Positions 1 through 64,000 of a stretch of DNA of 64,000 nucleotides are shown piece by piece. Position 1 is the first letter of the stretch. Every line of letters starts with the position of its first letter. This DNA comes from Candidatus Synechococcus calcipolaris G9. GTDB taxonomy: Bacteria > Cyanobacteriota > Cyanobacteriia > Thermosynechococcales > Thermosynechococcaceae. Location of the stretch: positions 768,001-832,000 of the forward strand of contig NZ_JAKKUT010000002.1 of the NCBI RefSeq assembly GCF_029582805.1. The letters are read 5' to 3'. The translations under genes and the position numbers were made by a program. Below the pieces are notes generated by a model. The model made no database searches, was not told the origin of the DNA, and saw only the letters and a list, made by a program, of their open reading frames with translations.

Positions 1-29
1 GGTTTAGGTTTCTACCCTCTTAGTGGAGA

Positions 30-2558
30 TTAGCTCTCGTTGGAGAGATAGGATGTGGTGGGGAGATCAATACTGACGGGTTCGACGTGCCAAATATCAC
101 GGCAGTAGTCCCGAATGGAGCGATCGCTGGAGAATTTACCCATGCGGGCTACATTCAAAATGGACATTTTCAGCCATTGACGATGGTTTTGGTAGGCTTG
201 ACCCGCCTGATCTTGGCAGTCAATATAGCTTTGATAGTCCGCCATCAGGCAATAGCGATCGCTCTGCCAAAGATTATCCAGTAGGGGCTTAAAGAGTTGG
301 CCATCGCCGTGGGAAAAATGCCCACAGCCGATCAAGTCTAGAACACCCTTAAGGGTTGGATTTCCATTGGCGTAGTCCCAGGGGCGATAGCCAGAGTGAT
401 AGAGATTTTGCACCTCCTCGGCATTGAGACCAAAGAGGAAAAAGTTTTCTGGGCGCACCTCCTCCCGGATTTCCACATTTGCCCCATCCAGGGTACCAAT
501 GGTTAGGGAGCCATTCAGGGAAAATTTCATATTCCCCGTTCCGGAGGCCTCGAATCCGGCGGTGGAAATTTGTTCTGACAGATCAGCGGCAGGATAGACC
601 CGTTGGCCAAAGGTAACATTGTAATCCGGTAAGAAAATTACCTTGAGGCGATCGGCCATGGCTGGATCTCGATTCACCACATCAGCCACGGAATTAATCA
701 GCTTAATGATCAGCTTGGCCATAAAGTAGCCCGGTGCCGCCTTGCCCCCAAAAATAAAGGTGCGGGGTTGAATATCCAAGTTGGGATTTTCTTTCAGCCG
801 TTGATACAAAGTAATAATATGCAGCACATTGAGATGCTGCCGCTTATACTCATGGATCCGTTTTACCTGAATATCAAAGAGGGAATCGGGATTGACCGTT
901 ACCCCCATTTTTTGTTTGATATAGGCCGCCAAGGTCTGTTTCCGATCCAACTTCATGGCGTGCCAGGCATCTTGGAAGCCCGTATCCGTTGCCCCAGATT
1001 CCAGTTGATGGAGCTGATCGAGATCCTTAATCCAGCCTTCACCAATGCGATCGCTCAGGAGTTTCGTTAAGGGTGGATTGCTCAAGACCATCCAACGTCG
1101 GGGCGTAACCCCATTGGTCTTATTGGTAAATTTTTCCGGGTAGATTTGGTAAAAGTCCTTGAGAACCGTTTGCTTCAGCAGTTCTGTATGGAGGGCGGCA
1201 ACCCCATTAATGGCATGGCTGCCCACACAGGCCAGGTTTGCCATGCGGACATAGCGTGCCCCGGACTCATCAATAATCGAGAGTCGGGCCAGGGGTTCAG
1301 AGTCGCCTGGGTAGCAAAGGCGCACCTGATCCAGGAACCGCTGATTAATTTCATAGATGATTTCTAAATGGCGCGGCAGCAGAGAGCCAAATAGCTCTAG
1401 GGGCCATTTTTCTAGAGCCTCCGGCAACAGGGTGTGGTTAGTGTAGGCAAAGGTTTTTTGGGTAATGTCCCAGGCCGTATCCCAATCGACGTAATGTTTG
1501 TCCACCAAGAGACGCATGAGTTCGGCCACGGCAATGGCGGGATGGGTATCGTTGAGTTGAACCACAAATTTCTCATGGAACTTGCGGAGGTCTGTTTCCT
1601 TTTGCAGGTACAGCCGGATCATGTCCTGGAGGGAACAGGAGCAGAAAAAGTATTGCTGGGAGAGGCGGAGTTCTTTCCCCTGACTTGGCTCATCGTTGGG
1701 ATAGAGTACCTTGGTGATGTTTTCCGAGGACATCTTTTCGTGGACGGCACCGTAGTAGTTGCCCGTATTGAAGGCCTGAAAATCAAAGGACTCGATCGCC
1801 TCGGCCCGCCAGAGTCGCAGCATATTTGCCGTATTCACCTTGTAGCCCAAAATGGGGGTGTCATAGGCAATGCCCTGAACGACCCGATGGGGTTCCCACT
1901 GTACCCGCAGCCGCCCTTGGTCATCGGTGTAGGTGTAGGTATGACCGCCAAACTTCACGGGCATCGAGATTTCCGGCCGGACAATTTCCCAGGGGTTGCC
2001 GTAGCGAAGCCATTTATCGGTGATCTCCACCTGCCAGCCATCCCGGATTTCTTGATCAAAAATGCCAAACTCGTAGCGAATACCATAGCCGATCGCCGGG
2101 ATTTCTAAACTCGCCAGGGAGTCCAGATAACAGGCGGCTAATCGTCCGAGGCCGCCATTGCCCAGACCCGGTTCTTCTTCTTTACCCAGTAATTCTTGCA
2201 GGTCTAACCCCAATTCAGAAATGGCCTGATTCACCTGTTCGTAAAGACCCAAATTAATCAGGTTATTGCCAAGATGGGGGCCCATTAAAAATTCGGCAGA
2301 GAGATAGCAAACGGTGCGGCTTTCCTGATCTCGATAGGTTTGGGCCGTATGCAGCCAACGGTGTAGCAGGCGATCGCGAATGGTAAACGATAATGCTAAA
2401 TAATAATCATTGAGGGTTGCAACCTCTGGAAACCGTCCCTGAAGGTAGAACAGGTTATCCATGAAGGCGCGTTTGAGGGTTTCAACACTGACACCGGTAC
2501 GATCATCTTCAACGGCAACCGTTGGGCAACCGGGCGGGATTAACGTGGCCATAACCAT
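30..2558 (-). CDS. glgP: Glycogen phosphorylase
   Basis: Releases glucose-1-phosphate from the non-reducing ends of cytoplasmic glycogen, the main carbon store of cyanobacteria. The 842-residue length matches the family. The glycine-rich loop NGGLGRLAACYLDSLAS lies near residue 133, and the PLP-lysine motif EASGTGNMKFSLNG lies in the C-terminal third, so the enzyme looks complete and active. Two ATGs six bases apart are possible starts. The second (residue 3, MATLIPPG) has the better distance from an upstream GAGG and may be the real one. It is the last gene at the left edge, transcribed leftward and apparently alone. The stop codon lies at 30-32. Confidence 0.97.
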   Translation of the reverse strand: MVMATLIPPGCPTVAVEDDRTGVSVETLKRAFMDNLFYLQGRFPEVATLNDYYLALSFTIRDRLLHRWLHTAQTYRDQESRTVCYLSAEFLMGPHLGNNLINLGLYEQVNQAISELGLDLQELLGKEEEPGLGNGGLGRLAACYLDSLASLEIPAIGYGIRYEFGIFDQEIRDGWQVEITDKWLRYGNPWEIVRPEISMPVKFGGHTYTYTDDQGRLRVQWEPHRVVQGIAYDTPILGYKVNTANMLRLWRAEAIESFDFQAFNTGNYYGAVHEKMSSENITKVLYPNDEPSQGKELRLSQQYFFCSCSLQDMIRLYLQKETDLRKFHEKFVVQLNDTHPAIAVAELMRLLVDKHYVDWDTAWDITQKTFAYTNHTLLPEALEKWPLELFGSLLPRHLEIIYEINQRFLDQVRLCYPGDSEPLARLSIIDESGARYVRMANLACVGSHAINGVAALHTELLKQTVLKDFYQIYPEKFTNKTNGVTPRRWMVLSNPPLTKLLSDRIGEGWIKDLDQLHQLESGATDTGFQDAWHAMKLDRKQTLAAYIKQKMGVTVNPDSLFDIQVKRIHEYKRQHLNVLHIITLYQRLKENPNLDIQPRTFIFGGKAAPGYFMAKLIIKLINSVADVVNRDPAMADRLKVIFLPDYNVTFGQRVYPAADLSEQISTAGFEASGTGNMKFSLNGSLTIGTLDGANVEIREEVRPENFFLFGLNAEEVQNLYHSGYRPWDYANGNPTLKGVLDLIGCGHFSHGDGQLFKPLLDNLWQSDRYCLMADYQSYIDCQDQAGQAYQNHRQWLKMSILNVARMGKFSSDRSIRDYCRDIWHVEPVSIDLPTTSYLSNES

Positions 2559-2741
2559 GATCCTCTAGTGATTCGCTGGATGCGTGGGCCACTGCAAAAA
2601 CAGGGCCAACACTATCCCTGTTCTACCTTGATTTCGTCCTGAAACGCCTAGAACTATAGAAAGTTTTTAGCTTAGATCGTCACTTAGATCTTTACCTAGG
2701 GATTCAAGAGATATTCAAGGGTTGCGAATACAGGAAGGGGA

Positions 2742-3044
2742 TTACGGATTAATGCCAGATACGGCTGCCTGGGTGTCCCGATGTTCACTGTCGGCTACGG
2801 GGCGATCGGATAATGTGTGCTTAAAACCTTCTTGGGCATTAGGTCGGAGCCGCAACCATTGGGCATAGGGTTCTGGCTTTACTAGGGTCACGGTAGTCGA
2901 TGATGCTCCTACGGACTGAGATTCTGCCCGACCAACTTGACTGTAAACCCCTTCAAGGATTGTGAGACTGATGACTGTGCCTAGACACAAATAGACGAGA
3001 AAACCTGACTTAAAAAAACCTAACCCAAGGTGAGACAAGAGCAT
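2742..3044 (-). CDS. Small membrane-anchored hypothetical protein
   Basis: I do not recognise a family for this 100-residue protein. A hydrophobic stretch at about residues 8-32 looks like an uncleaved signal anchor or signal peptide, and the rest is polar with no cysteines. The start is well supported by a near-perfect ribosome binding site, AAGGAGGTGA, about eight bases upstream of the ATG. It follows the pilus-chaperone gene on the same strand, separated by a short tandem repeat, so it may belong to the same surface-structure locus. That link is inference from position only. Confidence 0.6.
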   Translation of the reverse strand: MLLSHLGLGFFKSGFLVYLCLGTVISLTILEGVYSQVGRAESQSVGASSTTVTLVKPEPYAQWLRLRPNAQEGFKHTLSDRPVADSEHRDTQAAVSGINP

Positions 3045-3064
3045 GGCTCCTCACCTCCTTCTTT

Positions 3065-3116
3065 GTTGCAATTTAATAGAATGTCAAACTGTTGCAATGT
3101 AGTAGAACGTCAAACA
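3065..3116. repeat. Two-copy 26-bp tandem repeat
   Basis: Two adjacent 26-base units, 3065-3090 and 3091-3116, both begin GTTGCAAT and contain GTCAAAC. They match at 22 of 26 positions. They fill the gap between the chaperone stop and the following small gene. They could be a duplicated operator or simply a local duplication; no inverted symmetry is obvious within a unit. Confidence 0.75.
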
Positions 3117-3119
3117 ATT

Positions 3120-3902
3120 CTAGGGCTGAACCTGAAATTCCCCCGTCATGGGCCCCACTGGTGTGCCGTTGGGCAGGGGTAAGATAAACTCCCGTTTCAT
3201 TCCTGCCAGCATATTTTCCCCGGCGATCGCCTGGAGTTGTTCCGGGCTAAATTGAAGGATTTCACCATTTTCACCCTGCACCGCCAAAGACACCCGCCCC
3301 ATAATTTGATGACGGTTCCCACGATTGATCAATGTCACCTTGAGTTGGGTTCCACCCCTGGGATTTGCCACCGCAACGAGGGAATCAAGGCCCACATCCG
3401 CCTGGGCATTGCGAGGAGTGATGTAGACAGAACCCACATATTCAAACAGGGTTTTGATAATGACATTACGCCCCCCCTGTTGGGTTTCTATTTGCCCTAG
3501 GTTAATGGGTAATTGTTCGGCAACAATGCGATAGGTAAGTTCTTGGGGCGGATTGGGATCCCCTAACCAAGTGACCCGTACCCGTTGCCGCTCCCCAGGG
3601 TTCAAGAGAATTTGGGGTGGGTAAACAATAAATTCATCGTCGGCATTGGGATTGGTTTCTGTGCCATCTGGGGCAATGATTCGCTTCACCATGTGGATTT
3701 CTACTGCCACCGGTTGGGTTCCACTACTGACCACCTCAAAGGATTGGGTCGTGCCCCGGCCCACGGGTGCAAATGTTGTTTGCATCGGTGCTAAATGAAA
3801 GGCAGCCCCCGCTAAAACCCCCTCAATTCCCGTAAACATTAAGCCTGTAATCAAACCAGCGAGACTGCCAGCCCTTAACACAGCCCCTAAAACCGTTGTC
3901 AT
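3120..3902 (-). CDS. PapD-like periplasmic pilus chaperone
   Basis: Likely a periplasmic chaperone of the chaperone-usher family, which folds pilin subunits by donating a beta strand. It has an N-terminal hydrophobic signal region, then an immunoglobulin-like domain with FAPVGRGTTQSFEVVS, the mid-domain YPPQILLNPGERQRVRV (typical of the family's conserved arginine/proline region) and a C-terminal beta domain ending in LPNGTPVGPMTGEFQVQP. The ATG at 3902 is chosen because GGAGGA sits eight bases before it; an in-frame TTG five codons upstream overlaps this site and is less likely. It follows a pilin-like gene, but no usher gene is present in the window. Confidence 0.8.
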   Translation of the reverse strand: MTTVLGAVLRAGSLAGLITGLMFTGIEGVLAGAAFHLAPMQTTFAPVGRGTTQSFEVVSSGTQPVAVEIHMVKRIIAPDGTETNPNADDEFIVYPPQILLNPGERQRVRVTWLGDPNPPQELTYRIVAEQLPINLGQIETQQGGRNVIIKTLFEYVGSVYITPRNAQADVGLDSLVAVANPRGGTQLKVTLINRGNRHQIMGRVSLAVQGENGEILQFSPEQLQAIAGENMLAGMKREFILPLPNGTPVGPMTGEFQVQP

Positions 3903-4037
3903 GATCCTATCCTCCAAGACGTTGAGATAGGCCCGGACAAAAGATCCCTCCTTATCAGAGTTTCCATTGCCCGGGGAGAGATGAAGTCAATCCCTATCTC
4001 ACAAACTATCCATGCTCCTGATTCAACGGAAGAGCGA

Positions 4038-4583
4038 CTATTTAGCCGTCAACCGGAAGGTCAGGGTATCGGTATAATCACCGGCAGGACGACCGGCAAC
4101 CGCACTATCGGCAATGGTCACATCCACAGCCCGGTCAACCCCAGCACTGGTGGCAGCATCTGCATTGAAAGCACTGTCTTCCAACGGAGTGCTGACAAAG
4201 GTATCCGCCGTACCCCAACTGCCCGCATTGATGCTAGTCGTGCTGTTATAACGCAAGCCATAGGGCATGGTATGTTCTGTGGCACCCAGCTTAAAAACAC
4301 CACCATTCAAGGACTTAACTTGAACTGTGAAACCATCCGCCGCATTAGACTTGACATTAACCGTACCAATGGCTTGGTTGGTAACACCGGTATACCCATT
4401 AGTCAATGAAATTGTCCCATTGGAAACAGAGAAAGAGATTTGGTTCAACAGTGGATTTTCAACAGTAATTTGATCTCCACCGGTGTCCGCAGGGCTGGTA
4501 TCTGCCAACACTTTGGGCGTTAAGGATAACGCAGCTAGAATAGCAACTGGAACCAAAAATTTGCTTGTATGCCGTACTAACAT
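4038..4583 (-). CDS. Secreted pilin-like beta-rich protein
   Basis: This 181-residue protein has a clear signal peptide (basic start, hydrophobic core VPVAILAALSLTP, cleavage near VLADT). The mature part is rich in Thr, Ser, Gly and Asn with alternating hydrophobic residues and ends in DYTDTLTFRLTAK, the beta-strand tail expected of a subunit exported with a PapD-like chaperone. There are no cysteines. It lies directly upstream of the chaperone gene and is probably its client, either a major subunit or an adhesin. A strong AAGGGGG ribosome site precedes the ATG. The fold and pilin role are inferred from composition and context rather than a recognised motif. Confidence 0.65.
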   Translation of the reverse strand: MLVRHTSKFLVPVAILAALSLTPKVLADTSPADTGGDQITVENPLLNQISFSVSNGTISLTNGYTGVTNQAIGTVNVKSNAADGFTVQVKSLNGGVFKLGATEHTMPYGLRYNSTTSINAGSWGTADTFVSTPLEDSAFNADAATSAGVDRAVDVTIADSAVAGRPAGDYTDTLTFRLTAK

Positions 4584-4933
4584 TTGATTTTCCCCCTTGT
4601 GTGAGCTAAGGAATTGACAAGACCACCATTATTTTGCGTCGCGGGGTGGTACCGTGCCTCTCACAGGAGGTAGGGAATTAAGTCAAGAACCAGAAGTCAC
4701 GTTGTTTATCTAACCTTTATCTAACGGTGATTTGCTGTTTGGCTCTTCTCTACCTACATTTCTATCATCCCTCTAGAAACTGGGAGTGACTAGCGTATTT
4801 CTACCCAAAAATAATTGTTGCGTTTTGTAACACCCCCGTAGAAATCCCGATCCCTATTTCCCTAACGCGGTTCCCTGAATTCTGGCAAAATGGGGTCAAG
4901 TCTCGACCATAGTGAAAACTAAGGACTTTTTGC
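4584..4933. other. Divergent intergenic region with hairpin and direct repeat
   Basis: The 350-base gap between the leftward pilin gene and the rightward potassium transporter should hold both promoters. On the pilin side, ACCACC (4622-4627) and GGTGGT (4645-4650) can form a hairpin in the leader of the pilin mRNA. TTTATCTAAC occurs twice in tandem at about 4705-4725, a possible regulator site. AAGGA lies about eight bases before the transporter ATG. No gene is visible here. Confidence 0.45.
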
Positions 4934-6295
4934 ATGACCGTTCCCCGCACAATCTGCCTAGGCTTTCTCACCGTGATTGCGATCGGGACAGTGCTGTTGA
5001 TGTTGCCCTTCGCCACCAGTAGTGGGGAGTGGAACCAATTCATTGTCGCCCTATTCACTGCCACGTCGGCGGTCTGTGTTACGGGCCATATTGTGGTGGA
5101 TACGGCCACCTATTTTTCACCCCTAGGGCAAGTCATTATCTTGCTCCTGATTCAAGTGGGGGGACTGGGCTATATGACCGCCAACACCTTTCTCATTATC
5201 TTGCTAGGGAGAAAATTTAATCTACGGGAAAAAATTGCCATTCAACAGGCCCTCGATCGCCAGGGCATCCAAGGGGCAAGGCAATTAGTACGCTCCATTT
5301 TCGGCTTAACCCTACTCTTTGAAATCACTGGCATTATTGTGCTTTGGTTTGTTTTCCAGGGACAGTTCAGCCCCCAACAGAGCCTCTGGTTTGCCCTTTT
5401 TCATAGTATTAGTGCCTGGAATAATGCCGGATTTAGTTTATTTAGTGACAACCTAATCGGGTTTCAAATGTCTGTCCCATTAAACTTCATGATCTCTGCC
5501 CTAATTATTTTTGGTGGCATTGGCTATGAGGTAATCTTTGAATTTTATACCTGGATGAGGGAATGCCTGAAACTATGGGCGAATCCTGGTCGTCTAGCTC
5601 GAAAGGCCGCTTTAATGAACTTTAGCCTGAACTTTAAGATTGTGACGAGTACCACCGCCGTCCTTTTGATTTTAGGAACCGTTGCCTTCTTTTTTACGGA
5701 AACGCGATCGCCCCAGGAATTTGATATTTTTTCAACCAGTCAACAAATCCTTTTAGCTTGGTTTCAGTCCGTAACCGCTCGTACCGCCGGGTTCAATACC
5801 ATTGATATTGGCTCAATGGCCAATGGAGCATTAGTGATTACCATTGCCCTGATGTTCATTGGTGGGAGTCCAGGGGGAACTGCCGGTGGCATTAAAACAA
5901 CAACCCTGCGGATTTTAACGGGAATTACCAAATCGACCCTCCGCGGCAAAGAGAATGTCCTTCTCTACGAGCGTCAAGTTCCAACCTCCCTGATTCTCAA
6001 GGCGGTGGCTGTTACCGTAGGCTCCTTTTTTATGGTGATTTTATCGACGACATTTATCGCCATTTCAGAGCCAGATATTGATTTTATTAAGATTTTATTT
6101 GAGGTGGTTTCCGCCTTTGCTACGGTCGGTCTTTCCACAGGAATTACGGCAAGTTTAAGCATCATTTCTAAGGTGTTGCTAATTATTACCATGTTTGTCG
6201 GCCGGGTAGGGGTACTGCTATTGATGGGGGCAGTTATTGGCGATCCGCGGCCCACCTCTGTCCATTACCCAGAAGAAAATCTGTTGGTGGGCTAA
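4934..6295 (+). CDS. ktrB: KtrB/TrkH family potassium uptake protein
   Basis: Membrane subunit of a potassium (often sodium-dependent) uptake system of the inner membrane. The 453-residue length fits KtrB better than the longer TrkH. The four pore-loop repeats typical of the family are visible: TSAVCVTGHIVVDTATYFS, SISAWNNAGFSLFSDN, SVTARTAGFNTIDIG and SAFATVGLSTGITASLS, each with the filter glycine. GGSPGGTAGGIKTTTLR is a family hallmark. The regulatory KtrA/TrkA subunit is not adjacent and would have to be encoded elsewhere. The start ATG has AAGGA eight bases upstream. Confidence 0.92.
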   Translation: MTVPRTICLGFLTVIAIGTVLLMLPFATSSGEWNQFIVALFTATSAVCVTGHIVVDTATYFSPLGQVIILLLIQVGGLGYMTANTFLIILLGRKFNLREKIAIQQALDRQGIQGARQLVRSIFGLTLLFEITGIIVLWFVFQGQFSPQQSLWFALFHSISAWNNAGFSLFSDNLIGFQMSVPLNFMISALIIFGGIGYEVIFEFYTWMRECLKLWANPGRLARKAALMNFSLNFKIVTSTTAVLLILGTVAFFFTETRSPQEFDIFSTSQQILLAWFQSVTARTAGFNTIDIGSMANGALVITIALMFIGGSPGGTAGGIKTTTLRILTGITKSTLRGKENVLLYERQVPTSLILKAVAVTVGSFFMVILSTTFIAISEPDIDFIKILFEVVSAFATVGLSTGITASLSIISKVLLIITMFVGRVGVLLLMGAVIGDPRPTSVHYPEENLLVG

Positions 6296-6363
6296 TTGAT
6301 CCCTTGCTCCTATTGTCCCGCCCTCGAAGGTTGCCAAACCCAGGGTGATTCTTTAATTGACGG

Positions 6364-6591
6364 CTAAATTGAGCGGCGACTAGTATCCTCAGCATCCCCA
6401 CTAATATCTCTCGTCCGTTCGCTCCAACGTGTTATTAAAGTGCGTTTTGGCGGCAAACTGACGACTTTTCTTCCATCTTCTGACTGCCTTTTTTGCCAGT
6501 CTGCAAACATGGCATCTAAGTCGTAATTAAAAGACTTGGCATGTTCTTCACGAATCTTATGAATTTCATCTAGGATCTCGTCTTGCCCCAT
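6364..6591 (-). CDS. Probable antitoxin partner of the PIN toxin
   Basis: A 75-residue charged protein beginning MGQDEILDEIHKIREEHAK, a helix typical of small antitoxins found beside PIN-domain proteins in cyanobacteria. No classical DNA-binding domain is evident, so it may act mainly by binding the toxin. It lies three bases downstream of the PIN gene, and its ribosome site (GGAGA) overlaps the end of that gene, so the two are probably translated from one mRNA. The order is toxin first, the reverse of most VapBC operons. Confidence 0.65.
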   Translation of the reverse strand: MGQDEILDEIHKIREEHAKSFNYDLDAMFADWQKRQSEDGRKVVSLPPKRTLITRWSERTRDISGDAEDTSRRSI

Positions 6592-6594
6592 CGC

Positions 6595-7068
6595 TCAATC
6601 TCCTAATAATTCGTAGGGAGTGCAAATTACAGGTAGTTGGTATCCAAGATCAAAACTGATTTCTTCAAGTTTCCTTTGAATCTGGGCGTTTGCAATATGC
6701 TTACAATTCCAGGTTAGCAGGTAATCCAAGCCGTGGACGGTGGCAGCAGCAATGTGAACCGCATCGTCAGAAGCCTTAGGCGGAAGGTTGCTACGGGAAA
6801 GAAAATGGGCTGCTAAACTTTGCACAGCTTGATTGAGTTCAACTAAGGGGACTTCACTGAGAATTTCCAGCCGATTAGCCGCAATCTCAGGATCTCCCCG
6901 TGCCACCTCATCCAGGACAATTTTTGAGATATAAAGTGTGAAAACACTCCGACGAGACTGCCACCACTCCTTTGTAATTTCTATATTTGCTGCCAGAATC
7001 AGGTTTTTGGTTGATCTAGCTGTGAGATAGCCCAGAATACTGGTTTCGATATAAACAGTTTCATTCAT
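6595..7068 (-). CDS. vapC: VapC-type PIN-domain ribonuclease toxin
   Basis: This 157-residue PIN-domain protein probably cleaves RNA when freed from its antitoxin. The first catalytic acid is in VYIETSILGYLTAR (Glu in the position often held by Asp), the second in VLDEVARGD, the third in ASDDAVHIAAA, and a further conserved segment is LLTWNCKHIAN. This pattern matches the PIN branch found in many cyanobacterial toxin pairs. The ATG has only a weak ribosome site. It is cotranscribed with the small downstream gene. Confidence 0.82.
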   Translation of the reverse strand: MNETVYIETSILGYLTARSTKNLILAANIEITKEWWQSRRSVFTLYISKIVLDEVARGDPEIAANRLEILSEVPLVELNQAVQSLAAHFLSRSNLPPKASDDAVHIAAATVHGLDYLLTWNCKHIANAQIQRKLEEISFDLGYQLPVICTPYELLGD

Positions 7069-7098
7069 ATGCGGAGTATTATTTTTTGCCCTTGAAAT

Positions 7099-8385
7099 TT
7101 AGCTAACTGAATCAATTACCTGACGAATGATTTCATAGGCTGATTCCAGTTGTGCTGGGGTTATACAGTAGGGAGGCATTAGATAAATGGTGTTTCCGAG
7201 GGGGCGAATCAAAAAACCGGCCTCTAAAAAACATTGCCGTAGGCGTGGCCCCAGGGCATCAAAATAATCTCCCCCTCCCTGGGTTTGAATCTCCATGGCA
7301 GCGATCGTGCCACAGGTGCGTTGTTGGTGAACCAGGGGATGATCTCCGAGCCATTTCCCCATGAATTGCCAATGGAGGGTTTCTAGTCGTTGATAAACCT
7401 GGGGTTCTTGCTCCAATAACTCTAGGGATGTGACCCCCACAGCACAGGCCAGGGGATTGCCGGTATAGGAATGGCTATGGAAAAAGGCCTGACTGAGATC
7501 ATCTTTATAAAAGGCTTGATAAATGTCTTCTGTTGCTAAGGTGACGGCTAAGGGTAAACATCCCCCCGATAGTCCTTTGGAGAGACAGAGTAAATCGGGG
7601 GTGGTTCCTGATTTTAAGCAGGCGAAGAGTTCCCCAGTGCGGCCAAAGCCGGTCATCACTTCGTCATAGATGAGTAATAGGCCCGCTTGCCGCGATCGCC
7701 CCTCTAGGGCCTGTAAAAATTCCGGGCGACAGATCCGCATTCCCGCCGCTCCCTGGACAAGGGGTTCAATAAAAATGCCAGCATATTCCTGGCCCTGTTC
7801 GCTGAGGAAGCGATCCAAAACAGCCAATGCCTGGGCCTCTTTTTCATCTACGTGGCGATCGCCAGGATAGGTTGCCGGAAAGGGCACCATATCGAAGGGA
7901 TAGAGCAAGGGTTGGAAGGACTTCCACCAGGGAGAGCTCTGGCCCACTGCCATTGCCCCCAATGTGTCGCCATGGTAGCCCCCCTCAAAACCCAAAAACC
8001 GCGATCGCTGGGGCTGGCCACACCGTTGCCAATATTGGTAAGCCATTTTCAGGGCCACTTCTACGGCCGTTGAACCATTATCCGAAAAAAAGACCCGTGT
8101 TAAGGACTGGGGGACATGATCCAGAAGTTTCCGGGCAAGCTGCTCCGCTGGCTCATGGCTAAACCCTGTAAAAATCACATGTTCTAGCTCTTGGGCCTGC
8201 TGGTAAAGCCGCTCGGCTAAGACCGGATGACCATGGCCATGGATCGTCACCCACCAACTGGAAATACAGTCTAATATTTTGCGTCCGTCCTCCAGTTCTA
8301 AGGTAGCTCCCCTGCCCCGTCGCACCATCAAGGGTGGATCGGCGGTTTTCATTTGGGTAAAGGGCTGCCAAATCGGAGAATCCAT
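7099..8385 (-). CDS. bioA: Adenosylmethionine-8-amino-7-oxononanoate aminotransferase
   Basis: Biotin biosynthesis enzyme that transfers an amino group from S-adenosylmethionine to KAPA, giving DAPA. It is a PLP-dependent class III aminotransferase of normal length (428 residues). Visible landmarks are WQPFTQM near the start, the substrate motif ISSWWVTIHGH, the cofactor-binding GGYHGDTLGAMAVG, DEVMTGFGRTG and the PLP lysine in CLSKGLSGG. WWVTIHGH and QPFTQM point specifically to BioA. It lies 14 bases downstream of the FAH-family gene on the same strand; no other biotin genes are in the window. Confidence 0.95.
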   Translation of the reverse strand: MDSPIWQPFTQMKTADPPLMVRRGRGATLELEDGRKILDCISSWWVTIHGHGHPVLAERLYQQAQELEHVIFTGFSHEPAEQLARKLLDHVPQSLTRVFFSDNGSTAVEVALKMAYQYWQRCGQPQRSRFLGFEGGYHGDTLGAMAVGQSSPWWKSFQPLLYPFDMVPFPATYPGDRHVDEKEAQALAVLDRFLSEQGQEYAGIFIEPLVQGAAGMRICRPEFLQALEGRSRQAGLLLIYDEVMTGFGRTGELFACLKSGTTPDLLCLSKGLSGGCLPLAVTLATEDIYQAFYKDDLSQAFFHSHSYTGNPLACAVGVTSLELLEQEPQVYQRLETLHWQFMGKWLGDHPLVHQQRTCGTIAAMEIQTQGGGDYFDALGPRLRQCFLEAGFLIRPLGNTIYLMPPYCITPAQLESAYEIIRQVIDSVS

Positions 8386-8399
8386 GGTTTTCCTAAGGA

Positions 8400-9212
8400 C
8401 TAGGGATTTTCCACGGAACTAAAGGAAGCGTTTTGATCCTGATCGGGATGACCCATGATTGAAATCAGACTGCCAATGCCTTCAATTTCAACCCGGACGA
8501 GATCGCCAGGATGTAACGGGCCAATGCCATCCGGTGTGCCGGTTAAAATCACATCCCCCGGAAATAAGGTCATCACTTGACTAATAAATGACACCAAAAC
8601 GGCGGGCTTAAACACCATCTGATCCAGGGTGGCAGCTTGTCGGGGCTGGGGATCGTCATTGACAAAGGTTTGCAGGCGGGCTGCGGCATCTACATTGCGG
8701 ACAACCCAAGGCCCGAGGGGACAAAAAGTATCAAATCCCTTGGAACGAGTCCACTGTTGCTCAGACTTCTGTAAATCCCGGGCAGTCACATCATTGGCAA
8801 TGGTGTAACCCCATATTTTCTCGATGGCTTCCGTTTCTGAGCATTCCCGGCAGCGATCGCCGATGATCAATGCTAATTCCCCTTCGTAGTCCACCTGCTG
8901 AGTTTGGGAAGGATACCAAATTGGACGCTCTGGTGCTTGAATCGTCGTCGGTGGCTTCAGAAAAATTAAGGGATGATCCGGAACCGCACTCCCCATCTCC
9001 GCCGCATGTTTCGGGTAATTGCGGCCAACCGCCACAATCTTGGAAGGGAGACAGGGGGCAAGGAGTTGGTAGGCATCTGTCCCTAGAACCGTACCCGTAG
9101 GCTGGCCCTGTAGCCACGGTGCCGCATCCCACACCTCCACCTCACGGTTGACTTGAAGCGAACCGTAATAGACCATTCCTTCTGGGGTTTGAACCCGGAC
9201 GTAACGCTGCAA
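8400..9212 (-). CDS. Fumarylacetoacetate hydrolase family protein
   Basis: Member of the FAH fold, metal-dependent hydrolases or decarboxylases acting on 2-keto acids and acylpyruvates. Metal-binding and catalytic segments are visible: VGRNYPKHAAEMG, DYEGELALIIGDRC, YTIANDVTARDLQ and VILTGTPDGIGP. The closest relatives are acylpyruvate and oxaloacetate-type hydrolases, but the substrate cannot be told from sequence. The start appears to be TTG at 9212 with a GGGGG-containing ribosome site just upstream. It is the first gene of a two-gene leftward unit with bioA. Confidence 0.88.
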   Translation of the reverse strand: MQRYVRVQTPEGMVYYGSLQVNREVEVWDAAPWLQGQPTGTVLGTDAYQLLAPCLPSKIVAVGRNYPKHAAEMGSAVPDHPLIFLKPPTTIQAPERPIWYPSQTQQVDYEGELALIIGDRCRECSETEAIEKIWGYTIANDVTARDLQKSEQQWTRSKGFDTFCPLGPWVVRNVDAAARLQTFVNDDPQPRQAATLDQMVFKPAVLVSFISQVMTLFPGDVILTGTPDGIGPLHPGDLVRVEIEGIGSLISIMGHPDQDQNASFSSVENP

Positions 9213-9314
9213 CTTGCCCCCTCAAACAAATGATAATCCCGGTGTTAGAATTGTAAAGCCTTGCTTCTGGATACCATTACCAGAGGCCGTTTGTCCATAA
9301 GGAGTTATGACACG

Positions 9315-9647
9315 ATGGCTCAAGCCTACGAAACAATGTACATTATCCGCCCTGATCTGGGAGAAGAGCAAATTGAACAGGTCATTGGTCAGTATCAAGC
9401 CATTTTAGAAAATAATGGGGCGACAAAGCTGCAAATTCAACATCGGGGTAAGCGGCGGTTTGCCTATCCGATTCACAAACTACGGGAAGGCATTTACATT
9501 CAAATGAATTACTATGGCAACGGTAGCTGTATTGCTGCCATGGAAAAGGCGATGCGCTTGAGTGATCAGGTGATTCGATTTATGACCATCACCGTTGAGG
9601 TTGAGGAAGCTGAACTAGAAGTAGAAGCGGAACCAGTCGCAGTCTAG
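9315..9647 (+). CDS. rpsF: 30S ribosomal protein S6
   Basis: Small-subunit ribosomal protein that binds 16S rRNA together with S18. The start is the ATG at 9315, giving MAQAYETMYIIRPDL, with AAGGAG about ten bases before it; the reading frame is open further upstream but that part does not resemble S6. The family signature is clear, including IQHRGKRRFAYPIHKLREG and IYIQMNYYG. The 110-residue product ends in an acidic tail (VEVEEAELEVEAEPVAV) common in cyanobacterial S6. The rpsR gene is not adjacent, unlike in many other bacteria. Confidence 0.96.
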   Translation: MAQAYETMYIIRPDLGEEQIEQVIGQYQAILENNGATKLQIQHRGKRRFAYPIHKLREGIYIQMNYYGNGSCIAAMEKAMRLSDQVIRFMTITVEVEEAELEVEAEPVAV

Positions 9648-9682
9648 GGAACCAGCAACGGATTATCGGGGAGATTAAGACC

Positions 9683-11311
9683 ATGGCTCAAGTGTCGGGG
9701 GCGCAAGCGTCGGGTAGCTGGATTTGTGATGGGGTTCCCAAAAATGGTCAAACCTATGCCAATGCCTCAGGCCCCCACCAGCCCTATGAGAACTATGGAC
9801 CAGACTGTGCCCTTTGTGGTCTCCCCCGCGAAGCCATGGGGTCATCTCCATCTCCGGCGGGGAAGGCTCCCATTGCTGCCATTATTGCCGCCCTAGTGGT
9901 CTTAGCTCTTTTAGGGGGGGGAGGATTTTTAGCCTATCGACTCATTACCGAGCGATCGCCGGAGTCCTTGCCCACCACGACCAGTCCGGCCCCCTCACCC
10001 ACCATGATCACGGGATTAATTAGTCAAACCAGTGCGGCCAATAGTGCCTACATCAGTCAAGGGGAGAAAATCCTCATTAATGAACCCAATCCCCAGCGGG
10101 CGGAATTAAAGCAAAAAGCAGCCCAGGCCTTTGCCCAGGAAGATTGGCCCACAGCCATTGAGGCCTACCAGCAGCTAGCGGATCAAGACCCCAATGATCC
10201 CGAGGCGCGCATTTATTTGAATAATGCCCGGGCCCGCCAAAACGGTCAGCCCTTGACCCTGGCTACAGTGGTTCCCATTAGTCAAAGCCCTGATACGGCC
10301 AAGGAAATTTTACGGGGGGTGGCCCAATACCAAGATCAATTTAATCGCCAGTCTTCCCCCCGTCTCCTGGAAGTGGCGATCGCCAATGAAAATACCCCCA
10401 ACGGTGCCGCCAGTTTAGCCAATGATTTAATTGGCATCCAGAATATCCAAGGGGTGCTGGGTCATGGGGTGGATGGTCGTAGTCGGGAAGCCCTAGAACA
10501 GTATGAACAGGCGCAGATGGCGGCCCTTTCTCCCCTCACAACCAGCGTAAATAATGCTGGCGGTGGTCGCATCAATCTGCAAACCCTCTCCTTATCCCAA
10601 AAGGGCAGTGAGTTACTCACGTCCTATCTGGATAATTCGGCCAAAACCCTGGCGGAGTACGCTGCAAACAACGCACCCAATCCAAGGATTGCCCTAATCT
10701 ATAACTCCGATAGTCCCTACAGTGATGAGTTAAAGACCAAGTTGGCGGCCGCTATTCCCCAGTTTCGCGGCCAGGTAGTGATAGAAATTGATACTGCCGC
10801 GGCCAATTTTAATCCCAGTCAAGCGGTGAGTGCGGCCCGGCAGGCGGGTGCAACTACCATGATTTTGGCCCTCAGCCGGGCTAAGGTGGATGATGCCATT
10901 TCCCTGGCGATCGCCAACCAAGCCAATGGTACTCCCCTGCCAATATTGGGAAGCGATCAACTCTATACACCGGATTTACTCCTCAAGGGCGATCGGGCGA
11001 TCGCGGACATTGTTTTAGCCGTTCCCTGGAGTACCAGTCCCGGTGATCCGTTTGCCCAGGAAGCTGCCGAAGCCTGGAAAGGACGGGTGAGTTGGCGTAC
11101 CACCACCGCCTATGATGCCACCCAAGCCCTCGTCCAAGCCATGGAGCAGGGGGGCGATCGCTCAGGGGTAAATCAAATTCTCAGTCAAGGGGTACAAATT
11201 TCCGGAACCACCACCCAAGGCAGTGATTTTGATCAAGTGCCCCTGGTGAAAGCTGTACCGGGAACCAGCGGCCCCCGTGGCTCCAACTATCAATTTGATC
11301 CCATTCTTTAG
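9683..11311 (+). CDS. Membrane-anchored TPR and periplasmic-binding-like protein
   Basis: A 542-residue multidomain protein. Residues 1-55 contain a cysteine-containing, zinc-ribbon-like segment (WICDGV, then DCALCGLP). A single membrane helix follows at about 66-88, then a Pro/Thr linker, a TPR-like pair (EDWPTAIEAYQQLADQDPND, residues about 145-170) and a large domain resembling the amino-acid ABC transporter receptor family (Peripla_BP_6 type), with ARQAGATTMILALSRAKVDD and TAYDATQALVQAMEQGG. It is tethered to the membrane rather than free and has no permease beside it, so it may sense a ligand rather than feed a transporter. The role is unknown. Confidence 0.75.
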   Translation: MAQVSGAQASGSWICDGVPKNGQTYANASGPHQPYENYGPDCALCGLPREAMGSSPSPAGKAPIAAIIAALVVLALLGGGGFLAYRLITERSPESLPTTTSPAPSPTMITGLISQTSAANSAYISQGEKILINEPNPQRAELKQKAAQAFAQEDWPTAIEAYQQLADQDPNDPEARIYLNNARARQNGQPLTLATVVPISQSPDTAKEILRGVAQYQDQFNRQSSPRLLEVAIANENTPNGAASLANDLIGIQNIQGVLGHGVDGRSREALEQYEQAQMAALSPLTTSVNNAGGGRINLQTLSLSQKGSELLTSYLDNSAKTLAEYAANNAPNPRIALIYNSDSPYSDELKTKLAAAIPQFRGQVVIEIDTAAANFNPSQAVSAARQAGATTMILALSRAKVDDAISLAIANQANGTPLPILGSDQLYTPDLLLKGDRAIADIVLAVPWSTSPGDPFAQEAAEAWKGRVSWRTTTAYDATQALVQAMEQGGDRSGVNQILSQGVQISGTTTQGSDFDQVPLVKAVPGTSGPRGSNYQFDPIL

Positions 11312-11350
11312 GAGCAAGAGACTGATCTGGTCAGTCAACCTAGAGAAGGT

Positions 11351-12085
11351 ATGTCACAGAGTTTGCCATTGATGGCTCCCCAGGTTATTTTCCTCGATGC
11401 CGTTGGCACATTGTTTGGCCTACGGCAATCCGTTGGCAATGTCTACAGCCAATTTGCCGCTAATGCCGGAGTTAATGTAGACGCAACCCAACTGAATCAG
11501 GCCTTCATTGCCTCCTTTCGCGCCGCACCCCGGTGTGCCTTTCCAGGGGTGTCCCCCCCAGCATTACCCCAACTGGAATACCACTGGTGGAAAGATGTGG
11601 CCGCAAACAGTTTTGCCGCAGTGGATGCCCTAGGTCTATTCCCAGATTTTGATCAGTTTTTTCAACCCCTCTTTGCCTATTACGAAACCGCGGCTCCCTG
11701 GTATCTCTACCCTGATGTTCTGCCAGCATTGAACTACTGGCAAAGTCATGGTACTGCCTTGGCGGTGATCTCAAATTTTGATAGCCGCTTGCATCAGGTG
11801 CTCCAGGTATTGGGCCTAGGGGAGTTTTTTAGTTCCCTTACCCTATCAAGTCAGGTGGGAGCCGCCAAACCCGATATTGAGATTTTCCACAGGGCCTTGG
11901 AGGCGTACTCCATTTCCCCAGAGCAGGCCTGGCATATTGGTGATAGCTGGAGTGAAGATGTCCAAGGGGCGATCGCCAGTGGGATTAACCCCATTTGGCT
12001 GAATCGAGAGAATGCCCTCTTTCAGGATCAGCCGGTCGATGATACCCATTCTGTCCTAACTATTTCTTCCTTAACAGACCTATAG
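11351..12085 (+). CDS. HAD superfamily hydrolase, subfamily IA
   Basis: Probable phosphatase of the haloacid dehalogenase superfamily (244 residues). Motif I is VIFLDAVGTLFGL, in which the nucleophilic Asp is kept but the usual second Asp of DxD is replaced (DAVGT), as in the REG-2/HDHD3-like branch common in cyanobacteria. Motif II is AVISNFDSRL, motif III includes the lysine of GAAKPDIEIF, and motif IV is HIGDSWSEDVQGA. The substrate is unknown. A rho-independent terminator lies 230 bases downstream. Confidence 0.85.
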   Translation: MSQSLPLMAPQVIFLDAVGTLFGLRQSVGNVYSQFAANAGVNVDATQLNQAFIASFRAAPRCAFPGVSPPALPQLEYHWWKDVAANSFAAVDALGLFPDFDQFFQPLFAYYETAAPWYLYPDVLPALNYWQSHGTALAVISNFDSRLHQVLQVLGLGEFFSSLTLSSQVGAAKPDIEIFHRALEAYSISPEQAWHIGDSWSEDVQGAIASGINPIWLNRENALFQDQPVDDTHSVLTISSLTDL

Positions 12086-12230
12086 CCAACTTGGTTGCCA
12101 CCGCCATCCCCGATCCTAGGGAATAAAACATTAAATATACTTATCTATCCTGAGAATATCTTTAGCAAACTATTATGTATGAACTTTTGTGATCCTTGTT
12201 CCCTTACTCTATTAGGTAATCAGCTTACTT

Positions 12231-12339
12231 TTCTGCACAAGCCCATACTTCGGTAGCACGTTTGTGCGGGGGTGTACCTCTGATTGAGACAAGATATAAT
12301 CGGGCTGAATGACCAGTAATTATTGCTGGTCTTTTTTTT
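12231..12339 (+). ncRNA. Candidate structured small RNA or long 3' end
   Basis: The 360-base gap 12086-12445 has no gene. Within it, GCACAA (12235-12240) pairs with TTGTGC (12262-12267), and between them lies a UUCG-tetraloop hairpin (TAC-TTCG-GTA). The stretch ends in a strong terminator at 12311-12339. It may be a small RNA or the processed 3' end of the HAD-hydrolase mRNA. No known RNA family was recognised, and no convincing promoter could be fixed, although several AT-rich -10-like boxes occur between 12130 and 12180 and TATAAT occurs at 12295. Confidence 0.35.
12311..12339 (+). terminator. Rho-independent terminator
   Basis: GACCAG (12311-12316) and CTGGTC (12326-12331) form a stem around an AT-rich loop, followed directly by eight T residues. 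It ends rightward transcription from the HAD-hydrolase gene or from a small RNA upstream. Confidence 0.85.
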
Positions 12340-12445
12340 GAGCAGGGAAGAAAAGATCAAAGTCCCTCTCTCTCACTGATCTTGTGTAGGTTTTTTGTTC
12401 AAGGGTTGATGCCATAGGAGCAGGGTGGCTTGTATTAAATTAATT

Positions 12446-14422
12446 CTAGAAGAAAAAAGGAAGTCCAGTAAATAGTGACACTAGTACGCCCGTTGCAGCT
12501 AGAGCTTTAAGGCCCACACGAACATTTTTGTCAAATTTATCTCGATCTTCTCGTTCTTGTATAGCTTGAAGCAGAAGAAATTGATCTTCGTCACTCAGGG
12601 TAACAATATATTCTTCTGTTAATGTATTGGCTGGAATTCTCTTAAAGTGATTAATAGACTCACGCATTTTTTGTTTGAATTGATCTTGTTTTTTCTCAAA
12701 TTCTTTTTTTGTATTCTTTTTATGCTCTTCTGCGTCGTTTTTTATTTTCCATATTTTTGAATATGTTTTTTCACTAACAGTTGGAAGAGATATCATCATA
12801 AGTGTTACTAGTCCCCAAAAAGTAATCCATAAACAAGCAAAAACAACCATTAATCCACCAAGTTGAATTGCATAATATCCTAGTAAACATTGCATTGAGC
12901 CACTAATAAATACGATAAACTTTGCTCCAATAGTTGAACCTTCTATCTGTTTTTTGGAAAAATTACTAAGCTTTGCTTTTTTTTCTTTTTCAATATTTTT
13001 TATTGCTTCCTTATATTCTCGTTCAAAATCGTCCTGCTGTTGTTTTAATTTCTCAGAAACAGATCTCATTCGTCCTGGATGAAAAGGTTTGGAAGGAACA
13101 GGTGCTAGTTCCTGATGCTCTGATTCAGGAAACTGAGGATTATCGTAAGCTGCCTTAACTACATCTAATTGTTTATCTTTTGCTAAGTTAATGAGAACAG
13201 CAATAGGAGTATTTAGATTCTTGGCAACCGCTCGACGCACACTGAAGGATTCTTGGTCCTGGGCAAGGTATTCCAAAATTGATGAAGAAGTATTTGGATT
13301 TTCTGCAACTTTTCGCCGTACTATTCTATGGGTATCATTTGCTAATTGCTCCAAAACAAAAATAGGAGTGTTTGGATCACTGGCTAATTTTTCACGTTCT
13401 TCAAGACTCGCACGTTCTTCAAGACGTAAAACAACTTGATTTGTAGATGCTTTAGACTTGTTCTCAGAAAAACTTAAGGCAGCTAACACCTCATTGGCAG
13501 ACCCATAGCGATCTCCGGGCAAAGGTTTTAACATTTTTTCTAAAACATTTTGTAAATTTGAACTCACCGTTGCAGACCAATTCCAACGGCCACGATAAGC
13601 ATCAAATAATGTCTCAGGCCCTTTCCCGGTCAATAGCACCAAACACGTTACTGCCAAGGCATACAAATCTGAACTGGGCGATACCCGATCACCCCGTATC
13701 TGTTCCGGTGGTGCAAAGTACGGTGTATAAATGCTGGTATGGTGTCCTTTTTGGGTGAGTTGAGTGCCTGAAAACTGTTTTACTGCCCCAAAATCAATTA
13801 AATACAGTCGCGACTGTCCCGGAACATTAGCCACCTTCTGCCGCATAATATTGGACGGCTTAATATCCCGATGAATTGACCTGCGATCGTGGATAAACTG
13901 CAACACTGGTAAAAGTTCCTGCAAAAGCTGTAAAACTTGAGCCTCACTCAAGGGGCCCTGCCGGATCAACTCATCTTCAAGGCTGTCTCCCTCAACCAAC
14001 TCTTGGACTAAGTAAAAAAAGCGATCGGGATGCTGCCCCAGATTCGTTTTAATCTCTAAATCAAAAAACGCAAACAAATAGGGAATCTGGGGATGTTCGC
14101 CCAATTTCTCTAAAACGGTTCCCTCTCGCTCGAACAGTTCATGGGCCTTCTGAATATCCCCTGGATCCGTAAAATTTGGTCGTAATTGCTTGATCACACA
14201 TTGGCGCAAACTAGGCGTATTCAAATCCCGCGCTAAATAAGCAGCCCCAAACCCCCCGGCTCCCAATACCTTTTCCGCGACATAGTGACCCTGAAGAATT
14301 AGGGGCATTCTACAGGTCGTACAAAAACGTTGCGGAATTGCCCGCCGCTGGCGTGGATCATCTAACTCCGGCAACTGATTCTGGGGTTGACGACAACTAG
14401 GGTGAGTGCAATGTACCAACAT
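12446..14422 (-). CDS. Zinc-finger Ser/Thr protein kinase with helical repeats and membrane helices
   Basis: Cyanobacterial-type serine/threonine kinase (658 residues). Four cysteines at residues 5, 10, 34 and 37 likely bind zinc. The kinase domain spans about 45-315 with ATP loop GAGGFGAAYLA, Lys78, HRDIKPSN (184-191) and LIDFGAVK (208-215), so it should be active. Residues 340-430 hold short alpha-helical repeats with the recurring NPNT/LNTPI and VRRKVAEN pattern of leucine-rich-repeat-variant or HEAT-like units. A lysine-rich coiled coil, two membrane segments, another coiled coil and a final hydrophobic helix follow. It is a paralogue of the kinase at 56757, nearly identical in layout through the catalytic domain. 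The C-terminal half is AT-rich, suggesting separate origin. Confidence 0.9.
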   Translation of the reverse strand: MLVHCTHPSCRQPQNQLPELDDPRQRRAIPQRFCTTCRMPLILQGHYVAEKVLGAGGFGAAYLARDLNTPSLRQCVIKQLRPNFTDPGDIQKAHELFEREGTVLEKLGEHPQIPYLFAFFDLEIKTNLGQHPDRFFYLVQELVEGDSLEDELIRQGPLSEAQVLQLLQELLPVLQFIHDRRSIHRDIKPSNIMRQKVANVPGQSRLYLIDFGAVKQFSGTQLTQKGHHTSIYTPYFAPPEQIRGDRVSPSSDLYALAVTCLVLLTGKGPETLFDAYRGRWNWSATVSSNLQNVLEKMLKPLPGDRYGSANEVLAALSFSENKSKASTNQVVLRLEERASLEEREKLASDPNTPIFVLEQLANDTHRIVRRKVAENPNTSSSILEYLAQDQESFSVRRAVAKNLNTPIAVLINLAKDKQLDVVKAAYDNPQFPESEHQELAPVPSKPFHPGRMRSVSEKLKQQQDDFEREYKEAIKNIEKEKKAKLSNFSKKQIEGSTIGAKFIVFISGSMQCLLGYYAIQLGGLMVVFACLWITFWGLVTLMMISLPTVSEKTYSKIWKIKNDAEEHKKNTKKEFEKKQDQFKQKMRESINHFKRIPANTLTEEYIVTLSDEDQFLLLQAIQEREDRDKFDKNVRVGLKALAATGVLVSLFTGLPFFF

Positions 14423-14588
14423 CAGGGCACAGGTAAATTGGAACTATCGTTAGCTTACACAATTTTCCTTGATTTTTCTCCCAACCCCTAACGCGAGCCA
14501 TAGCAACAATCACTTTTGCTGCTCCAACCTGTTGTTAGACTCCCAAAAATTGCTCTACCTTGTTATCTCAAGGGCATTTGAAACTTTT

Positions 14589-15710
<1,122 letters not shown>

Positions 15711-15790
15711 TTATGGCATCCTCCTTAAGAAGAACCTGTCGAATTGTTCCATTAGGGTTGATAATGGGGGTGCTGTGAACGATCGCCCCT

Positions 15791-16045
15791 ATGCCGAGAA
15801 CGCCATCCGAATTTGCAGTTCACCTTCTCATTGAGGGAGGCCACCGGGAAGAAGTTCGCTTCCCCTCCATTCAAGAATTTCAGAAATGGTACAGCAGTGA
15901 GCTAGTGGCCAAGGCCGATTCCAATGACTTCATCTCCGTACCCATTAAAAATATCCAGGGGGAGTACATGGTGATTCGTCCGTCCCGGGTGATTGCCATT
16001 CGGGTTGAGCCGGTCTTTAGCTCTAGTGTCGATCGCTTTAGTTAG
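15791..16045 (+). CDS. Conserved hypothetical protein, 84 residues
   Basis: A small soluble protein with no transmembrane segment or cysteine. It contains EFAVHLLIEGGHREEVRFPSI and a C-terminal FISVPIKNIQGEYMVIRPSRV region, a mixed alpha/beta pattern resembling small conserved cyanobacterial proteins without assigned function. It stands 29 bases upstream of mltA on the same strand and could be its operon partner. The coding potential looks real: in-frame codon use matches its neighbours and HIP1 sites fall at usual frequency. No function can be assigned. Confidence 0.65.
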   Translation: MPRTPSEFAVHLLIEGGHREEVRFPSIQEFQKWYSSELVAKADSNDFISVPIKNIQGEYMVIRPSRVIAIRVEPVFSSSVDRFS

Positions 16046-16074
16046 TACCAATTAATTCGTAACGTAAAATTGCC

Positions 16075-17253
16075 ATGAGTTGGTTGCCCACGATTGCCTA
16101 CCAAACCGTGATGATTGCTGGAGTCACCCTTTTAGGCTTGACTAGTTCTCCGGCTCCATTGCAAATGCGTCCCCTTCCTGAGGTTCCAGCCGATGTGGGG
16201 TTAGATACAGGCCTGTGGGGGCCGGGGGGCGATCGCCAGCGATTATTGCGATCCATTGATGAAAGTTTGCGCTATTTGCGTACCCCTAAAGCCAAAGCTG
16301 ACTATGCCGCCTATACCGCTGAGGGCCAAGCGGGGGCCCAATTTGGCCCTGACTTGCATCAACGCATGATCCGCAGCCTCCAGCGATTTCGCCATTTAGT
16401 CCGCCATAGCCACTCCCCTCAGGAATTGCAGGCCGCCGTCCGCCGCGAATTTAATTTTTACCAGTCCGTGGGCCATGATGGTATGGGAACGGTTTCCTTT
16501 ACGGGCTACTACGAACCCACCTATCAAGCCAGCGCGGTTCCCACCGCAGACTATCGCTATCCCCTCTTTCGCCGCCCTCCTGACTTTGGGCAATGGCCCG
16601 AACCCCATCCCACCCGTGCCGACCTCGAAGGGGCTGATGGTCAACAGTGGCAGCAGGGAAAACTACAAGGACTAGAACTGGTGTGGCTGCGCGATCGCAT
16701 GGAAGCCTTTTTAATTCAGGTGCAGGGTTCCGCCCAGTTGCGGTTGACCAATGGGCAAATCATGACCGTGGGCTATGCAGGGAAAACCAATCATCCCTAC
16801 ACCAGTATTGGCCAAGAACTGATTAAAGACGGTAAAATTGCCCGGGAAGAACTGACCCTACCCCGACTCATCGCCTATTTTGAAGCCAATCCGGAGGAAC
16901 TGGACAACTATATTCCCCGAAATAAAAGTTTTGTTTTTTTTGCTAATACGGCGGGTTCCCCTGCCAGTGGCAGTATTTCCGTTCCTGTCACCCCAGAGCG
17001 ATCCATTGCCACCGATAAGAGCTTAATGCCCCCGGGAGGATTAGCCATTATTGAGACGGCCTTGCCCTTTGCCGTGAATCATGACTGGGAACAACGCCCC
17101 GTTAGTCGCTTTGTCTTGGACCAGGATACGGGCAGTGCCATTCGCGGCCCCGGCCGGGTGGATATTTTTATGGGTACGGGAGATACCGCCAAGGCGCGGG
17201 CCGGCTTAATTAATACCCCAGGGCAGCTTTATTACCTATTACTGAAACCCTAG
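16075..17253 (+). CDS. mltA: Membrane-bound lytic murein transglycosylase A
   Basis: Cleaves peptidoglycan glycan strands, forming 1,6-anhydromuropeptides in the periplasm. A short hydrophobic N-terminal stretch (residues 10-24) acts as signal peptide or anchor; no lipobox cysteine is seen, unlike E. coli MltA. The MltA barrel domain carries FTGYYEPTYQAS and FLIQVQGSAQLRLTNG, and the C-terminal 3D domain ends with RVDIFMGTGDTAKARAG, including the catalytic Asp of that family. The length (392 residues) is normal. It is followed 12 bases later by scpB. Confidence 0.93.
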   Translation: MSWLPTIAYQTVMIAGVTLLGLTSSPAPLQMRPLPEVPADVGLDTGLWGPGGDRQRLLRSIDESLRYLRTPKAKADYAAYTAEGQAGAQFGPDLHQRMIRSLQRFRHLVRHSHSPQELQAAVRREFNFYQSVGHDGMGTVSFTGYYEPTYQASAVPTADYRYPLFRRPPDFGQWPEPHPTRADLEGADGQQWQQGKLQGLELVWLRDRMEAFLIQVQGSAQLRLTNGQIMTVGYAGKTNHPYTSIGQELIKDGKIAREELTLPRLIAYFEANPEELDNYIPRNKSFVFFANTAGSPASGSISVPVTPERSIATDKSLMPPGGLAIIETALPFAVNHDWEQRPVSRFVLDQDTGSAIRGPGRVDIFMGTGDTAKARAGLINTPGQLYYLLLKP

Positions 17254-17265
17254 GATTGGTGTCAG

Positions 17266-17802
17266 TTGGAACCGGATGCAAACCTATCCCTCGCCGTCCG
17301 TTTAGAGGCAATTCTGTACCTCAAGGCCCAGCCCCTTACCCTGGCCCAATTGGCAGATTATGCCGGTAGCGATCGCCAGGATGTGGAACTCGGCCTAGTG
17401 GAATTATTCAATGACTATGCCCATCGCCACACCGCCCTAGAAATTGTCGAAACCGATGCGGGCTATTGCCTACAGTTAAAAGAGGCCTATCGGGATTTGG
17501 TTCAGACCCTAGTGCCCGTGGATTTAGGCATTGCCGCCCAACGCACCTTGGCCATGATTGCCTTTCGCGGCCCCATTGCCCAGTCCGAACTGGTGGAATT
17601 GCGAGGATCGAGTGCCTACCAGCATGTTCAGGAATTACTCACCCTTGGGTTCGTGAGTCGCCGTCGCCAAAACACGGGTCGTTCCTACTGGGTGCAGGTG
17701 ACAGAACGCTTTCATCAATATTTTCAGGTGGACAACCTACCCAAGCTTGAGCAATTAAATGAGACCGAAGATGGGACTGCTCCCCTAGAACCGGAGGGCT
17801 AA
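17266..17802 (+). CDS. scpB: Segregation and condensation protein B
   Basis: Accessory subunit of the SMC-ScpAB condensin complex, which organises and segregates the chromosome. It shows the double winged-helix pattern of ScpB: LEAILYLKAQPLTLAQLAD in the first half and TLAMIAFRGPIAQSELVELRG followed by VQELLTLGFVSRRRQNTGR in the second. The 178-residue length is normal. The start appears to be a TTG at 17266, only 12 bases after the mltA stop; no better ATG exists before the conserved part. scpA is not in the window. Confidence 0.9.
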   Translation: MEPDANLSLAVRLEAILYLKAQPLTLAQLADYAGSDRQDVELGLVELFNDYAHRHTALEIVETDAGYCLQLKEAYRDLVQTLVPVDLGIAAQRTLAMIAFRGPIAQSELVELRGSSAYQHVQELLTLGFVSRRRQNTGRSYWVQVTERFHQYFQVDNLPKLEQLNETEDGTAPLEPEG

Positions 17803-17983
17803 AATTTACGTTGGCCGCTGCCATCCATGCCGGATCAGTACCCTGATCATCATAAAATGAACACGTATAAAAAATAAACCCTATTTGGAGGTGGGCAGAT
17901 TGTCCCTGGGTGTTGATCCATCAACCTGATCAAGAAACCCAAATCACTAAACATAGTGGGACAGTTGTAGCTCAAGGATTTCT

Positions 17984-18688
17984 ATGAGTGATGCCGTTAA
18001 ATTAATGAAGCAAGCCGTAGCCAAAGCTGCCGCCGAGCGGGTGAAATCAGGTATGGTGGTGGGTCTGGGCACGGGATCAACTACGGCCTTTGTGATCCAA
18101 TTCCTAGGCGATCGCCTCCGTTCAAGAGAATTAACCGATATTCGCGGCATTCCCACCTCGTTTCAGGCCTCTGTCCTCGCTAAAAAGTATGGCATCCCCC
18201 TCGTCACCCTAGATGATGTTGAGCACCTAGACCTGGCGATCGATGGTGCAGACGAAGTAGACCCGGACAAAAATCTGATTAAGGGGGGCGGAGCCGCCCA
18301 TACCCGCGAAAAAATTGTCGATTCCCTTGCCGACGAATTTATAGTCGTCGTGGATAGCAGCAAGCTTGTGGATCGTCTGGGTTCCACCTTCCCTGTGCCC
18401 ATTGAACTCTTACCCCTTGCCCTGAGTCCAGTCACCCGGGCTGTGGAAAAAATGGGGGGGCAACCCAATCTCCGCATGGGCGTAAAAAAAGATGGCCCCG
18501 TCATTACCGATCAAGGCAACTTGGTTTTAGATGTCACCTTTGATGAAATTAAGGATCCAGCTTCCCTTGAGGCCTCCCTGAATAATATTCCTGGGGTTCT
18601 TGAGAATGGCCTATTTGTGGGTGTGGCTGATATTATTTTGGTCGGGGAATTAGACGGTGAGACCCCCAAGGTTCGAGAAATCAACTGA
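17984..18688 (+). CDS. rpiA: Ribose-5-phosphate isomerase A
   Basis: Interconverts ribose-5-phosphate and ribulose-5-phosphate in the Calvin cycle and pentose phosphate pathway. Key segments are present: [19 protein letters not shown] (phosphate loop), [20 protein letters not shown] (with catalytic Asp residues and the conserved lysine) and the catalytic Glu in HTREKIV. The 234-residue length is typical. The ATG follows AAGGAT by a few bases. The 181-base gap upstream is likely to hold its own promoter. Confidence 0.97.
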
Positions 18689-18709
18689 GCCAACACACTT
18701 GCTAAGCTG

Positions 18710-19039
18710 TTAAGTCAACGTCGGCCGGATGGTTGTATCAAATTCCTGCTGATCCTTAAGGATACGAAAAACCTTATCCATACTGGTGAGATCAAGGAGC
18801 ATTTTGACCTGATCTGGAATCGAACAGAGGAAAAGTTGCCCATTCTTGGCCCGGACATTTTTTAATGCCACCACTAGGGCCCCTAGGCCCGAGCTATCCA
18901 TAAAGGAAATACCACCGCAGTCGATTAGGATTACTTCTGTTCCCGTATCCATACGCCGGGCAATGTCTTGCCGAAATTCTAGGGCTTGGGAACCACCAAA
19001 AATGCCGGTCAATTCCAAAACATCAACTTTACTGCCCAT
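18710..19039 (-). CDS. STAS-domain anti-sigma factor antagonist
   Basis: A single STAS domain of 109 residues, like SpoIIAA/RsbV. The phosphorylatable serine region is DCGGISFMDSSGLGALVVAL, with the usual D-S-S-G-L core at about residues 49-53. Such proteins bind or release an anti-sigma factor or other partner according to serine phosphorylation. No kinase or phosphatase partner is adjacent, though many cyanobacterial STAS proteins are encoded alone. It converges on rpiA with 21 bases between the stops. Confidence 0.88.
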   Translation of the reverse strand: MGSKVDVLELTGIFGGSQALEFRQDIARRMDTGTEVILIDCGGISFMDSSGLGALVVALKNVRAKNGQLFLCSIPDQVKMLLDLTSMDKVFRILKDQQEFDTTIRPTLT

Positions 19040-19120
19040 GGTTTATTAAAACTAACGAAACTCACGCCCGCTAGTATACCCTGTCCTGGGATGGGTGACA
19101 GCAGAGGATTGGTATAGTCA

Positions 19121-19492
19121 CAGGGCAAACGCATACTTAATTGGCAAGGATACGAGCAAGATAATTATTGCCTCATCCAGCTTTAAGTCGTTTAGCCTTG
19201 AGTCCAACCCAAAAAACACGCCTGTAACGCTTCTAGGTTTAGGGTGGCAAACAACCCTGAGAGATGGTGTCATGGGACAGGATGCCATTGGCTAATTCTA
19301 AAAATCCCTTTAACCAGCTTTCTTTTGCTTTGCTATACGCCTCAATATCGACCCAAGTATCCGCACCACAAATGACTTAAACCAATGATGTCTAGAAGCT
19401 TATGTTATGGCTGACGCTACCTGACAGATACGCTCACGGCTGCAAATAGAGAGAGGTTGCCCTAACCTAATCTCAATAGCCTCTTTGCCCTG
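19121..19492. mobile_element. Degenerate ISAs1-type insertion relic
   Basis: CAGGGCAAA at 19121-19129 and its exact inverted copy TTTGCCCTG at 19484-19492 bound a 372-base segment that contains a broken ISAs1-family transposase fragment in leftward orientation. The size is far below a full ISAs1 element, so most of the transposase has been deleted. No clean flanking target duplication can be seen. It lies just upstream of the restriction-type operon and supports that region being a site of gene gain. The 19040-19603 gap holds no other gene. Confidence 0.6.
19239..19404 (-). pseudogene. ISAs1-family transposase N-terminal fragment
   Basis: Reading leftward, the frame ending at 19239 encodes VICGADTWVDIEAY, then SKAKESWLKGFLELANGILSHDT, matching the N-terminal region of ISAs1 (H-repeat) transposases, whose usual form is close to FLELPNGIPSHDT. 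Just upstream (19404-19380) another frame gives HKLLDIIGL, also characteristic, so a frameshift and a stop (TAA at 19377-19379) separate the two pieces. It runs off the family match after ISHDTISQ and ends at a stop. It is non-functional. Confidence 0.8.
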
Positions 19493-19603
19493 CTATCAGT
19501 ACTTTCAGCTTGTAAATTTAAAGTAAGAGACTGATCGTAACAGATCATTTACTGGTAAAACATTAAAGAGGGTAAATTTTCTTGAGGCTGTGGTGTAAGG
19601 GCA

Positions 19604-21601
19604 ATGTCCAAGCTTTTGGCGACACTTCCAGACGGCAAGGTCTGTGACTTCATAGACCAGAAAATCCGCAATGATACGCCCGAAGAATATGTTCGGCAGA
19701 ACATCGAGCGTCGGTTGGTGCTGGAATTGGGCTATTTGCCGGAACAGATCGAAGTTGAGTATCCCATTAAACAGGGTAGTAAGACGGTTCGCGTCGATCT
19801 AGCTATCTTCCGCGAAGGAGATCAGCACAATCAGGAAAATATTTGGATCATCATCGAGTGTAAAAAAGACTCAGTGCCCCCCTCCGCTAGTAAAGATGGA
19901 GTTGAGCAGCTTAGATCTTATATGGCTGCCTGTGACAACTCAGAGTGGGGAATGTGGACAAATGGTAAGAAAAAGACTGTTTTACGTCGAATTAGGACGG
20001 AAGAAGGAATTGAGTATGAAGAGCCTAATGATATTCCTTCTAAAGATGGAAACATTGAAGAGGTCGATCGCCCCACTCGTGACGCTCTAAAAAATGCAGT
20101 TGGAGACAATTTACTATTTTCCTTCAAAATCTGCCACGACCATATTTATGTCACAGATGGATTGCAGAAGCAACCTGCATTTTTTGAGCTTTTGAAGGTT
20201 ATTTTCTGCAAGATTTATGATGAACGCAATGTTAGAAGTCCATTGGAATTTTATGCAACAGCTCTTGAAAAAAAAAGTAATGATGGTCGGCTAACTGTCT
20301 TCAATAGAATTAGTAAAATCTTTGATGCTGTTAAGAAGCAGTATCCCGCTATTTTTGATGCCAATGATGAAATCAAGCTCCAGCCCCGATCGCTAGCTTA
20401 TATCGTAGGTGAGCTTCAACGGTATAGCTTTCTGAGTACGAATATTGATGTGAAGGGTAAAGCGTATGAAGAGCTTGTTGGAGCAAACCTAAGAGGCGAT
20501 CGCGGTGAATTTTTCACGCCGAGAAATGTTCAAAAAATGACGATTCGGATGCTTGATCCAAAGGTGACCGATAAAGTCCTCGATCAGTCTTGTGGAACAG
20601 GTGGGTTTCTGGTCATTGCGATGAATGAAGTGATCGAGAAGCTTAAAACACAAATCAAGAAACAGTCTGGCAAGGTTGCTGAACAGGCTGGGGTATGGAG
20701 TGAGGCGCTCAATGAAAGCATCAAGGAAACTGCTCGATCCAATTTCTTCGGGATTGATATTAATCCAGACCTGGTTAAAGCAACCAAAATGAATATGGTG
20801 ATGAATAACGATGGGTCTGGAAATATTTTCAGGCAGGATTCATTGTTGCATCCCCATCAGTGGGAAGGTAGTTTTCGCAAACAGTTTGCTAAGGCACTGA
20901 ATATTGATCCAAAAAGCTTACGCGGTGAAAAAGATTTGGCGCATTTCGATCTAATTGCTACTAATCCGCCTTTTGGATCAAAACTGCCGATTAAAGATCA
21001 AGAAACTTTAAAGCAATACCAACTGGGTCATGTTTGGCGAGAAACGGAAACAGGTTGGGAACCCACGGATCAGCTTCAAACCTCTGCTCCTCCAGAAATT
21101 TTGTTTATTGAGCGATGCTGGCAATTCCTCAAGCCCAGTGGACGAATGGGAATTGTGTTGCCAGATGCAATTCTGGGCGCACCGGGCTTGCTCTATGTCC
21201 GATATTGGATGATTAAGCATTGCCGCATTGTGGCATCCATTGACCTGCATCCTGATACCTTCCAGCCTCGCAATGGCACCCAAACCTCAGTTCTGATTCT
21301 TCAGAAGAAAACTGAGGAGGAAATTAATCGGGGAACGATGCCCGACTATGAAATTTTTATGGCACAGGTGAAAGCGATCGGGCATGATAAGCGAGGTAAG
21401 ACCGTCTACAGACGCAATGAAGAAGGGGAAGAGATACTGTATCCACCTAAAGATCAAGAGACAATTCCTTTACTTGAGCGCACGGCAACTGGAGAAGGCA
21501 CAGTTAGACCTTTAGCTCGCCAGAAGCAGGAAGATGATGATACCGAGCAGGTAGCCAACGAGTTTATCGACTGGAAAAAGCAGGTGGTACTGGGATGGTA
21601 A
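19604..21601 (+). CDS. HsdR-N nuclease-like domain fused to N6-adenine DNA methylase (HsdM-like)
   Basis: A 665-residue fusion. Residues about 20-160 match the N-terminal nuclease domain of type I restriction subunits: E35 in RQNIERR, D65 in VRVDLAIF and E85-x-K87 in IIIECKK form an intact PD-(D/E)xK signature. Residues about 270-600 are an HsdM-type methylase with GEFFTPRNV (301-309), SAM motif DQSCGTGGF (327-335) and catalytic NPPF (454-457). It lacks any helicase or translocase domain. It overlaps the hsdS gene by seven bases. Expected activity is adenine methylation directed by HsdS; whether the nuclease domain cuts is unknown. AT content is higher than in the flanking genes, suggesting transfer. 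Confidence 0.9.
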   Translation: MSKLLATLPDGKVCDFIDQKIRNDTPEEYVRQNIERRLVLELGYLPEQIEVEYPIKQGSKTVRVDLAIFREGDQHNQENIWIIIECKKDSVPPSASKDGVEQLRSYMAACDNSEWGMWTNGKKKTVLRRIRTEEGIEYEEPNDIPSKDGNIEEVDRPTRDALKNAVGDNLLFSFKICHDHIYVTDGLQKQPAFFELLKVIFCKIYDERNVRSPLEFYATALEKKSNDGRLTVFNRISKIFDAVKKQYPAIFDANDEIKLQPRSLAYIVGELQRYSFLSTNIDVKGKAYEELVGANLRGDRGEFFTPRNVQKMTIRMLDPKVTDKVLDQSCGTGGFLVIAMNEVIEKLKTQIKKQSGKVAEQAGVWSEALNESIKETARSNFFGIDINPDLVKATKMNMVMNNDGSGNIFRQDSLLHPHQWEGSFRKQFAKALNIDPKSLRGEKDLAHFDLIATNPPFGSKLPIKDQETLKQYQLGHVWRETETGWEPTDQLQTSAPPEILFIERCWQFLKPSGRMGIVLPDAILGAPGLLYVRYWMIKHCRIVASIDLHPDTFQPRNGTQTSVLILQKKTEEEINRGTMPDYEIFMAQVKAIGHDKRGKTVYRRNEEGEEILYPPKDQETIPLLERTATGEGTVRPLARQKQEDDDTEQVANEFIDWKKQVVLGW

Positions 21602-23241
21602 ACTACGCCTTTCAACTGGAATATACACTGATCTCGCCTGCCGATGAGTCTGAAAAACTCTCAACGACGATCAAACTCAGCGAAGTCTTGAATGCTGGCG
21701 TTCGCCTGGAAGCCTCTGCGTTTAGCATCGAAGCCCATAATGCGGTGACTGCTTTGGAAAACAGTGGTTTACAACTGATTTCGCTTTATGGCGAGGGGGG
21801 GCTTTGTCAGGAAGCTCATAATGCTTTTCGATTCAAACGAATCTATGTAAAGTCTGAGCAAGGGATACCATTCCTTTCTAGTTCAGACATCATTAGCTTG
21901 CGTCCCGAAACTGATCGTTATCTAAGCCGTAAATACACCCGAAAATTGGACATTCTTGCAGTTCAGAAATGGGATGTATTAATTTCGCGCTCTGGGACAA
22001 TAGGAAACATCGCCTTAGCAAACGATGCTTTCACAGGAAAAGCAGTTTCAGAAGATGTGATTCGATTGAGTGCAAATGATCCTGATGTGGCAGGTTTTGT
22101 CGCTGCTTTCTTACGAAGCCGGTATGGCCGCCCTCAACTGACTCAAGCCACCTATGGTTCAGTAATCGTTCACATTGAGCTAGAGCATCTTAAGCGAGTA
22201 CAGATTCCTGATTTGCCGCCGATTCGTCGGATTGAGATCGGTCGATTAATGTGCAAGGCGAGTGAAGTGCGTGATGAGGCAAATCGACTGTTGGATGAGG
22301 CGGATCGGTTACTGCATGAGCGGTTGAGCTTACCTTATTTGAAAGACATTGCTCCAACTGGGAGTGCGTCTGCGATCTCCAAAATCAAAGCCTCTCAATT
22401 AATGGGACGGTTAGAAGGCAGCTTTCATGATCCAGTGGCGATCGCGGCTGAAAAACAGTTGAGCGAACTATCCGTTGGAGTTACTACGGTAGGCGATTCA
22501 CGAGTTACTAAAGAAATTAGAGCAGTTACGAAATTTCGCAAGCGAACCTACGTTGAAAAGGGTGGGATTCCCTTGTTGAGTAGTAAGCAACTCTTTCAAA
22601 TCGACCCAATAGATGTTAAGGGATTGGCTAAAGGCGCTCACACAAAGGATCTGCCTGAGATTCAGCTAAAAGAAAATATGATTGCGGTGACTTGCTCCGG
22701 CACCATTGGGCGAGTACAAATTATTCCTGCCTACATGGCAAAATGGACCGCAAATCAACATGCAACCCGATTTCTTGCAGCGGAAGACATGAATGCAGGT
22801 TATCTCTATGCCTGGTTGGCTTCTGATTATGGATATTGTTTAATTACTCGTAACTCTTATGGCTCAGTGATTCTTGAGGTTGACAAAGAGATGTTTTCCT
22901 CTGTTCTGATTCCACTCCCTGAACCAAAGATTAGAGATGAAATTGGCAATCTGGTTCTCAAAGCCAATCAGCTACGGGATGAGGCTTGGCGAAATGAACA
23001 AGATGCAATTACCAGACTCGAAAGCTGGATTGCCAACAAACCAACTGTCTCAGCACAAGATGAAACTAATCCAAATAAAATTGACTTAACCAAGATTACG
23101 TATGACCCAAATGCAATTCCAATTTGGGAACTGGTTGCTCAAATCTCTGCTCAAGTCCCCGATGAAGAATGGAAAAAGCTCCCGACTGACTTAGCGAGAA
23201 GATTTGATGATTACCAGAAACAGAGGCAAGGACAAGATTAA
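21595..23241 (+). CDS. hsdS: Type I restriction-modification specificity subunit
   Basis: Determines the DNA sequence recognised by the methylase. The 548-residue protein has two target-recognition domains with related conserved ends: SRSGTIGNIALA and TYGSVIVHIE in the first half, CSGTIGRVQII and SYGSVILEVD in the second, each followed by a helical spacer (RLMCKASEVRDEANRLLDEA and LVLKANQLRDEAWRNEQDA). A bipartite target is therefore expected. It starts inside the last codons of the methylase gene (ATGGTAA overlap) and its stop overlaps the next start by one base, so all three genes are probably translationally coupled. The unusual C-terminal extension after residue 470 has no recognised match. 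Confidence 0.9.
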   Translation: MVNYAFQLEYTLISPADESEKLSTTIKLSEVLNAGVRLEASAFSIEAHNAVTALENSGLQLISLYGEGGLCQEAHNAFRFKRIYVKSEQGIPFLSSSDIISLRPETDRYLSRKYTRKLDILAVQKWDVLISRSGTIGNIALANDAFTGKAVSEDVIRLSANDPDVAGFVAAFLRSRYGRPQLTQATYGSVIVHIELEHLKRVQIPDLPPIRRIEIGRLMCKASEVRDEANRLLDEADRLLHERLSLPYLKDIAPTGSASAISKIKASQLMGRLEGSFHDPVAIAAEKQLSELSVGVTTVGDSRVTKEIRAVTKFRKRTYVEKGGIPLLSSKQLFQIDPIDVKGLAKGAHTKDLPEIQLKENMIAVTCSGTIGRVQIIPAYMAKWTANQHATRFLAAEDMNAGYLYAWLASDYGYCLITRNSYGSVILEVDKEMFSSVLIPLPEPKIRDEIGNLVLKANQLRDEAWRNEQDAITRLESWIANKPTVSAQDETNPNKIDLTKITYDPNAIPIWELVAQISAQVPDEEWKKLPTDLARRFDDYQKQRQGQD

Positions 23242-23663
23242 TGCGGGTCGTGTTTGCGGATACGGGCTACTGGATCGCTTTTTTGAATCCCCACGACGAT
23301 TTACATGATAAAGCTCTAAATCTCTCAAAAGCAGTGCAGCCTGCTCACATTGTCACGACTGAAATGGTTTTGGTTGAGGTGCTGAATGATTTTAGCGATC
23401 GCGGTGAGTATTTTCGACAAAGTGCTGTGAACCTCATCCGAATGCTCTACCAGCACCCAAATACCACTGTCATTCCTCAGACCAGTGTGCAATTTCAGTC
23501 GGCACTGACGCTCTACGAGCAACGTCCTGATAAAGAATGGAGCCAAACGGATTGCGTGTCGTTCAAGATTATGGAAGATCAGAGCATTGTTGACGCACTT
23601 GCCTACGATAAGCACTTTGCCCAAGCAGGCTTTACTGCTCTAATGCGAAACTGTCGGATGTGA
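23241..23663 (+). CDS. PIN-domain nuclease in the methylase operon
   Basis: A 140-residue PIN-domain protein, probably a metal-dependent RNase. Acidic residues of the active site are visible: D7 (FADTGYW), E41/E46 (TTEMVLVEVLND), D104 (QTDCVSF) and D118/D123 (VDALAYDKHF). It shares TAATG with the hsdS stop, a tight one-base coupling. No antitoxin is adjacent. It is either an orphan VapC-like toxin carried by the cassette or a functional part of the modification system. Which of these applies is not known. Confidence 0.85.
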   Translation: MRVVFADTGYWIAFLNPHDDLHDKALNLSKAVQPAHIVTTEMVLVEVLNDFSDRGEYFRQSAVNLIRMLYQHPNTTVIPQTSVQFQSALTLYEQRPDKEWSQTDCVSFKIMEDQSIVDALAYDKHFAQAGFTALMRNCRM

Positions 23664-23740
23664 GTGGAGGGGCGATCGTTTCCTACAGATAGCCTTGCGA
23701 CTGCACCCCCACAAATAACCTGAAGCCGCATAACCATGTA

Positions 23741-23836
23741 TTAGACTGCAAGCGTAGGATAACTCCCTCTGAGGGGGTGTTGTCAAGCAATGGCGGTCTA
23801 GTCTAACTCCGATATTATGTTATGGGGTTATCCTAC
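23741..23836. repeat. Interleaved inverted repeats downstream of the PIN gene
   Basis: GTAGGATAAC (23754-23763) and GTTATCCTAC (23827-23836) are perfect 10-base inverted copies. TTAGACT (23741-23747) pairs with AGTCTAA near 23800. The two pairs interleave, so they cannot both form one simple nested hairpin. They may mark the right edge of the accessory block or a small non-autonomous element. No gene is visible between 23664 and 23918. Confidence 0.4.
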
Positions 23837-23918
23837 AACTGTCTGATAACGACCGAATTGAGAGACTTTTACCGCAGCCAGGATCATGGAAGAGCCACAG
23901 CAACCTAAAATCCTGGTT

Positions 23919-24356
23919 CTAAAGTCCCAGGTCTGCCAAAATATCCGTGGCATGGGTATCGGTCTTGACACTGGTATAGACATGGCTAATCGTGCCAGAG
24001 CCATCAATGACATAGGTGACTCGTTTGGCATAGCCGCCACCATCAACGTCATAGGCCGTCATGATCGATTTATCCACATCGGCCAGAAGGGGAAAGGGAA
24101 GACTAAACTTCTCGGTAAAAGCTTGATGGGAGGACTCGTCATCACCACTCACCCCCAGAACCACAATATCCTTGCCCTGGTAAGCGGCATAGTTATCCCG
24201 AAAACTACAGGCTTCCTTTGTGCAGCCAGGGGTATCGTCCTTGGGGTAAAAGTATAAAATCACCGTCTTGCCCGCAAAATCAGCTAGGGAGACCGTCTGA
24301 CCTTGGGTATCTTTGGTCGTAAAACTGGGGGCGGGAGTACCAACAGTTAATGCCAT
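23919..24356 (-). CDS. bcp: Thioredoxin-dependent peroxiredoxin, Bcp/PrxQ type
   Basis: Reduces hydrogen peroxide and organic peroxides using thioredoxin. The peroxidatic Cys45 and resolving Cys50 lie in DDTPGCTKEACSFRD, the hallmark spacing of PrxQ. Other family segments are FYPKDDTPGC, VLGVSGDDESSHQAF and a C-terminal YVIDGSGTISHVY. The length of 145 residues is normal. It is a single gene with AGGA-type ribosome site shortly before the ATG. Confidence 0.95.
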   Translation of the reverse strand: MALTVGTPAPSFTTKDTQGQTVSLADFAGKTVILYFYPKDDTPGCTKEACSFRDNYAAYQGKDIVVLGVSGDDESSHQAFTEKFSLPFPLLADVDKSIMTAYDVDGGGYAKRVTYVIDGSGTISHVYTSVKTDTHATDILADLGL

Positions 24357-24401
24357 TAGGAGTTATCCTCTAGGTGTGATTTAATCGAATGTTTCTAATT
24401 G

Positions 24402-25478
24402 TTAAGATACCATTCCCTTGCGGTGAAGTATATCTAAGAGCCAGGTTTCGACCCGCTGCCCATAGACCTCTAGGCTGTATTCCGCTTCCGCTTGCTGACG
24501 ACAGGCCCGGCGATCGATGGCATCGATGTTACCAATGGCTTGAATCAGTCCGGGGATAGAGTCCGGTTCTACCAGCCAGCCCGTTTTCCCATGGCGGACA
24601 ATTTCCCTGGGGCCGCCCCGATGGTAGGCAATGACTGGGACACCACAGGCCAAGCTTTCAATTAATACATTCCCAAAGGCTTCGACCCAGCGGGAGGTGA
24701 CCAGGAGGGCGCGGCACGTCCGCAGAATGGCCTGCATCTCTTGGGTGGGCAAAAATCCCAGGTATTCAATCGGTGCATCGGGAAAGTCCGCTTGGATTTG
24801 CTGCCAGTAGGCGACATCCTGCATTTGTCCCAAAATTTTCAGAGGGGTACGGGTTTGATTCACCGCTGCCACGGCATCCTCTAGGGCTTTTTCCGGGGCA
24901 ATGCGACCCAGCCAACAGAGAGATTCTCCTGGTTCGAGACAAACCTCATAAAGAGATAAATCTAAGCCACTGCCTAAACAAACACAGCGATCGCCAAAGG
25001 GAAAGGTTTCCGCTTGGGTGCGGGTATAAACGCTAATGGTGCCAGGGAATTGGTCAATCACCGCTGAGATCGCCTGATCCATCACCTCAGACACCGATGC
25101 CATACTGACTAAATGGGCCACGGGGCGATCTAAAAACGGCGTGAGGTAAAAGGGCAACCAGTCATAGGCCACATTCACCACCAGGTCGAACCGATCCTGC
25201 ATCTGCTGGGCTAACTGCCACATCCGCGCCAACACACTGCCCGCTGGCATAACAATGTCTTGATTCCGGCCTTGATGTTGGGCTGGAACCTGGACGGCCC
25301 CCTCAACTTGATGCAGGGGATAACCTAGGGGCAAGCTAGAGCCATGGGGCGCAATCACTTCAATGATATGCCCGCGATCGCCCAGGGTTTGGGCCATATT
25401 CAGTAGGGTTAGCTCGACACCACCCCCCTCCCCGGTGCCTAGGGGACCAACGGATGTGGAAACAAATAGAAGTTTCAG
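24402..25478 (-). CDS. Glycosyltransferase family 4 protein, apparent CTG start
   Basis: Transfers a sugar from an activated donor, probably in cell-surface polysaccharide synthesis. The C-terminal donor-binding domain shows SRWVEAFGNVLIESLACG and VPVIAYHRGGPREIV. The first ATG, at 25397, would remove a well-conserved N-terminal strand and glycine loop. The frame upstream reads LKLLFVSTSVGPLGTGEGGG followed by VELTLLN, typical of GT4 acceptor domains. No ATG, GTG or TTG lies in this frame before the in-frame stops, but a CTG at 25478 follows GGGAG by eight bases, so I propose it as the start (359 residues). The gene begins 12 bases after the atpC stop. Confidence 0.82.
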   Translation of the reverse strand: MKLLFVSTSVGPLGTGEGGGVELTLLNMAQTLGDRGHIIEVIAPHGSSLPLGYPLHQVEGAVQVPAQHQGRNQDIVMPAGSVLARMWQLAQQMQDRFDLVVNVAYDWLPFYLTPFLDRPVAHLVSMASVSEVMDQAISAVIDQFPGTISVYTRTQAETFPFGDRCVCLGSGLDLSLYEVCLEPGESLCWLGRIAPEKALEDAVAAVNQTRTPLKILGQMQDVAYWQQIQADFPDAPIEYLGFLPTQEMQAILRTCRALLVTSRWVEAFGNVLIESLACGVPVIAYHRGGPREIVRHGKTGWLVEPDSIPGLIQAIGNIDAIDRRACRQQAEAEYSLEVYGQRVETWLLDILHRKGMVS

Positions 25479-25486
25479 AGGGTCAA

Positions 25487-25491
25487 CTCCC
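25487..25491 (-). promoter_or_regulatory. Ribosome binding site supporting the CTG start
   Basis: GGGAG on the minus strand, overlapping the end of atpC, lies eight bases before the CTG at 25478. A TTG at 25486 is out of frame with the glycosyltransferase and hits a stop after three codons. This is the sole well-placed ribosome site for the full-length frame. Confidence 0.5.
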
Positions 25492-26438
25492 TACTCAAGG
25501 GCCTGGGCCCCGGCCACCACTTCCAGAATTTCCTGGGTAATTGCCGCTTGGCGGGCTTTATTATAGGACAGGGTCAGGGTTCCAATCAGCGTCACCGCAT
25601 TATCACTGGCATTGTTCATGGCCGTCATCCGTGCCGCCAACTCAGAGGCTGCGGACTCTTGCAGGGCCCGTAACAGTTGATTATTCAAGTACAGGGGCAA
25701 TAGGGCATCCAAAATCTGTACTGGATCCTGTTCAAAGATCATGTCCGTGGGCACAGGTTTAAGGGGCGCAGCGGATTTCTCCCGACTGACATCGAAGGTT
25801 CCACCACGGCTGGTGAGGCGGAAAATTTCATCATCAGGACTTTCTAAGCCTTGGGGATCCAAGGGTAATAGGGTTTGGACGACGGGGCGAGAGCTGATTA
25901 AGGAAACAAACTTGGTATAAACTAGCTCAACCCGATCCACCGTTTCCGAGAGAAAGAGGGACAGTAACTCATTGGCAATTTGTCCCGCTTCGCTGGCGGA
26001 GGGAATTTGATCCAGTCCAGTAAAAACGGCATCAATGGGCCGTTCCCGCCGTTGGAAATATTGAGCTGCCTTACGACCTACAATCACCAGGGTGTAATCA
26101 ATGCCCTCTTTTTGTAATTCCTTGATCCGATCTTCCGAGCGGCGAATCACCGTGGAATTGTAGGCTCCACAGAGACCGCGATCGCCCGTGATAACTAATA
26201 GGGCAACTTTCTTAATGGGGCGTTTGGCCAAGAGAGGAAGATTGGCATCCTCAAACCGGAGGCGAGCTTGCAGACTGTATAGAACCTGGGCAAGGCGATC
26301 TGCAAAGGGACGGGTGGCAGTAACCTGTTCTTGGGCCCGACGCACCTTCGCAGCCGCCACTAGGCGCATGGCTTCCGTGATTTTGCGGGTATTTTTAACT
26401 GATTTAATGCGATCGCGAATGGCTTTTAAGTTGGCCAC
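25491..26438 (-). CDS. atpC: ATP synthase gamma subunit
   Basis: Central shaft of the F1 motor of the thylakoid/plasma membrane ATP synthase. The N-terminal helix [20 protein letters not shown] and the C-terminal helix [18 protein letters not shown] match the coiled shaft, and [16 protein letters not shown] is a family hallmark. At 315 residues it carries the extra central segment found in cyanobacterial and chloroplast gamma subunits (around [16 protein letters not shown]), but without the two regulatory cysteines of plants, as is normal for cyanobacteria. It stands apart from other atp genes and is followed by the glycosyltransferase. Confidence 0.97.
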
Positions 26439-26552
26439 AGTGTTTACATCTCCTTAGCATATGCGTCCCATCCCAAATTTTAGCCCAGAGGGGATCATCT
26501 CAGTTAAAACGATTCAGTCAAACCGATCCTGAACGATCCTCCTGAACGACCC

Positions 26553-27296
26553 TTAATCCATGGCTGTTTTAACTAAAACTTTCGGCTCGGCCTGGATGGG
26601 TAAAACCGACAGAGTATCTATTTGGGCACAATACTTGAGGTCTGCATGATTACCCAAGTTCAACAGCCGTTGGCCATGGCTACATTGATGGAAAAGGGTT
26701 AACAAGTCGTCTTGGTAGTGATCATACAGGGCGATCGCGGCAATGGTTTCATCATTCCCTGCCAGAGTTTCGAGGGGCAATCCTAGGGATTGACTGAGGT
26801 AATGGGCGATCGCTCCGGCACAAACCGTATCTTCAAGGGAATAACTGCCTTGCCACCCCGACCCGACAATCCACACCGTTTCCAGTTGATGTTTCTGCAA
26901 ATAGTCCCCCACCGTCGCCCGATTAATTAAGGCCGCAGCGAGTACCGTGGGGGCCCCTTGAATCCGTTCTAAGGCCCGGGTGCCATTGGTGGTACTCATA
27001 AATAGGCGGCAACCCTGAACCCTCTCAGGGTGACATTCCAAGGGAGAATTACCCAGATCAAAGCCCGCCACCGTTTGACCGCCCCGCTCTCCCACCCGAA
27101 TCCGTTGATCGGCGGGCCAGTCATCACTCTCCTGGATGAGTTGCTCTAGGTCACTAAACACCTGCACCGCTTCTGCGCCAGCAGCCAAGGCTGCGGCAAT
27201 TGTCGTCGTTGCCCGCAGGACATCAACGGCGATCGCACAATCAGGCAACCCATCGGAGGGGACTCGTTCTGGGGTGTGATAGGTGAAAACCTTCAT
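26553..27296 (-). CDS. comB: ComB-like 2-phosphosulfolactate phosphatase family protein
   Basis: Family of acid phosphatases named for the coenzyme M pathway of methanogens. Cyanobacteria encode homologues although they do not make coenzyme M, so the real substrate here is uncertain. Conserved parts seen are [19 protein letters not shown] near the start, [19 protein letters not shown] and [18 protein letters not shown], with the Asp and Arg residues of the active site. The 247-residue length is normal. It lies 32 bases downstream of the TPM-domain gene on the same strand. Confidence 0.85.
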
Positions 27297-27328
27297 TAAT
27301 TTCCTTAAATTTGAGTAAATACCGTAAT

Positions 27329-28042
27329 CTAGGATGAACCTTGGTAAAAATAGTACGTGATCATCGGAATCACCGTAGCCGCAATTAAGAGTACCACCAC
27401 AATGATCGTGGCGGAGCGATCGTCGGTTTCATCCACACTTTTATAGGTCTTTTCAACGACCACATCCCGAATCAGCGGAGGCCCCGGATCTGGCTCTCCC
27501 CGTAGGACGGTTTCTAGGCGGGCACTGCCATCTAAGACCGCTTGATTATAGTTGCCATCCTTCAAGGGAATTCGCATGGTCTCTTGACTAATGCTAGTGG
27601 CGATCGCCTCAGGCAACCGCGCTTGTACCTGATCTCCCGCCACCAAGGCCGTTCCATTGGTGACCGTATCTAGCACCACCACCACTTGGTTGGTTTGATC
27701 CACCAGTTCCGGAAACCAGTGGGCAAATAGATCCGCCGCAAAACTCTCCGTTGTTTCACCGTAATCCAAGCGATGAATCGTTACAAAATGAACATTAACT
27801 CCGGTCTCTTGGGCTAAATCATCGAGGGATCGCCCCAATTTACCTTCATTTAAGGGACTAATCACATCCCCTTGATCCACAACCCAGAGCGGTTCCGCCG
27901 CAGATACCAGCGGAAGTTCATTCACCCCCGTGGCCAGGGCCGGAGAACTGAACAATAGTCCCAAAAGTAGAACTACAGCCCATAGATGCCCTAGCTTGCA
28001 CCCATATTTCTTAAGCCCATATCTCTTAAATTGCCCCATCAT
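27329..28042 (-). CDS. TPM-domain membrane protein
   Basis: An exported protein with signal peptide (hydrophobic [18 protein letters not shown]), a TPM domain (residues about 55-185, including [20 protein letters not shown] and [11 protein letters not shown]) and a C-terminal membrane helix near residues 213-233. TPM proteins in cyanobacteria and plants (Psb32/TLP18.3 type) assist photosystem II repair. This member, at 237 residues with one C-terminal anchor, fits that group, but the specific role is inference. It is the first gene of a leftward unit with comB. Confidence 0.82.
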
Positions 28043-28332
28043 TCGGTTGTTATCCGTTCCTCTCTAGGGCTATTTTCCCAGATTCTCCGTAAAATCCCTA
28101 TATCTTTTTAAGCATAAAAATAATTCACCCTCAAGATTCAGTAATTTGGGGGATGTATCAATGATTACATTTAGGGAAAATATAACTATCAGTCATCTCT
28201 GGCATCGAGTCTGGGACAGTTTTCCATTCATTTTGGCTTAAAACGTTGGGTTCAATATTTCAAGTCAAATGTTTTTAAGTCAGATGTTATAGATGCGATT
28301 TTTGTGGGAATCCTAAGGGTAGTGACCAGCCA

Positions 28333-28827
28333 ATGATAGACTTCCTCGAACAACTTAAATCCTATGCATTGCCCACACCAACGGCCCGAACCCCTGCGAC
28401 TCAATCCAATTCCCCATTCACCCGATTGGAAGCAGGTGGACGGATCATCTGTGAGTATGGCGGTCTTCTCGCCGCCAACGGCACCCCGGGGCGTTATCTA
28501 CTCCGCTGTGAACATCTGCGTTCCCTTCCCGGTGAGAAATTTCCGCCCTACCGCGTCGAACCCGACTTCACCCATCAGTTATGGATCTTTTCCCGCTCCC
28601 CAAAAAACGAGGCCCATCTGGACATTATTTTTCGGGCCCAATTCAATCTGGACTTACCTGGCCAAGATGGGGATCAGGTGGCCCTAGAGGTAACGGAGTT
28701 TTTAGCGTACTTGATGCAGCACGCCAGTGAGCCGGATGCCTTTGTGCCAGGAGAGGCGGCGGAGCAATTTTGGATTGAAGCGGTGGAAACCCATCTGGAA
28801 ATGTCTGCCAGTCATTCAGGTATTTAG
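28333..28827 (+). CDS. Conserved hypothetical protein, 164 residues
   Basis: I do not recognise a named family. It is a soluble protein with no signal peptide, beginning MIDFLEQLKSYALPTP and containing GGLLAANGTPGRYLLRCEHL, LWIFSRSPKNEAHLDII and an acidic C-terminal helix. It stands alone between two leftward genes, and its 290-base upstream region (28043-28332) is AT-rich and must contain its promoter. It looks like a genuine gene by codon use and by matching local composition. Confidence 0.65.
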   Translation: MIDFLEQLKSYALPTPTARTPATQSNSPFTRLEAGGRIICEYGGLLAANGTPGRYLLRCEHLRSLPGEKFPPYRVEPDFTHQLWIFSRSPKNEAHLDIIFRAQFNLDLPGQDGDQVALEVTEFLAYLMQHASEPDAFVPGEAAEQFWIEAVETHLEMSASHSGI

Positions 28828-28870
28828 GCTACTTATTTAGTTTAGTCAAGTTTAATTTAGCCAAAGAACA

Positions 28871-29674
28871 CTACCGCCGTGCCTGATTTAGGCGTTGGAT
28901 GGACAGTTCCACGAAATTGGCATCCGCCTCACAGCCAATAAATCGCCGACCTAAGGATAATGAGGCAACACCGGTAGTCGCAGAACCCGCGAAGGGATCC
29001 AAGACGATATCTCCAGGGTGGGTACTCGCTCGCAGGCATCGATCAACTAGCTCTAGGGGCTTTTGGGTCGGGTGTTTGCCATGGGCCTTTTCCTTCTGTC
29101 TAGGGGTAGACATACGCCAGACATTTTTCATCTGTTTATCCCCGTTTTCAGCCTTCATATCCTGGTAATTAAAGGTATAGGATTCCTTTCCCTTGCGGGC
29201 CTTTGTTGCCCATAGGATTAACTCGGTGGCGTGGGTAAAGCAGCGACATCCTAGGTTGGGGGGCGGAGCGGTTTTTTCCCAGATAATGTCATTCAGGATC
29301 CGAAAACCAAGCTGTTGCATAGCAAAGCCAACGGAGGGATACACATGAAGGGTTCCCGTCACCCATATCGTTCCCGTGGGTTTGAGGAGACGATAGCAGG
29401 CGGCCAACCAGGCTTTATTAAAGGCATGATCCATCTCTACCCCTTGACTGCGATCCCATTCCCCTTTGTTGACCTTGACCATTCGGCCAGCAACACAGGT
29501 GAAGCCATCATTGGAGAGGTTATAGGGGGGATCGGTCCAAATGCAATCAATGGTAGCGGCGGGGAGAGCGGCCATCAATTCTAGGCTATTACCGTGGTAG
29601 AGTCGGGATTCCCCATCCGCCGATGTCCATACAAGTTCTGGGCTGGTTTGGTTAAGGTTTAGCTCTGAGGTCAT
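28871..29674 (-). CDS. DpnA-like N6-adenine DNA methyltransferase
   Basis: A solitary DNA methyltransferase with the beta-class motif order: catalytic TDPPYNLSNDGF near the N terminus and SAM motif DPFAGSATTGVASL near the C terminus, preceded by GKHPTQKPLEL. The layout and phrases such as VNKGEWDRS, ILNDIIWEKTAPPPNLGCR and RCFTHATELILWA match DpnA (M.DpnIIB), a GATC adenine methylase able to act on single-stranded DNA. GATC sits at the centre of HIP1, so it may modify those sites. The ATG at 29674 (MTSELN) is preferred over an upstream hydrophobic extension from 29722. No partner endonuclease is visible. Confidence 0.88.
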   Translation of the reverse strand: MTSELNLNQTSPELVWTSADGESRLYHGNSLELMAALPAATIDCIWTDPPYNLSNDGFTCVAGRMVKVNKGEWDRSQGVEMDHAFNKAWLAACYRLLKPTGTIWVTGTLHVYPSVGFAMQQLGFRILNDIIWEKTAPPPNLGCRCFTHATELILWATKARKGKESYTFNYQDMKAENGDKQMKNVWRMSTPRQKEKAHGKHPTQKPLELVDRCLRASTHPGDIVLDPFAGSATTGVASLSLGRRFIGCEADANFVELSIQRLNQARR

Positions 29675-29732
29675 CGGAAGGGCTGTCAAAAATGGTATCG
29701 AGGATGGTATTAAAAAAATCACCAGAAAGAGA

Positions 29733-31295
29733 CTAACAGAAGGAGAGGTGAAGATGCTCTTTCAGATATTGCTCACTAATGCGTTCATAGGGACTAAATA
29801 TCGTTAGAATATCTTTCCCATAACTCCGACGAGTGACGCGGCTATCAAATAAGGCCACCAGGGTTCCCCCTTGTCGAACTGGGGCGATCGCCCGTTCTAG
29901 GCGATTGAGGCACTCAGGCAAAAGATATTGGCGGAACCAGTCTTGTTTTTGTTGTTTATGAAATTCAATTTGGGCCGCCACTAGGGGGTCTTCCGGGGAG
30001 GGAATGGGGAGGGTTGCCAAGGCCAACAGGGCCGGACAGGGGATCTGACGGGCATGGCGAATCCAAAAGGATGTGCGACAAATCAAGATGGTCGGGGTCA
30101 AAATAGTCGGGGAACTTGCCTGAATATGACTGGCGGGGGCGATCGCTAGACGCTCAATCTGGACACGGGAACCAAATTCGGCGGCAAGCACCGTTCCCAG
30201 CTGATCCCGGAGGGGCATATCTTCGACAAGAATGACGGCCGGCCCCTCCAGGTGAGAAACATGGCTGAGGAGTTCGGAGAGGGCCCGTTGCAACGCGGGT
30301 TGAAATTCCGGCGTATTGGGCAAGGGAAGATGCTCGGCTAAGTAAAATTGGATGGCTTCGGTATGGCGATCGGGGGCAAATTTAACCGTCGTCATCGTGG
30401 GGAGGCCCAACCGCTGATGGAATAGGGGAGCCTGGGCCGTTGCTTCAATGGTTCCGCCAATAAAGACGGTGGGCTGGCGTTGCCAGAGGGGTTCTAAGGT
30501 GGGGGCGAGGGGAATGGGGGCGGCGTGGAGGCTGATATGCCCCTGCTGGGGATCCACTTGGCCCCAGGTCACGCTCTCGTCATGGTCTAAAAGATGAAAA
30601 AAGCTGTCCCAGGGGCTAGGAAGAGGGTGGCGGGTGGACTGGAGCTGGCCCCCAAGGTGTTGCAGGAGCGATCGCTCGTCGTCTGTCAAAAGGTACCGCT
30701 GATCCGGGTTTATGGGTCGCTGAAATAGACGATGGGCCAAGCGGGCGCGAAAATCGCGAATCAAGTCTAGGGCCATGGGATAGGCTAATTTCAAAGATTC
30801 CCAGGCTTGGGTATCAATGGTTTGGGTTAACTGTTGCCGACTTTCTGGCTCTAAATGTTCTAGTCCATCCACAAGGGTGACGATTCCCGCCGGAAATCCT
30901 TGGCGTTGGTTGATGTAATCCTGGAGCCAGTGGTCTTGGCTCACTAAAAATAAACCCTTGAAGGAGTCTTGGGGCCAGCGATCGCCCGTTTGTACTGGTT
31001 TGGTGCCGTCTAGAAACGTCAAGAGTCGGGGAATATCATGGTGGAGTAATTGGGGATGCACTTCCTCAGGGGCCACTAAAATCACCGGTTCCGGGAAAAG
31101 GAGGAGGGGCAGTAAATAACTTAGCTGATAGCGTCGCTGAAAAACCGCACTGCCACTGATCTGGAGAAAACAACCGCGATGCAGACGCAATGCCCGGGCC
31201 ACCAAACGGGCCAGGGTTAAATGATGGGGCCAGGTTATCTCCGCACTCGATCGCAGGAATAACCGTAGCTGGGCGTGGACATCGGCTTCGATCAC
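29733..31295 (-). CDS. DinG-like helicase family protein with eroded ATPase motifs
   Basis: A 520-residue protein that aligns in layout with cyanobacterial DinG/XPD-type helicases. The expected Walker A region reads LQISGSAVFQRRYQLSYLLP, lacking the GxGKT loop, and the DEAH box position reads LVDGLEHLE. The C-terminal part keeps family character: TVFIGGTIEA, the motif V-VI region LNRLERAIAPVRQGGTLVAL, then FDSRVTRRSYGKDILTIF. It therefore probably cannot hydrolyse ATP and may act as a DNA-binding or structural protein. It sits 58 bases before the DpnA-like methylase on the same strand. Confidence 0.7.
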   Translation of the reverse strand: MIEADVHAQLRLFLRSSAEITWPHHLTLARLVARALRLHRGCFLQISGSAVFQRRYQLSYLLPLLLFPEPVILVAPEEVHPQLLHHDIPRLLTFLDGTKPVQTGDRWPQDSFKGLFLVSQDHWLQDYINQRQGFPAGIVTLVDGLEHLEPESRQQLTQTIDTQAWESLKLAYPMALDLIRDFRARLAHRLFQRPINPDQRYLLTDDERSLLQHLGGQLQSTRHPLPSPWDSFFHLLDHDESVTWGQVDPQQGHISLHAAPIPLAPTLEPLWQRQPTVFIGGTIEATAQAPLFHQRLGLPTMTTVKFAPDRHTEAIQFYLAEHLPLPNTPEFQPALQRALSELLSHVSHLEGPAVILVEDMPLRDQLGTVLAAEFGSRVQIERLAIAPASHIQASSPTILTPTILICRTSFWIRHARQIPCPALLALATLPIPSPEDPLVAAQIEFHKQQKQDWFRQYLLPECLNRLERAIAPVRQGGTLVALFDSRVTRRSYGKDILTIFSPYERISEQYLKEHLHLSFC

Positions 31296-31473
31296 AGGTT
31301 TCAGGGGAGTGAATTTGACCTTTATTCTGACACGTTGCTTCCAACCTAGGGTAAGGGCAGCGACGGTGACAATCCGGTTAACAAGTTCAAAACAGGTTCA
31401 AAAGTTGAAGCAGGCAGCCTAGAATAGACCTAACCTAACCTCACTAACATTCCCATTTCTAGGCATCCCCCCG

Positions 31474-31884
31474 ATGACGACTAACCTGACCCCACCCCTT
31501 GAAACCGTTCGTTTAGCTCCTAGTTTTCGCATCCCCCTGGGGTTGGCGATCGCCAGTGTGCCTCTGGTCTGGTTCAATGTTTGGTTAGGGCTACCGATTT
31601 TTTTGTTTAGTGTGTTTTTAGGCATCCAAGCGGCTACCCTTCGCCTAGAATTTACGGCCACTGATCTAGATGTCTATCGGGGTTCAACCCAAATTCGCCA
31701 ATTTCCCTACCGGCAATGGCAGCATTGGCAGATTTTTTGGACAGCCGTGCCCATCTTGTTCTATTTTCGGGAAGTGAACAGTATCCATTTCCTGCCGATC
31801 CTCTTTGATCCGGTTCAGTTATTGAGCTGTTTGCAGGAACGCTGCCCCCGCACTCTTTTTGTATCGAATCCTAACAATGACTGA
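31474..31884 (+). CDS. DUF3119 family membrane protein
   Basis: A 136-residue protein with two adjacent hydrophobic segments (residues about 23-53), followed by a domain containing LRLEFTATDLDVYRGSTQIRQF, which resembles DUF3119, a family confined to cyanobacteria and plastids. The fold after the membrane hairpin is PH-like in pattern, but no function is established. It overlaps the next gene by eight bases, indicating cotranslation with the DUF3086 protein, an arrangement kept in many cyanobacteria. Confidence 0.8.
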   Translation: MTTNLTPPLETVRLAPSFRIPLGLAIASVPLVWFNVWLGLPIFLFSVFLGIQAATLRLEFTATDLDVYRGSTQIRQFPYRQWQHWQIFWTAVPILFYFREVNSIHFLPILFDPVQLLSCLQERCPRTLFVSNPNND

Positions 31885-32914
31885 AGACAACGCTGCGATT
31901 GAACCATCCCAACCCGCCACCGATCTGGAATCTCCATCGGAGACGGTACTGGAGACATTACCGGAGACATCGCCAACGGAGAACCTACAGGGGGCGATCG
32001 CCCAGCTTGAAGCCACTAAGGCTCAGCTTGAGCAGGAAATTAGCCATCTCAATCATCACATTAAGAACCTGTGCCTAGACAGCCTAAAAGACCTAGAAGA
32101 CCGTCGCCAAAATCTGCAACTGAGTATTGAGCAGCTAGAGCGTCGCCAAGAACGGATTAAGGCAGAGCTGCGGCAAAATTTTGTCGGGGCCTCCCAAGAA
32201 TTGGCCATCCGGGTGCAGGGATTCAAGGAGTTTTTAGTCAACAGTATGCAAGACCTCGTTGTCACCGTTGAAGAACTCGACCTGCTGCCCGCCGCCCCAC
32301 CCACCCCCGAACCGGCCCCCGCCGCCGCCACAACGACTACCACACCCAAGTTAAATTTATCCGAAGATAGCTTTCAGGAAGAGGCTAAACGGATCAAGCG
32401 GCTACTGGAGCAATACCGAGCAACACCCAACTACTACGGCCCGCCCTGGCAACTGCGGCGCACCTTTGAACCCATCCACAGTGAACGGGTGGAAACCTGG
32501 TTTTTTGATCTGGGGGGGCGGGGTGCCCTGAGATCCCTCAATAGTCGGCTGCAAAATATTCTTGTGTCTTCTGCCATTATTTCAATTTTGCGGGACTTTT
32601 ATGGGGATATGCTGCGGGTACTCATCCTCGCAGATTCCCCGGAACGCTTAGGGGACTGGCGGCGCGGACTCCAAGACTGTCTGGGGATTGCCCGTGCCGA
32701 TTTTGGCCCCGATCGCGGCATTGCCCTCTTTGAATCCGCCGATGCCCTCACCTTCCGCGCCGATCGCCTTGAACAGGAAGACTACCTACCCTTAATTTTG
32801 ATTGATGACTCCCAGGAAAGCGTCAGTCTGTCCATGCTCCAGTATCCCCTCCTCCTGGGATTTGCCCCAGACCCCCAATTGCGTCAAGCCAAAAGTAATG
32901 ATTTCTTTGAGTAG
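31877..32914 (+). CDS. DUF3086 coiled-coil protein
   Basis: A 345-residue protein starting at the ATG at 31877 inside the end of the DUF3119 gene. Residues about 35-110 form a long coiled coil (AQLEATKAQLEQEISHLNHH and repeats), followed by a Pro/Ala/Thr linker and a globular C-terminal domain with YYGPPWQLRRTFEPIHSERV and TWFFDLGGRGALRSL, the signature of DUF3086. The family is cyanobacterial and has no assigned biochemical role. It is the middle gene of DUF3119-DUF3086-plsY. Confidence 0.85.
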   Translation: MTEDNAAIEPSQPATDLESPSETVLETLPETSPTENLQGAIAQLEATKAQLEQEISHLNHHIKNLCLDSLKDLEDRRQNLQLSIEQLERRQERIKAELRQNFVGASQELAIRVQGFKEFLVNSMQDLVVTVEELDLLPAAPPTPEPAPAAATTTTTPKLNLSEDSFQEEAKRIKRLLEQYRATPNYYGPPWQLRRTFEPIHSERVETWFFDLGGRGALRSLNSRLQNILVSSAIISILRDFYGDMLRVLILADSPERLGDWRRGLQDCLGIARADFGPDRGIALFESADALTFRADRLEQEDYLPLILIDDSQESVSLSMLQYPLLLGFAPDPQLRQAKSNDFFE

Positions 32915-32936
32915 CATCTTGGTGAAATAAGCGGCC

Positions 32937-33569
32937 ATGGCTCCCCCCCTTTTGATTGGTATTGCCCTTCTCCTAAGTTATCTATTGGGTTCTCTGCCCA
33001 CCGGCTATCTCCTGGGTCGCTGGTTGCGAGGCATTGATATTCGTGACCATGGCTCCGGCTCCACTGGGGCCACCAATGTCCTGCGGGTGATTGGCAAGGG
33101 GCCGGGACTGATCACGTTTGTTGTGGATGTGGCCAAGGGAACTGCCGCCGTTCTTTTAGTCGCCCTAGGGTTCGGCCAACCTTGGGGAGCCACCATTCCC
33201 CCATCCTGGCAGGCCTGGATCTTGCTAGGGGCGGCCCTGATGGCAATTTTGGGTCATAGTAAACCGGTGTGGCTCCGTTTTCGCGGCGGAAAGTCCGTGG
33301 CAACGGGGTTAGGAGTCTTGCTGGCCCTCCACTGGCCCACGGCCCTGGCAACCTTTGGGGTTTTTCTGGTGGTGTTAGCCCTGACCCGCATTGTTTCCCT
33401 TGGCTCTATTTTGGCGGCCATTTCCCTGCCCCTCTGGTTTTGGCTCTTTGACCAAGCCTGGCCCTACATTGGTTTTGGCATCGTCGCCGCCGTTATGATT
33501 GTCTGGCGGCATCAATCCAATATTCAGCGACTCATGGCAGGAACCGAACCTCGCCTTGGCAGTACATGA
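32937..33569 (+). CDS. plsY: Acylphosphate:glycerol-3-phosphate acyltransferase
   Basis: Integral membrane enzyme that transfers an acyl group from acyl-phosphate to glycerol-3-phosphate, the first step of phospholipid synthesis. The three PlsY motifs are visible: GSLPTGYLLGRWLRGIDIRD with GSGSTGATNVLR, GHSKPVWLRFRGGKSVATG and a C-terminal segment with WRHQSNIQRLMAGTEPRLG. The 210 residues hold five or more membrane helices. It overlaps the next small gene by ATGA, so translation is coupled. Confidence 0.95.
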   Translation: MAPPLLIGIALLLSYLLGSLPTGYLLGRWLRGIDIRDHGSGSTGATNVLRVIGKGPGLITFVVDVAKGTAAVLLVALGFGQPWGATIPPSWQAWILLGAALMAILGHSKPVWLRFRGGKSVATGLGVLLALHWPTALATFGVFLVVLALTRIVSLGSILAAISLPLWFWLFDQAWPYIGFGIVAAVMIVWRHQSNIQRLMAGTEPRLGST

Positions 33570-33823
33570 ATCCCTTTTCCGCCGTTCCCCCCGATTGGAC
33601 AAACCGATCTCGCCATGCCAAGGGCTTTGCCTGCCCCAGTTGTGGTGGCTCAAGTCACATTGCCACGGATGTTTGGATTAATCGGCGATCGCCGGTCTAT
33701 ACGGAACTCCATCAGCGCAAATGGCAGGAGTTTTATGCCTGTGAATGTGGCTGTGCCTGGTGGGCCTGGAGTAGCGATCGCCCCCGCCAGTTTCCTGCGG
33801 ATCCGCCAAATATCACCTCCTAG
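33566..33823 (+). CDS. Small zinc-ribbon protein coupled to plsY
   Basis: An 85-residue protein with CPSCGGSS near residue 23 and CECGC near residue 59, a four-cysteine arrangement typical of a zinc ribbon (a fifth cysteine makes the last pair ambiguous). The YACECGCAWWAWSSDRPR end is aromatic and basic. It shares four bases (ATGA) with the plsY stop. It could be a nucleic-acid-binding or protein-binding ribbon, but no family name is recognised. Placement suggests a membrane-lipid or ribosome-related accessory role, which is speculative. Confidence 0.7.
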   Translation: MNPFSAVPPDWTNRSRHAKGFACPSCGGSSHIATDVWINRRSPVYTELHQRKWQEFYACECGCAWWAWSSDRPRQFPADPPNITS

Positions 33824-33886
33824 TCCGATCAGGAGAATTTGGGATACAGTAGAGGCAGTGCTTATTAACCAAGAGGTGACTGCTCT

Positions 33887-34693
33887 ATGGGGTTATTTGA
33901 TCGAGTCAGCCGTGTTGTACGTGCCAATCTCAATGCCGTCGTCAGTTCGGCAGAAGACCCAGAAAAAATTCTTGAGCAAACCGTCATCGATATGCAGGAA
34001 GACCTGGTACAGATGCGGCAAGCGGTAGCCCAGGCGATCGCCTCTCAAAAACGTCTAGAACAACAATATCGCCAAAATCAACAGCAGGCAACGGAATGGG
34101 AACGGCGGGCTAAGTTGGCCCTGACCAAAGGGGACGAATCCCTGGCCATGGAAGCCCTGAATCGGAAAAAGACCGCCGCCGAGACCGCCATGGCTCTCAA
34201 GACTCAACTTGATCAAACGGACGGCCAAGTCAAGGCCCTCAAAAGTAACATGACCGCCCTAGAGAGCAAAATTGCTGAAGCCAAGACCAAGAAGGAAATG
34301 TTAACGGCCCGGGCCCGCGCCGCCAAAGCCAGTGAGCAGATCCACCAGGCCGTCAGTAAAGTGGGTACTTCCAGTTCTATGGCTGCCTTTGATCGCATGG
34401 AAGATAAGGTAATGCAATTAGAGGCTCGCTCCGAGGCGATCGCAGAATTGAGTACCGATTCCCTAGAGTCCCAATTTGCCCAACTGGAAGCAGGGAGTGA
34501 TGTTGCCTTTCAGCTAGAAGCACTCAAAGACGAGATAGAGCGTGAAAAGATAGGGCAAGCCAGTGGCCCTGCCGGAGCCTTGCCGCCCAGTAGCTCTACC
34601 TCCGATGATAGTGTCATGGATGCCCAGGTGGTGGATTCTTCGCCCATTGATCCTGAATTACAACGACTAAGAGAGCAGTTAGAAAATAGTTAA
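33887..34693 (+). CDS. vipp1: PspA/IM30 family membrane-remodelling protein Vipp1
   Basis: ESCRT-III-like protein that forms rings on membranes and is needed for thylakoid formation and membrane repair. It starts MGLFDRVSRVVRANLNAVV, the amphipathic helix H0/H1 of the family, followed by long helical coiled coils (residues about 25-215). The C-terminal extension ends in DPELQRLREQLENS, the extra helix that distinguishes Vipp1/IM30 from plain PspA. The length, 268 residues, is normal for cyanobacteria. No phage-shock regulators are nearby. Confidence 0.94.
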   Translation: MGLFDRVSRVVRANLNAVVSSAEDPEKILEQTVIDMQEDLVQMRQAVAQAIASQKRLEQQYRQNQQQATEWERRAKLALTKGDESLAMEALNRKKTAAETAMALKTQLDQTDGQVKALKSNMTALESKIAEAKTKKEMLTARARAAKASEQIHQAVSKVGTSSSMAAFDRMEDKVMQLEARSEAIAELSTDSLESQFAQLEAGSDVAFQLEALKDEIEREKIGQASGPAGALPPSSSTSDDSVMDAQVVDSSPIDPELQRLREQLENS

Positions 34694-34709
34694 TATTAAC
34701 TAGCCACCA

Positions 34710-35165
34710 GTGGGTCAACTCCTCCGCCTTGGCAAATTCCTGTTGGGATTTATACTGCGTCATCCCATTACCGCCGTTTCGGTCATTGCCCGCCAAACCG
34801 ATGGCACCATTGTCCTTGTCCAACGCCAAGATAATCATCAGTGGTCCCTGCCCGGTGGCGTGATTGATTGGGGCGAAACCGTCGAAGCGGCCGCCCGGCG
34901 AGAATTACGGGAGGAAACAGGCCTGGAATGGCAAAAGTTGGATCGCCTAGTGGGCATTTATTCCCAGATGAATCGAGACCCCCGCGCCCACTCCATTTGC
35001 ATTGCCCTGGCTATCCAGGTAACCGGAACAGTGGCGATCGCCGATCCCCAGGAAATCCGTGATATTCGGGCCTACCCCCCAGAGCAGATTCCCCTGGGAG
35101 ATCTCGCCCACGATCATCGTCAACAGTTGGAAGATTATTTTTCGGGAAGATTGATATTAAACTAG
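34710..35165 (+). CDS. NUDIX hydrolase
   Basis: Hydrolyses a nucleoside diphosphate linked to another moiety. The complete NUDIX box is GGVIDWGETVEAAARRELREETG, given here only to show its order G-x5-E-x7-REUxEE, at residues about 49-71. The first 17 residues are hydrophobic and basic, so membrane association is possible. The start is a GTG at 34710, 16 bases after the vipp1 stop. The substrate is unknown; family members range from ADP-ribose to 8-oxo-dGTP. Confidence 0.88.
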   Translation: MGQLLRLGKFLLGFILRHPITAVSVIARQTDGTIVLVQRQDNHQWSLPGGVIDWGETVEAAARRELREETGLEWQKLDRLVGIYSQMNRDPRAHSICIALAIQVTGTVAIADPQEIRDIRAYPPEQIPLGDLAHDHRQQLEDYFSGRLILN

Positions 35166-35217
35166 GGGTATTCCCCTAGCAACATTGAGCTAGGCTTGAA
35201 TCAGGTTTGGTTGACCT

Positions 35218-36840
35218 ATGGCACCACGTTTTTGGCAATCGATTTATTCCCTTCCCCTCCTCTGCTCCATAATCCTGGGGGGAAGTACGGTGATCCTGCG
35301 GGAGCCAATTCCCGTCCAGGCCGCCTCCGTGACCGAGATCGCCCGCACCGCCAAGACGATTACGGTTCTCATTGAGGGGGGCAGCGGCCATGGCTCCGGC
35401 ATTTTACTGCAACGGAATAGCACCACCTACACCATTTTGACCGCCCGCCATGTGGTTGAAAAGCCCGGCCAGTACCATGTTTCCACCGCCGATGGCCAAC
35501 GCTACAGTTTGATTACCGCCTCTATTAAGCCCTTGCCGGGGGTAGACTTAGCCACCGTAGAATTCCAAAGTAACCGCGACTATCCCCTTGCCCAGTTGGG
35601 AAACTCCAATGATGTGGTAGAAGGAATGCCCGTCTATGTGGCCGGCTTTCCTGCCCAAGGTTCCTCGGTTCTAGGAGGCATCTATCAGTTCACGGAAGGA
35701 CGCTTAACCGCCAACGCCTCCCGCCCCATAGAAGATGGCTATGCTCTGGTTTATACCAATGCCACGTTGCCCGGAATGAGTGGGGGCCCGGTGCTGGATG
35801 AAAAGGGTCAGTTGGTGGGGGTGCATGGCAGCGCGGATGTGGCCTCTACCCTGATGCAGGAGGGGAGTAGCTCCAGTAATGTCTTTGTGAAGCGGGGCTT
35901 TAATTTAGGCATTCCCATCAATACCTACCTAAGTTTAGCTCCCCAAGACCCAGGGTTGCCCGTTGTTCACCAACTCCGTATTGACCCTGCTGATGCACCC
36001 ATCACCCTCAAGCCTGCGGACTACTTCCTCGAGGCGGAAGGTAAATTTCAGAAACAGGACTACGCCGGGGCGATCTCCGCCTACGGTAAAGCCATTGAAC
36101 TCAATCCCAACTATTCTGAGGCCTATCTGGGCCGGGCCGTTGCCCAACTTTTCCAACTGGTACCCGATGAAAACTTTTCCGCCCTAGGGGAAGAATTAGG
36201 GGTCAAACATCTACACCGTCTCACCCAGGGGAATCCACTCCTCAAGGATGCCTTTCCCGCCAATCCCCCCTCCCCCTTACTCAATCATTTCCTGACTGCC
36301 TTCCGTGCCAATCCAGGAACCTTGCAAAGTGATCTAGCCCAGGCGATCGCCCTGAATCCAAGCTATGCAGAAGCCTACGGCGTGAGTAGTTTCTTTAACT
36401 TAATTTTGGGGAACTTTGGCTCAGCGGTGAGTGATATTGATTCCGGGTTAGCCCTGGATCCAAATAATATGGATTTGCACGTCATTCGGGGTTTGGCTCT
36501 ATTTTTGGGGGGTGAGTTCCGCCAGAGTCTTTCGGCCTTTGATCGCTTAAGCCAAGATGATCCCAATAATACCGATTACCACTTGCTGCGGGGACTAGCG
36601 GCCTTTTTAATTGCCGATTATGATGCCAGCCGCAGCAGTTGGGGAGAATTAATTCGGATTAATCCCCAAGAGGCCCTGCCCTATTCCGTTCGGGCGATTA
36701 CCTATATTTTGGAAGAGAATTTTAATGCGGCCATTCCCGATCTGCAAACCGCCGCCCAAATTTTCCGCAGTGAAGGGGATATAGCATCCTATCAAGATAT
36801 TGCCGATATTCTCAGGGAACTAGGAGTCAACACTCCCTAG
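35218..36840 (+). CDS. Secreted trypsin-like serine protease with TPR repeats
   Basis: A 540-residue exported protein: an N-terminal hydrophobic signal region, a protease domain of the DegP/HhoA-like trypsin fold without PDZ, and a C-terminal half of tetratricopeptide repeats. The catalytic triad is visible: His in LTARHVVEK, Asp in GVDLATVEF and Ser in PGMSGGPVLDE. TPR units follow from about residue 275, including AISAYGKAIELNPNYSEAYL, GSAVSDIDSGLALDPNN and FRQSLSAFDRLSQDDPNN. Such proteins are common in cyanobacteria, with unknown targets. Confidence 0.9.
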   Translation: MAPRFWQSIYSLPLLCSIILGGSTVILREPIPVQAASVTEIARTAKTITVLIEGGSGHGSGILLQRNSTTYTILTARHVVEKPGQYHVSTADGQRYSLITASIKPLPGVDLATVEFQSNRDYPLAQLGNSNDVVEGMPVYVAGFPAQGSSVLGGIYQFTEGRLTANASRPIEDGYALVYTNATLPGMSGGPVLDEKGQLVGVHGSADVASTLMQEGSSSSNVFVKRGFNLGIPINTYLSLAPQDPGLPVVHQLRIDPADAPITLKPADYFLEAEGKFQKQDYAGAISAYGKAIELNPNYSEAYLGRAVAQLFQLVPDENFSALGEELGVKHLHRLTQGNPLLKDAFPANPPSPLLNHFLTAFRANPGTLQSDLAQAIALNPSYAEAYGVSSFFNLILGNFGSAVSDIDSGLALDPNNMDLHVIRGLALFLGGEFRQSLSAFDRLSQDDPNNTDYHLLRGLAAFLIADYDASRSSWGELIRINPQEALPYSVRAITYILEENFNAAIPDLQTAAQIFRSEGDIASYQDIADILRELGVNTP

Positions 36841-36865
36841 AGCAGCTTCCCTTCAAGGAAACGCC

Positions 36866-37423
36866 ATGATTGCCATCCCCCATTACATCAGCCCCCAAGA
36901 TTACCTTGCGATCGAACGCAATAACCCCATTCGCCACGAATATCGCCGGGGTCTGGTCTACGCCATGGCATACGATACCGACAATCATAATCGCATCGCA
37001 TTAAATCTGCTGAAATTGATTGATGATCACTTTGGTGATCCGTCAACCTGTCGCTTCTACTCCGGGAACGTCAAAATCAACTACCAAGATGAGTTTTATT
37101 ACTACCCCGATGCCTTTGTCACCTGTGACCCCCGCGATCGCCATGACCGCTACATCAAGCGATATCCCAAGCTCATTGTAGAGGTACTCTCAACCAGTAC
37201 CCAAGTCTTTGATTCAGGGGAAAAATTTACAGATTACCAACAACTCACTTCCCTAGAGGAATATGTTCTCATCTCCCAGGATCGTCAGTGGGTGGAATGT
37301 CGCCGCCGCAGTGCTCCAGATACCTGGGAGATAACCGTCTATAACATGGGCGATCGAGTCACACTCCACAACATTGACCTGGAATTTGCCATAAGTGAAC
37401 TCTATCGCGGTCTTGACGGCTGA
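36866..37423 (+). CDS. Uma2/DUF820 family nuclease-like protein
   Basis: A 185-residue member of the DUF820 (Uma2) family, abundant in cyanobacteria, with a PD-(D/E)xK fold. It starts ISPQDYLAIERNNPIRHEYRRG, with the typical N-terminal H-E-Y/RRG, then YYYPDAFVTCDPRD and LIVEVLSTSTQVFDSGEKFTDY, where PDAF and EVLS correspond to the nuclease D and E. A final Lys in SGEKFTDY is conserved. Cellular function is not established. It is likely an independent gene. Confidence 0.9.
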   Translation: MIAIPHYISPQDYLAIERNNPIRHEYRRGLVYAMAYDTDNHNRIALNLLKLIDDHFGDPSTCRFYSGNVKINYQDEFYYYPDAFVTCDPRDRHDRYIKRYPKLIVEVLSTSTQVFDSGEKFTDYQQLTSLEEYVLISQDRQWVECRRRSAPDTWEITVYNMGDRVTLHNIDLEFAISELYRGLDG

Positions 37424-37445
37424 GGCCGATGCTCTTTAGAGTAGA

Positions 37446-38753
37446 TTAACTTTCCGAGAGAATACTGGGGCGAATGGTATCACCGTCTTTTAGGGGGCGA
37501 CTGGTGCGTACCACATACCGCTCTCCTGGATTCAAACCAGAAATAATTTCAATGCGACCACTGCGGCGATCGCCCAATTCCACGGCCCGCTCTTCCACCT
37601 GATCACCTGAGACAACAAAGACGGTACCTTGGCGGGTAGACAGACGACCTTCATCCTCTCCCCCTAGGGCAGATTGGGGAATAACCAAGCGATCGCTGGC
37701 GGGACGCTGAAATTTTACCCGGGCCAGCAACCCACTCCCCAACTGACCATTGGGATTGGCCATGACCAGTTCCACCGGGACGAGGCGGGCATCGGCGGCG
37801 GCGGGAGAAATGCGGCTCACTTGGGCGGTTAAGCTACGGCCAGGACTGGCATCGAACTGGATACTGGCGGTCTGTCCGGGTTCAATACCCCCTAAGTCTT
37901 TTTCCGATAGTTCAACGATGATTTTGAGTTGGCTTAAATCCCCGAGGCGCAACACATCATCACCGGTTTGGACTAAATTGCCGGTTTCCGTGAATCGCTC
38001 TAGTACCACGCCCGTTAGGGGGGCACGAATCACCGCATACTCTAGGCGGGCCCGAGCCTGCTGAACCAAGGCAGCTTGGGCTTGAACTCGACCTTGGGCC
38101 ACGGCAACCCCCTGCTGGGCCGTACTCACTTGGGCCTGGGTGGACTGGAGAACTTGGCGAGCGGTGCGGGCTGCGGTGCGGGCCTGTTCTGCTGCTTGGG
38201 CCGCGATCGCCCCATCGGCAAGCAAGGATTCTAGGCGTTGGGCATCACTTTCCGCCTGCTGAAGATTCAAACGAGCTTCTTCCACGGCAGTACGGGCCGT
38301 ATTTACTTGGCTTTGGGCCTGGACGACTTCACTGCGGCGGGCGGCCAATTCGGATTCCGCTTGGATTAGATCTGTTCGCAATACCACGGGATCCACCTGG
38401 CCCAAAATTTGCCCTTGGGCGATCTCATCTCCTACATCTACCCCAAGGCTGAGGATCTGCCCCTCTACTTGGGAACGGATCACCACATCCCGTCCGGGCC
38501 GAGTCGTGCCGGTATAGGTGGTCGCCGTATCCAATGGACTTAGTTCAGCGATGGCCACATCCACGGCAACGCCCTCTGTCCCACGGGCAACAGCCATGGT
38601 ATTGGGATTCATCGAATTATTGGAGGATTGGCAACTACTGATCAGGGTTGATGTCCCTAAGAGCAGAGCTAAAACCAGAAAACTGCCGCCGGAGCGAACC
38701 CTGTTTTGTCTTGAATTTTGTAGACTTAAGTTTCTCTGTATCAAATGGAGCAT
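37446..38753 (-). CDS. RND efflux periplasmic adaptor lipoprotein (HlyD/AcrA family)
   Basis: Periplasmic adaptor linking an inner-membrane RND pump to an outer-membrane channel. The N terminus has a hydrophobic stretch ending in a lipobox, STLISSCQSS, so the protein is probably acylated at that Cys. The barrel-lipoyl part has VIRSQVEGQILSLGVDVGDE, and a long alanine/glutamine-rich coiled coil follows. The second half has YAVIRAPLTGVVLERFTETG and LVIPQSALGGEDEGR. The partner pump gene is not in the window; the 86 bases upstream are AT-rich. Confidence 0.88.
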   Translation of the reverse strand: MLHLIQRNLSLQNSRQNRVRSGGSFLVLALLLGTSTLISSCQSSNNSMNPNTMAVARGTEGVAVDVAIAELSPLDTATTYTGTTRPGRDVVIRSQVEGQILSLGVDVGDEIAQGQILGQVDPVVLRTDLIQAESELAARRSEVVQAQSQVNTARTAVEEARLNLQQAESDAQRLESLLADGAIAAQAAEQARTAARTARQVLQSTQAQVSTAQQGVAVAQGRVQAQAALVQQARARLEYAVIRAPLTGVVLERFTETGNLVQTGDDVLRLGDLSQLKIIVELSEKDLGGIEPGQTASIQFDASPGRSLTAQVSRISPAAADARLVPVELVMANPNGQLGSGLLARVKFQRPASDRLVIPQSALGGEDEGRLSTRQGTVFVVSGDQVEERAVELGDRRSGRIEIISGLNPGERYVVRTSRPLKDGDTIRPSILSES

Positions 38754-38839
38754 ATCTCCCCCTAAATTGCGTCATCGTCAAACCAAATCTTCAGAGGTTT
38801 CCTCTCTATTACTCCCCTTGTATCATTTCCTTCTCTCCC

Positions 38840-40045
38840 TTAGCGGCGGCGTTGCTTACTCACCCATTTGCGGCTAAAGTTCACCTGGAGTTGGTTTTGT
38901 CCGGCCCAATCCTGAAAGAGTTTGAGGAAGGCCTGGCGATCGCCCCCTTGGAGAACGGCGGTTTGATCGGCGGCCTCAATGGCATAGGGATAGCCCTGGC
39001 CGATCATAATCTCTGCCCGAATCCAATCAATCACCCGCTCCAACCAACCCATTTCGTAGATCCACACGGGAATTTCGAGGCGGACAGGGTAGCCTTGATG
39101 GGCCTTCAGGTAACAAAATCCAATCTGCCGGCCCCAATCGCCGTAGTCGGCCAAGATGCCTGGAGAACCCTCCTTGCCGCCGCGATCGCAGTAGAACAGG
39201 GGGGTGCGATCGCCCCATTCTTTTAATCCTGCCAATAGGTGAATATCAAAAATTTGGTTGGTGGCGGGAAGCTCCCCTAGGTGATGTAAAAGGGTAACTA
39301 AATCCCGAGCTTGGGACTGATCAATGTAGGACACCAAGGGAACCTGGCTTTGGCGGCTGGTGGTGAGGGTATGGCACAGGGCATGAATATACTGACTCTG
39401 AAAGGGGCGATCGTAGGATTCGGCAAAGGTGGCCACTAAGGAGCCATCAAAAAATACACAGCAATCAGAGCAATGGTGATACTGCTGCAAATGGTCGCGA
39501 ATACAACTGAGTTCCAGTTGAAACCGGCGCAGGTGAATCCATCGTTCCTTAAAGCGGGCGGGCTGATCTTTACCGTACTGTTGGCGGGCTGCCTGGAGTT
39601 CGGCGGGGGTAATCAGTTCCAGCTTTACATCTTTAACGTAGGGCCGCTCAGGATTGTGGGGATTGGTAAACCAGCCCACCTGCACCACACCCACGGGAAT
39701 TGAAATATCATCGGAGGGAACAATTTGAGAACCGTCCACGGCAATGGTGGTCACATTAGCGAGGCGATCTCGGCTCCAGGTCTTACTCGCTTCTCGATTC
39801 TGCCACTGCTGGCTAAAGGGGATAGTCCAGCCCTGACTGGGTTGCCATGGTTCTAGAGGTCGCGCTCCTAGCCATGCCGGGCCGGAGGGTAAGCGTTCTG
39901 TTAGCTCCGCCGGACTTAAACTGGATTGGCTCTCTAAGGCGTGAAGATAACCTTGGCGAAGCCGAAAAACTGCCTGATCGTACTGGCGAAAATCATCTCG
40001 CTTCGCCTGCAATTGCTCCATGACCTGTTGGGGCTTAAAGGGCAT
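38840..40045 (-). CDS. nurA: NurA-domain nuclease
   Basis: DNA double-strand-break repair nuclease of the NurA family, which in archaea works with HerA. Catalytic acidic residues lie in TIAVDGSQIVPSDD and in DCCVFFDGSLVATFAES. Other segments are SYIDQSQARDLVTLL and AHQGYPVRLEIPVWI. The size is 401 residues. The gene lies three bases downstream of the phosphomutase gene on the same strand, as part of a five-gene leftward run from 43896. A HerA partner is not seen in the window. Confidence 0.88.
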   Translation of the reverse strand: MPFKPQQVMEQLQAKRDDFRQYDQAVFRLRQGYLHALESQSSLSPAELTERLPSGPAWLGARPLEPWQPSQGWTIPFSQQWQNREASKTWSRDRLANVTTIAVDGSQIVPSDDISIPVGVVQVGWFTNPHNPERPYVKDVKLELITPAELQAARQQYGKDQPARFKERWIHLRRFQLELSCIRDHLQQYHHCSDCCVFFDGSLVATFAESYDRPFQSQYIHALCHTLTTSRQSQVPLVSYIDQSQARDLVTLLHHLGELPATNQIFDIHLLAGLKEWGDRTPLFYCDRGGKEGSPGILADYGDWGRQIGFCYLKAHQGYPVRLEIPVWIYEMGWLERVIDWIRAEIMIGQGYPYAIEAADQTAVLQGGDRQAFLKLFQDWAGQNQLQVNFSRKWVSKQRRR

Positions 40046-40048
40046 GTC

Positions 40049-41521
40049 TTAAATTGCCTCGGCCCAATTTTTCCCCCAGGTGAGGGTTTGGTCAACCAGT
40101 TCCGCAGTGGGGGCTTCACAGTATATCCGCAATAACGGCTCGGTGCCACTAAAGCGAATGAGTAACCAGCCGCGATCGCCGAGGTAAAATTTATACCCGT
40201 CAAAGGTCTGACAATCCTGGACAGTCGTGCCGAGAATAGCGTCCGGGGGTTCCGTTGCTAGCGATCGCTCTAACCGGCCCTTCACCTCTAGGCTGGCCAG
40301 GGGCAAATCCACCCGGCCATAATGGGCCGTAAACTTAGTTTTTTCCTGGATCATTTGATAATACTCAGACAAACTATGGCCAGATTTAACTAGGGCCTCT
40401 AAAAGGTATAGACCGGATAGAAGAGCATCCCGTTCCGGAATATGATTGCCGTAGCCAATGCCACCAGATTCCTCGCCCCCCAATAAGACCGGATCCCCCA
40501 CCATCATGCGATCGCCAATGTGCTTAAAGCCAATGGGGGTTTCAATGACCGGTAAGTGGTGTAGGGCCGCGATTTTGCCAATCAAACTGGAGGCACTCAG
40601 GGATTTAATCACCATGCCCCGTTGATTGTGTTCCTGGACTAAATGATCAATGAGGATTGGAATCAATTCCTGGGCCGTAAATAGCTGCCCCTGGCCGTCA
40701 ATGGCAGAAATGCGATCGCCATCCCCATCAAAAACCAGGCAAATGGTCTGGCCCGCAAAGCCCTGGCCCGCCGTCCGCAGAATGTCTTGGCTTTTAGCTA
40801 AATAGCGGCCAATGGGTTCGGGCGCACCCCCAGCAAATAGGGGATCCCGGTTGGCATTCAATTCCTGGATGGGACAGTCTAATAATCGCCCTAAGCCACT
40901 CTGGGCAGCCCCATGCATTACGTCTGCGTAAACCTGTAACTGGCCGCTGGCGATCGCCCCTTGAATTGCTCCTAAATCCACCTTTTGCTTGAGGGCCTTG
41001 CAGTAGCCGCGCCAGGGATCAAAGGTTTCACAGAAACCAGAGGTTTGTCTGGATGTGCCCCGTTCCAGTTGCTCTAAGGGGCCATTGGCTAGGGCCTCAA
41101 TGTCTTGAGTCACGGCCGCGCCAACGGACCCACCAAAGGCTCCCTTCACCTTCAAGCCAGAATAGATACCGGGGTTATGACTGGCGGTGATCACGAGGGA
41201 TCCTAGGGCCTGGTATTCCGTTGCTGCCCAACTCAGGGCAGGGGTGGGGGCCGGCCCTTGGGCTAAAAAAACATCAAACCCTTGGGCCTCCAACGTATGG
41301 GCGACGGCCTGGGCAAATTCTTCGGCTAAAAACCGGAGATCGAAGCCCACCATGATCCGGCGTGGCTGACCCGGTATCCCATAGGTGGCCTCAAGAACCT
41401 GGGCCGCCGCTTGGGCCCCACGAATCAATCTTGGAAAGGTAAACTCGGCCCCAATCACGCCCCGCCAGCCATCGGTGCCAAAGCGAATGGGGCTGTTTTC
41501 ATGAATTCCCTGCCAGAACAT
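40049..41521 (-). CDS. Phosphoglucomutase/phosphomannomutase family protein
   Basis: Interconverts sugar 1- and 6-phosphates. Active-site phosphoserine motif is ITASHNPGIYSGLKVKG; the metal loop is VFDGDGDRISAIDG and the sugar-binding loop is GGEESGGIGYGNH. The C-terminal phosphate loop is RFSGTEPLLRIYCEA. The start MFWQGIHENSPIRFGTDGWRG is typical of the 490-residue cyanobacterial class related to slr1334-type enzymes. The natural substrate (glucose or mannose) cannot be decided from sequence. It is followed directly by nurA. Confidence 0.9.
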   Translation of the reverse strand: MFWQGIHENSPIRFGTDGWRGVIGAEFTFPRLIRGAQAAAQVLEATYGIPGQPRRIMVGFDLRFLAEEFAQAVAHTLEAQGFDVFLAQGPAPTPALSWAATEYQALGSLVITASHNPGIYSGLKVKGAFGGSVGAAVTQDIEALANGPLEQLERGTSRQTSGFCETFDPWRGYCKALKQKVDLGAIQGAIASGQLQVYADVMHGAAQSGLGRLLDCPIQELNANRDPLFAGGAPEPIGRYLAKSQDILRTAGQGFAGQTICLVFDGDGDRISAIDGQGQLFTAQELIPILIDHLVQEHNQRGMVIKSLSASSLIGKIAALHHLPVIETPIGFKHIGDRMMVGDPVLLGGEESGGIGYGNHIPERDALLSGLYLLEALVKSGHSLSEYYQMIQEKTKFTAHYGRVDLPLASLEVKGRLERSLATEPPDAILGTTVQDCQTFDGYKFYLGDRGWLLIRFSGTEPLLRIYCEAPTAELVDQTLTWGKNWAEAI

Positions 41522-41625
41522 TTACTGCCTCCTGACGGCCCATAGCTCTCCCCGATCAGCGTATCAGAAAACTATGGAACTGCTTTGATGATCAACCGCC
41601 TTAATAACATGGTGACTAACTTTAC

Positions 41626-42492
41626 TCAGTCTTGCCCCGGATTAAACCATTCCCCCAAGCCTTCACCTAGGAGAGACAGACCCACCACCAGTAAGGTCAT
41701 GGCCAGACCCGGAAAAAGGGTCGTCCACCAAATACCCACGGAGAGACCATCGAGGGCTTGGCGCAAATCATAGCCCCATTCCGGCACCTCCGGCGGCAGG
41801 CCCAAACCCAGGAAGCCTAACCCTGCTAGGGTCAAAATGGCATCGGCGGCATTGAGGGTAAAGAGAACCGGAATACTGGGCAGCACATTCACAAATAAAT
41901 ACCGACTGAGAATTCGCGGAGTCGAGGCCCCCATTGCCCGGGCCGCTTCAATAAACACCTCGGTTTTAAGGCTAACGGTATGGTTCCGCACCACCCGATA
42001 GTATTGGGGAATGTAGGCCACACTCAGGGCGATCGCCGCATTCACAACGCCCTTCCCCACCACAAAGGCCACCGTCACCGCCAACAGCAATCCAGGCAGG
42101 GTATAGATGGTATCCATTAAAAATAGCAGGGACTTATCGGTACGCCCCCCTAAATAACCACTTATTAATCCCAAGGGAACCCCGATCACCAAGCTAAACA
42201 GGGTGGCCAAAATAACCACTTGCAGAGCCACCTGACTACCAAACAAGGTACGGGAGAAGACATCATAGCCCTGGCGATTGGTACCAAACCAGTGTTGGGG
42301 GGAGGGAGGGGCATGAATGGGAAAATCAAGAAATTCTTCAGGATTGGCAACCCAGCCCCAGGCCTGGAACAGAGGGGCAAAAAGGGCCACCAATATATAG
42401 ACGAGTGTAATTCCCACGCCAATGAACAGGAGTATTTCATTCATACTCAGGGGGCGGCGATCGCCCGTTTTCCCTAGCCTCAAGGGGGCCAT
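41626..42492 (-). CDS. ABC transporter permease, DppC/OppC type
   Basis: Inner-membrane subunit of a dipeptide/oligopeptide or nickel-type ABC importer. The 288-residue protein has about six membrane helices. The EAA loop that contacts the ATPase is EAARAMGASTPRILSRYLF, and the N-terminal part has LFAPLFQAWGW and HWFGTNRQGYDVFSR, both typical of DppC. No ATPase, second permease or binding protein is adjacent, so the rest of the transporter lies elsewhere. It belongs to the leftward run 43896-38840. Confidence 0.9.
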   Translation of the reverse strand: MAPLRLGKTGDRRPLSMNEILLFIGVGITLVYILVALFAPLFQAWGWVANPEEFLDFPIHAPPSPQHWFGTNRQGYDVFSRTLFGSQVALQVVILATLFSLVIGVPLGLISGYLGGRTDKSLLFLMDTIYTLPGLLLAVTVAFVVGKGVVNAAIALSVAYIPQYYRVVRNHTVSLKTEVFIEAARAMGASTPRILSRYLFVNVLPSIPVLFTLNAADAILTLAGLGFLGLGLPPEVPEWGYDLRQALDGLSVGIWWTTLFPGLAMTLLVVGLSLLGEGLGEWFNPGQD

Positions 42493-42510
42493 CAGACTAA
42501 ACCCACCAGA

Positions 42511-43002
42511 TCAACCATCCGATCTAGGCTCCATTGATGGGGGTAAGTCCGCAAATAGATCCTTGACAATCCGTTCCGTTTTCCCATCCAAACGATTCCA
42601 ATCCACCTCACCACTGGTATCAAATAAACTGGCATCCACTTCCACCTCCCCCACCTGAAAATCACGAATATCGGCTCGCTGCCAATCCGGCTCGTAATCC
42701 CTAAAGCAAATTTGATAGCACAGTTCCCACAGGTTAATTTTAAGTTCATCGGGCGATCGCTTCAGATGTAACCAATAGAGAATTTGGGGTTGTTCCCCAG
42801 AATCTGTGCTAGATATATCCGTACCATGACCATCCCCATTTTCTGGCCAAACTTCAACGGTTTCATAGCTGCCTTGCCAGGGGGAGGACTCTAGGGCCTT
42901 ACGCAGCTGATCCAGTAGACGAATTAATGCCGGTTGCATCAGTTGGGCCGCTTGATACCAAGGGTTTTGGGTTTCAGGGTGGGGGACGGGCTGATCACTC
43001 AC
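42511..43002 (-). CDS. Conserved hypothetical acidic protein, 163 residues
   Basis: Soluble, acidic and without membrane segments or cysteine motifs. Conserved-looking segments are WYQAAQLMQPALIRLLDQLRK and LKINLWELCYQICFRDYEPDWQ. It probably belongs to a cyanobacterial family without a function. It lies seven bases after the alpha/beta hydrolase gene and 18 bases before the ABC permease gene, so it is probably in the same transcript. A possible internal start is not favoured, since the N terminus fits the local codon use. Confidence 0.65.
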   Translation of the reverse strand: MSDQPVPHPETQNPWYQAAQLMQPALIRLLDQLRKALESSPWQGSYETVEVWPENGDGHGTDISSTDSGEQPQILYWLHLKRSPDELKINLWELCYQICFRDYEPDWQRADIRDFQVGEVEVDASLFDTSGEVDWNRLDGKTERIVKDLFADLPPSMEPRSDG

Positions 43003-43008
43003 GCCGAC

Positions 43009-43896
43009 TTAATGCTCCAGGATTCGGCCCAGCCAGTCTATCACGATAGGATTCACCTGATCAGGGCGATCGTCGTGGGGACAGTGGCCCGTATTTGCCA
43101 GCGGAACAAATTCAATGGGCATGGATTGGCGGTAATCCTCAAATACCTTGGCTCCGGCGACGGGAGTCCAGGGGTCTGCCTCTCCCCAAAGCACGAGAAT
43201 GGGGGTATTTACCCTCGGCATTAAATCCGCAATTCTCGGCCCCGGCGGTGCTGTTACCACCCGCGCAAAGACCTGTTGTGCGCCGCGATCGCAGGCAGGA
43301 CGATAAAGAAGTTCCACTAGTTCATCCGTAATGGCTTCCGGGTTGGCATAGACTTGGGTCAAGGTTTTGCGGATGCGGGCCGGCTGACGAATTTGATTAA
43401 AAATTAAAGCACCAATGACAGGACTGGTCAGCAAGGCCGTAAAACTTTTCATTAAAAGCCTTTGGGGCCAGCCTAATTCCTGGGGACGGTGGCTTAGCCC
43501 CCCGGCGCAATTGAGAACCACAAGGCCGGCACAGGTATGACTATAGTTGGCGGCCATACTGACACAGAGCAGACCACCAATGGAGTTGCCAATCCAAACC
43601 GCCGGTTGCCCCACCTGGGACTGCCAAAAGTCCGCCAGCATTTCTGCCCATAATTCCATGCTGTAGACTAGATTCGGCTTGGCAGAAGCACCAAACCCCA
43701 ATAGATCCACTGCATAAACTTGATAATGACGGGCCCACTCTGGAATATTTTTGCGCCAATGGCCAATGGATGCGCCAAATCCATGGACAAGCACCAAGGG
43801 TTGGCCACTGCCACTAACGCTATAGCAAATGTTATGGCCACGCCACTGCCAATACTGCTGGGGAGACTGGGCAGAAGCGGATAGGGTGGTGGTCAT
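43009..43896 (-). CDS. Alpha/beta hydrolase
   Basis: A 295-residue alpha/beta-hydrolase. The oxyanion region is LVHGFGASIGHWRKNI, the nucleophile elbow is WIGNSIGGLLCVSMA (Ser in GNSIGG), and the catalytic His is in NTGHCPHDDRPDQVN, with the acid in VLWGEADPWTP. The closest known pattern is the epoxide-hydrolase-like/menaquinone-type hydrolases of cyanobacteria and plastids (pheophytinase-like group); substrate assignment is not possible. It heads the five-gene leftward run. Confidence 0.88.
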   Translation of the reverse strand: MTTTLSASAQSPQQYWQWRGHNICYSVSGSGQPLVLVHGFGASIGHWRKNIPEWARHYQVYAVDLLGFGASAKPNLVYSMELWAEMLADFWQSQVGQPAVWIGNSIGGLLCVSMAANYSHTCAGLVVLNCAGGLSHRPQELGWPQRLLMKSFTALLTSPVIGALIFNQIRQPARIRKTLTQVYANPEAITDELVELLYRPACDRGAQQVFARVVTAPPGPRIADLMPRVNTPILVLWGEADPWTPVAGAKVFEDYRQSMPIEFVPLANTGHCPHDDRPDQVNPIVIDWLGRILEH

Positions 43897-44004
43897 AGAA
43901 CGTTAAGCTACCAAAATCAAAATACACATCAAAAATTCACACAAAGCCGATGGAAAAACTCTATTCACCATCCTAAACAGATCCAGAGGCATCAGGGCCA
44001 GGGC

Positions 44005-46068
44005 CTAATGGTGCGGTTCCCCGAATAAAATCACCGAGGATTTTAAGTGTTGGACAACATGGGTGGTAATATCACTCACCGCCAGACCCCCCGATGTTCG
44101 CCGCCGGATCGATCGCATGAGTACCAGATCTGTGGCCTCAGCTTCGCGGAGAATCGTTTGGGCGATATTATGACTTTTAACGGTTTTAATATCCACCGTG
44201 ATCGTGGGTTCAGGATGCTCAGAGCAAAAAATGACCTGATTTAGGTTTTCTTCAAAGCGATGAATTTGCCCATGGGGTGTTTCCGGCAGGGAAATGTGGA
44301 GGAGAATCACCTTTGCTTGACTGACGGCGGCCAAGGACTGGGCAAAGCCAACAATTCGCAGAGTTGTGCTGGAGAGATCCCGGATCGGTACCAAAATTGA
44401 CTTAATGCGTTGAGGCTCCTCTAGCAAGCGGGTAATCACCACAGGGCAATGGGCTGACCAGAGAACGCTATCAATAATCGTGCCAAATAGACGCGCCCGA
44501 ATGCTGGTATTTTCTGACCAACCCAGAACAATCAAATTGGCATTATGCTCTCGACTTAAACGAGTAATCCCTAAGGCAATGTCATTATCAATGCGTACCG
44601 CCGGTTCAATCGTGACCTCATAGTCTTGACCAATTTCCAGGGCCCGTTTCACCAGTTTTCGACTTCGCTCTAGGGATTTCTCCAGCCGAGGATCATCCAT
44701 GTGGGTGTGACCACGGGTAATGGCAATGGGAATCACCCGACCCCGCTCATAACGAGCCAAAAGGGCCGCCAACTCAATGAGTAATCGCTGGGTTTGGGGA
44801 TTATAAACCGGCACAACCACGGTAAAGGGAGAGGTATCCTCCAGTTCTGGCCCATCATTACCGGAAGCATCCCACCACAGGGCGGGTTCTTCAGCTTCGG
44901 CCTCTGGCTCAGGGACAGGTAAGCGGCTAGCTACTCGCGAGGTGATCAAGGGGCCCAAAATGGACGTCACCAACATCAGCACAATCACGCTGTTAAATAC
45001 ATCTGAGGTGAGAATGCGCTGCTGAAACCCCACCAAAGTTGCTGCCAATGTTGCCGCCACCTGGGGCAAGGATAGGGACCACATACTCAGCATTTCAGTC
45101 CGGCTATAGCGATACCAAAGGGATGCTAACCAGGCGGCAATGAACTTGCTACCCACTAAGCCAAGGACAATCGCAACGGTAATACCGACAGACCCCAGGG
45201 TACGGGCAAAGGCAGGAATATCAATGAGAAGCCCCATATCCACAAAAAAGAAGGGAATGAAGAGAACCCCACCGACAAATTCCACCTTTTCTTTGACCGG
45301 GCTATCACCCAAAACATCATTGACCGCCAAACCAGCCAAAAATGCCCCGACAATTTGCTCCACCCCAATCACCTGGGCACCAATGGAGGAGATAAATAGG
45401 GCCAGCAGCACAAACAGAAATTGACTGCCTTCATCATCCTTAGAGCGACGGAAATATTCTTTACCCGCCCAATCAAACCCCCAAAGAACTGCTACGGAAT
45501 ACACCGCCAAGGATGACAGAATCCAAATCAGACTGACTGGGGTAAATTCCCCTTTGTTAATGGCCACACAAATAGCCAGAACCAGCAGGGCGGCGGTATC
45601 CGTAAAAATTGTCGCCCCAATGGTGACTGTAATCGCCTCATTACGAACGACCCCCAACCGGCTTACAATCGGGTAGGCCAAAAGGGTATGGGAAGCCAAA
45701 AGAGAACCAATCAGCAGAGACGCATTCCAGCCAAACCCAAACCAGCGGCCAATCACAATACCGGTAATGATCGGCATGATAAATGTGAGGAAACCAAAGC
45801 CCATGGAGCGATTGCGGGTGCGACGAAACTGGGTCAGATCAATTTCTAGGCCCGCCACAAACATCAGGTAGACTTTACCGATGTTGGAGAGCAACTCCAT
45901 GGTTTCCATGTCATGGTTAAGGAAATCGAAACCATTGGGCCCAAGGATGACACCGGCCAAGAGAAGTCCAACTAAGCCAGGTAAGCTTAGGCGTTCAAAA
46001 ATGGGGGGAATAGCTAAGATCACTGCCAGTAGGACAGTAAAGATAAAAATTGGACTGTCAATCATCAT
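44005..46068 (-). CDS. Cation/proton antiporter with C-terminal universal stress domains
   Basis: Likely Na+ or K+/H+ exchanger of the CPA2 family, 687 residues. The membrane half (residues about 1-380) has twelve or so helices, with family segments LPGLVGLLLAGVILGPNGFD, ASHTLLAYPIVSRLGVV and EQIVGAFLAGLAVNDVLG. The C-terminal half has two universal-stress-like domains, including HNANLIVLGWSENTSIRARLF and ILVPIRDLSSTTLRIVGFA, which may sense nucleotides or stress and control transport. This antiporter-USP layout is common in cyanobacteria. Confidence 0.92.
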   Translation of the reverse strand: MMIDSPIFIFTVLLAVILAIPPIFERLSLPGLVGLLLAGVILGPNGFDFLNHDMETMELLSNIGKVYLMFVAGLEIDLTQFRRTRNRSMGFGFLTFIMPIITGIVIGRWFGFGWNASLLIGSLLASHTLLAYPIVSRLGVVRNEAITVTIGATIFTDTAALLVLAICVAINKGEFTPVSLIWILSSLAVYSVAVLWGFDWAGKEYFRRSKDDEGSQFLFVLLALFISSIGAQVIGVEQIVGAFLAGLAVNDVLGDSPVKEKVEFVGGVLFIPFFFVDMGLLIDIPAFARTLGSVGITVAIVLGLVGSKFIAAWLASLWYRYSRTEMLSMWSLSLPQVAATLAATLVGFQQRILTSDVFNSVIVLMLVTSILGPLITSRVASRLPVPEPEAEAEEPALWWDASGNDGPELEDTSPFTVVVPVYNPQTQRLLIELAALLARYERGRVIPIAITRGHTHMDDPRLEKSLERSRKLVKRALEIGQDYEVTIEPAVRIDNDIALGITRLSREHNANLIVLGWSENTSIRARLFGTIIDSVLWSAHCPVVITRLLEEPQRIKSILVPIRDLSSTTLRIVGFAQSLAAVSQAKVILLHISLPETPHGQIHRFEENLNQVIFCSEHPEPTITVDIKTVKSHNIAQTILREAEATDLVLMRSIRRRTSGGLAVSDITTHVVQHLKSSVILFGEPHH

Positions 46069-46161
46069 GGCTTGCCGCTCCCCAATCAGGCCCGAAGGTC
46101 AGCATAACGAATTTTCCGTGGTTGCGTCTTGAACAATTCTCAAGACAACGCCAGCGAACAG

Positions 46162-46188
46162 AAAAAATCCCCTCCAAAAATGGAGAGG
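46162..46188 (-). terminator. Rho-independent terminator of the P-type ATPase transcript
   Basis: On the minus strand, CCTCTCCA and TGGAGGGG pair across a short T loop, followed by ATTTTTT. It lies 59 bases beyond the P-type ATPase stop and separates that gene from the antiporter gene. Confidence 0.8.
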
Positions 46189-46246
46189 ATCGTGAAGCTA
46201 TTGCAACTTATGAACGATTAGCGGGATTAAGGGAATACCTAGTTGG

Positions 46247-48637
46247 CTAACTCTGAGAAGCCCCTACCGGATGGAAGGGTTCCCCTGCTGGAGCGATCGC
46301 CCCCGATTCCCGTTCCCATTCATGTTCCCCATGGGTTGGTGGCACATGCTGCACCGGATTGCTGGGGTGGGTAGATTCCCAGTCCGCTAGAAAATCCTGG
46401 GTATCTTTTACCGGCGGTAAGGGCAAGGGACCACCGGGGCCCACTAAGGGGCGTAAACCATTGAGTTCCGCCAGAATGGCTGTACCGTTGTTGATCACCA
46501 CCGCCAAGATTGGGTCTAGGGCAAAGAAGATACCGGACAATAGGGCACCCACATTGGGCAGGGCCACGATCGCCGTATTTTGCCAGACAATTTCCATGGC
46601 TTGTTTTGCAATGCGAATAGCAAGGGTCAGTCCGCGCAGATCATCCTCCATCAGCACCACATCGGCGGTTTCCCGGGCAATATCCGTCGCCCCGGCAAAG
46701 GAAATGGAGACATCCGCATAGGCCAGAGCCGCAGAGTCATTGATGCCATCGCCACAGAAGGCCACGACCTTGCCGCTATCGTGGAGGGATTTCACCACTT
46801 CTACTTTCCGCTCAGGGAAGGCTTCAGCGTAGATATTTTTAGGAGCAATGCCGAGGTCTTTGGCAACGGCCCGGGCAACCCGGCCCACATCCCCAGTGAG
46901 CATATGGGGGGTAATGCCGGCCCCTGTCAATTCACTGATGACATCGCGGCTTTCATCCCGAATCGGATCGCTGTAGAGAAGAACACCAATTAAACGGCCA
47001 TCGCCACCAATATAAACCACGGAACAGCTACCGGAATTTAGATCGGGGAAGCGTTGATTGAGGTCTTCAAGACAGATATTTTCCGTATCCATCAACCGAC
47101 GGCTGCCCACTCGCAGATCCACGCCACAGACCTTGGTTGCCACCCCTAAACCGACACGATACTCCCAGTCTTCACAGTCATGGAGGGGCATATTCAATTC
47201 CCGGGCATGGCGCACGATCGCTTCTGCTACTGGGTGGGTCAATCCCTGCTCGGCACTGGCGGCCATACTGAGAATCTCATCGGCGGTAAACCGTTCGTCC
47301 ATCACCTTGATGTCCGTGAGACCGGCATGGCCTTTCGTGAGGGTTCCGGTTTTATCAAAGACGATGGTATCTAGACGGGCAAGGTATTCAATGGCGCGTC
47401 CACTACGAATTAATACCCCATGCTGGGCGGCATAGGTGAGGGCAGACAGAATTGTCGTTGGCACTGAAACCCGAATCCCCGTTCCCAGGTCTAGGGTCAA
47501 CAGGGCGATCGCCCGGCCAATGTCCCCACTCATTAAACCCACCCCAGCGGCAATCCCCAGGGTAGGAACCACCATCTGGTTAGCCACCGTACCAGCGTAG
47601 TTTTCAATGCGGGTATCGTGCACAGGGGCCGCCTGCATCAGGCCGACAATCACCCCAGCCCGAGTATTATTACCGACCCGTTCCGTGAGGATCACCAACT
47701 GACCATCCACCAGCAGCGTAGAGGCAAACACTTCCATGCCCTCGCTACGCTCGACGGGAACGGATTCGCCGGTGAGCTTACATTGATCCACTAGGCCCGT
47801 TCCCCGCAGGACAATGCCATCTACGGGTACCTGATCCCCAGGGTAAAGAACGACGCGATCGCCCTCGACAATATCTTTAACAGGAACTTCAACCTCAATG
47901 CCATCCCGCTCAATGAAGGCGGTTTTCCCTAGGCAATCCAGCAAGTCTAAGGAGGCCCGCTCCGAACCACGGGCGGTCATGTCCCGAATGACTTCTCCCC
48001 CTTCAATGAGTCCCAACATGAAAGCTGGGGCAAAATAGTTGCCGTGACCCGCATGGAGGGCGATCGCCAGACCATCTAGGAAATCAATAGTTAACTGACG
48101 TTCTTCGACAATGGAGTCCCAGGCCCGCTTGAACACCGGCAGCGCACCGGCAATCACCACGCTGGCCAAGACATAGCCAGGAATGGGCACACCCATCAAG
48201 GCCCCTAGGCTCAAGCCCAAACCCACGGCAGGCATTCCCAGACGTTCCCAGAGACTAATGCTGTGCTCGTTTGCCCCATCTTCGCTGGACTCATCTTTTT
48301 CCGCTTCCAGGAGAGGAACTTCAGGTAGGGTAGCCGCACTCTGAATGGATTGGAAAATCTCTGCCTGCACCACGGCAAGGGTGTTGCCAAATAGCTTGGG
48401 ATTATACTCCACCACCAAGGAGCGGGCGGGGGGATTAATCCGGGTCGTCGTCACTGCCGTAATTTTACTGACAACGTATAATAACTTGGCAGCGTATTCA
48501 GCATCATAGCCAAGGCGGGGAATCCGAATCCGAAAACGGCCAGTAATCCAGTGAACTACTTGATAATGGACATCTTCAGGGGAAACCACACTGACTGCCT
48601 CTTGGGCAACGGGGTTACTCCTGGTCAATACAGTCAT
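46247..48637 (-). CDS. P-type (P1B-like) metal ATPase lacking the CPx motif
   Basis: A heavy-metal-type P-type ATPase of 796 residues. Phosphorylation motif is FDKTGTLTKG, the hinge motif is MLTGD and GDGINDSAAL, the actuator loop is KLTGESVPVE, and the P1B-specific His-Pro is in EQGLTHPVAEAIV. The N-terminal region resembles an HMA domain fold (WITGRFRIRIPRLGYDAEYA) but has no CxxC. The membrane metal site normally CPC/CPx reads TLDLGTGIRVSVPTTI, so its cargo is uncertain. The ATG at 48637 follows GGAG by six bases; an upstream ATG at 48688 lacks a good site. Confidence 0.88.
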   Translation of the reverse strand: MTVLTRSNPVAQEAVSVVSPEDVHYQVVHWITGRFRIRIPRLGYDAEYAAKLLYVVSKITAVTTTRINPPARSLVVEYNPKLFGNTLAVVQAEIFQSIQSAATLPEVPLLEAEKDESSEDGANEHSISLWERLGMPAVGLGLSLGALMGVPIPGYVLASVVIAGALPVFKRAWDSIVEERQLTIDFLDGLAIALHAGHGNYFAPAFMLGLIEGGEVIRDMTARGSERASLDLLDCLGKTAFIERDGIEVEVPVKDIVEGDRVVLYPGDQVPVDGIVLRGTGLVDQCKLTGESVPVERSEGMEVFASTLLVDGQLVILTERVGNNTRAGVIVGLMQAAPVHDTRIENYAGTVANQMVVPTLGIAAGVGLMSGDIGRAIALLTLDLGTGIRVSVPTTILSALTYAAQHGVLIRSGRAIEYLARLDTIVFDKTGTLTKGHAGLTDIKVMDERFTADEILSMAASAEQGLTHPVAEAIVRHARELNMPLHDCEDWEYRVGLGVATKVCGVDLRVGSRRLMDTENICLEDLNQRFPDLNSGSCSVVYIGGDGRLIGVLLYSDPIRDESRDVISELTGAGITPHMLTGDVGRVARAVAKDLGIAPKNIYAEAFPERKVEVVKSLHDSGKVVAFCGDGINDSAALAYADVSISFAGATDIARETADVVLMEDDLRGLTLAIRIAKQAMEIVWQNTAIVALPNVGALLSGIFFALDPILAVVINNGTAILAELNGLRPLVGPGGPLPLPPVKDTQDFLADWESTHPSNPVQHVPPTHGEHEWERESGAIAPAGEPFHPVGASQS

Positions 48638-48803
48638 GAATTTCTCCTGGGGTGGAACAGCGATGGGGGATAGATTGAGGTGGAACATCCTCTAGTTGTC
48701 ACTATAGGCCGATGACTATGTACACCATTTGGCACAATTGTGACGAAGAGATGTCAATATTTGATTCAGATTAAACCAGTATCCCATTCATAAATCAATT
48801 ACT

Positions 48804-49064
48804 ATGGCACGATTTACCCCCTTTAGTTTGCAAATGCAAATTAGCCAAATGTTTCAGCAAGGCCAATCTTTTTTCGCTGTCAACAAAGTTCAGGATTGGT
48901 TACGAGAGCGACAGCAAAACCCAGGAGACTATGAAATTTCCTTTGAGCAACAACCCGCACCTCCAGGCTCCGGTTTGGTCTATGCCATCACGATCCAGTT
49001 ACGGCGCAAAGATGGCCAGCCCGTTGATTCTTGGTTATTGGAGCAACTGGCATCCCAGGAATAA
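48804..49064 (+). CDS. Conserved hypothetical protein, 86 residues
   Basis: A small soluble protein of unknown function. It has an amphipathic N-terminal helix (MQISQMFQQGQSFFAVNKVQ), a basic linker and a beta-rich C-terminal half with PPGSGLVYAITIQLRRKDG. Conserved cyanobacterial proteins of this size and pattern exist without assigned role. It is transcribed opposite to the P-type ATPase gene and may share a divergent promoter with it. About 122 bases follow before ispE. Confidence 0.6.
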   Translation: MARFTPFSLQMQISQMFQQGQSFFAVNKVQDWLRERQQNPGDYEISFEQQPAPPGSGLVYAITIQLRRKDGQPVDSWLLEQLASQE

Positions 49065-49185
49065 CAGCCATAAAAATATCAATAAAAATATCAATGAATG
49101 ATCAATAAATAATGTTTTCTGAGGACGACCGTAAGGGAGAGTGATTCCAGCATGGGAAAATAAATAAACTCACCCATGGGAGACA

Positions 49186-50136
49186 TTGACCGTGTATCGT
49201 CTGGCGGCTCCAGCTAAAATTAACTTGTTTTTACAAATCATTGGCGATCGCCTTGAGGGCAATGGTTTTCATGAATTAGTCATGGTGATGCAAGCCGTTA
49301 CCCTAGCGGATCATATTGAACTGGTGCCCCGCCTCGATGATGACATCTATATTGACTGTGCCCACCCCCTCGTTCCCTGCGATCCCAGCAATTTAGCCTA
49401 TCGGGCAGCAAAACTCCTCCAAAAACAGGTGGGCGATCGCGGCGGTGTTGATATTTATATTGAGAAGCGAATTCCTGTGGGAGCCGGATTGGCGGGGGGA
49501 TCCACCAATGCGGCGGCGGTACTGGTGGGTCTGGATCTGCTCTGGGATTTGGGATTGACCCAGGCAGAACTGCAATCCCTGGCCGCCCAATTGGGTTCCG
49601 ATGTACCTTTTTGCCTCAGTGGGGGCACGGCCCTAGCCTTGGGCCGGGGGGATGAACTCACTCCCCTCATAAGCCTAGAGGGCATCAGTGTGGTTTTAGC
49701 AAAATATCGATCCCTGGCCGTTTCCACTCCTTGGGCCTACCAAACCTATCGTCAACAGTTCCAAGCCAACTATGCCCAGACCCCTGGGGAGCAAGAACAA
49801 AAACGGCTTCAAGGGGGATCGCCAGAACTCTTGCGGACGATCGCCCAACATGATGTTAAAAACCTAAGTCAATACCTAAAAAATGATTTGGAAAACGTTG
49901 TTTTACGCGCCTACCCCCAGGTCCAAAACCTACGGCAGACCTTTACAGAGCTTGGGGCCCTAGGAACAATGATGTCCGGGTCTGGGCCCACCGTATTTGC
50001 CTTGGTGGAAAATGACCTAAAGGCGGAAGAACTCTGCCAGGCAATGGCTGAGAAATTCCAGGATACTGACTTGGAACTATGGCCCTGCAAATTTTGTAGT
50101 CAGGGAATCCATCTGGTTGATTTTCCCTCAAGATAA
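49186..50136 (+). CDS. ispE: 4-diphosphocytidyl-2-C-methyl-D-erythritol kinase
   Basis: Phosphorylates CDP-ME in the MEP pathway to isoprenoids (chlorophyll phytol, carotenoids, quinones). It is a GHMP kinase with the ATP loop RIPVGAGLAGGSTNAAAVLV and the C-terminal MMSGSGPTVFAL. The start is unclear: TTG at 49186 sits four bases after GGGAGA, and GTG at 49192 is nine bases after it; both are plausible. A small insertion (EGNGFHELV) compared with the common PDGYHEL is visible near residue 26. Length is 316 residues. Confidence 0.95.
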   Translation: MTVYRLAAPAKINLFLQIIGDRLEGNGFHELVMVMQAVTLADHIELVPRLDDDIYIDCAHPLVPCDPSNLAYRAAKLLQKQVGDRGGVDIYIEKRIPVGAGLAGGSTNAAAVLVGLDLLWDLGLTQAELQSLAAQLGSDVPFCLSGGTALALGRGDELTPLISLEGISVVLAKYRSLAVSTPWAYQTYRQQFQANYAQTPGEQEQKRLQGGSPELLRTIAQHDVKNLSQYLKNDLENVVLRAYPQVQNLRQTFTELGALGTMMSGSGPTVFALVENDLKAEELCQAMAEKFQDTDLELWPCKFCSQGIHLVDFPSR

Positions 50137-50140
50137 AAAT

Positions 50141-50827
50141 CTAGAACAGTTTATGGAGACCAATGACAATCAGCATGGTGCTAGGAAAATAGGGCAGTTG
50201 CCGAAACCAGCGATGACCGGCAATTAAAATGCCCGTTTGAATGCCCAGGAAAAGAAAAATACTACTCATCATGGCAATGGTTAAAATAATCAACCAGGGG
50301 GAATAGCCCAAGAGGCGAATACTAATGCCGGCCACAAAGGAATCCATGGAGAGGGCCAACCCTAAAAAAACTGCCTCGCTCAGGGAGATGGAATTAGAAT
50401 GGTCAAAGTCCGCCGCCATGGGATCATTTAGAATTTCTGGAATCACACTCAGGGATTCATGTTCAGATTCAGATTCAGGGCTATCGCCGGCGGTATCAGA
50501 CTTGACACTTTCCTCTAGCATCTCCAAGTCAAAGGATCGCGATCGGGATGAGCGATTCAGTTGGGACTTGACATGGTTGAGAACCGCAAAGACCCCAATG
50601 CCAATGAGCATAATGCCCCCGATCACTTCCGTCAGGCGGGGAGACAGGAGGGCCACAATGATCTCCCCCACCCAAACCGAAAAAATCAATGTCGTTCCCG
50701 TGCATAGGGTAATTATGGCTAAGGAACTGAGGGGAACCCGTAAACGACGAGCGCCATAGGTAACACCGACACCAAAACTATCAAGACTCACAGCAATGGC
50801 AATGGGTAGCAAGGTCAGGAAATTCAT
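50141..50827 (-). CDS. MntP/YtaF-like membrane exporter
   Basis: A 228-residue membrane protein in two halves, each with a Asp-containing helix typical of the MntP/YtaF group: AIAVSLDSFGVGVTYGARRL and FLGLALSMDSFVAGISI. MntP exports manganese, while YtaF homologues have unclear cargo. A charged loop of about 50 residues (SEHESLSV region) links the halves. It converges on ispE with only four bases between stops. Its regulation is not apparent from sequence. Confidence 0.82.
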   Translation of the reverse strand: MNFLTLLPIAIAVSLDSFGVGVTYGARRLRVPLSSLAIITLCTGTTLIFSVWVGEIIVALLSPRLTEVIGGIMLIGIGVFAVLNHVKSQLNRSSRSRSFDLEMLEESVKSDTAGDSPESESEHESLSVIPEILNDPMAADFDHSNSISLSEAVFLGLALSMDSFVAGISIRLLGYSPWLIILTIAMMSSIFLFLGIQTGILIAGHRWFRQLPYFPSTMLIVIGLHKLF

Positions 50828-51101
50828 AGATCAATCAGAGAATTCGGTACTATATGCTTGATGTTTGCAAGTATTTCCGCAAATATGCCGAGTAACAAGT
50901 AACGAGGGTAGATTTAGTAATATTTACTTTTATTGAAAAAAGTCGCAAACGACCTCATGCTACACCACTCTCGCAAATAATGAAAGTAATTTAATGAACA
51001 TTGGGTTCATGTTATAAACGTAGTAATGGATACAGACAAATACTTAAAATTCATACTGTTTTTAGGGACTACGGCATAGATTAGAATGGGAGTACAGAAA
51101 C

Positions 51102-51614
51102 GTGAGTATTGCCTTGAAAACGCTTCTCAAAAATCTAAAGTACCTGCTGGCCCTTGTCCTTGCGATCTCCTTGGTGCTATGGGCTGCTGCCCCCGCTTGG
51201 GCAGAGAACTATACCAAAGAAGCCCTTGTGAATATGGACTTTTCGGGTCGGGACCTACGGGATTCCCAATTTACCAAAGCCAATCTCCTCCACAGCGATC
51301 TCAGCCATACGGATCTGCGGGGGGTGAGTTTTTTTGGGGCCAATCTGGAAACCGCTAATCTGGAAGGGGCTGATCTACGCCTAGCCACCTTGGATACAGC
51401 CCGCTTTACGAAGGCTAATTTAACCAATGCCAACTTAGAGGGGGCCTTTGCCTTTAATACCAAGTTTAACCAGGCAACCATTGATGGCGCAGATTTTACC
51501 GATGTGGATCTGCGGGAAGATGCCCAATTTGACCTGTGTCAGGTGGCCAAGGGCGTGAATCCAGTCACGGGCCGGAAAACCTGGGATACCCTCAATTGCG
51601 CTGACTTTCAGTAA
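51102..51614 (+). CDS. Exported pentapeptide-repeat protein
   Basis: A 170-residue protein with a signal peptide (ALVLAISLVLWAAAPAWAENY, cleaved after AWA), so it is likely in the thylakoid lumen or periplasm. Residues about 42-130 are pentapeptide repeats of the A(D/N)LxX type, such as FTKANLLHSDLSHTDLRGVSF and ANLETANLEGADLRLATL, forming a quadrangular beta-helix. It ends in a cysteine-containing segment FDLCQVAKGVNPVTGRKTW. It starts at a GTG with GGGAG before it. Lumenal pentapeptide proteins of this length exist in cyanobacteria and plastids; function is unknown. Confidence 0.85.
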   Translation: MSIALKTLLKNLKYLLALVLAISLVLWAAAPAWAENYTKEALVNMDFSGRDLRDSQFTKANLLHSDLSHTDLRGVSFFGANLETANLEGADLRLATLDTARFTKANLTNANLEGAFAFNTKFNQATIDGADFTDVDLREDAQFDLCQVAKGVNPVTGRKTWDTLNCADFQ

Positions 51615-51692
51615 ATTCGATAGAATAAATATAAGGATATTGCTAGCTTTATCTACCCTATATACCTAGCCAATATTGGCAAAGGAGGGGGT

Positions 51693-52115
51693 ATGAAGCC
51701 CTTACAATTTATTGGCAAAAGCCTTGTTGGTGGTTTACTTTTAGCCACAACATTTTCCCTTCCAGCAATGGCTCAAACCTTGGTTTCCGATAGTGGACTC
51801 ACTCGCATTCATGATTATCCATTTCCTGAGAGACTACTAAATCAGGGAGATCAGTTGAGCTATACCACTCAAGTGGGCGGACGCACCTATCGGGGTGTCA
51901 TCACCGTGACCCACATTGGTCGAGGTGGAGTTTTGGGTTGGTTTTCCGATCGCAGTACAGACTATGCCTATGGTTGTAGCGGCGATGTAACCATCATTAT
52001 GCTGGGGAACAATCGCTATCGGGCCACCTGGAAAGTGGGGGGCAGTTATTCGCCCCGTGTGACGTGTCTGGATACCGGGCAAACCTTTGAATTTAATTTG
52101 CGAAGAGCACCTTAA
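51693..52115 (+). CDS. Secreted hypothetical protein, 140 residues
   Basis: It begins with a signal peptide (SLVGGLLLATTFSLPAMAQ, cleavage after AMA). The mature protein has four basic and aromatic beta-rich blocks and two cysteines (AYGCSGDVT and PRVTCLDTG) that may pair. No known family was recognised. GGAGG-type ribosome site precedes the ATG (AAAGGAGGGGGT). It may have its own promoter in the 78-base gap behind the pentapeptide gene. Confidence 0.65.
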   Translation: MKPLQFIGKSLVGGLLLATTFSLPAMAQTLVSDSGLTRIHDYPFPERLLNQGDQLSYTTQVGGRTYRGVITVTHIGRGGVLGWFSDRSTDYAYGCSGDVTIIMLGNNRYRATWKVGGSYSPRVTCLDTGQTFEFNLRRAP

Positions 52116-52413
52116 CCTATAGCAACCCCAAACCTGATGGCTTCCATGCAAAGCCATTTTTCCCCATGGTGCGATCGCCCGGAACCTAGGGGCATTGTTT
52201 TCAACGATACAGGGGACGTGGAGCACAATTTAATACCCCAAAAGCATTAGGCTTTCTTGACTTAAGGGTTCCACTTCGTTAATGATTAGGAGCAGTGGCT
52301 AATTTTGAGTATTCATACCTATTCGTTCATAGCATCAACGTCTGCTTGCAGGCGATATATAAGGTAAAGAATACTAGGTTCACTGGCTACAGATGTTGTG
52401 ACGAGAGTTTTTC
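52116..52413 (+). promoter_or_regulatory. Long leader region of the desaturase gene
   Basis: The 298-base gap upstream of desC contains a HIP1 site, several AT-rich boxes (for example TATATAA near 52355) and no convincing gene. DesC in cyanobacteria is usually temperature-regulated, so promoter or leader control here is expected but not demonstrated. Confidence 0.35.
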
Positions 52414-53250
52414 ATGACCCAAGCGACTTATACCAAACCGCCAATTTCTTGGCATACGGTTTTTTTTATTGCCCTAGTCCATGTGGGCGCCCTATTTGCC
52501 TTCCTCCCAGAAATGTTTAGTTGGTCAGCGGTGCTGCTGGCCTTTGTACTCCATTGGGTTACTGCGGGTTTAGGCATTACCCTGGGTTGGCATCGCTTAG
52601 TCACCCACCGCAGTTTTCAAGTCCCCAAGTGGTTAGAGTATATTTTGGTTTTCTTTGGAACCTTAACCATGCAAGGGGGCCCGATTTGGTGGGTGGGCCT
52701 CCATCGTCACCACCATCTCTACTCAGACCAGTCGGTGGATCACCATGATTCTCGCAAAGGGTTTATGTGGAGCCACTTGGAATGGATGCTTCGGGATGTA
52801 CCGGCTACCAAGGAAATTCCTCGCTTCACCAAGGATATTGGGGATGATCCGGTCTATAAATTTCTAGATGAAAATTTTGTCTGGATTCAACTTGCCTTTG
52901 GCGTTGTCCTTTACCTGTGGGGCGGTTGGCCCTTTGTGGTTTGGGGTATCTTTGTTCGTTTGGTAACGGTCTATCACACCACTTGGCTTGTTAATAGTGC
53001 TACCCATATGTTTGGCTATCGCACCTTTGAAACGGAAGATTACTCTACGAACTGCTGGTGGGTTGCCCTAGTCACCTTTGGGGAAGGCTGGCACAACAAT
53101 CACCATGCCCATCAATTCTCGGCCCGTCATGGCCTGAAGTGGTGGGAAATTGACCTCACCTGGATGACGATTCGTTTTTTACAGATATTGGGTTTAGCTA
53201 CTAAGGTACGCTTAGCGGAACTTCCGGTTTCCCCTTCTCCCTCGGAATAG
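52414..53250 (+). CDS. desC: Acyl-lipid delta-9 desaturase (stearoyl type)
   Basis: Introduces the first double bond into acyl chains of membrane lipids. The three histidine boxes of the di-iron site are visible: HRLVTH (near residue 67), HRHHH (near residue 103) and HNNHH (near residue 230). Four hydrophobic helices flank them. The 278-residue length fits DesC. The following gene starts 34 bases later and is probably a separate function. Confidence 0.95.
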   Translation: MTQATYTKPPISWHTVFFIALVHVGALFAFLPEMFSWSAVLLAFVLHWVTAGLGITLGWHRLVTHRSFQVPKWLEYILVFFGTLTMQGGPIWWVGLHRHHHLYSDQSVDHHDSRKGFMWSHLEWMLRDVPATKEIPRFTKDIGDDPVYKFLDENFVWIQLAFGVVLYLWGGWPFVVWGIFVRLVTVYHTTWLVNSATHMFGYRTFETEDYSTNCWWVALVTFGEGWHNNHHAHQFSARHGLKWWEIDLTWMTIRFLQILGLATKVRLAELPVSPSPSE

Positions 53251-53284
53251 ACACCCTAAAGTAAATATCCAGTAAACCCTTGGT

Positions 53285-54184
53285 ATGCGAGTTCTCATTT
53301 TAGGCTGCGGCTATACGGGCACTCGCTTGGCCCTTCGCCTCCATTCCCAAGGAATTGGGGTGGTGATTACCACTCGGTCAGGGAACTGCCCAGAGGTCTT
53401 AAGGGATTTGCAGCCAGCGATCGCCCCGGTTCCATTTCTTTGGCAAAGCAGCCCAGCCCGTTCCTTGCCCCCGACCGAGACCTGGCAGGGGGTAACCCAT
53501 GTTCTATCCAGTATTCCCCCCGATCCTGTGGGAATGGATGGTGTTGTTGCATGTTTGATGGATCAATTGATGGCCCTAGATTTACAGTGGTTTGGCTATC
53601 TGTCTACCACTGGGGTCTATGGCGATCGCCAGGGTGGGTGGGTGGATGAAACAACACCGGTTCACCCCCAAAATTCTCGTTCCCAGGCTCGGGTCAATGC
53701 CGAAAATCAGTTTTTGGCCAGTGGCTTGCCAGCCCATATTTTTAGATTGCCAGGAATCTACGGCCCCGGATCTGGGCGCAATATTTTTAGTCGGATTCAA
53801 ACCGGCAAGGCCCAGCATATTCATCGACCGGGCCATTATTTTTGCCGTATTCATGTGGATGATATTGTCCAAACCCTTTTCAAGTCCCTGGCACAACCTA
53901 CCCCTGGGGAAATTTACAATATTAGTGATGATCAACCCTCGGAATCCAGCCATGTGCTTTTAGAGGCCTATCGCCTCATGGGACAAACCGCCCCCCCACC
54001 CCTGGCCCTAGAAGAGTTAGATCTCAGCCCCATGGCAGCCTCCTTTTGGCAAGAATCCCGCCGAGTTCGCAACGATAGGATCAAGTCGGTTCTAGGGGTT
54101 AACCTAAAGTATCCAACCTATCGGGAAGGATTAGCGTCTATTTGGAATCAGATGGCCGGGGATGTGCCAGGGGCCAAACTGTGA
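53285..54184 (+). CDS. NAD(P)-dependent epimerase/dehydratase family protein
   Basis: A 299-residue extended SDR protein. The Rossmann loop is LILGCGYTGTRLALRL. YLSTTGVYGDRQGGWVDET fits the catalytic Tyr region (YGDR) of the YeeZ-like group, and RLPGIYGPGSGRNIFSRI fits the substrate part. The classical YxxxK is modified, so it could be a reductase or a structural member. It overlaps the NlpC/P60 gene by four bases, indicating cotranslation. Confidence 0.85.
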   Translation: MRVLILGCGYTGTRLALRLHSQGIGVVITTRSGNCPEVLRDLQPAIAPVPFLWQSSPARSLPPTETWQGVTHVLSSIPPDPVGMDGVVACLMDQLMALDLQWFGYLSTTGVYGDRQGGWVDETTPVHPQNSRSQARVNAENQFLASGLPAHIFRLPGIYGPGSGRNIFSRIQTGKAQHIHRPGHYFCRIHVDDIVQTLFKSLAQPTPGEIYNISDDQPSESSHVLLEAYRLMGQTAPPPLALEELDLSPMAASFWQESRRVRNDRIKSVLGVNLKYPTYREGLASIWNQMAGDVPGAKL

Positions 54185-54927
54185 TTGAGAATCAAAATCA
54201 TAGGCTTTATGATATACAGGCAAAAGTGGATCTCTACGATTCTCCAGATTGCCAACGATTGGCGACCCAGGCAGCCATGGGGCGAAAACTCTGGCTGAGT
54301 TCTGGGGTGTCCTTGCCGAGTCCTGACCCGGTTCCCGTTCAACTGGCAGAGGATGGTTATCCCGCCTGGTTAGCTAAGGCAGATACGGGTTACCTCACGC
54401 CCGCGATCGCCCCCTATATTCCCCAACCCTGCGATCGCCCCGCCATTGAGGCGGCATTGCCCAAAATCATTCAATTCTTGCAACAGGCCCAAAACCATCC
54501 CAACCAGTATCTTTGGGGGGGTAATCTAGGCCCCAACTATGACTGCTCCGGCTTAATTCAAGCCAGTTTTGCCCACCATGGCATTTGGCTGCCCCGGGAT
54601 GCCTACCAGCAGGAGGCCTTTACCAGACCCTTAGTTTTAGACCCAGTTGTCGCTCCAGCCAGCGATCGCCCTGAAGATTTCATTCCACTTTTAACACCCG
54701 GAGACCTAGTATTTTTCGGTACATCTCTGAAAGCAACCCACGTGGGGTTTTATCTGCAAGAGGGGGCCTATATCCATAGTTCCGGTCAGGATCAGGGCCG
54801 CAATGGCATTGGCATTGACTATCTATATCCCAGGGAAGATAACGTGACCATGGCCTATTACCAACAATTTCGAGGGGCCGGCCGCATCGAAAAAAGCTAC
54901 CAACCCCAAGGCATTATTACCATCTAG
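54181..54927 (+). CDS. NlpC/P60 family cell-wall hydrolase
   Basis: A C40 peptidase of 248 residues that likely cleaves peptidoglycan cross-links. The catalytic Cys is in NYDCSGLIQASFAHHG, the His in LKATHVGFYLQEG, and a further polar residue in IHSSGQDQGRNG. The start is GTG at 54181, overlapping the previous stop by four bases; an ATG upstream lies inside the previous gene. An N-terminal SH3-like part (LYDIQAKVDLYDSPDCQRL) precedes the catalytic domain. No signal peptide is seen. Confidence 0.88.
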   Translation: MIENQNHRLYDIQAKVDLYDSPDCQRLATQAAMGRKLWLSSGVSLPSPDPVPVQLAEDGYPAWLAKADTGYLTPAIAPYIPQPCDRPAIEAALPKIIQFLQQAQNHPNQYLWGGNLGPNYDCSGLIQASFAHHGIWLPRDAYQQEAFTRPLVLDPVVAPASDRPEDFIPLLTPGDLVFFGTSLKATHVGFYLQEGAYIHSSGQDQGRNGIGIDYLYPREDNVTMAYYQQFRGAGRIEKSYQPQGIITI

Positions 54928-54962
54928 TGAAAAAATTAAAAATCGCCCCCTAACTAAAACCC

Positions 54963-55628
54963 CTAACTAAAGCCATGCTCTTGGAGAAATTCTAGGGACA
55001 GTTCTGGGGAATGGCTCGGAGGATGGTCTAGGGACTGATAGGGGGTTAAAAACTGTCGGGCATATTTGCCCAATAAATCCGCCTCCAAATTAACCTGATC
55101 CCCAACCCCTAAAACCGATAGGGTCGTTTGCTGGTAAGTGTGGGGAATCACGGCCACTGAGAACCATTCACCCTGGGGGTGACAACTGGCCACCGTCAAG
55201 CTAATACCATTCACCGCAATACTCCCCTTTGCCACAATATAGGGGCAAACCGACACCGGGGCCCTAAAGATTATCTCCCAGCTATCCCCCAACAGGGTAC
55301 TTTGATCCAAGGTTCCCACACCATCCACATGACCCGTAACGAAATGCCCCCCCAGCTTATCCCCCAAACGTAAGGAGGGTTCTAAATTCACCGGCTCTCC
55401 CCGATGGGCCCGTTCCCCTAGGGTGGTGCGCTTTAAGGTTTCCGGCGAAACAGTTACCGTAAATCCCTGGGTATCAAACTCTTCCACCGTTAGACAAGCC
55501 CCATCAACGGCAACGCTATCTCCGATCGCCACCATGGTCAAAAAGTTTACCCCTGGACAGAAAATACGCAAACGGGAAGGGGAAAGGAATTGGAGTTGGC
55601 CGAGTCCCTGAATTAAGCCAGTAAACAT
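54963..55628 (-). CDS. ribE: Riboflavin synthase, alpha chain
   Basis: Converts two 6,7-dimethyl-8-ribityllumazine molecules into riboflavin. The N-terminal MFTGLIQGLGQL motif is diagnostic, and two homologous barrel halves are visible with GDSVAVDGACLTVEEF and GSIAVNGISLTVAS; the GGHFVTGHVDGVG segment lies between them. The 221-residue length is normal. It is convergent with the NlpC/P60 gene and divergent from the tRNA-Leu region. Confidence 0.96.
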   Translation of the reverse strand: MFTGLIQGLGQLQFLSPSRLRIFCPGVNFLTMVAIGDSVAVDGACLTVEEFDTQGFTVTVSPETLKRTTLGERAHRGEPVNLEPSLRLGDKLGGHFVTGHVDGVGTLDQSTLLGDSWEIIFRAPVSVCPYIVAKGSIAVNGISLTVASCHPQGEWFSVAVIPHTYQQTTLSVLGVGDQVNLEADLLGKYARQFLTPYQSLDHPPSHSPELSLEFLQEHGFS

Positions 55629-55753
55629 ATAAACCTCCCATTGTTAGCCCATAGGTTGAATTTTGACGATGATCCTTTATGGCCCTAGGGTACGGCGATC
55701 GCGAGCCGTTTGGCTGAAATGGGCCCAGGGATCCATATTTTTGTTCCCGTACA

Positions 55754-55784
55754 TTAACTGAGAGCCAGTCGGCAATGGTATAGT
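55754..55784 (+). promoter_or_regulatory. Candidate promoter of tRNA-Leu
   Basis: TTAACT (55754-55759) and TATAGT (55779-55784) are spaced 19 bases apart, ending 14 bases before the tRNA. The spacing is a little long, so this is only a candidate. Confidence 0.35.
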
Positions 55785-55797
55785 GGTCTTTACTTAA

Positions 55798-56129
55798 GGG
55801 GGCGTGGCGGAATGGTAGACGCTGCGGACTTAAGAAATTGAGCCTTAATGGAGGAATCTGTTAAGTGAATGCTCTCAAATTCAGGGAAACCTAAGTTTGC
55901 ATCGTCAAATAAGGCAATCCTGAGCCAAGCCGGGGATCCGTTTGTTGGTTTTCGGAAGGTGCAGAGACTCGACGGGAGCTACCCTACCGTAGATTAACTT
56001 ACGCGGGTAAAGGGAGAGTCCAATTCTCAACACATCTGTGGGCGACCCAGATTGTGGTCGCGAAAGCGGCAGGAGGATGAAAATCCGTTGACCTTAAAAG
56101 TCGTGAGGGTTCAAGTCCCTCCGCCCCCA
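55798..56129 (+). tRNA. trnL-UAA: tRNA-Leu(UAA), split by a group I intron
   Basis: Exon 1 (55798-55831) begins GGGGGCGTGGCGGAATGG and ends in the anticodon U; exon 2 (56080-56129) starts AAAATCCG and ends with the acceptor strand CGCCCCC plus A. GGGGGCG pairs perfectly with CGCCCCC. The exons total 84 bases without an encoded CCA. The intron occupies 55832-56079. This split gene is highly conserved in cyanobacteria and plastids. Confidence 0.97.
55832..56079 (+). other. Group I intron in tRNA-Leu(UAA)
   Basis: The 248-base self-splicing intron interrupts the anticodon loop after U34. Conserved core elements include ATGCTCTCAAATTCAGGGAA, GGCAATCCTGAGCCAAGCC, AGGTGCAGAGACTCGACGG and AGAGAGTCCAATTCTC-like sequence near the 3' part. 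It ends with the conserved terminal G at 56079. No homing endonuclease gene is inside. Confidence 0.95.
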
Positions 56130-56289
56130 TTCAGGAAGAATCTAATATAGTCTAAAAACGTCTTCAAAGCCTTACTGTGAAAGCATCATAGCGGTTTTAT
56201 TAGTCTCAATCAGTCTTGATGAGGCTAGGGTAAGCTAGGGGTGGATGGTGGTATCAATCAGGGTACTTCCACTAAACCCCTAACCCCTT

Positions 56290-56388
56290 ATGCTCACAAA
56301 ACTGGCTGTCAATCGATCTGAGACAACTGACAGAGTATAAAAGCTTTTTGACGGCGGCGGTTTATATCTGGAGATACCCGTCAATGGT
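56290..56388 (+). pseudogene. Tyrosine integrase N-terminal (Arm-domain) fragment
   Basis: From the ATG at 56290 the frame reads MLTKLAVNRSETTDRV, then a TAA stop at 56338-56340 where integrases usually have Tyr, then KLFDGGGLYLEIPVNG. KLFDGGGLYLEI is the hallmark of the Arm-DNA-binding domain (DUF4102) at the start of many prophage and island tyrosine integrases. After VNG the frame no longer resembles an integrase, so the rest has been deleted. It lies 160 bases beyond tRNA-Leu. Confidence 0.72.
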
Positions 56389-56612
56389 GATGATCAATCC
56401 CGCACTGATTGCGGCATTAGAACGACACATCTGGCAGAACAATGCAAAATGATGCAAAGGTTGACCGATATCATGCTTGGGTTGGCAGGGTATTTGGGGC
56501 AAGTTTGGTACCTGAGGCCTGGGATAAACGGGTTCAATCGCTGGGCGTGAGGTTGTCGGATGGGATTCCCTGTACCACAACCACCCCTCACATCACTGTT
56601 CTCGTATTCTAG
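56384..56612 (+). pseudogene. Possible frameshifted small gene of unknown type
   Basis: Two overlapping short frames look protein-like. The first (56384-56452) ends with INPALIAALERHIWQNNAK; the second (56442-56612) carries DAKVDRYHAWVGRVFGASLV, PEAWDKRVQSLGVRLSDG and ends TTTTPHITVLVF. A single frameshift would join them into one protein of about 75 residues. The final PHITVLV recalls the H-x-T motif of 2H-phosphoesterases, but one motif is not enough to assign a family. It may also be coincidence. Confidence 0.35.
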
Positions 56613-56756
56613 AAGCGGAGTTGGTAGAGAGTAATACAATACTGATACAGCCCTTGCAGGAAATTCCGGTTTCATTTACGGTTATGGCTAGGGTTAAGTT
56701 CAGAAAAGTATGATAGATAAAATTTTATCTATATTGTCGTCTGGTGGATTGCCCTG

Positions 56757-58235
56757 ATGCTGGTTCATTGTACTCACCCTACCTGTGATCAACCCCGAAA
56801 TGCATTGCCGGAGTTAGATGATCCTGAGGAGCGGCGGAGCATCTCCCAGCGGTTTTGTACCACCTGTGGAATGCCTTTAATTTTGAAGGGACATTATGTG
56901 GCAGAAAAGCTGATCGGGCAAGGAAGCTTTGGGGCAGCCTACTTGGCTAGGGATTTAGATACGCCAAGTTTACGAAAGTGTGTGCTAAAGCAATTACGAC
57001 CCAACTTTACAGACCCAGGGGATATAGCAACGGCTCAAATACTTTTTGAACGGGAAGGAGCCATTTTAGGAAGATTGGGAGAGCATCCCCAAATTCCCTC
57101 GTTATTTGCATTTTTTGATTTGGATGTTGAGACTAGTTCTCCCCATCTGGGCGATCGCTTCTTTTATTTAGTACAAGAATATATTGATGGCAAAAACCTA
57201 GAGGATGAATTAGAGCAGCAGGGTCGCTTTCGAGAGGAGGAAATTCTCCAATTCTTGAAGGAGCTTTTACCTGTACTGCAATTTATTCATGATTGTGGAT
57301 CGATCCACCGAGATATTAAGCCTTCAAATATTATGCTGGCTAATCAAGGGAGGATTTCAGGGCAATCGCAGCTTTATTTGATTGATTTTGGTGCGGTGAA
57401 ACAGCTTGCTGGAACATACTTGACAAAAAAAAGTGGACATACTGGCATTTATACGCCCTATTTTGCCCCACCGGAACAAATGCGGGGAGAACAAGTGTAT
57501 CCTAGTTCTGATTTGTATGCCCTTGCTGTGACAGCGATTGTTTTGCTAACAGGTAAGGATGCTGGCGAGTTATTAGACACCTATAATGATTACTGGAATT
57601 GGTCATCCTATGTCAATGTAAGTGATCGTCTAGCAAAGATATTAAACCGTATGTTGGAGTCTATTCCCAATCGTCGATATCCTTCGGCACAGGATGTGCT
57701 TGAAGCATTATCAACACCACCTCCTCCTCCACCTCTACCACCACCTCCTCCAACAAAGTTGCTGTGGCCGATCGCCATTTTCCTAGGTATCTTCTGTAGT
57801 ATTTTTGCCTTAGGGATGGTTGCTATTTTTATTCCCCAAATCCAGCAACCAACTGTCCCAATAACAACGACTCAGGGTGATTCTAATGAGATAGAAGCCT
57901 TGGATAAAGCTATTGAGCAGGAGTCATCCATCCCTATTGCAACACCATCACCGACTCCCACACCGACCCCTACGCCATCTCCATCGCCTAGCTTATCTTT
58001 GAAACCAACCTGTGGTTCGCAGCGAACTGGGCCAAGTCATTGGTGGGGAGTACGGGGGCCAGGTGCTGCATTAAGTACGGTTCAAAATAACTACTGCCGT
58101 GATGCTCTGATTATTGCGGGACAAACCCAAGCGGCTAGTTTTACTTCTAAATCTGCGGCCCAGGATTTTGCTGAAAAACTCTCCCGCGCTTCGGGATATG
58201 GTTTCTACGTGACTGATTCATATTGGGTGGATTAA
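56757..58235 (+). CDS. Zinc-finger Ser/Thr protein kinase with C-terminal extracytoplasmic domain
   Basis: Paralogue of the kinase at 12446. It has the same four-cysteine head (residues 5, 10, 34, 37), ATP loop GQGSFGAAYLA, HRDIKPSN (184-191) and LIDFGAVKQL, so the kinase should be active. The C-terminal part differs: a poly-proline stretch, one membrane helix (LWPIAIFLGIFCSIFALGMV), a Thr/Pro/Ser repeat region and a terminal domain containing ASFTSKSAAQDFAEKLSRAS. This domain, SPOR-like in pattern, would lie outside the membrane and could sense the cell wall. At 492 residues it lacks the repeat array of the other kinase. Confidence 0.92.
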   Translation: MLVHCTHPTCDQPRNALPELDDPEERRSISQRFCTTCGMPLILKGHYVAEKLIGQGSFGAAYLARDLDTPSLRKCVLKQLRPNFTDPGDIATAQILFEREGAILGRLGEHPQIPSLFAFFDLDVETSSPHLGDRFFYLVQEYIDGKNLEDELEQQGRFREEEILQFLKELLPVLQFIHDCGSIHRDIKPSNIMLANQGRISGQSQLYLIDFGAVKQLAGTYLTKKSGHTGIYTPYFAPPEQMRGEQVYPSSDLYALAVTAIVLLTGKDAGELLDTYNDYWNWSSYVNVSDRLAKILNRMLESIPNRRYPSAQDVLEALSTPPPPPPLPPPPPTKLLWPIAIFLGIFCSIFALGMVAIFIPQIQQPTVPITTTQGDSNEIEALDKAIEQESSIPIATPSPTPTPTPTPSPSPSLSLKPTCGSQRTGPSHWWGVRGPGAALSTVQNNYCRDALIIAGQTQAASFTSKSAAQDFAEKLSRASGYGFYVTDSYWVD

Positions 58236-58281
58236 CGGTTTTTTTTTTTGATTATCTATTGGAGTTAAAATAACTAAAATT

Positions 58282-58362
58282 ATGACCAAGGAAAATAAAC
58301 CATCAAATAAAGAGTCAAAGAAATCTCTATTGCCATCACAAAAAAAAAATGAATCCAATTAG
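58282..58362 (+). CDS. Short lysine-rich frame overlapping the deacetylase start
   Basis: From ATG 58282 a 26-codon frame encodes MTKENKPSNKESKKSLLPSQ followed by KKNESN and a stop at 58360-58362. It runs through a ten-A tract (58340-58349) that contains the deacetylase start codon. Translating the two frames as one by slippage at the A tract would give the deacetylase a basic N-terminal extension. Either it is a real slippage-dependent start or a chance frame. Confidence 0.3.
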   Translation: MTKENKPSNKESKKSLLPSQKKNESN

Positions 58363-59254
58363 ACATTATTCACTACTAGTTTTGGTTTTAATTTGCCTGA
58401 TTATTGGTAGCAACAAGGATTTATCGGACTCGTCCAGGATGTTCTCAGGATCAAAACATTACAGTCAAGATTCTCAAATAAATATTAGTTTGGATGAGGA
58501 TGGTAGTAACATTAATCAATCTAAAAGTTCTTCTCCAAAACCTACAGGTAATCCTGGCGCAACTCAAACCAAGGAATTTCTGAATCTTGACTATGAAACA
58601 ATCCATGGGCATCTAAATGGGTTAAAACCAGGTACAATTCTGCTCACCTTTGATGATGGACCATCGCCGGTTTATACACTCCAAATCCTGCAAAAACTGA
58701 AGGCCGCCAACATGAAGGCAACGTTCTTTGTGATTGGTCAGCGGGTAAGGGAAAACTGCAATATTTTGCGTCAGGTCTATAATGGTGGTCACGAAATTGC
58801 AAATCACTCCTATCGCCATCCCCGCCTGACAACGGTATCACCCGAACAACAACGTAATGAATTGTTGCAAACTCAAGCAGCAATTGCTACCTGTTTAGGC
58901 ATTGATTATAAAATTCGTTGGTTCCGCGCACCCTATGGCGATCAGAATCAAGATTTACTAAGAATTGTGAATAAGTTGAACTTAAATTCCGCACTTTGGT
59001 CAGTGGATACCCAGGATTGGCACGTAGAGACGACTGCCCAGGATATTGCTAATGAGGTCATACGAGGGGGCGATCGCCAGATTGTGCTTATGCATGATGG
59101 TACTGAAATAAACCCAGAAATGCTGCTTCCCCATGTGAGTGAAAGCCGCCAAGAGACCGTTGATTCTCTAGATATTATTTTGCCCTATCTAAAAGAGCAA
59201 GAGATTGAGACGATCACCCTATCCGAAGCTTTCCATAATTTGATCATAGACTAG
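58349..59254 (+). CDS. Polysaccharide deacetylase (NodB-domain) protein
   Basis: Carbohydrate esterase family 4 enzyme, removing acetyl groups from an N-acetylated glycan such as peptidoglycan. Membrane anchor or signal near the start (YSLLVLVLICLIIGSNK). NodB motifs: TFDDGPSP (metal Asp), HEIANHSYRHP (two metal His), RWFRAPYGDQN, LWSVDTQDW and IVLMHDGT. The length is 301 residues. It has no visible ribosome site at ATG 58349, which lies at the end of a ten-A tract, so the true start may lie upstream. It follows the kinase and may be co-regulated. Confidence 0.88.
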   Translation: MNPIRHYSLLVLVLICLIIGSNKDLSDSSRMFSGSKHYSQDSQINISLDEDGSNINQSKSSSPKPTGNPGATQTKEFLNLDYETIHGHLNGLKPGTILLTFDDGPSPVYTLQILQKLKAANMKATFFVIGQRVRENCNILRQVYNGGHEIANHSYRHPRLTTVSPEQQRNELLQTQAAIATCLGIDYKIRWFRAPYGDQNQDLLRIVNKLNLNSALWSVDTQDWHVETTAQDIANEVIRGGDRQIVLMHDGTEINPEMLLPHVSESRQETVDSLDIILPYLKEQEIETITLSEAFHNLIID

Positions 59255-59303
59255 GATTTTACTAGAACCCTGAACTGCTTGCTGTGAATAGGTTTTCACC
59301 CTA

Positions 59304-59376
59304 CGAACATGGAGGGATTCGAACCCCCGACCCTCAGAACCGGAATCTGATGCTCTATCCACTGAGCTACATGTCC
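59304..59376 (-). tRNA. trnR-CCG: tRNA-Arg(CCG)
   Basis: The 73-base minus-strand sequence folds as a tRNA: acceptor GGACATG pairs with CATGTTC (one G-U), D-arm AGCTCAGTGGATAGAGC, anticodon stem TCAGA/TCTGA around loop TTCCGGT with anticodon CCG, and T-arm GGGGGTTCGAATCCCTCC. The discriminator is G. CCA is not encoded. It bounds the right side of the island-like segment. Confidence 0.95.
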
Positions 59377-59435
59377 ACAGATTGTAGTATATCATTCCTA
59401 TTTTCAGATTTTCAGATATATCTTAAAGTAAAAGC

Positions 59436-59951
59436 ATGAAGCCCTTATCCTTCAACCTCTATTCTGGACTCTCTGGCTTTGGTCTAGGGATCGTCTTGGG
59501 GTTCGTCACTAGTTTGCCCAGTGCGGCCCAGGGGGCAAGTGGCTGCGGCTTTACCCAAGTGGTGGGTCTCAATTTTGGTAATTATGATGTCATGGCCCCA
59601 ACTCCGACGGATGCGGTGGGGAGTTTTAGTTTCACCTGTCGGGGTGGGGGTGGGGGAGGCGGAAGCTTTAATAATATTCCCGTCACCATTAGTTTAAGTC
59701 GGGGCAACAGTGATAGCTACACCCCGCGACGGATGATTTTTGAATCCAGTACCCTGGAATATAATTTGTATCTAGATGCTGCTCGTAGTCGCGTTTGGGG
59801 CGATGGCACCAGCGGTACAAACCAGAACGGCCCCTTTGTTCCAGGCAATAATGTGGGCAATACTATTGAGATTTTTGGTCGGATTCCACCGGATCAGTGG
59901 GTCACACCAGGGCAGTATAGTGATCAGATTGTGATTACAATTCAATTTTAG
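59436..59951 (+). CDS. Secreted spore-coat-U (SCPU) domain protein, Csu-pilin type
   Basis: A 171-residue protein with a signal peptide (cleavage near SAAQG) and an SCPU domain. Typical segments are CGFTQVVGLNFGNYDVMAPT, an FTCRG second cysteine, TLEYNLYLDAARSRVWGDGT and a C-terminal PGQYSDQIVITIQF donor-strand-like tail. A run of glycines (GGGGGGGS) interrupts the middle. Csu pilins are exported by chaperone-usher systems; no usher or chaperone is adjacent, so the chaperone at 3120 could serve it, which is speculation. Confidence 0.85.
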   Translation: MKPLSFNLYSGLSGFGLGIVLGFVTSLPSAAQGASGCGFTQVVGLNFGNYDVMAPTPTDAVGSFSFTCRGGGGGGGSFNNIPVTISLSRGNSDSYTPRRMIFESSTLEYNLYLDAARSRVWGDGTSGTNQNGPFVPGNNVGNTIEIFGRIPPDQWVTPGQYSDQIVITIQF

Positions 59952-59967
59952 TTTTTTTGAAAAACAT

Positions 59968-60942
59968 TTAATCTAAGGTCAGGGTTGGTGCGCTTTTAGC
60001 ATCCCTTGGATCAATGTTGCGGCGGTGGTTCATCACCATATCAATCCAGGGTGCATAGAACGAGACTCGAGTATCACTGAAAAATTCACCGAAGGAACCA
60101 TTACTGATTTCATCATCAATATCTACGCTGTCAGTAATCATAAAAAAGCCGCGATCGCTAAAACCCCAAGAAGTTACAGCGGCAACTTTGCCATCGATAA
60201 AGCAGGGGCCACCGGAATCCCCTGCCCCTGAGCCTGCTTCATTTTTACCCAGACCCAAATCTGCCAACCGAGGAAAATATCGACCAAAGGCATCCCGCGT
60301 AGGAGTCCCGTCATCAAAGTCATACATTAATTGGCTGCGGGGTACCACTGTGGATAAATCACCGTCAGTCACGGGTATAAAAATATCCAGGAGGGCTTCA
60401 TAGCGATTTTGACCCCAGTGGCGATTCAAGTCACTATTAGAGGTTCGATCTTCTCCGGTGCTGCCTAGCCCAATGTAGCCATAGCCCACCTTCGTAAATA
60501 CTTTACCGATTTCATCCTGATCTCGATAAATATCATAGGCTTCAATGAAATCTGGCACAACTGCATCCAGTTCTAGCAAGGCAAGGTCATAGCCCTCCAC
60601 GGCAAGTTTCCCTTTCCAACTGGGATGAATAAAATAACGGGCAACCCGGGCCTTCAAGTTCCGTGGTTCCCGCCGAAACACCACCGTGATCTCTTTGTCG
60701 GGGATGGGGTCGCCTTTATTGAGGCAATGGGCCGCAGTGAGGACAAATTGTTTACCCTTCAAAAGGGTACCGCTACAGTGAACTGGCTCTAGCAGTACCA
60801 CTCCCGTATATTGATCCAGGGGCAAGGGTTGGGTGGTCGGACTATGGGCAAAGGCACTGACAATGGTGTGGCCGGGATGTTGCCCAAATAAAATACACCC
60901 TAGGGCGATCGCCGCCACGAAGAATAACTTCACCCACTTCAT
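59968..60942 (-). CDS. Secreted trypsin-family serine protease
   Basis: A 324-residue S1-family protease with a signal peptide (VKLFFVAAIALGCILFGQ). Catalytic triad: His in LTAAHCLNKGD, Asp in DLALLELDAVV and Ser in GAGDSGGPCFIDG. Two cysteines beside the triad (HCSGTLL, AHCLN) probably form the classical disulphide. It lies on the opposite strand to the SCPU gene with only 16 bases between stops. It is close to animal-type trypsins, rather than to DegP proteases. Confidence 0.9.
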   Translation of the reverse strand: MKWVKLFFVAAIALGCILFGQHPGHTIVSAFAHSPTTQPLPLDQYTGVVLLEPVHCSGTLLKGKQFVLTAAHCLNKGDPIPDKEITVVFRREPRNLKARVARYFIHPSWKGKLAVEGYDLALLELDAVVPDFIEAYDIYRDQDEIGKVFTKVGYGYIGLGSTGEDRTSNSDLNRHWGQNRYEALLDIFIPVTDGDLSTVVPRSQLMYDFDDGTPTRDAFGRYFPRLADLGLGKNEAGSGAGDSGGPCFIDGKVAAVTSWGFSDRGFFMITDSVDIDDEISNGSFGEFFSDTRVSFYAPWIDMVMNHRRNIDPRDAKSAPTLTLD

Positions 60943-60978
60943 AGAAATATACTTAAGACCTTCCCTCAGGAAAATGAA

Positions 60979-61848
60979 TTAAGGAAGAGAATCACGATCC
61001 TGATGAGCCATGACCCTCAGGAGTTCCTGCCACAGTTGGCGCGTCACGGGGCCAGGGCATTCCGGTAAACCATAGGTTCCCAATTCACGAATGGGCATGA
61101 GCAGTCGCACTGAGGAACTGAGAAAGGCTTCTGTGGCGGTCTCCAAATCTTCCGGTTTCAGGACTACTTGGCGATGGGGCAGGCCAAGACGCTCCAGAAT
61201 GGTGAGTAACACCGATCGGGTAATGCCATGGAGAATCCCCACATCCGTTACCGGAGTTTCAATTACACCCTGGCGGACAATCCATAGATTACTGGTGGTG
61301 GCTTCCGTAATCTGGCCGAAACTATTTAATAGTAGGGCATCATCCTTACCGTTGCGTTGCGCCTCCAGTAAGGCCAAGATATTGTTGAGATAATTGCCGG
61401 TTTTGGCGGCGGGGTCTAGGGCATTGCGGCTCACCCGTTCCCGCTGGGAAATCTCTAGGGACAGACCTGTTTCTGATAGTTGAGGGTTGGAATCAACAGG
61501 TAAGAGAATAATTAATAGGCGAGGCCGGGTCTGGGGGTCGGGCAATAGACTAATGCGCTGATCTGCCCCACGACTCACAACGATGCGAATATAGTAATCT
61601 CCCTTTCCTGCGGCGGCGATCGTTCTCTTAACTTCGGTGCAAATATGATGATCGAACCAGGGAATCTCTAGGTACAAATACTCTGCCGATCGCCGCAAAC
61701 GATCAATATGTTCCTGGAGGGCAAAGGGTCGGCCCTGGTACGTTCGGACTACTTCATAAACACTATCACCATACAAAAAACCGCGATCTAGGACAGACAG
61801 AGAGGCGGTGGGGGCAATGTGACCATCTAGATTAATCAGCATGCCCAT
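60979..61848 (-). CDS. Class IV aminotransferase (branched-chain or aminodeoxychorismate lyase type)
   Basis: PLP-dependent enzyme of fold type IV, 289 residues. N-terminal LINLDGHIAPTASLSVLDRGF and GDSVYEVVRTYQGR are hallmarks. The PLP lysine is in DPAAKTGNYLNNILAL, and EATTSNLWIVRQG follows. The family includes IlvE, PabC and D-amino acid aminotransferase; sequence alone does not decide. Two ATGs six bases apart (M1, M3) are possible starts. It lies three bases after the DUF1825 stop and is probably cotranscribed with it. Confidence 0.9.
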   Translation of the reverse strand: MGMLINLDGHIAPTASLSVLDRGFLYGDSVYEVVRTYQGRPFALQEHIDRLRRSAEYLYLEIPWFDHHICTEVKRTIAAAGKGDYYIRIVVSRGADQRISLLPDPQTRPRLLIILLPVDSNPQLSETGLSLEISQRERVSRNALDPAAKTGNYLNNILALLEAQRNGKDDALLLNSFGQITEATTSNLWIVRQGVIETPVTDVGILHGITRSVLLTILERLGLPHRQVVLKPEDLETATEAFLSSSVRLLMPIRELGTYGLPECPGPVTRQLWQELLRVMAHQDRDSLP

Positions 61849-61851
61849 GGA

Positions 61852-62175
61852 CTAAGGCTGTTGATCCAGTTCAGCTTTCATCCGCTCCAAGGTCGTATGC
61901 ATTTGATCAAACATTCCCTGGGGCGTTGTGCCAAATTGATTGAGTTGGGTGTTTAACTGCTGAATTGTCATTTGGGCCATGAAGTCATCGGACAATTCAA
62001 ATCGCTTCATGAAAATTCGATAGCGATCCATCATCTCTTCCATTTTTTCGATGTAGAGTTTTTTACCGGCCCGATCAAACTTGCCGTAGTCAGACCCCAA
62101 GGCCATAAGAGACTGATAATCCATAAAAAGCTGTTGAGCTTCCTGCTGGACGATTTCTGAATCGAAAAATCCCAT
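61852..62175 (-). CDS. DUF1825 family protein
   Basis: A 107-residue soluble helical protein. It begins MGFFDSEIVQQEAQQLFMDY, and FDRAGKKLYIEKMEEMMDRY marks DUF1825, a family nearly confined to cyanobacteria. The pattern of four helices suggests a small helical bundle. No function is known. It precedes the aminotransferase gene by three bases. Confidence 0.88.
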   Translation of the reverse strand: MGFFDSEIVQQEAQQLFMDYQSLMALGSDYGKFDRAGKKLYIEKMEEMMDRYRIFMKRFELSDDFMAQMTIQQLNTQLNQFGTTPQGMFDQMHTTLERMKAELDQQP

Positions 62176-62267
62176 AGTGGTTATTTTAACGTTGCTAGGG
62201 GGACTGTTACCTTACTGGCAATCTTTTTACATTCTATCCCTTCTTAACATTCTCATTCTACCGCGGT

Positions 62268-63428
62268 TCAAGCTAAACCCAGGCATTGCTCTACATCGGT
62301 CAAAATCAGATCTGTGAGAATTTTCTGGGTATATAGACAATGGAGGGTTTCGGTGGAGGCAAAGCTACCATTTTCCCAATATTTATTGCTGGGGGCACCC
62401 CCACCACAAACAGGAAAATAATCACAGGTTTGGCGACAGGCTGTTACCCCCGCTTGAATATCCTGATAGATTCGTTGAAAGGTTTCGGTTTGGCAGACGG
62501 CTTCAAAGGAATCAGTGCAAACATTTCCAAGGATAAAGCGGCCGTAGTCGGAACTGGTCATACCCAGAAGCTCCGGGGAATAGGTGGCAAAATTTCCATT
62601 CACGTCCACGTTCACCATGGCAAAGGGGGTACATAGTTGATTACGGCCCATAGCTTTATCGGTGTAGAGGTGTTCACTCACCCGATCAAATTCCCGAACT
62701 TTGAAGGTTCCTTTCGTGGCTTTGGTGAGTTGCCAGAACCGTGCCATGAAGCCTCGATACTGCGATCGCGTGTCATTTTGACTGAGGGAAGATTCCTGAT
62801 TTGACCCTTCAATTTCCTCAATATTAAAACCAACATTATGAATCCCTTCTTGCTGGAAGAACTCAAAAATTTCATCAGGGTAGGCCAGGGCATCCTTTGT
62901 CAGTACGGCAATAATATGAAAGTTGATCTGGTTATTTTGTAGGTGCTTGATCCCCCGCAGGGTTGCCTGGTGGGTTCCTAGTCCGGTGCGGGTTTTCCGG
63001 TGGGCATCGTGGAGAAAGGCCGGCCCATCTAAGCTTACGCCAACGGAAATTTGCTCGGACTTGAAAAAATCACACCAGTCCGGGGTGATCAATGTGCCAT
63101 TGGTCTGAATCGCATGGGTGACATAGCATTGACGGCTATTGTGCTGCTGCTCTAGGGCGTTAATCTGGGCAAAGGCCTTTTGATAAAACTCAAGGGGTAG
63201 GGTGAGGGGTTCACCGGCATGCCAACAGACCGTGAAATGCTTTCCCAGGAAGCGACTGCTAAACAGATTTTTGAAGAGTGGCTCTAGGAGAGCTAGATCC
63301 ATGCTCTGCCGTTGCGATCGCCCCGGCAGATAGCAATAGTCGCAGTCAATATTACAAAAGGGCGTAGGTTGAATGACCACCAGCCGAAAGGGGCCAAACC
63401 GAGCGAGTTCTGCGTCACTAATCATCAT
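62268..63428 (-). CDS. grrM: GrrM/OscB-like radical SAM/SPASM peptide maturase
   Basis: A 386-residue radical SAM enzyme. The 4Fe-4S motif C25-x3-C29-x2-C32 lies in PFCNIDCDYCYLPG; GEPL occurs in WHAGEPLTLPLEF; and the C-terminal SPASM-type region holds cysteines in NQLCTPFAMVN, VTACRQTCDYFPVCGGG and ETLHCLYTQK for further clusters. The start FGPFRLVVIQPTPFCNIDCD and the ending VCGGGAPSNKYWENG fit the GrrM/OscB group, which makes three-residue cyclophane links in small peptides. It lies downstream of its probable substrate gene at 63555, on the same strand, with 126 bases between. Confidence 0.9.
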   Translation of the reverse strand: MMISDAELARFGPFRLVVIQPTPFCNIDCDYCYLPGRSQRQSMDLALLEPLFKNLFSSRFLGKHFTVCWHAGEPLTLPLEFYQKAFAQINALEQQHNSRQCYVTHAIQTNGTLITPDWCDFFKSEQISVGVSLDGPAFLHDAHRKTRTGLGTHQATLRGIKHLQNNQINFHIIAVLTKDALAYPDEIFEFFQQEGIHNVGFNIEEIEGSNQESSLSQNDTRSQYRGFMARFWQLTKATKGTFKVREFDRVSEHLYTDKAMGRNQLCTPFAMVNVDVNGNFATYSPELLGMTSSDYGRFILGNVCTDSFEAVCQTETFQRIYQDIQAGVTACRQTCDYFPVCGGGAPSNKYWENGSFASTETLHCLYTQKILTDLILTDVEQCLGLA

Positions 63429-63554
63429 GGCAGTTAGGGCAGGGCTTCAATTTGCCGCAATGCCGCAACCAACGGCAGGAATAGGTTTGCTTAGTGATTC
63501 CATAACCGTCAGATAGATCTAATTACTAAATTACTTTTAATTATTACTTTACTC

Positions 63555-63917
63555 TTAATTACTAAAGTCTGACCAAATATCTTCCCAGTAGGCCCCATCA
63601 TTAAAATTAATCCAGGTGTCTTCCCAATAGGCCAACTGCTGATTTTCTGAGACGGGAGTGAGTCCCATGGACTGAATTTGATCTTTGCCTTGCTGAAGGC
63701 GATCGCGCACCGTGGAAAGACGCTGGGCTAGGGAGAGGCTAGGGTCTCCATTGCCAAGGGTGGTATCGGGTACATCAGGGTTAGAAGCTGCTTCCCCTAC
63801 CCCTCCTGTGGTGACAAGGGTTAATAAAAACAGTAGGCTGGCAGTGCCGTGGCTTACAATACCGTTGTTATTCGGCATAATCCGATGCAGAAGTCCTTCA
63901 CGTCTAGGGTCACTCAT
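63555..63917 (-). CDS. grrA: Probable GrrA/OscA-like RiPP precursor with two aromatic-acidic repeats
   Basis: A 120-residue small protein: hydrophobic leader (ASLLFLLTLVTT, residues 26-37) with cleavage-like GEAAS, then a linker with SLAQRLSTVRDRLQQGKDQI. The C-terminal end comprises two 12-residue repeats, AYWEDTWINFND (96-107) and AYWEDIWSDFSN (109-120), separated by Gly. It contains six aromatic-X-Asp/Asn triplets: W98-E-D, W102-I-N, F105-N-D, W111-E-D, W115-S-D and F118-S-N. The Gly-rich repeats common in GrrA are absent. An alternative start at residue 14 (MPNNNG, 63878) is plausible and gives 107 residues. It precedes the maturase gene. Confidence 0.8.
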   Translation of the reverse strand: MSDPRREGLLHRIMPNNNGIVSHGTASLLFLLTLVTTGGVGEAASNPDVPDTTLGNGDPSLSLAQRLSTVRDRLQQGKDQIQSMGLTPVSENQQLAYWEDTWINFNDGAYWEDIWSDFSN

Positions 63918-64000
63918 CTCACTTATAGCAGATTTAGTGATTAGGCGGAACGTCCTACCGCAAATTAACCTACACCACTGAACAGGGAAGAAGTAGAGAG

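Follow-up and report, generated by a model that had tools for sequence, protein, structure and literature searches.

Restriction guards are reported from a small number of cases, among them PrrC and PARIS (PMC12707154). In the first of these, EcoprrI is described as keeping PrrC latent until the phage T4 protein Stp inhibits EcoprrI, upon which PrrC is activated (PMC2610378, PMC12707154). In PrrC, an ACNase is linked to an ABC ATPase, and it is a type Ic complex that keeps the protein silent. A toxin–antitoxin pair can also lie inside a restriction operon, as reported for DarTG2, which is located within a type I restriction-modification (RM) island, the RptR island (PMC12255303). Two Synechocystis DUF2281-PIN pairs are reported to have acted as toxin and antitoxin in Escherichia coli (PMC4963859). 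Finally, the type IIB enzymes BsaXI and BcgI combine a nuclease-methylase RM subunit with a separate S subunit and have no HsdR, and the residues reported as required in BsaXI are E73, D90, E105, and K107 (PMC11997821).

Here we analyze a three-gene cassette in a 64,000-nucleotide stretch of the Candidatus Synechococcus calcipolaris G9 genome (the window) that shares features with several of these systems. We think it probable that in this cassette a type IIB-like RM system has captured a VapBC-like toxin–antitoxin module and that its HsdS carries the antitoxin part that silences the PIN protein.

Organization of the Cassette

All three genes lie on the forward strand (table 1), and the operon, both gene overlaps, and the absence of a helicase from the cassette are as the original prediction had described them. 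In Pfam, gene 1 matches HSDR_N_2 (E 4.8e-23) and N6_Mtase (E 9.6e-31), and gene 2 (HsdS) contains two Methylase_S stretches, which correspond to two recognition domains. The AF2 models have a pLDDT of 77 for the RM subunit and of 82.6 overall for HsdS. The GC content is 0.41–0.47 in the cassette versus 0.47–0.54 in the flanks. A promoter and terminator scan returned sites no more commonly than in shuffled sequences, and a small separate antitoxin gene was not found between HsdS and PIN. The PHROGs collection gave general matches to the methylase and to HsdS and none to PIN. Plasmid relatives were seen for HsdS (two) and for PIN (seven), all below 60% identity.

Table 1. Features of the cassette, in coordinates of the window
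Feature	Position	Strand	Description
RM subunit, PD-(D/E)xK nuclease and N6-adenine methylase in one polypeptide	19604..21601	+	665 aa; from ORF, domains, and PDB match to BsaXI RM
HSDR_N_2 nuclease domain	19679..20038	+	aa 26–145; bears D65, E85, K87
N6_Mtase domain	20444..21373	+	aa 281–590; NPPF motif at 454–457
RM/HsdS gene overlap	21595..21601	+	7 bases
HsdS, putative antitoxin fusion	21595..23241	+	548 aa; HsdS body to about aa 480
Linker between HsdS body and tail	23044..23082	+	aa 484–496; pLDDT <50
Antitoxin-like tail	23080..23238	+	last 53 aa of HsdS; related to stand-alone small putative antitoxins preceding PIN genes
TAATG	23239..23243	+	base 23241 common to HsdS stop TAA and PIN ATG
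PIN toxin, VapC-like (predicted)	23241..23663	+	140 aa; acidic residues D7, E46, D104, D123

The Restriction Pair Follows a Type IIB Plan

By domain layout and structure match, the RM and HsdS genes follow the type IIB (BsaXI-like) plan rather than that of a type I system whose motor is missing. The PDB structure that best matches the RM subunit over its full length is BsaXI (residues 10–665, Z 26.2, rmsd 16.5), and, as in BsaXI and BcgI, a nuclease-methylase subunit is accompanied by a separate S subunit. The nuclease residues D65, E85, and K87, which had been called intact, are invariant in 30 aligned rows (alignment A1, comprising 29 of 80 related loci and the window; alignment A2 comprises 21 and the window). 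They are the likely counterparts of residues that BsaXI requires; in a HMMER alignment D65 falls on BsaXI D90, although weakly (i-E 0.77). The pair differs from BsaXI in its RM subunit, of 665 aa versus 916 in BsaXI, and in the tail and PIN gene that are attached to it. HsdS adjoins the RM gene in 79 of the 80 loci, the exception (L036) having almost no downstream sequence, and in relatives without the tail HsdS finishes at about aa 475–490.

The original prediction held that, with HsdR absent, any restriction had to come from the fused domain, from the PIN protein, or from a separate locus. No HsdR translocase is encoded in the cassette, and this is no puzzle because a type IIB (BsaXI-like) pair cuts without a translocase. 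A standard hsdR does lie elsewhere in the genome, but it belongs with its own hsdM and hsdS: the single HSDR_N (PF04313) match in the genome is part of a separate hsdM-hsdS-hsdR locus (L218; hsdR of 1074 aa). The idea that the pair works as type I by borrowing this HsdR was rejected, since the locus is complete in itself and a phmmer comparison of genes 1 and 2 with its ORFs gave no match.

HsdS Ends in an Antitoxin-Like Tail

The antitoxin-like tail of HsdS is a new point, which the earlier reading of this DNA had overlooked. By homology, the last ~50 residues do not belong to HsdS but correspond to the C-terminal half of proteins in a putative family of small antitoxins. The AF2 confidence of the tail is moderate (pLDDT about 64), and the tail is under purifying selection, with a median dN/dS of 0.17 from the 21 of 45 pairs that were usable, many comparisons being saturated. 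A search with one query sequence (E<=0.1) found tail relatives in 40 of 291 cyanobacterial genomes (~65 rows, 30 of which were retained as loci), and a profile search found them in 62 of 386, from which rows at E<=1e-8 were taken as loci and weaker rows were left out. Most of the stand-alone relatives sit in ORFs of 51–157 aa. The N-termini ahead of the tail vary and include DUF2281, a phycobilisome domain (PF00502, E 8.3e-17), and a HicB-like sequence recognized by eye, with others left unassigned; the occurrence of the tail behind several N-terminal domains suggests that these N-termini are exchangeable. A Salinibacter antitoxin matches the tail marginally. L120 and L121 have weak tail matches in long ORFs, and L131 has one in its shorter ORF; none of these is followed by PIN, and they were discounted as chance. 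A PDB search with the tail gave five weak matches, which were not used because all have names that look like those of designed proteins.

Among 77 distinct tail places in cyanobacteria (L090–L119 and L144–L217, with places sharing their first 90 nt merged), 57 have a match to the same PIN family whose start lies between –9 and +10 nt relative to the stop codon of the putative antitoxin. As a control, 10 of the 6,809 ORFs of the 80 restriction loci have such a PIN start, and these ten are nine HsdS-tail ORFs and one ORF that overlaps the same PIN gene. At the other 20 places no PIN was detected by profile, and PIN remnants are visible in at least six of them. The order of VapBC, antitoxin directly upstream of toxin, is seen as a fusion in the window and as a small gene at most other places.

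Gene 3 itself falls just below the Pfam PIN cut-off (22.5 vs 23.6 bits, E 1.8e-4), is matched better by VapC20, a protein of solved structure named as a 23S rRNA-specific endonuclease (E 3.4e-7; cleavage of 23S rRNA is thus one candidate activity of PIN), and scores 24.9 against a cut-off of 80 for the VapC equivalog. Its acidic residues are conserved (D7 in 28 of 29 rows, E46 in 29 of 29, and D104 in 27 of 29), the exceptions being broken or truncated genes, and the median dN/dS is 0.074, indicating purifying selection, from 10 usable pairs of 36, many codon comparisons being saturated.

Tail and PIN Occur Together

Tail and PIN are jointly present in 9 and jointly absent in 59 of 68 usable restriction loci. 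Dropped from the 80 were L036, which has no HsdS match, 11 loci with <450 nt after HsdS (L015 being reinstated), and four with an incomplete HsdS, three of which were also short. The original prediction was to fall if PIN were not linked to the pair in relatives, and on this point the outcome is divided: the linkage is complete in one clade (11 of 11 members, spanning several cyanobacterial families) but absent from other lineages, where both tail and PIN are missing from all 59 loci with a readable junction. The tail/PIN label requires one change, so the fusion arose once, in the 11 rows of this clade, and the association across 68 loci does not represent 68 independent events. On the PIN tree, three label changes are needed rather than one. 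The tail is shortened in L010, and PIN is disrupted in L015. Across cyanobacterial genomes, the RM gene occurs in 8 of 386 and is accompanied by tail and PIN in four of these (the present genome, G235, G237, and G251); the clade counts take L012 and L013, which appear to come from G235 and G237, and L124 (G251).

The distances of tail and PIN are correlated (r 0.86 over 24 rows, a value reached in 0 of 2000 permutations; 5 of 29 rows with a truncated or frameshifted PIN were left out). A further locus, L128, has lost the RM gene and both HsdS recognition domains, and there HsdS aa 1–50 are fused in frame to the tail and the PIN gene is intact.

Other genes follow HsdS elsewhere in this family. 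An unrelated HEPN-like protein with an RCCLAH/RCSLAH motif is encoded 13–15 nt after HsdS in 7 of the 80 loci, and SLFN_AlbA_2, OLD-like, and DUF3644 genes occupy this place in other related loci.

HsdS as the Proposed Antitoxin of a PIN Toxin

The observed basis of our proposal consists of the gene structure, the homology of the tail to antitoxin-like ORFs that precede PIN, the joint presence and absence of the two, purifying selection, and the deletion in L128. On this analysis, the most likely role of HsdS is that of antitoxin to a VapC-like RNase that would act upon loss or disabling of the restriction complex, in a manner comparable to PrrC and EcoprrI. The toxin-binding C-terminal part of an antitoxin would be joined to HsdS by a flexible linker, with the PIN RNase translated next through coupling at TAATG. 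HsdS, either free or within (RM)2S, would bind and silence PIN. If the complex were lost, not renewed, degraded, or split by a phage anti-restriction protein, PIN would be freed, cleave RNA, and stop growth; the trigger may thus be one of addiction or of guarding.

The likeness to PrrC and EcoprrI lies in the linkage of an RNase gene to a restriction operon, RNase activity being here presumed from the PIN family. Unlike PrrC, which joins an ABC ATPase to an ACNase, gene 3 encodes a PIN domain only; it accompanies a type IIB-like complex, and the apparent silencer is a transferable antitoxin peptide on HsdS. In its PIN toxin and gene order the cassette resembles the cyanobacterial DUF2281-PIN VapBC pairs, in which the antitoxin comes first, the toxin second, and the genes often overlap; here, however, a whole HsdS would stand in for the N-terminal half of the antitoxin. 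DarTG2 in the RptR island differs in that its antitoxin is a gene of its own, whereas here it would be part of HsdS. Among open-licence PMC papers, covered mostly by their titles and the openings of their abstracts, we found no report of an HsdS/antitoxin or HsdS/PIN fusion.

The original prediction had cast PIN as a methylation-guided RNase effector, and we find it better read as a toxin whose antitoxin is fused to HsdS. In a related possibility, PIN would serve the restriction complex as an accessory effector RNase: the tail would tether it there rather than inhibit it, and it would attack RNA once the complex has bound foreign DNA. It is HsdS, the DNA-reading subunit, that bears the tail, and the additional genes after HsdS in several loci show that this RM family is repeatedly paired with extra genes. 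We nonetheless regard such recruitment as unlikely, because the tail–PIN pair occurs outside HsdS, in small ORFs, at most places and persists in L128 despite the loss there of the RM gene and the recognition domains, which is the behavior of a toxin–antitoxin pair and not of a recruited effector.

It is very unlikely, in our estimate, that an ordinary type IIB-like system merely adjoins a hitch-hiking VapC gene, the tail being a functionless chance read-through. Mobile defense genes do commonly adjoin one another, and the GC content of the cassette is lower than that of its flanks, but purifying selection on the tail, its retention in every clade member across several families and in frame in L128, and the lack of a separate small antitoxin gene between HsdS and PIN all argue otherwise.

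Genes 1 and 2 are, as far as profile scores can tell, relatives of Mad2 and Mad5 that fall under the curated cut-offs: NCBIfam MAD2 and MAD5 are their best curated matches (E 3.4e-187 and 4.5e-104; scores of 623.7 vs 720 and 348.8 vs 400), and the PADLOC mad2 and mad5 models match them as well. To our knowledge, the PIN gene is not a MADS component. A full MADS system was rejected on these scores and on the lack of further mad genes near this three-gene cassette, and a partial or variant system with its remaining components at other genomic sites is scarcely credible despite the agreement of the two model sets, for no MADS operon was found among the 8 flanking proteins scanned and a kinase 5 kb away that matches mad6 is matched better by PD-T4-6 models and is separated by unrelated genes.

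Implications

If HsdS is indeed the antitoxin of the PIN protein, its covalent fusion to an antitoxin would provide a simple route by which an ordinary toxin–antitoxin pair becomes a guard. It would also supply a search rule, as other defense proteins may bear antitoxin tails, and the natural series formed by the stand-alone pair, the HsdS fusion, and the HsdS shrunk to an antitoxin makes the evolution of the coupling directly testable. More tentatively, the RM enzyme may have been turned into its own guard by the absorbed antitoxin, such that (RM)2S is the antitoxin of the PIN RNase and the toxin would be freed, and the infection aborted, whenever a phage protein displaced or unfolded HsdS or set off its degradation. 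Antitoxin peptides of this kind would then be portable leashes, and a host protein that gained one would become monitored; the fusion to a phycobilisome domain likewise suggests that the tail may make other proteins monitored.

Architecture of the cassette

The three plus-strand genes, encoding the PD-(D/E)xK nuclease-methylase fusion (RM), the specificity subunit HsdS and the VapC-like PIN protein, are coupled as the original prediction had it, with overlaps of 7 bases between RM and HsdS and 1 base between HsdS and PIN. The cassette looks acquired by the genome because its GC content (0.41-0.47) lies below that of the flanks (0.47-0.54) and its neighbors are unrelated cyanobacterial genes. 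The window also contains a methylase gene beside a DinG-like helicase gene, and a Ser/Thr kinase that scores against the PD-T4-6 and mad6 models and is probably an ordinary cyanobacterial kinase.

Coordinates of the cassette and of related or neighboring features
Feature	Location	Strand	Details
RM gene	window 19604-21601	+	HSDR_N_2 plus N6_Mtase
HsdS gene	window 21595-23241	+	two specificity stretches
PIN gene	window 23241-23663	+	weak Pfam match, clear relative of VapC20
DNA methylase beside DinG-like helicase	window 28871-31295	-	PADLOC type II/orphan; 5 kb downstream of cassette
Ser/Thr kinase	window 12446-14422	-	
Reduced HsdS-tail + PIN cassette	L128:7303-8084		
HEPN-like protein	L027, L028, L030, L034, L052, L054, L057		just 3' of HsdS
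DUF3644 protein	L083, 7477 onward		after HsdS
Separate type I locus	L218 = own genome C2:1289500-1303000		hsdM 698 aa, hsdS 449 aa, hsdR 1074 aa
Phycobilisome-antitoxin peptide fusions	L122:1666-2307, L123:1762-2418		directly 5' of PIN gene
HicB-like-antitoxin peptide protein	L220:1193-1926		overlaps PIN gene

The nuclease residues predicted to be intact, D65, E85 and K87, are invariant in all 30 rows of an alignment of 29 related loci and the window, as is E52. The best PDB sequence match of RM is BsaXI (E 3.8e-38, methylase region), which an AlphaFold2 model (pLDDT 77) resembles over nearly its full length (Foldseek E 3.5e-25; VIA Z 26.2 over residues 10-665), the rmsd of 16.5 indicating domains at different angles. 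BsaXI is described as belonging to type IIB, with (RM)2S composition and with E73, D90, E105 and K107 required in its N-terminal domain (PMC11997821); of these four residues only D90 is aligned directly to RM, in a weak alignment. Among curated models, the RM/HsdS pair is nearest to Mad2 and Mad5 of the MADS defense system, with scores under the cut-offs. The absent HsdR translocase, previously regarded as a gap, is not one, since the pair follows a BsaXI-like (type IIB) plan that needs no helicase. A distant hsdR does exist in the genome, but in a separate, complete type I locus with its own hsdM and hsdS.

The HsdS tail and PIN

GTDB genomes supplied 80 related loci, and HsdS adjoins RM in 79 of them. 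Wherever the end of HsdS is present, nine loci aside, it falls close to position 475-490 in the numbering of the window protein. PIN homologs are confined to these same nine, in which HsdS carries a tail matching the last 53 residues of the window protein. Restricting the count to loci where HsdS is complete and sufficient sequence follows, with locus L015 also admitted, gives 68, of which 9 have both tail and PIN and 59 have neither. The anticipated three-gene order holds within the tail-bearing clade and in none of the other lineages. Including the window and G251, a cyanobacterial genome with tail and PIN, the carriers (11 rows) fall into a single clade (support 97, one change) spread across several cyanobacterial families, which points to a single origin and subsequent transfer. 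The association among restriction relatives therefore rests on one clade, one event kept many times rather than many events.

Used alone as a query, the one tail sequence recovers small stand-alone ORFs in 40 of 291 cyanobacterial genomes, and a profile search finds matches in 62 of 386. At 57 of 77 distinct tail places a PIN homolog starts -9 to +10 nt from the antitoxin stop; of the 20 places without PIN, at least 6 have visible PIN remnants. As background, PIN is so placed after only 10 of the 6,809 ORFs that the 80 loci contain, nine being HsdS-tail ORFs. These putative antitoxins have exchangeable N-terminal halves, among them DUF2281, phycobilisome PF00502, one judged HicB-like by eye and others without assignment. 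Such a pattern is what one would expect if the tail were the part of an antitoxin, at its C-terminus, that binds the toxin. By their DUF2281 and PIN make-up, two Synechocystis pairs reported as toxic and neutralized in E. coli (PMC4963859) may be analogous. Well-matched fusions to long proteins in the 386 genomes involve only HsdS (554-566 aa frames) and a phycobilisome domain (214-219 aa frames; PF00502 at E 8.3e-17 in L122). The HicB-like example lies on a Stanieria conjugative plasmid.

Locus L128 has no RM gene left, and its HsdS has shrunk to the first 50 residues, fused in frame with the tail; an intact PIN comes next. Near-identical direct repeats of about 85 bases bound this remnant and suggest mobile or repeat-mediated insertion. 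Judged by its genes, L128 has lost restriction and retained the putative antitoxin and toxin, which argues that the tail would suffice for a cell to tolerate the toxin.

The HsdS body has a median dN/dS of 0.13, the tail 0.17 and PIN 0.074, many pairs being saturated. PIN retains its acidic residues in all copies that are neither broken nor truncated. Over 24 rows, distances for the tail track those for PIN (r 0.86), which shared ancestry accounts for in part. The HsdS model has a confidently predicted body, a disordered stretch at residues 484-496 and a tail of three short helices (about pLDDT 64), as expected of a peptide that would fold on its partner.

Proposed mechanism and changing partners

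The architecture, homology, linkage and deletion series are observed directly. We propose that HsdS would neutralize PIN by way of the tail, that PIN would act as an RNase, and that loss or inhibition of the restriction complex would release it. Two triggers fit: addiction upon operon loss, since L128 shows that tail and PIN can be maintained when restriction is lost, and guarding against phage anti-restriction, since the fusion partner is a restriction subunit rather than a small repressor, as a guard would need. PrrC, which EcoprrI is described as keeping silent until T4 Stp releases it (PMC2610378, PMC12707154), offers a working precedent for a restriction-silenced toxin and, by analogy, possibly for HsdS-PIN.

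Other RM-HsdS lineages have different genes where PIN sits. Seven of the 80 loci encode a HEPN-like protein, roughly 260 aa long and sharing a conserved RC(C/S)LAH motif, that starts 13-15 nt after HsdS; it had no Pfam match at cut-off (two tested) and no PADLOC match (one tested). Elsewhere HsdS is followed by SLFN_AlbA_2 proteins (L019, L079), OLD-like ATPases by eye (L031, L035, L039) or a DUF3644 protein matching candidate defense family PDC-S19 (E 3.3e-147). The RM-HsdS pair may act as a platform on which partner genes are exchanged.

Follow-up and report, generated by a model that had tools for sequence, protein, structure and literature searches.

A two-gene cassette of Candidatus Synechococcus calcipolaris G9 predicted to encode an OscB-type triceptide with a glycine-poor core

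Among the described systems closest to the locus reported here is the OscA/OscB triceptide system (maturase OIP69445.1; Nguyen et al., 2020, reviewed in PMC11002830), in which OscB forms bonds between Trp C7 and the beta carbon of Asn or Asp and between Phe C4 and the beta carbon of Asn, with the two partners at positions i and i+2 (PMC11002830). Maturases of the same model family (TIGR04261) are found in the GrrA/GrrM/GrrP loci, whose GrrA and GrrP components are recognized by TIGR04260 and TIGR04262, and structures are available for ChlB (PDB 9gm3 and 9gmc), which was solved with a precursor leader, acts on a leader-bearing precursor and is termed a multiple cyclophane synthase in the title of a reference. 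The window, that is, the whole stretch of 64,000 nucleotides of Ca. S. calcipolaris G9 DNA analyzed here, carries a cassette that is, with high probability, an OscB-type triceptide (three-residue cyclophane RiPP) two-gene system with predicted cross-links, and we are less sure of the number of rings in the product than of the kind of system. Like OscA/OscB, the cassette combines a TIGR04261 maturase with W-x-N, W-x-D and F-x-N triplets in the i,i+2 register, a likeness drawn from the model and the described rule. The aromatic-to-Asp/Asn rule invoked in the earlier note is indeed the one documented for OscB, and five of the six triplets of the window fit the links named for that enzyme (PMC11002830), FND (Phe to Asp) being the sole extension. 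The enzyme family and its substrate rule are already described; the specific core appears to be new.

Both open reading frames of the earlier note were found where it had placed them, on the minus strand, with the precursor gene first and 127 nt between the two. The OscA/GrrA-type precursor (63555..63917, minus strand, 120 residues) is assigned on the basis of its open reading frame, its orthologue in another cyanobacterium (genome G009) and the match of its leader to a profile of glycine-rich GrrA leaders, and it matched nothing in Pfam or NCBIfam. The GrrM/OscB-type radical SAM/SPASM peptide maturase (62268..63428, minus strand, 386 residues) is assigned through TIGR04261, PF04055, the alignment of its cysteines and a structure model. 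Similarity between the precursor and its G009 relative was strongest from residue 14 onward, suggesting a possible alternative start at the ATG of Met14 (63876..63878, minus strand), which would shorten the N terminus to a length typical of GrrA precursors. A promoter and terminator scan of the cassette region returned nothing exceeding shuffles. Elsewhere in the window, a Spore Coat Protein U-domain protein (59436-59951, plus strand) is convergent with a trypsin-like protease (59968-60942, minus strand), both having signal-like N termini; the latter was weighed as a candidate leader protease and dropped, as two genes separate it from the pair and no such protease adjoins the pair in G009.

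The proposal of a GrrM/OscB-like radical SAM/SPASM enzyme was borne out by profile searches, in which the maturase matched TIGR04261 (cyclophane-forming radical SAM/SPASM peptide maturase GrrM/OscB) with 561.8 bits against a cut-off of 310, over positions 1-363 of the 363 in the profile, and the second-best model, AmcB, stayed under its own cut-off. PF04055 was matched as well, and the Pfam SPASM model scored below its cut-off (14.8 vs. 21.5). The CX3CX2C radical SAM cysteines (C25, C29, and C32) and the C-terminal C331, C335, C341, and C364 were invariant in 13 of 13 relatives, as was C119; with its four cysteines, the C-terminal set would be enough to bind one auxiliary cluster. The AlphaFold2 model of the maturase (mean pLDDT 83) matched the anaerobic sulfatase-maturating enzyme (anSME) and, as a full-length fold, ChlB (TM 0.74, 21% identity), although ChlB differs in that an HExxH hydroxylase is described as part of the same fusion protein and in that it acts on another type of precursor.

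The core peptide WEDTWINFNDGAYWEDIWSDFSN occupies residues 98-120 of the precursor (63558..63626, minus strand), with four Trp and two Phe among its 23 residues, and contains predicted sites for up to six three-residue cyclophanes, considering its six [WF]-x-[DN] triplets, the family-wide i+2 register and the chemistry of OscB. These triplets (WED98, WIN102, FND105, WED111, WSD115, and FSN118) do not overlap, are headed by every Trp and Phe outside the leader and lie exactly at the positions listed earlier. The description of two near-identical 12-residue repeats did not hold, since YWEDTWINFND and YWEDIWSDFSN agree at 6 of 11 positions with a period of 13 (residue 98 to residue 111), and a repeat at the DNA level was sought in the core and not found. 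All Trp and Phe headed non-overlapping triplets in 5 of 2,000,000 composition-preserving shuffles of the 23-residue core. If the core is one duplicated unit, the figure becomes about 1 in 1,000 per unit, and because such a duplication is possible the composition test is not decisive by itself. A chance origin of the triplet pattern is unlikely, and for this the G009 orthologue is stronger evidence than the shuffles.

The precursor was present in 2 of 29 genomes of the family, its own and G009, and searches of the wider class, the family and a plasmid collection returned no further orthologue. One candidate, L053, was set aside, being weak (E=0.001) and having an internal stop and a match that stops before the end of the core. 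In G009 the two genes are adjacent and in the same order, with flanking genes unrelated to those of the window, and the occurrence of the same pair in different neighbourhoods indicates that precursor and maturase behave as a two-gene unit. The two maturases are 69% identical and the two cores are identical at 21 of 23 residues, the changes (T101S and I103V) affecting no ring-forming position; all six triplets and all twelve ring-forming residues are kept, including those of FND and FSN. The leaders have diverged far more than the cores, and over much of the core the two loci agree in their DNA as well. The pairing reported in the earlier note therefore extends to an orthologous locus with conserved triplets, and taken alone, with few differences, the conservation of the core would be a weak sign of selection on these triplets.

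A variant compatible with the OscB-type reading is that only a subset of the triplets is cross-linked, such as those headed by Trp or a single one in each repeat, either because adjacent rings clash or because F-x-D is a poor substrate. Consecutive triplets are separated by 0, 1, or 3 residues, with 102-104 abutting directly on 105-107 and 115-117 on 118-120, and at this packing the six rings may not all form; besides, a Phe-Asn link is named for OscB and a Phe-Asp link is not (PMC11002830). The complete set of ring-forming residues retained in G009, Phe triplets included, speaks against the variant, as do the long runs of abutting triplets in other GrrM-family precursors such as L043 and L109, and we give it a minority, although appreciable, chance of being correct.

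The cassette resembles the GrrA/GrrM/GrrP loci in its maturase family, in the kinship of its leader and in its [WF]-x-[DN] triplets, whereas its core has 4% glycine against roughly 20-48%, its precursor lacks a TIGR04260 match and GrrP is not part of the cassette. The leader contains a hydrophobic N-terminal segment at about residues 24-42 and an RL..V...L stretch. Comparison with GrrA-type models gave a divided outcome: the full TIGR04260 model did not match the precursor at E up to 1, and in this genome matched only the precursor of contig C8, whereas with a profile of 37 glycine-rich cyanobacterial GrrA leaders the window leader scored 18.8 bits and the G009 leader 14.9, with 8.3 as the highest score among 1,000 shuffled leaders. 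The shared parts are a hydrophobic stretch followed by an RL..(V/I)...L stretch, and the profile match indicates that the precursor is a diverged relative of GrrA, though one below TIGR04260. GrrP (TIGR04262) was above its cut-off in this genome only on C8, beside canonical GrrA and GrrM. This complete canonical GrrP-GrrA-GrrM locus (genome G000, contig C8:278673-281169; L035, L136) and the window cassette together suggest that the repertoire of the organism probably includes two distinct cyclophane peptides.

A wider survey placed the window core among its relatives. In a sample of 390 genomes of the class, 64 had a TIGR04261 match above the cut-off, and scanning named genomes yielded 80 GrrM-family loci, including some in proteobacteria, Bacteroidota, verrucomicrobia and actinobacteria. 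Precursors were sought as small triplet-rich ORFs near maturases, which amounts to selection on the motif, and distant ORFs were hence used as a control: across 110 GrrM-family loci, at least five [WF]x[DN] triplets occurred in 76 of 275 small ORFs just upstream of the maturase vs. 1 of 1,618 distant ORFs, and the same count at other spacings gave 0 (i+3), 0 (i+4), and 4 (i+1). This upstream enrichment at i+2 but not at i+3 or i+4 identifies the i,i+2 register as a property of the GrrM family. Core glycine content ranged from 0 to 48% among 74 precursors beside GrrM-family genes (below 18% in 26 of them), and several glycine-poor cores were as acidic as that of the window or more so, such as FDDFDDFDD... 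(L037), L109, and L110. The window core falls inside the range of the GrrM family. It had been regarded as unusual for being rich in Trp and Asp instead of glycine, a view that finds no support, since OscB takes W-x-N, W-x-D, and F-x-N and glycine-poor, even more acidic cores are common beside GrrM-family genes. Glycine-poor cyanobacterial GrrM loci (L037, L057, L039, L041, L043, L044, and L046) share the same or a neighbouring maturase clade and tandem aromatic-x-Asp/Asn triplets with the window, although they repeat F-D-D, F-G-D, W-N-D, and W-S-N, whereas the window unit is WED-x-W-x-[DN]-F-x-[DN].

The survey also returned loci that are of interest in their own right. The longest cores seen were those of L109 and L110, from alphaproteobacterial MAGs, in which the ORF upstream of a GrrM-like gene (3893-5173) contains 29 and 26 gapless tandem W-x-D/N triplets, respectively. 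In L045, a 90-residue ORF lies 18 nt upstream of the maturase (6312-7490) and has a leader like that of GrrA but lacks aromatic triplets beyond it, so that its core seems to have been lost or replaced while the maturase remained intact. The actinobacterial L125, L126, L127, and L130 (and L124, which is alike) encode distant maturase relatives, each after a short ORF ending in a conserved CAWNHFENIPTFYNWNNRPR, which is a different kind of core. At a contig end of L040 (minus strand, about 7350-7463), a truncated precursor with GDWGDWGDWVDWGDWADWSDWGD carries a W-x-D core beside a maturase of the same clade as that of the window.

In the maturase phylogeny, the sequences from the window and from G009 fell in a clade of 14 cyanobacterial maturases (support 99/98), whose readable precursors have tandem triplets with no glycine linkers between them; in the truncated precursor of L040 glycine is abundant and occurs solely as the middle residue of W-G-D. 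Judged by its maturase sequence, the window cassette is a member of this glycine-poor, OscB-like clade. Within cyanobacteria, a single change on the tree separates glycine-poor from glycine-rich cores (SH-aLRT 93), and the wider tree requires four such changes. Four maturases without a core label fall among the glycine-poor rows. Outside cyanobacteria, 15 of 19 rows are glycine-poor as well, and glycine-rich linkers may therefore be the derived state on this tree, which is midpoint-rooted and has some rows on long branches. The joint proposition that the product would be an acidic peptide packed throughout with rings, its six Trp/Phe cyclophanes being contiguous or nearly so, F-x-D included, and that glycine-poor tandem triplets would be the older arrangement in the GrrM/OscB family, with the glycine-rich linkers of GrrA as a later cyanobacterial addition, is tentative and, in our estimation, rather doubtful as a whole.

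The presence of the complete GrrP-GrrA-GrrM locus on C8 also raises the alternative that the window precursor is degenerate or orphan and that its maturase acts mainly on the canonical glycine-rich GrrA encoded there. We consider this very improbable, because the C8 locus owns a higher-scoring GrrM, the window maturase groups with maturases having glycine-poor cores, and the precursor and maturase genes lie side by side here and in G009 despite their differing neighbourhoods. As a further alternative, suggested by its signal-like N terminus and its lack of Pfam and NCBIfam matches, the precursor could simply be a secreted acidic protein with a C terminus that happens to satisfy the triplet rule, whether by chance or through an unrelated constraint. 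This is scarcely credible given the shuffle test (5 in 2,000,000), the conserved pairing, the homology of its leader to GrrA leaders and the family-wide tie of the i+2 motif to GrrM.

The OscB-type cyclophane interpretation is well supported by this family evidence, from which the cross-links themselves are predicted. Speaking against it are the F-x-D triplet, the tight packing of the triplets, the lack of GrrP in the cassette and the finding of a single close orthologue for the precursor. The radical SAM maturase would recognize the precursor leader and, with each core Trp or Phe as residue i, bond one of its ring carbons to the beta carbon of the i+2 residue (Asp or Asn), and up to six strained cyclophanes would result, each at the cost of two hydrogens (about 2 Da). 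The modified peptide may then be exported by the general secretion route, as suggested by the signal-like hydrophobic leader, and this would be followed by trimming by a host peptidase, since the two-gene cassette encodes no dedicated protease or transporter; any biological role of the peptide would be equally a matter of prediction.

Altogether, the cassette represents a compact test substrate for OscB-type enzymes, as it combines a short core, two diverged repeats, every residue type covered by the known rule as well as F-x-D, and a relative that offers a natural variant. Moreover, our survey suggests that the feature held constant across the GrrM family is the aromatic-x-Asp/Asn triplet rather than a high glycine content, and searches based on the glycine-rich GrrA model would therefore miss a sizeable share of the precursors in this family.
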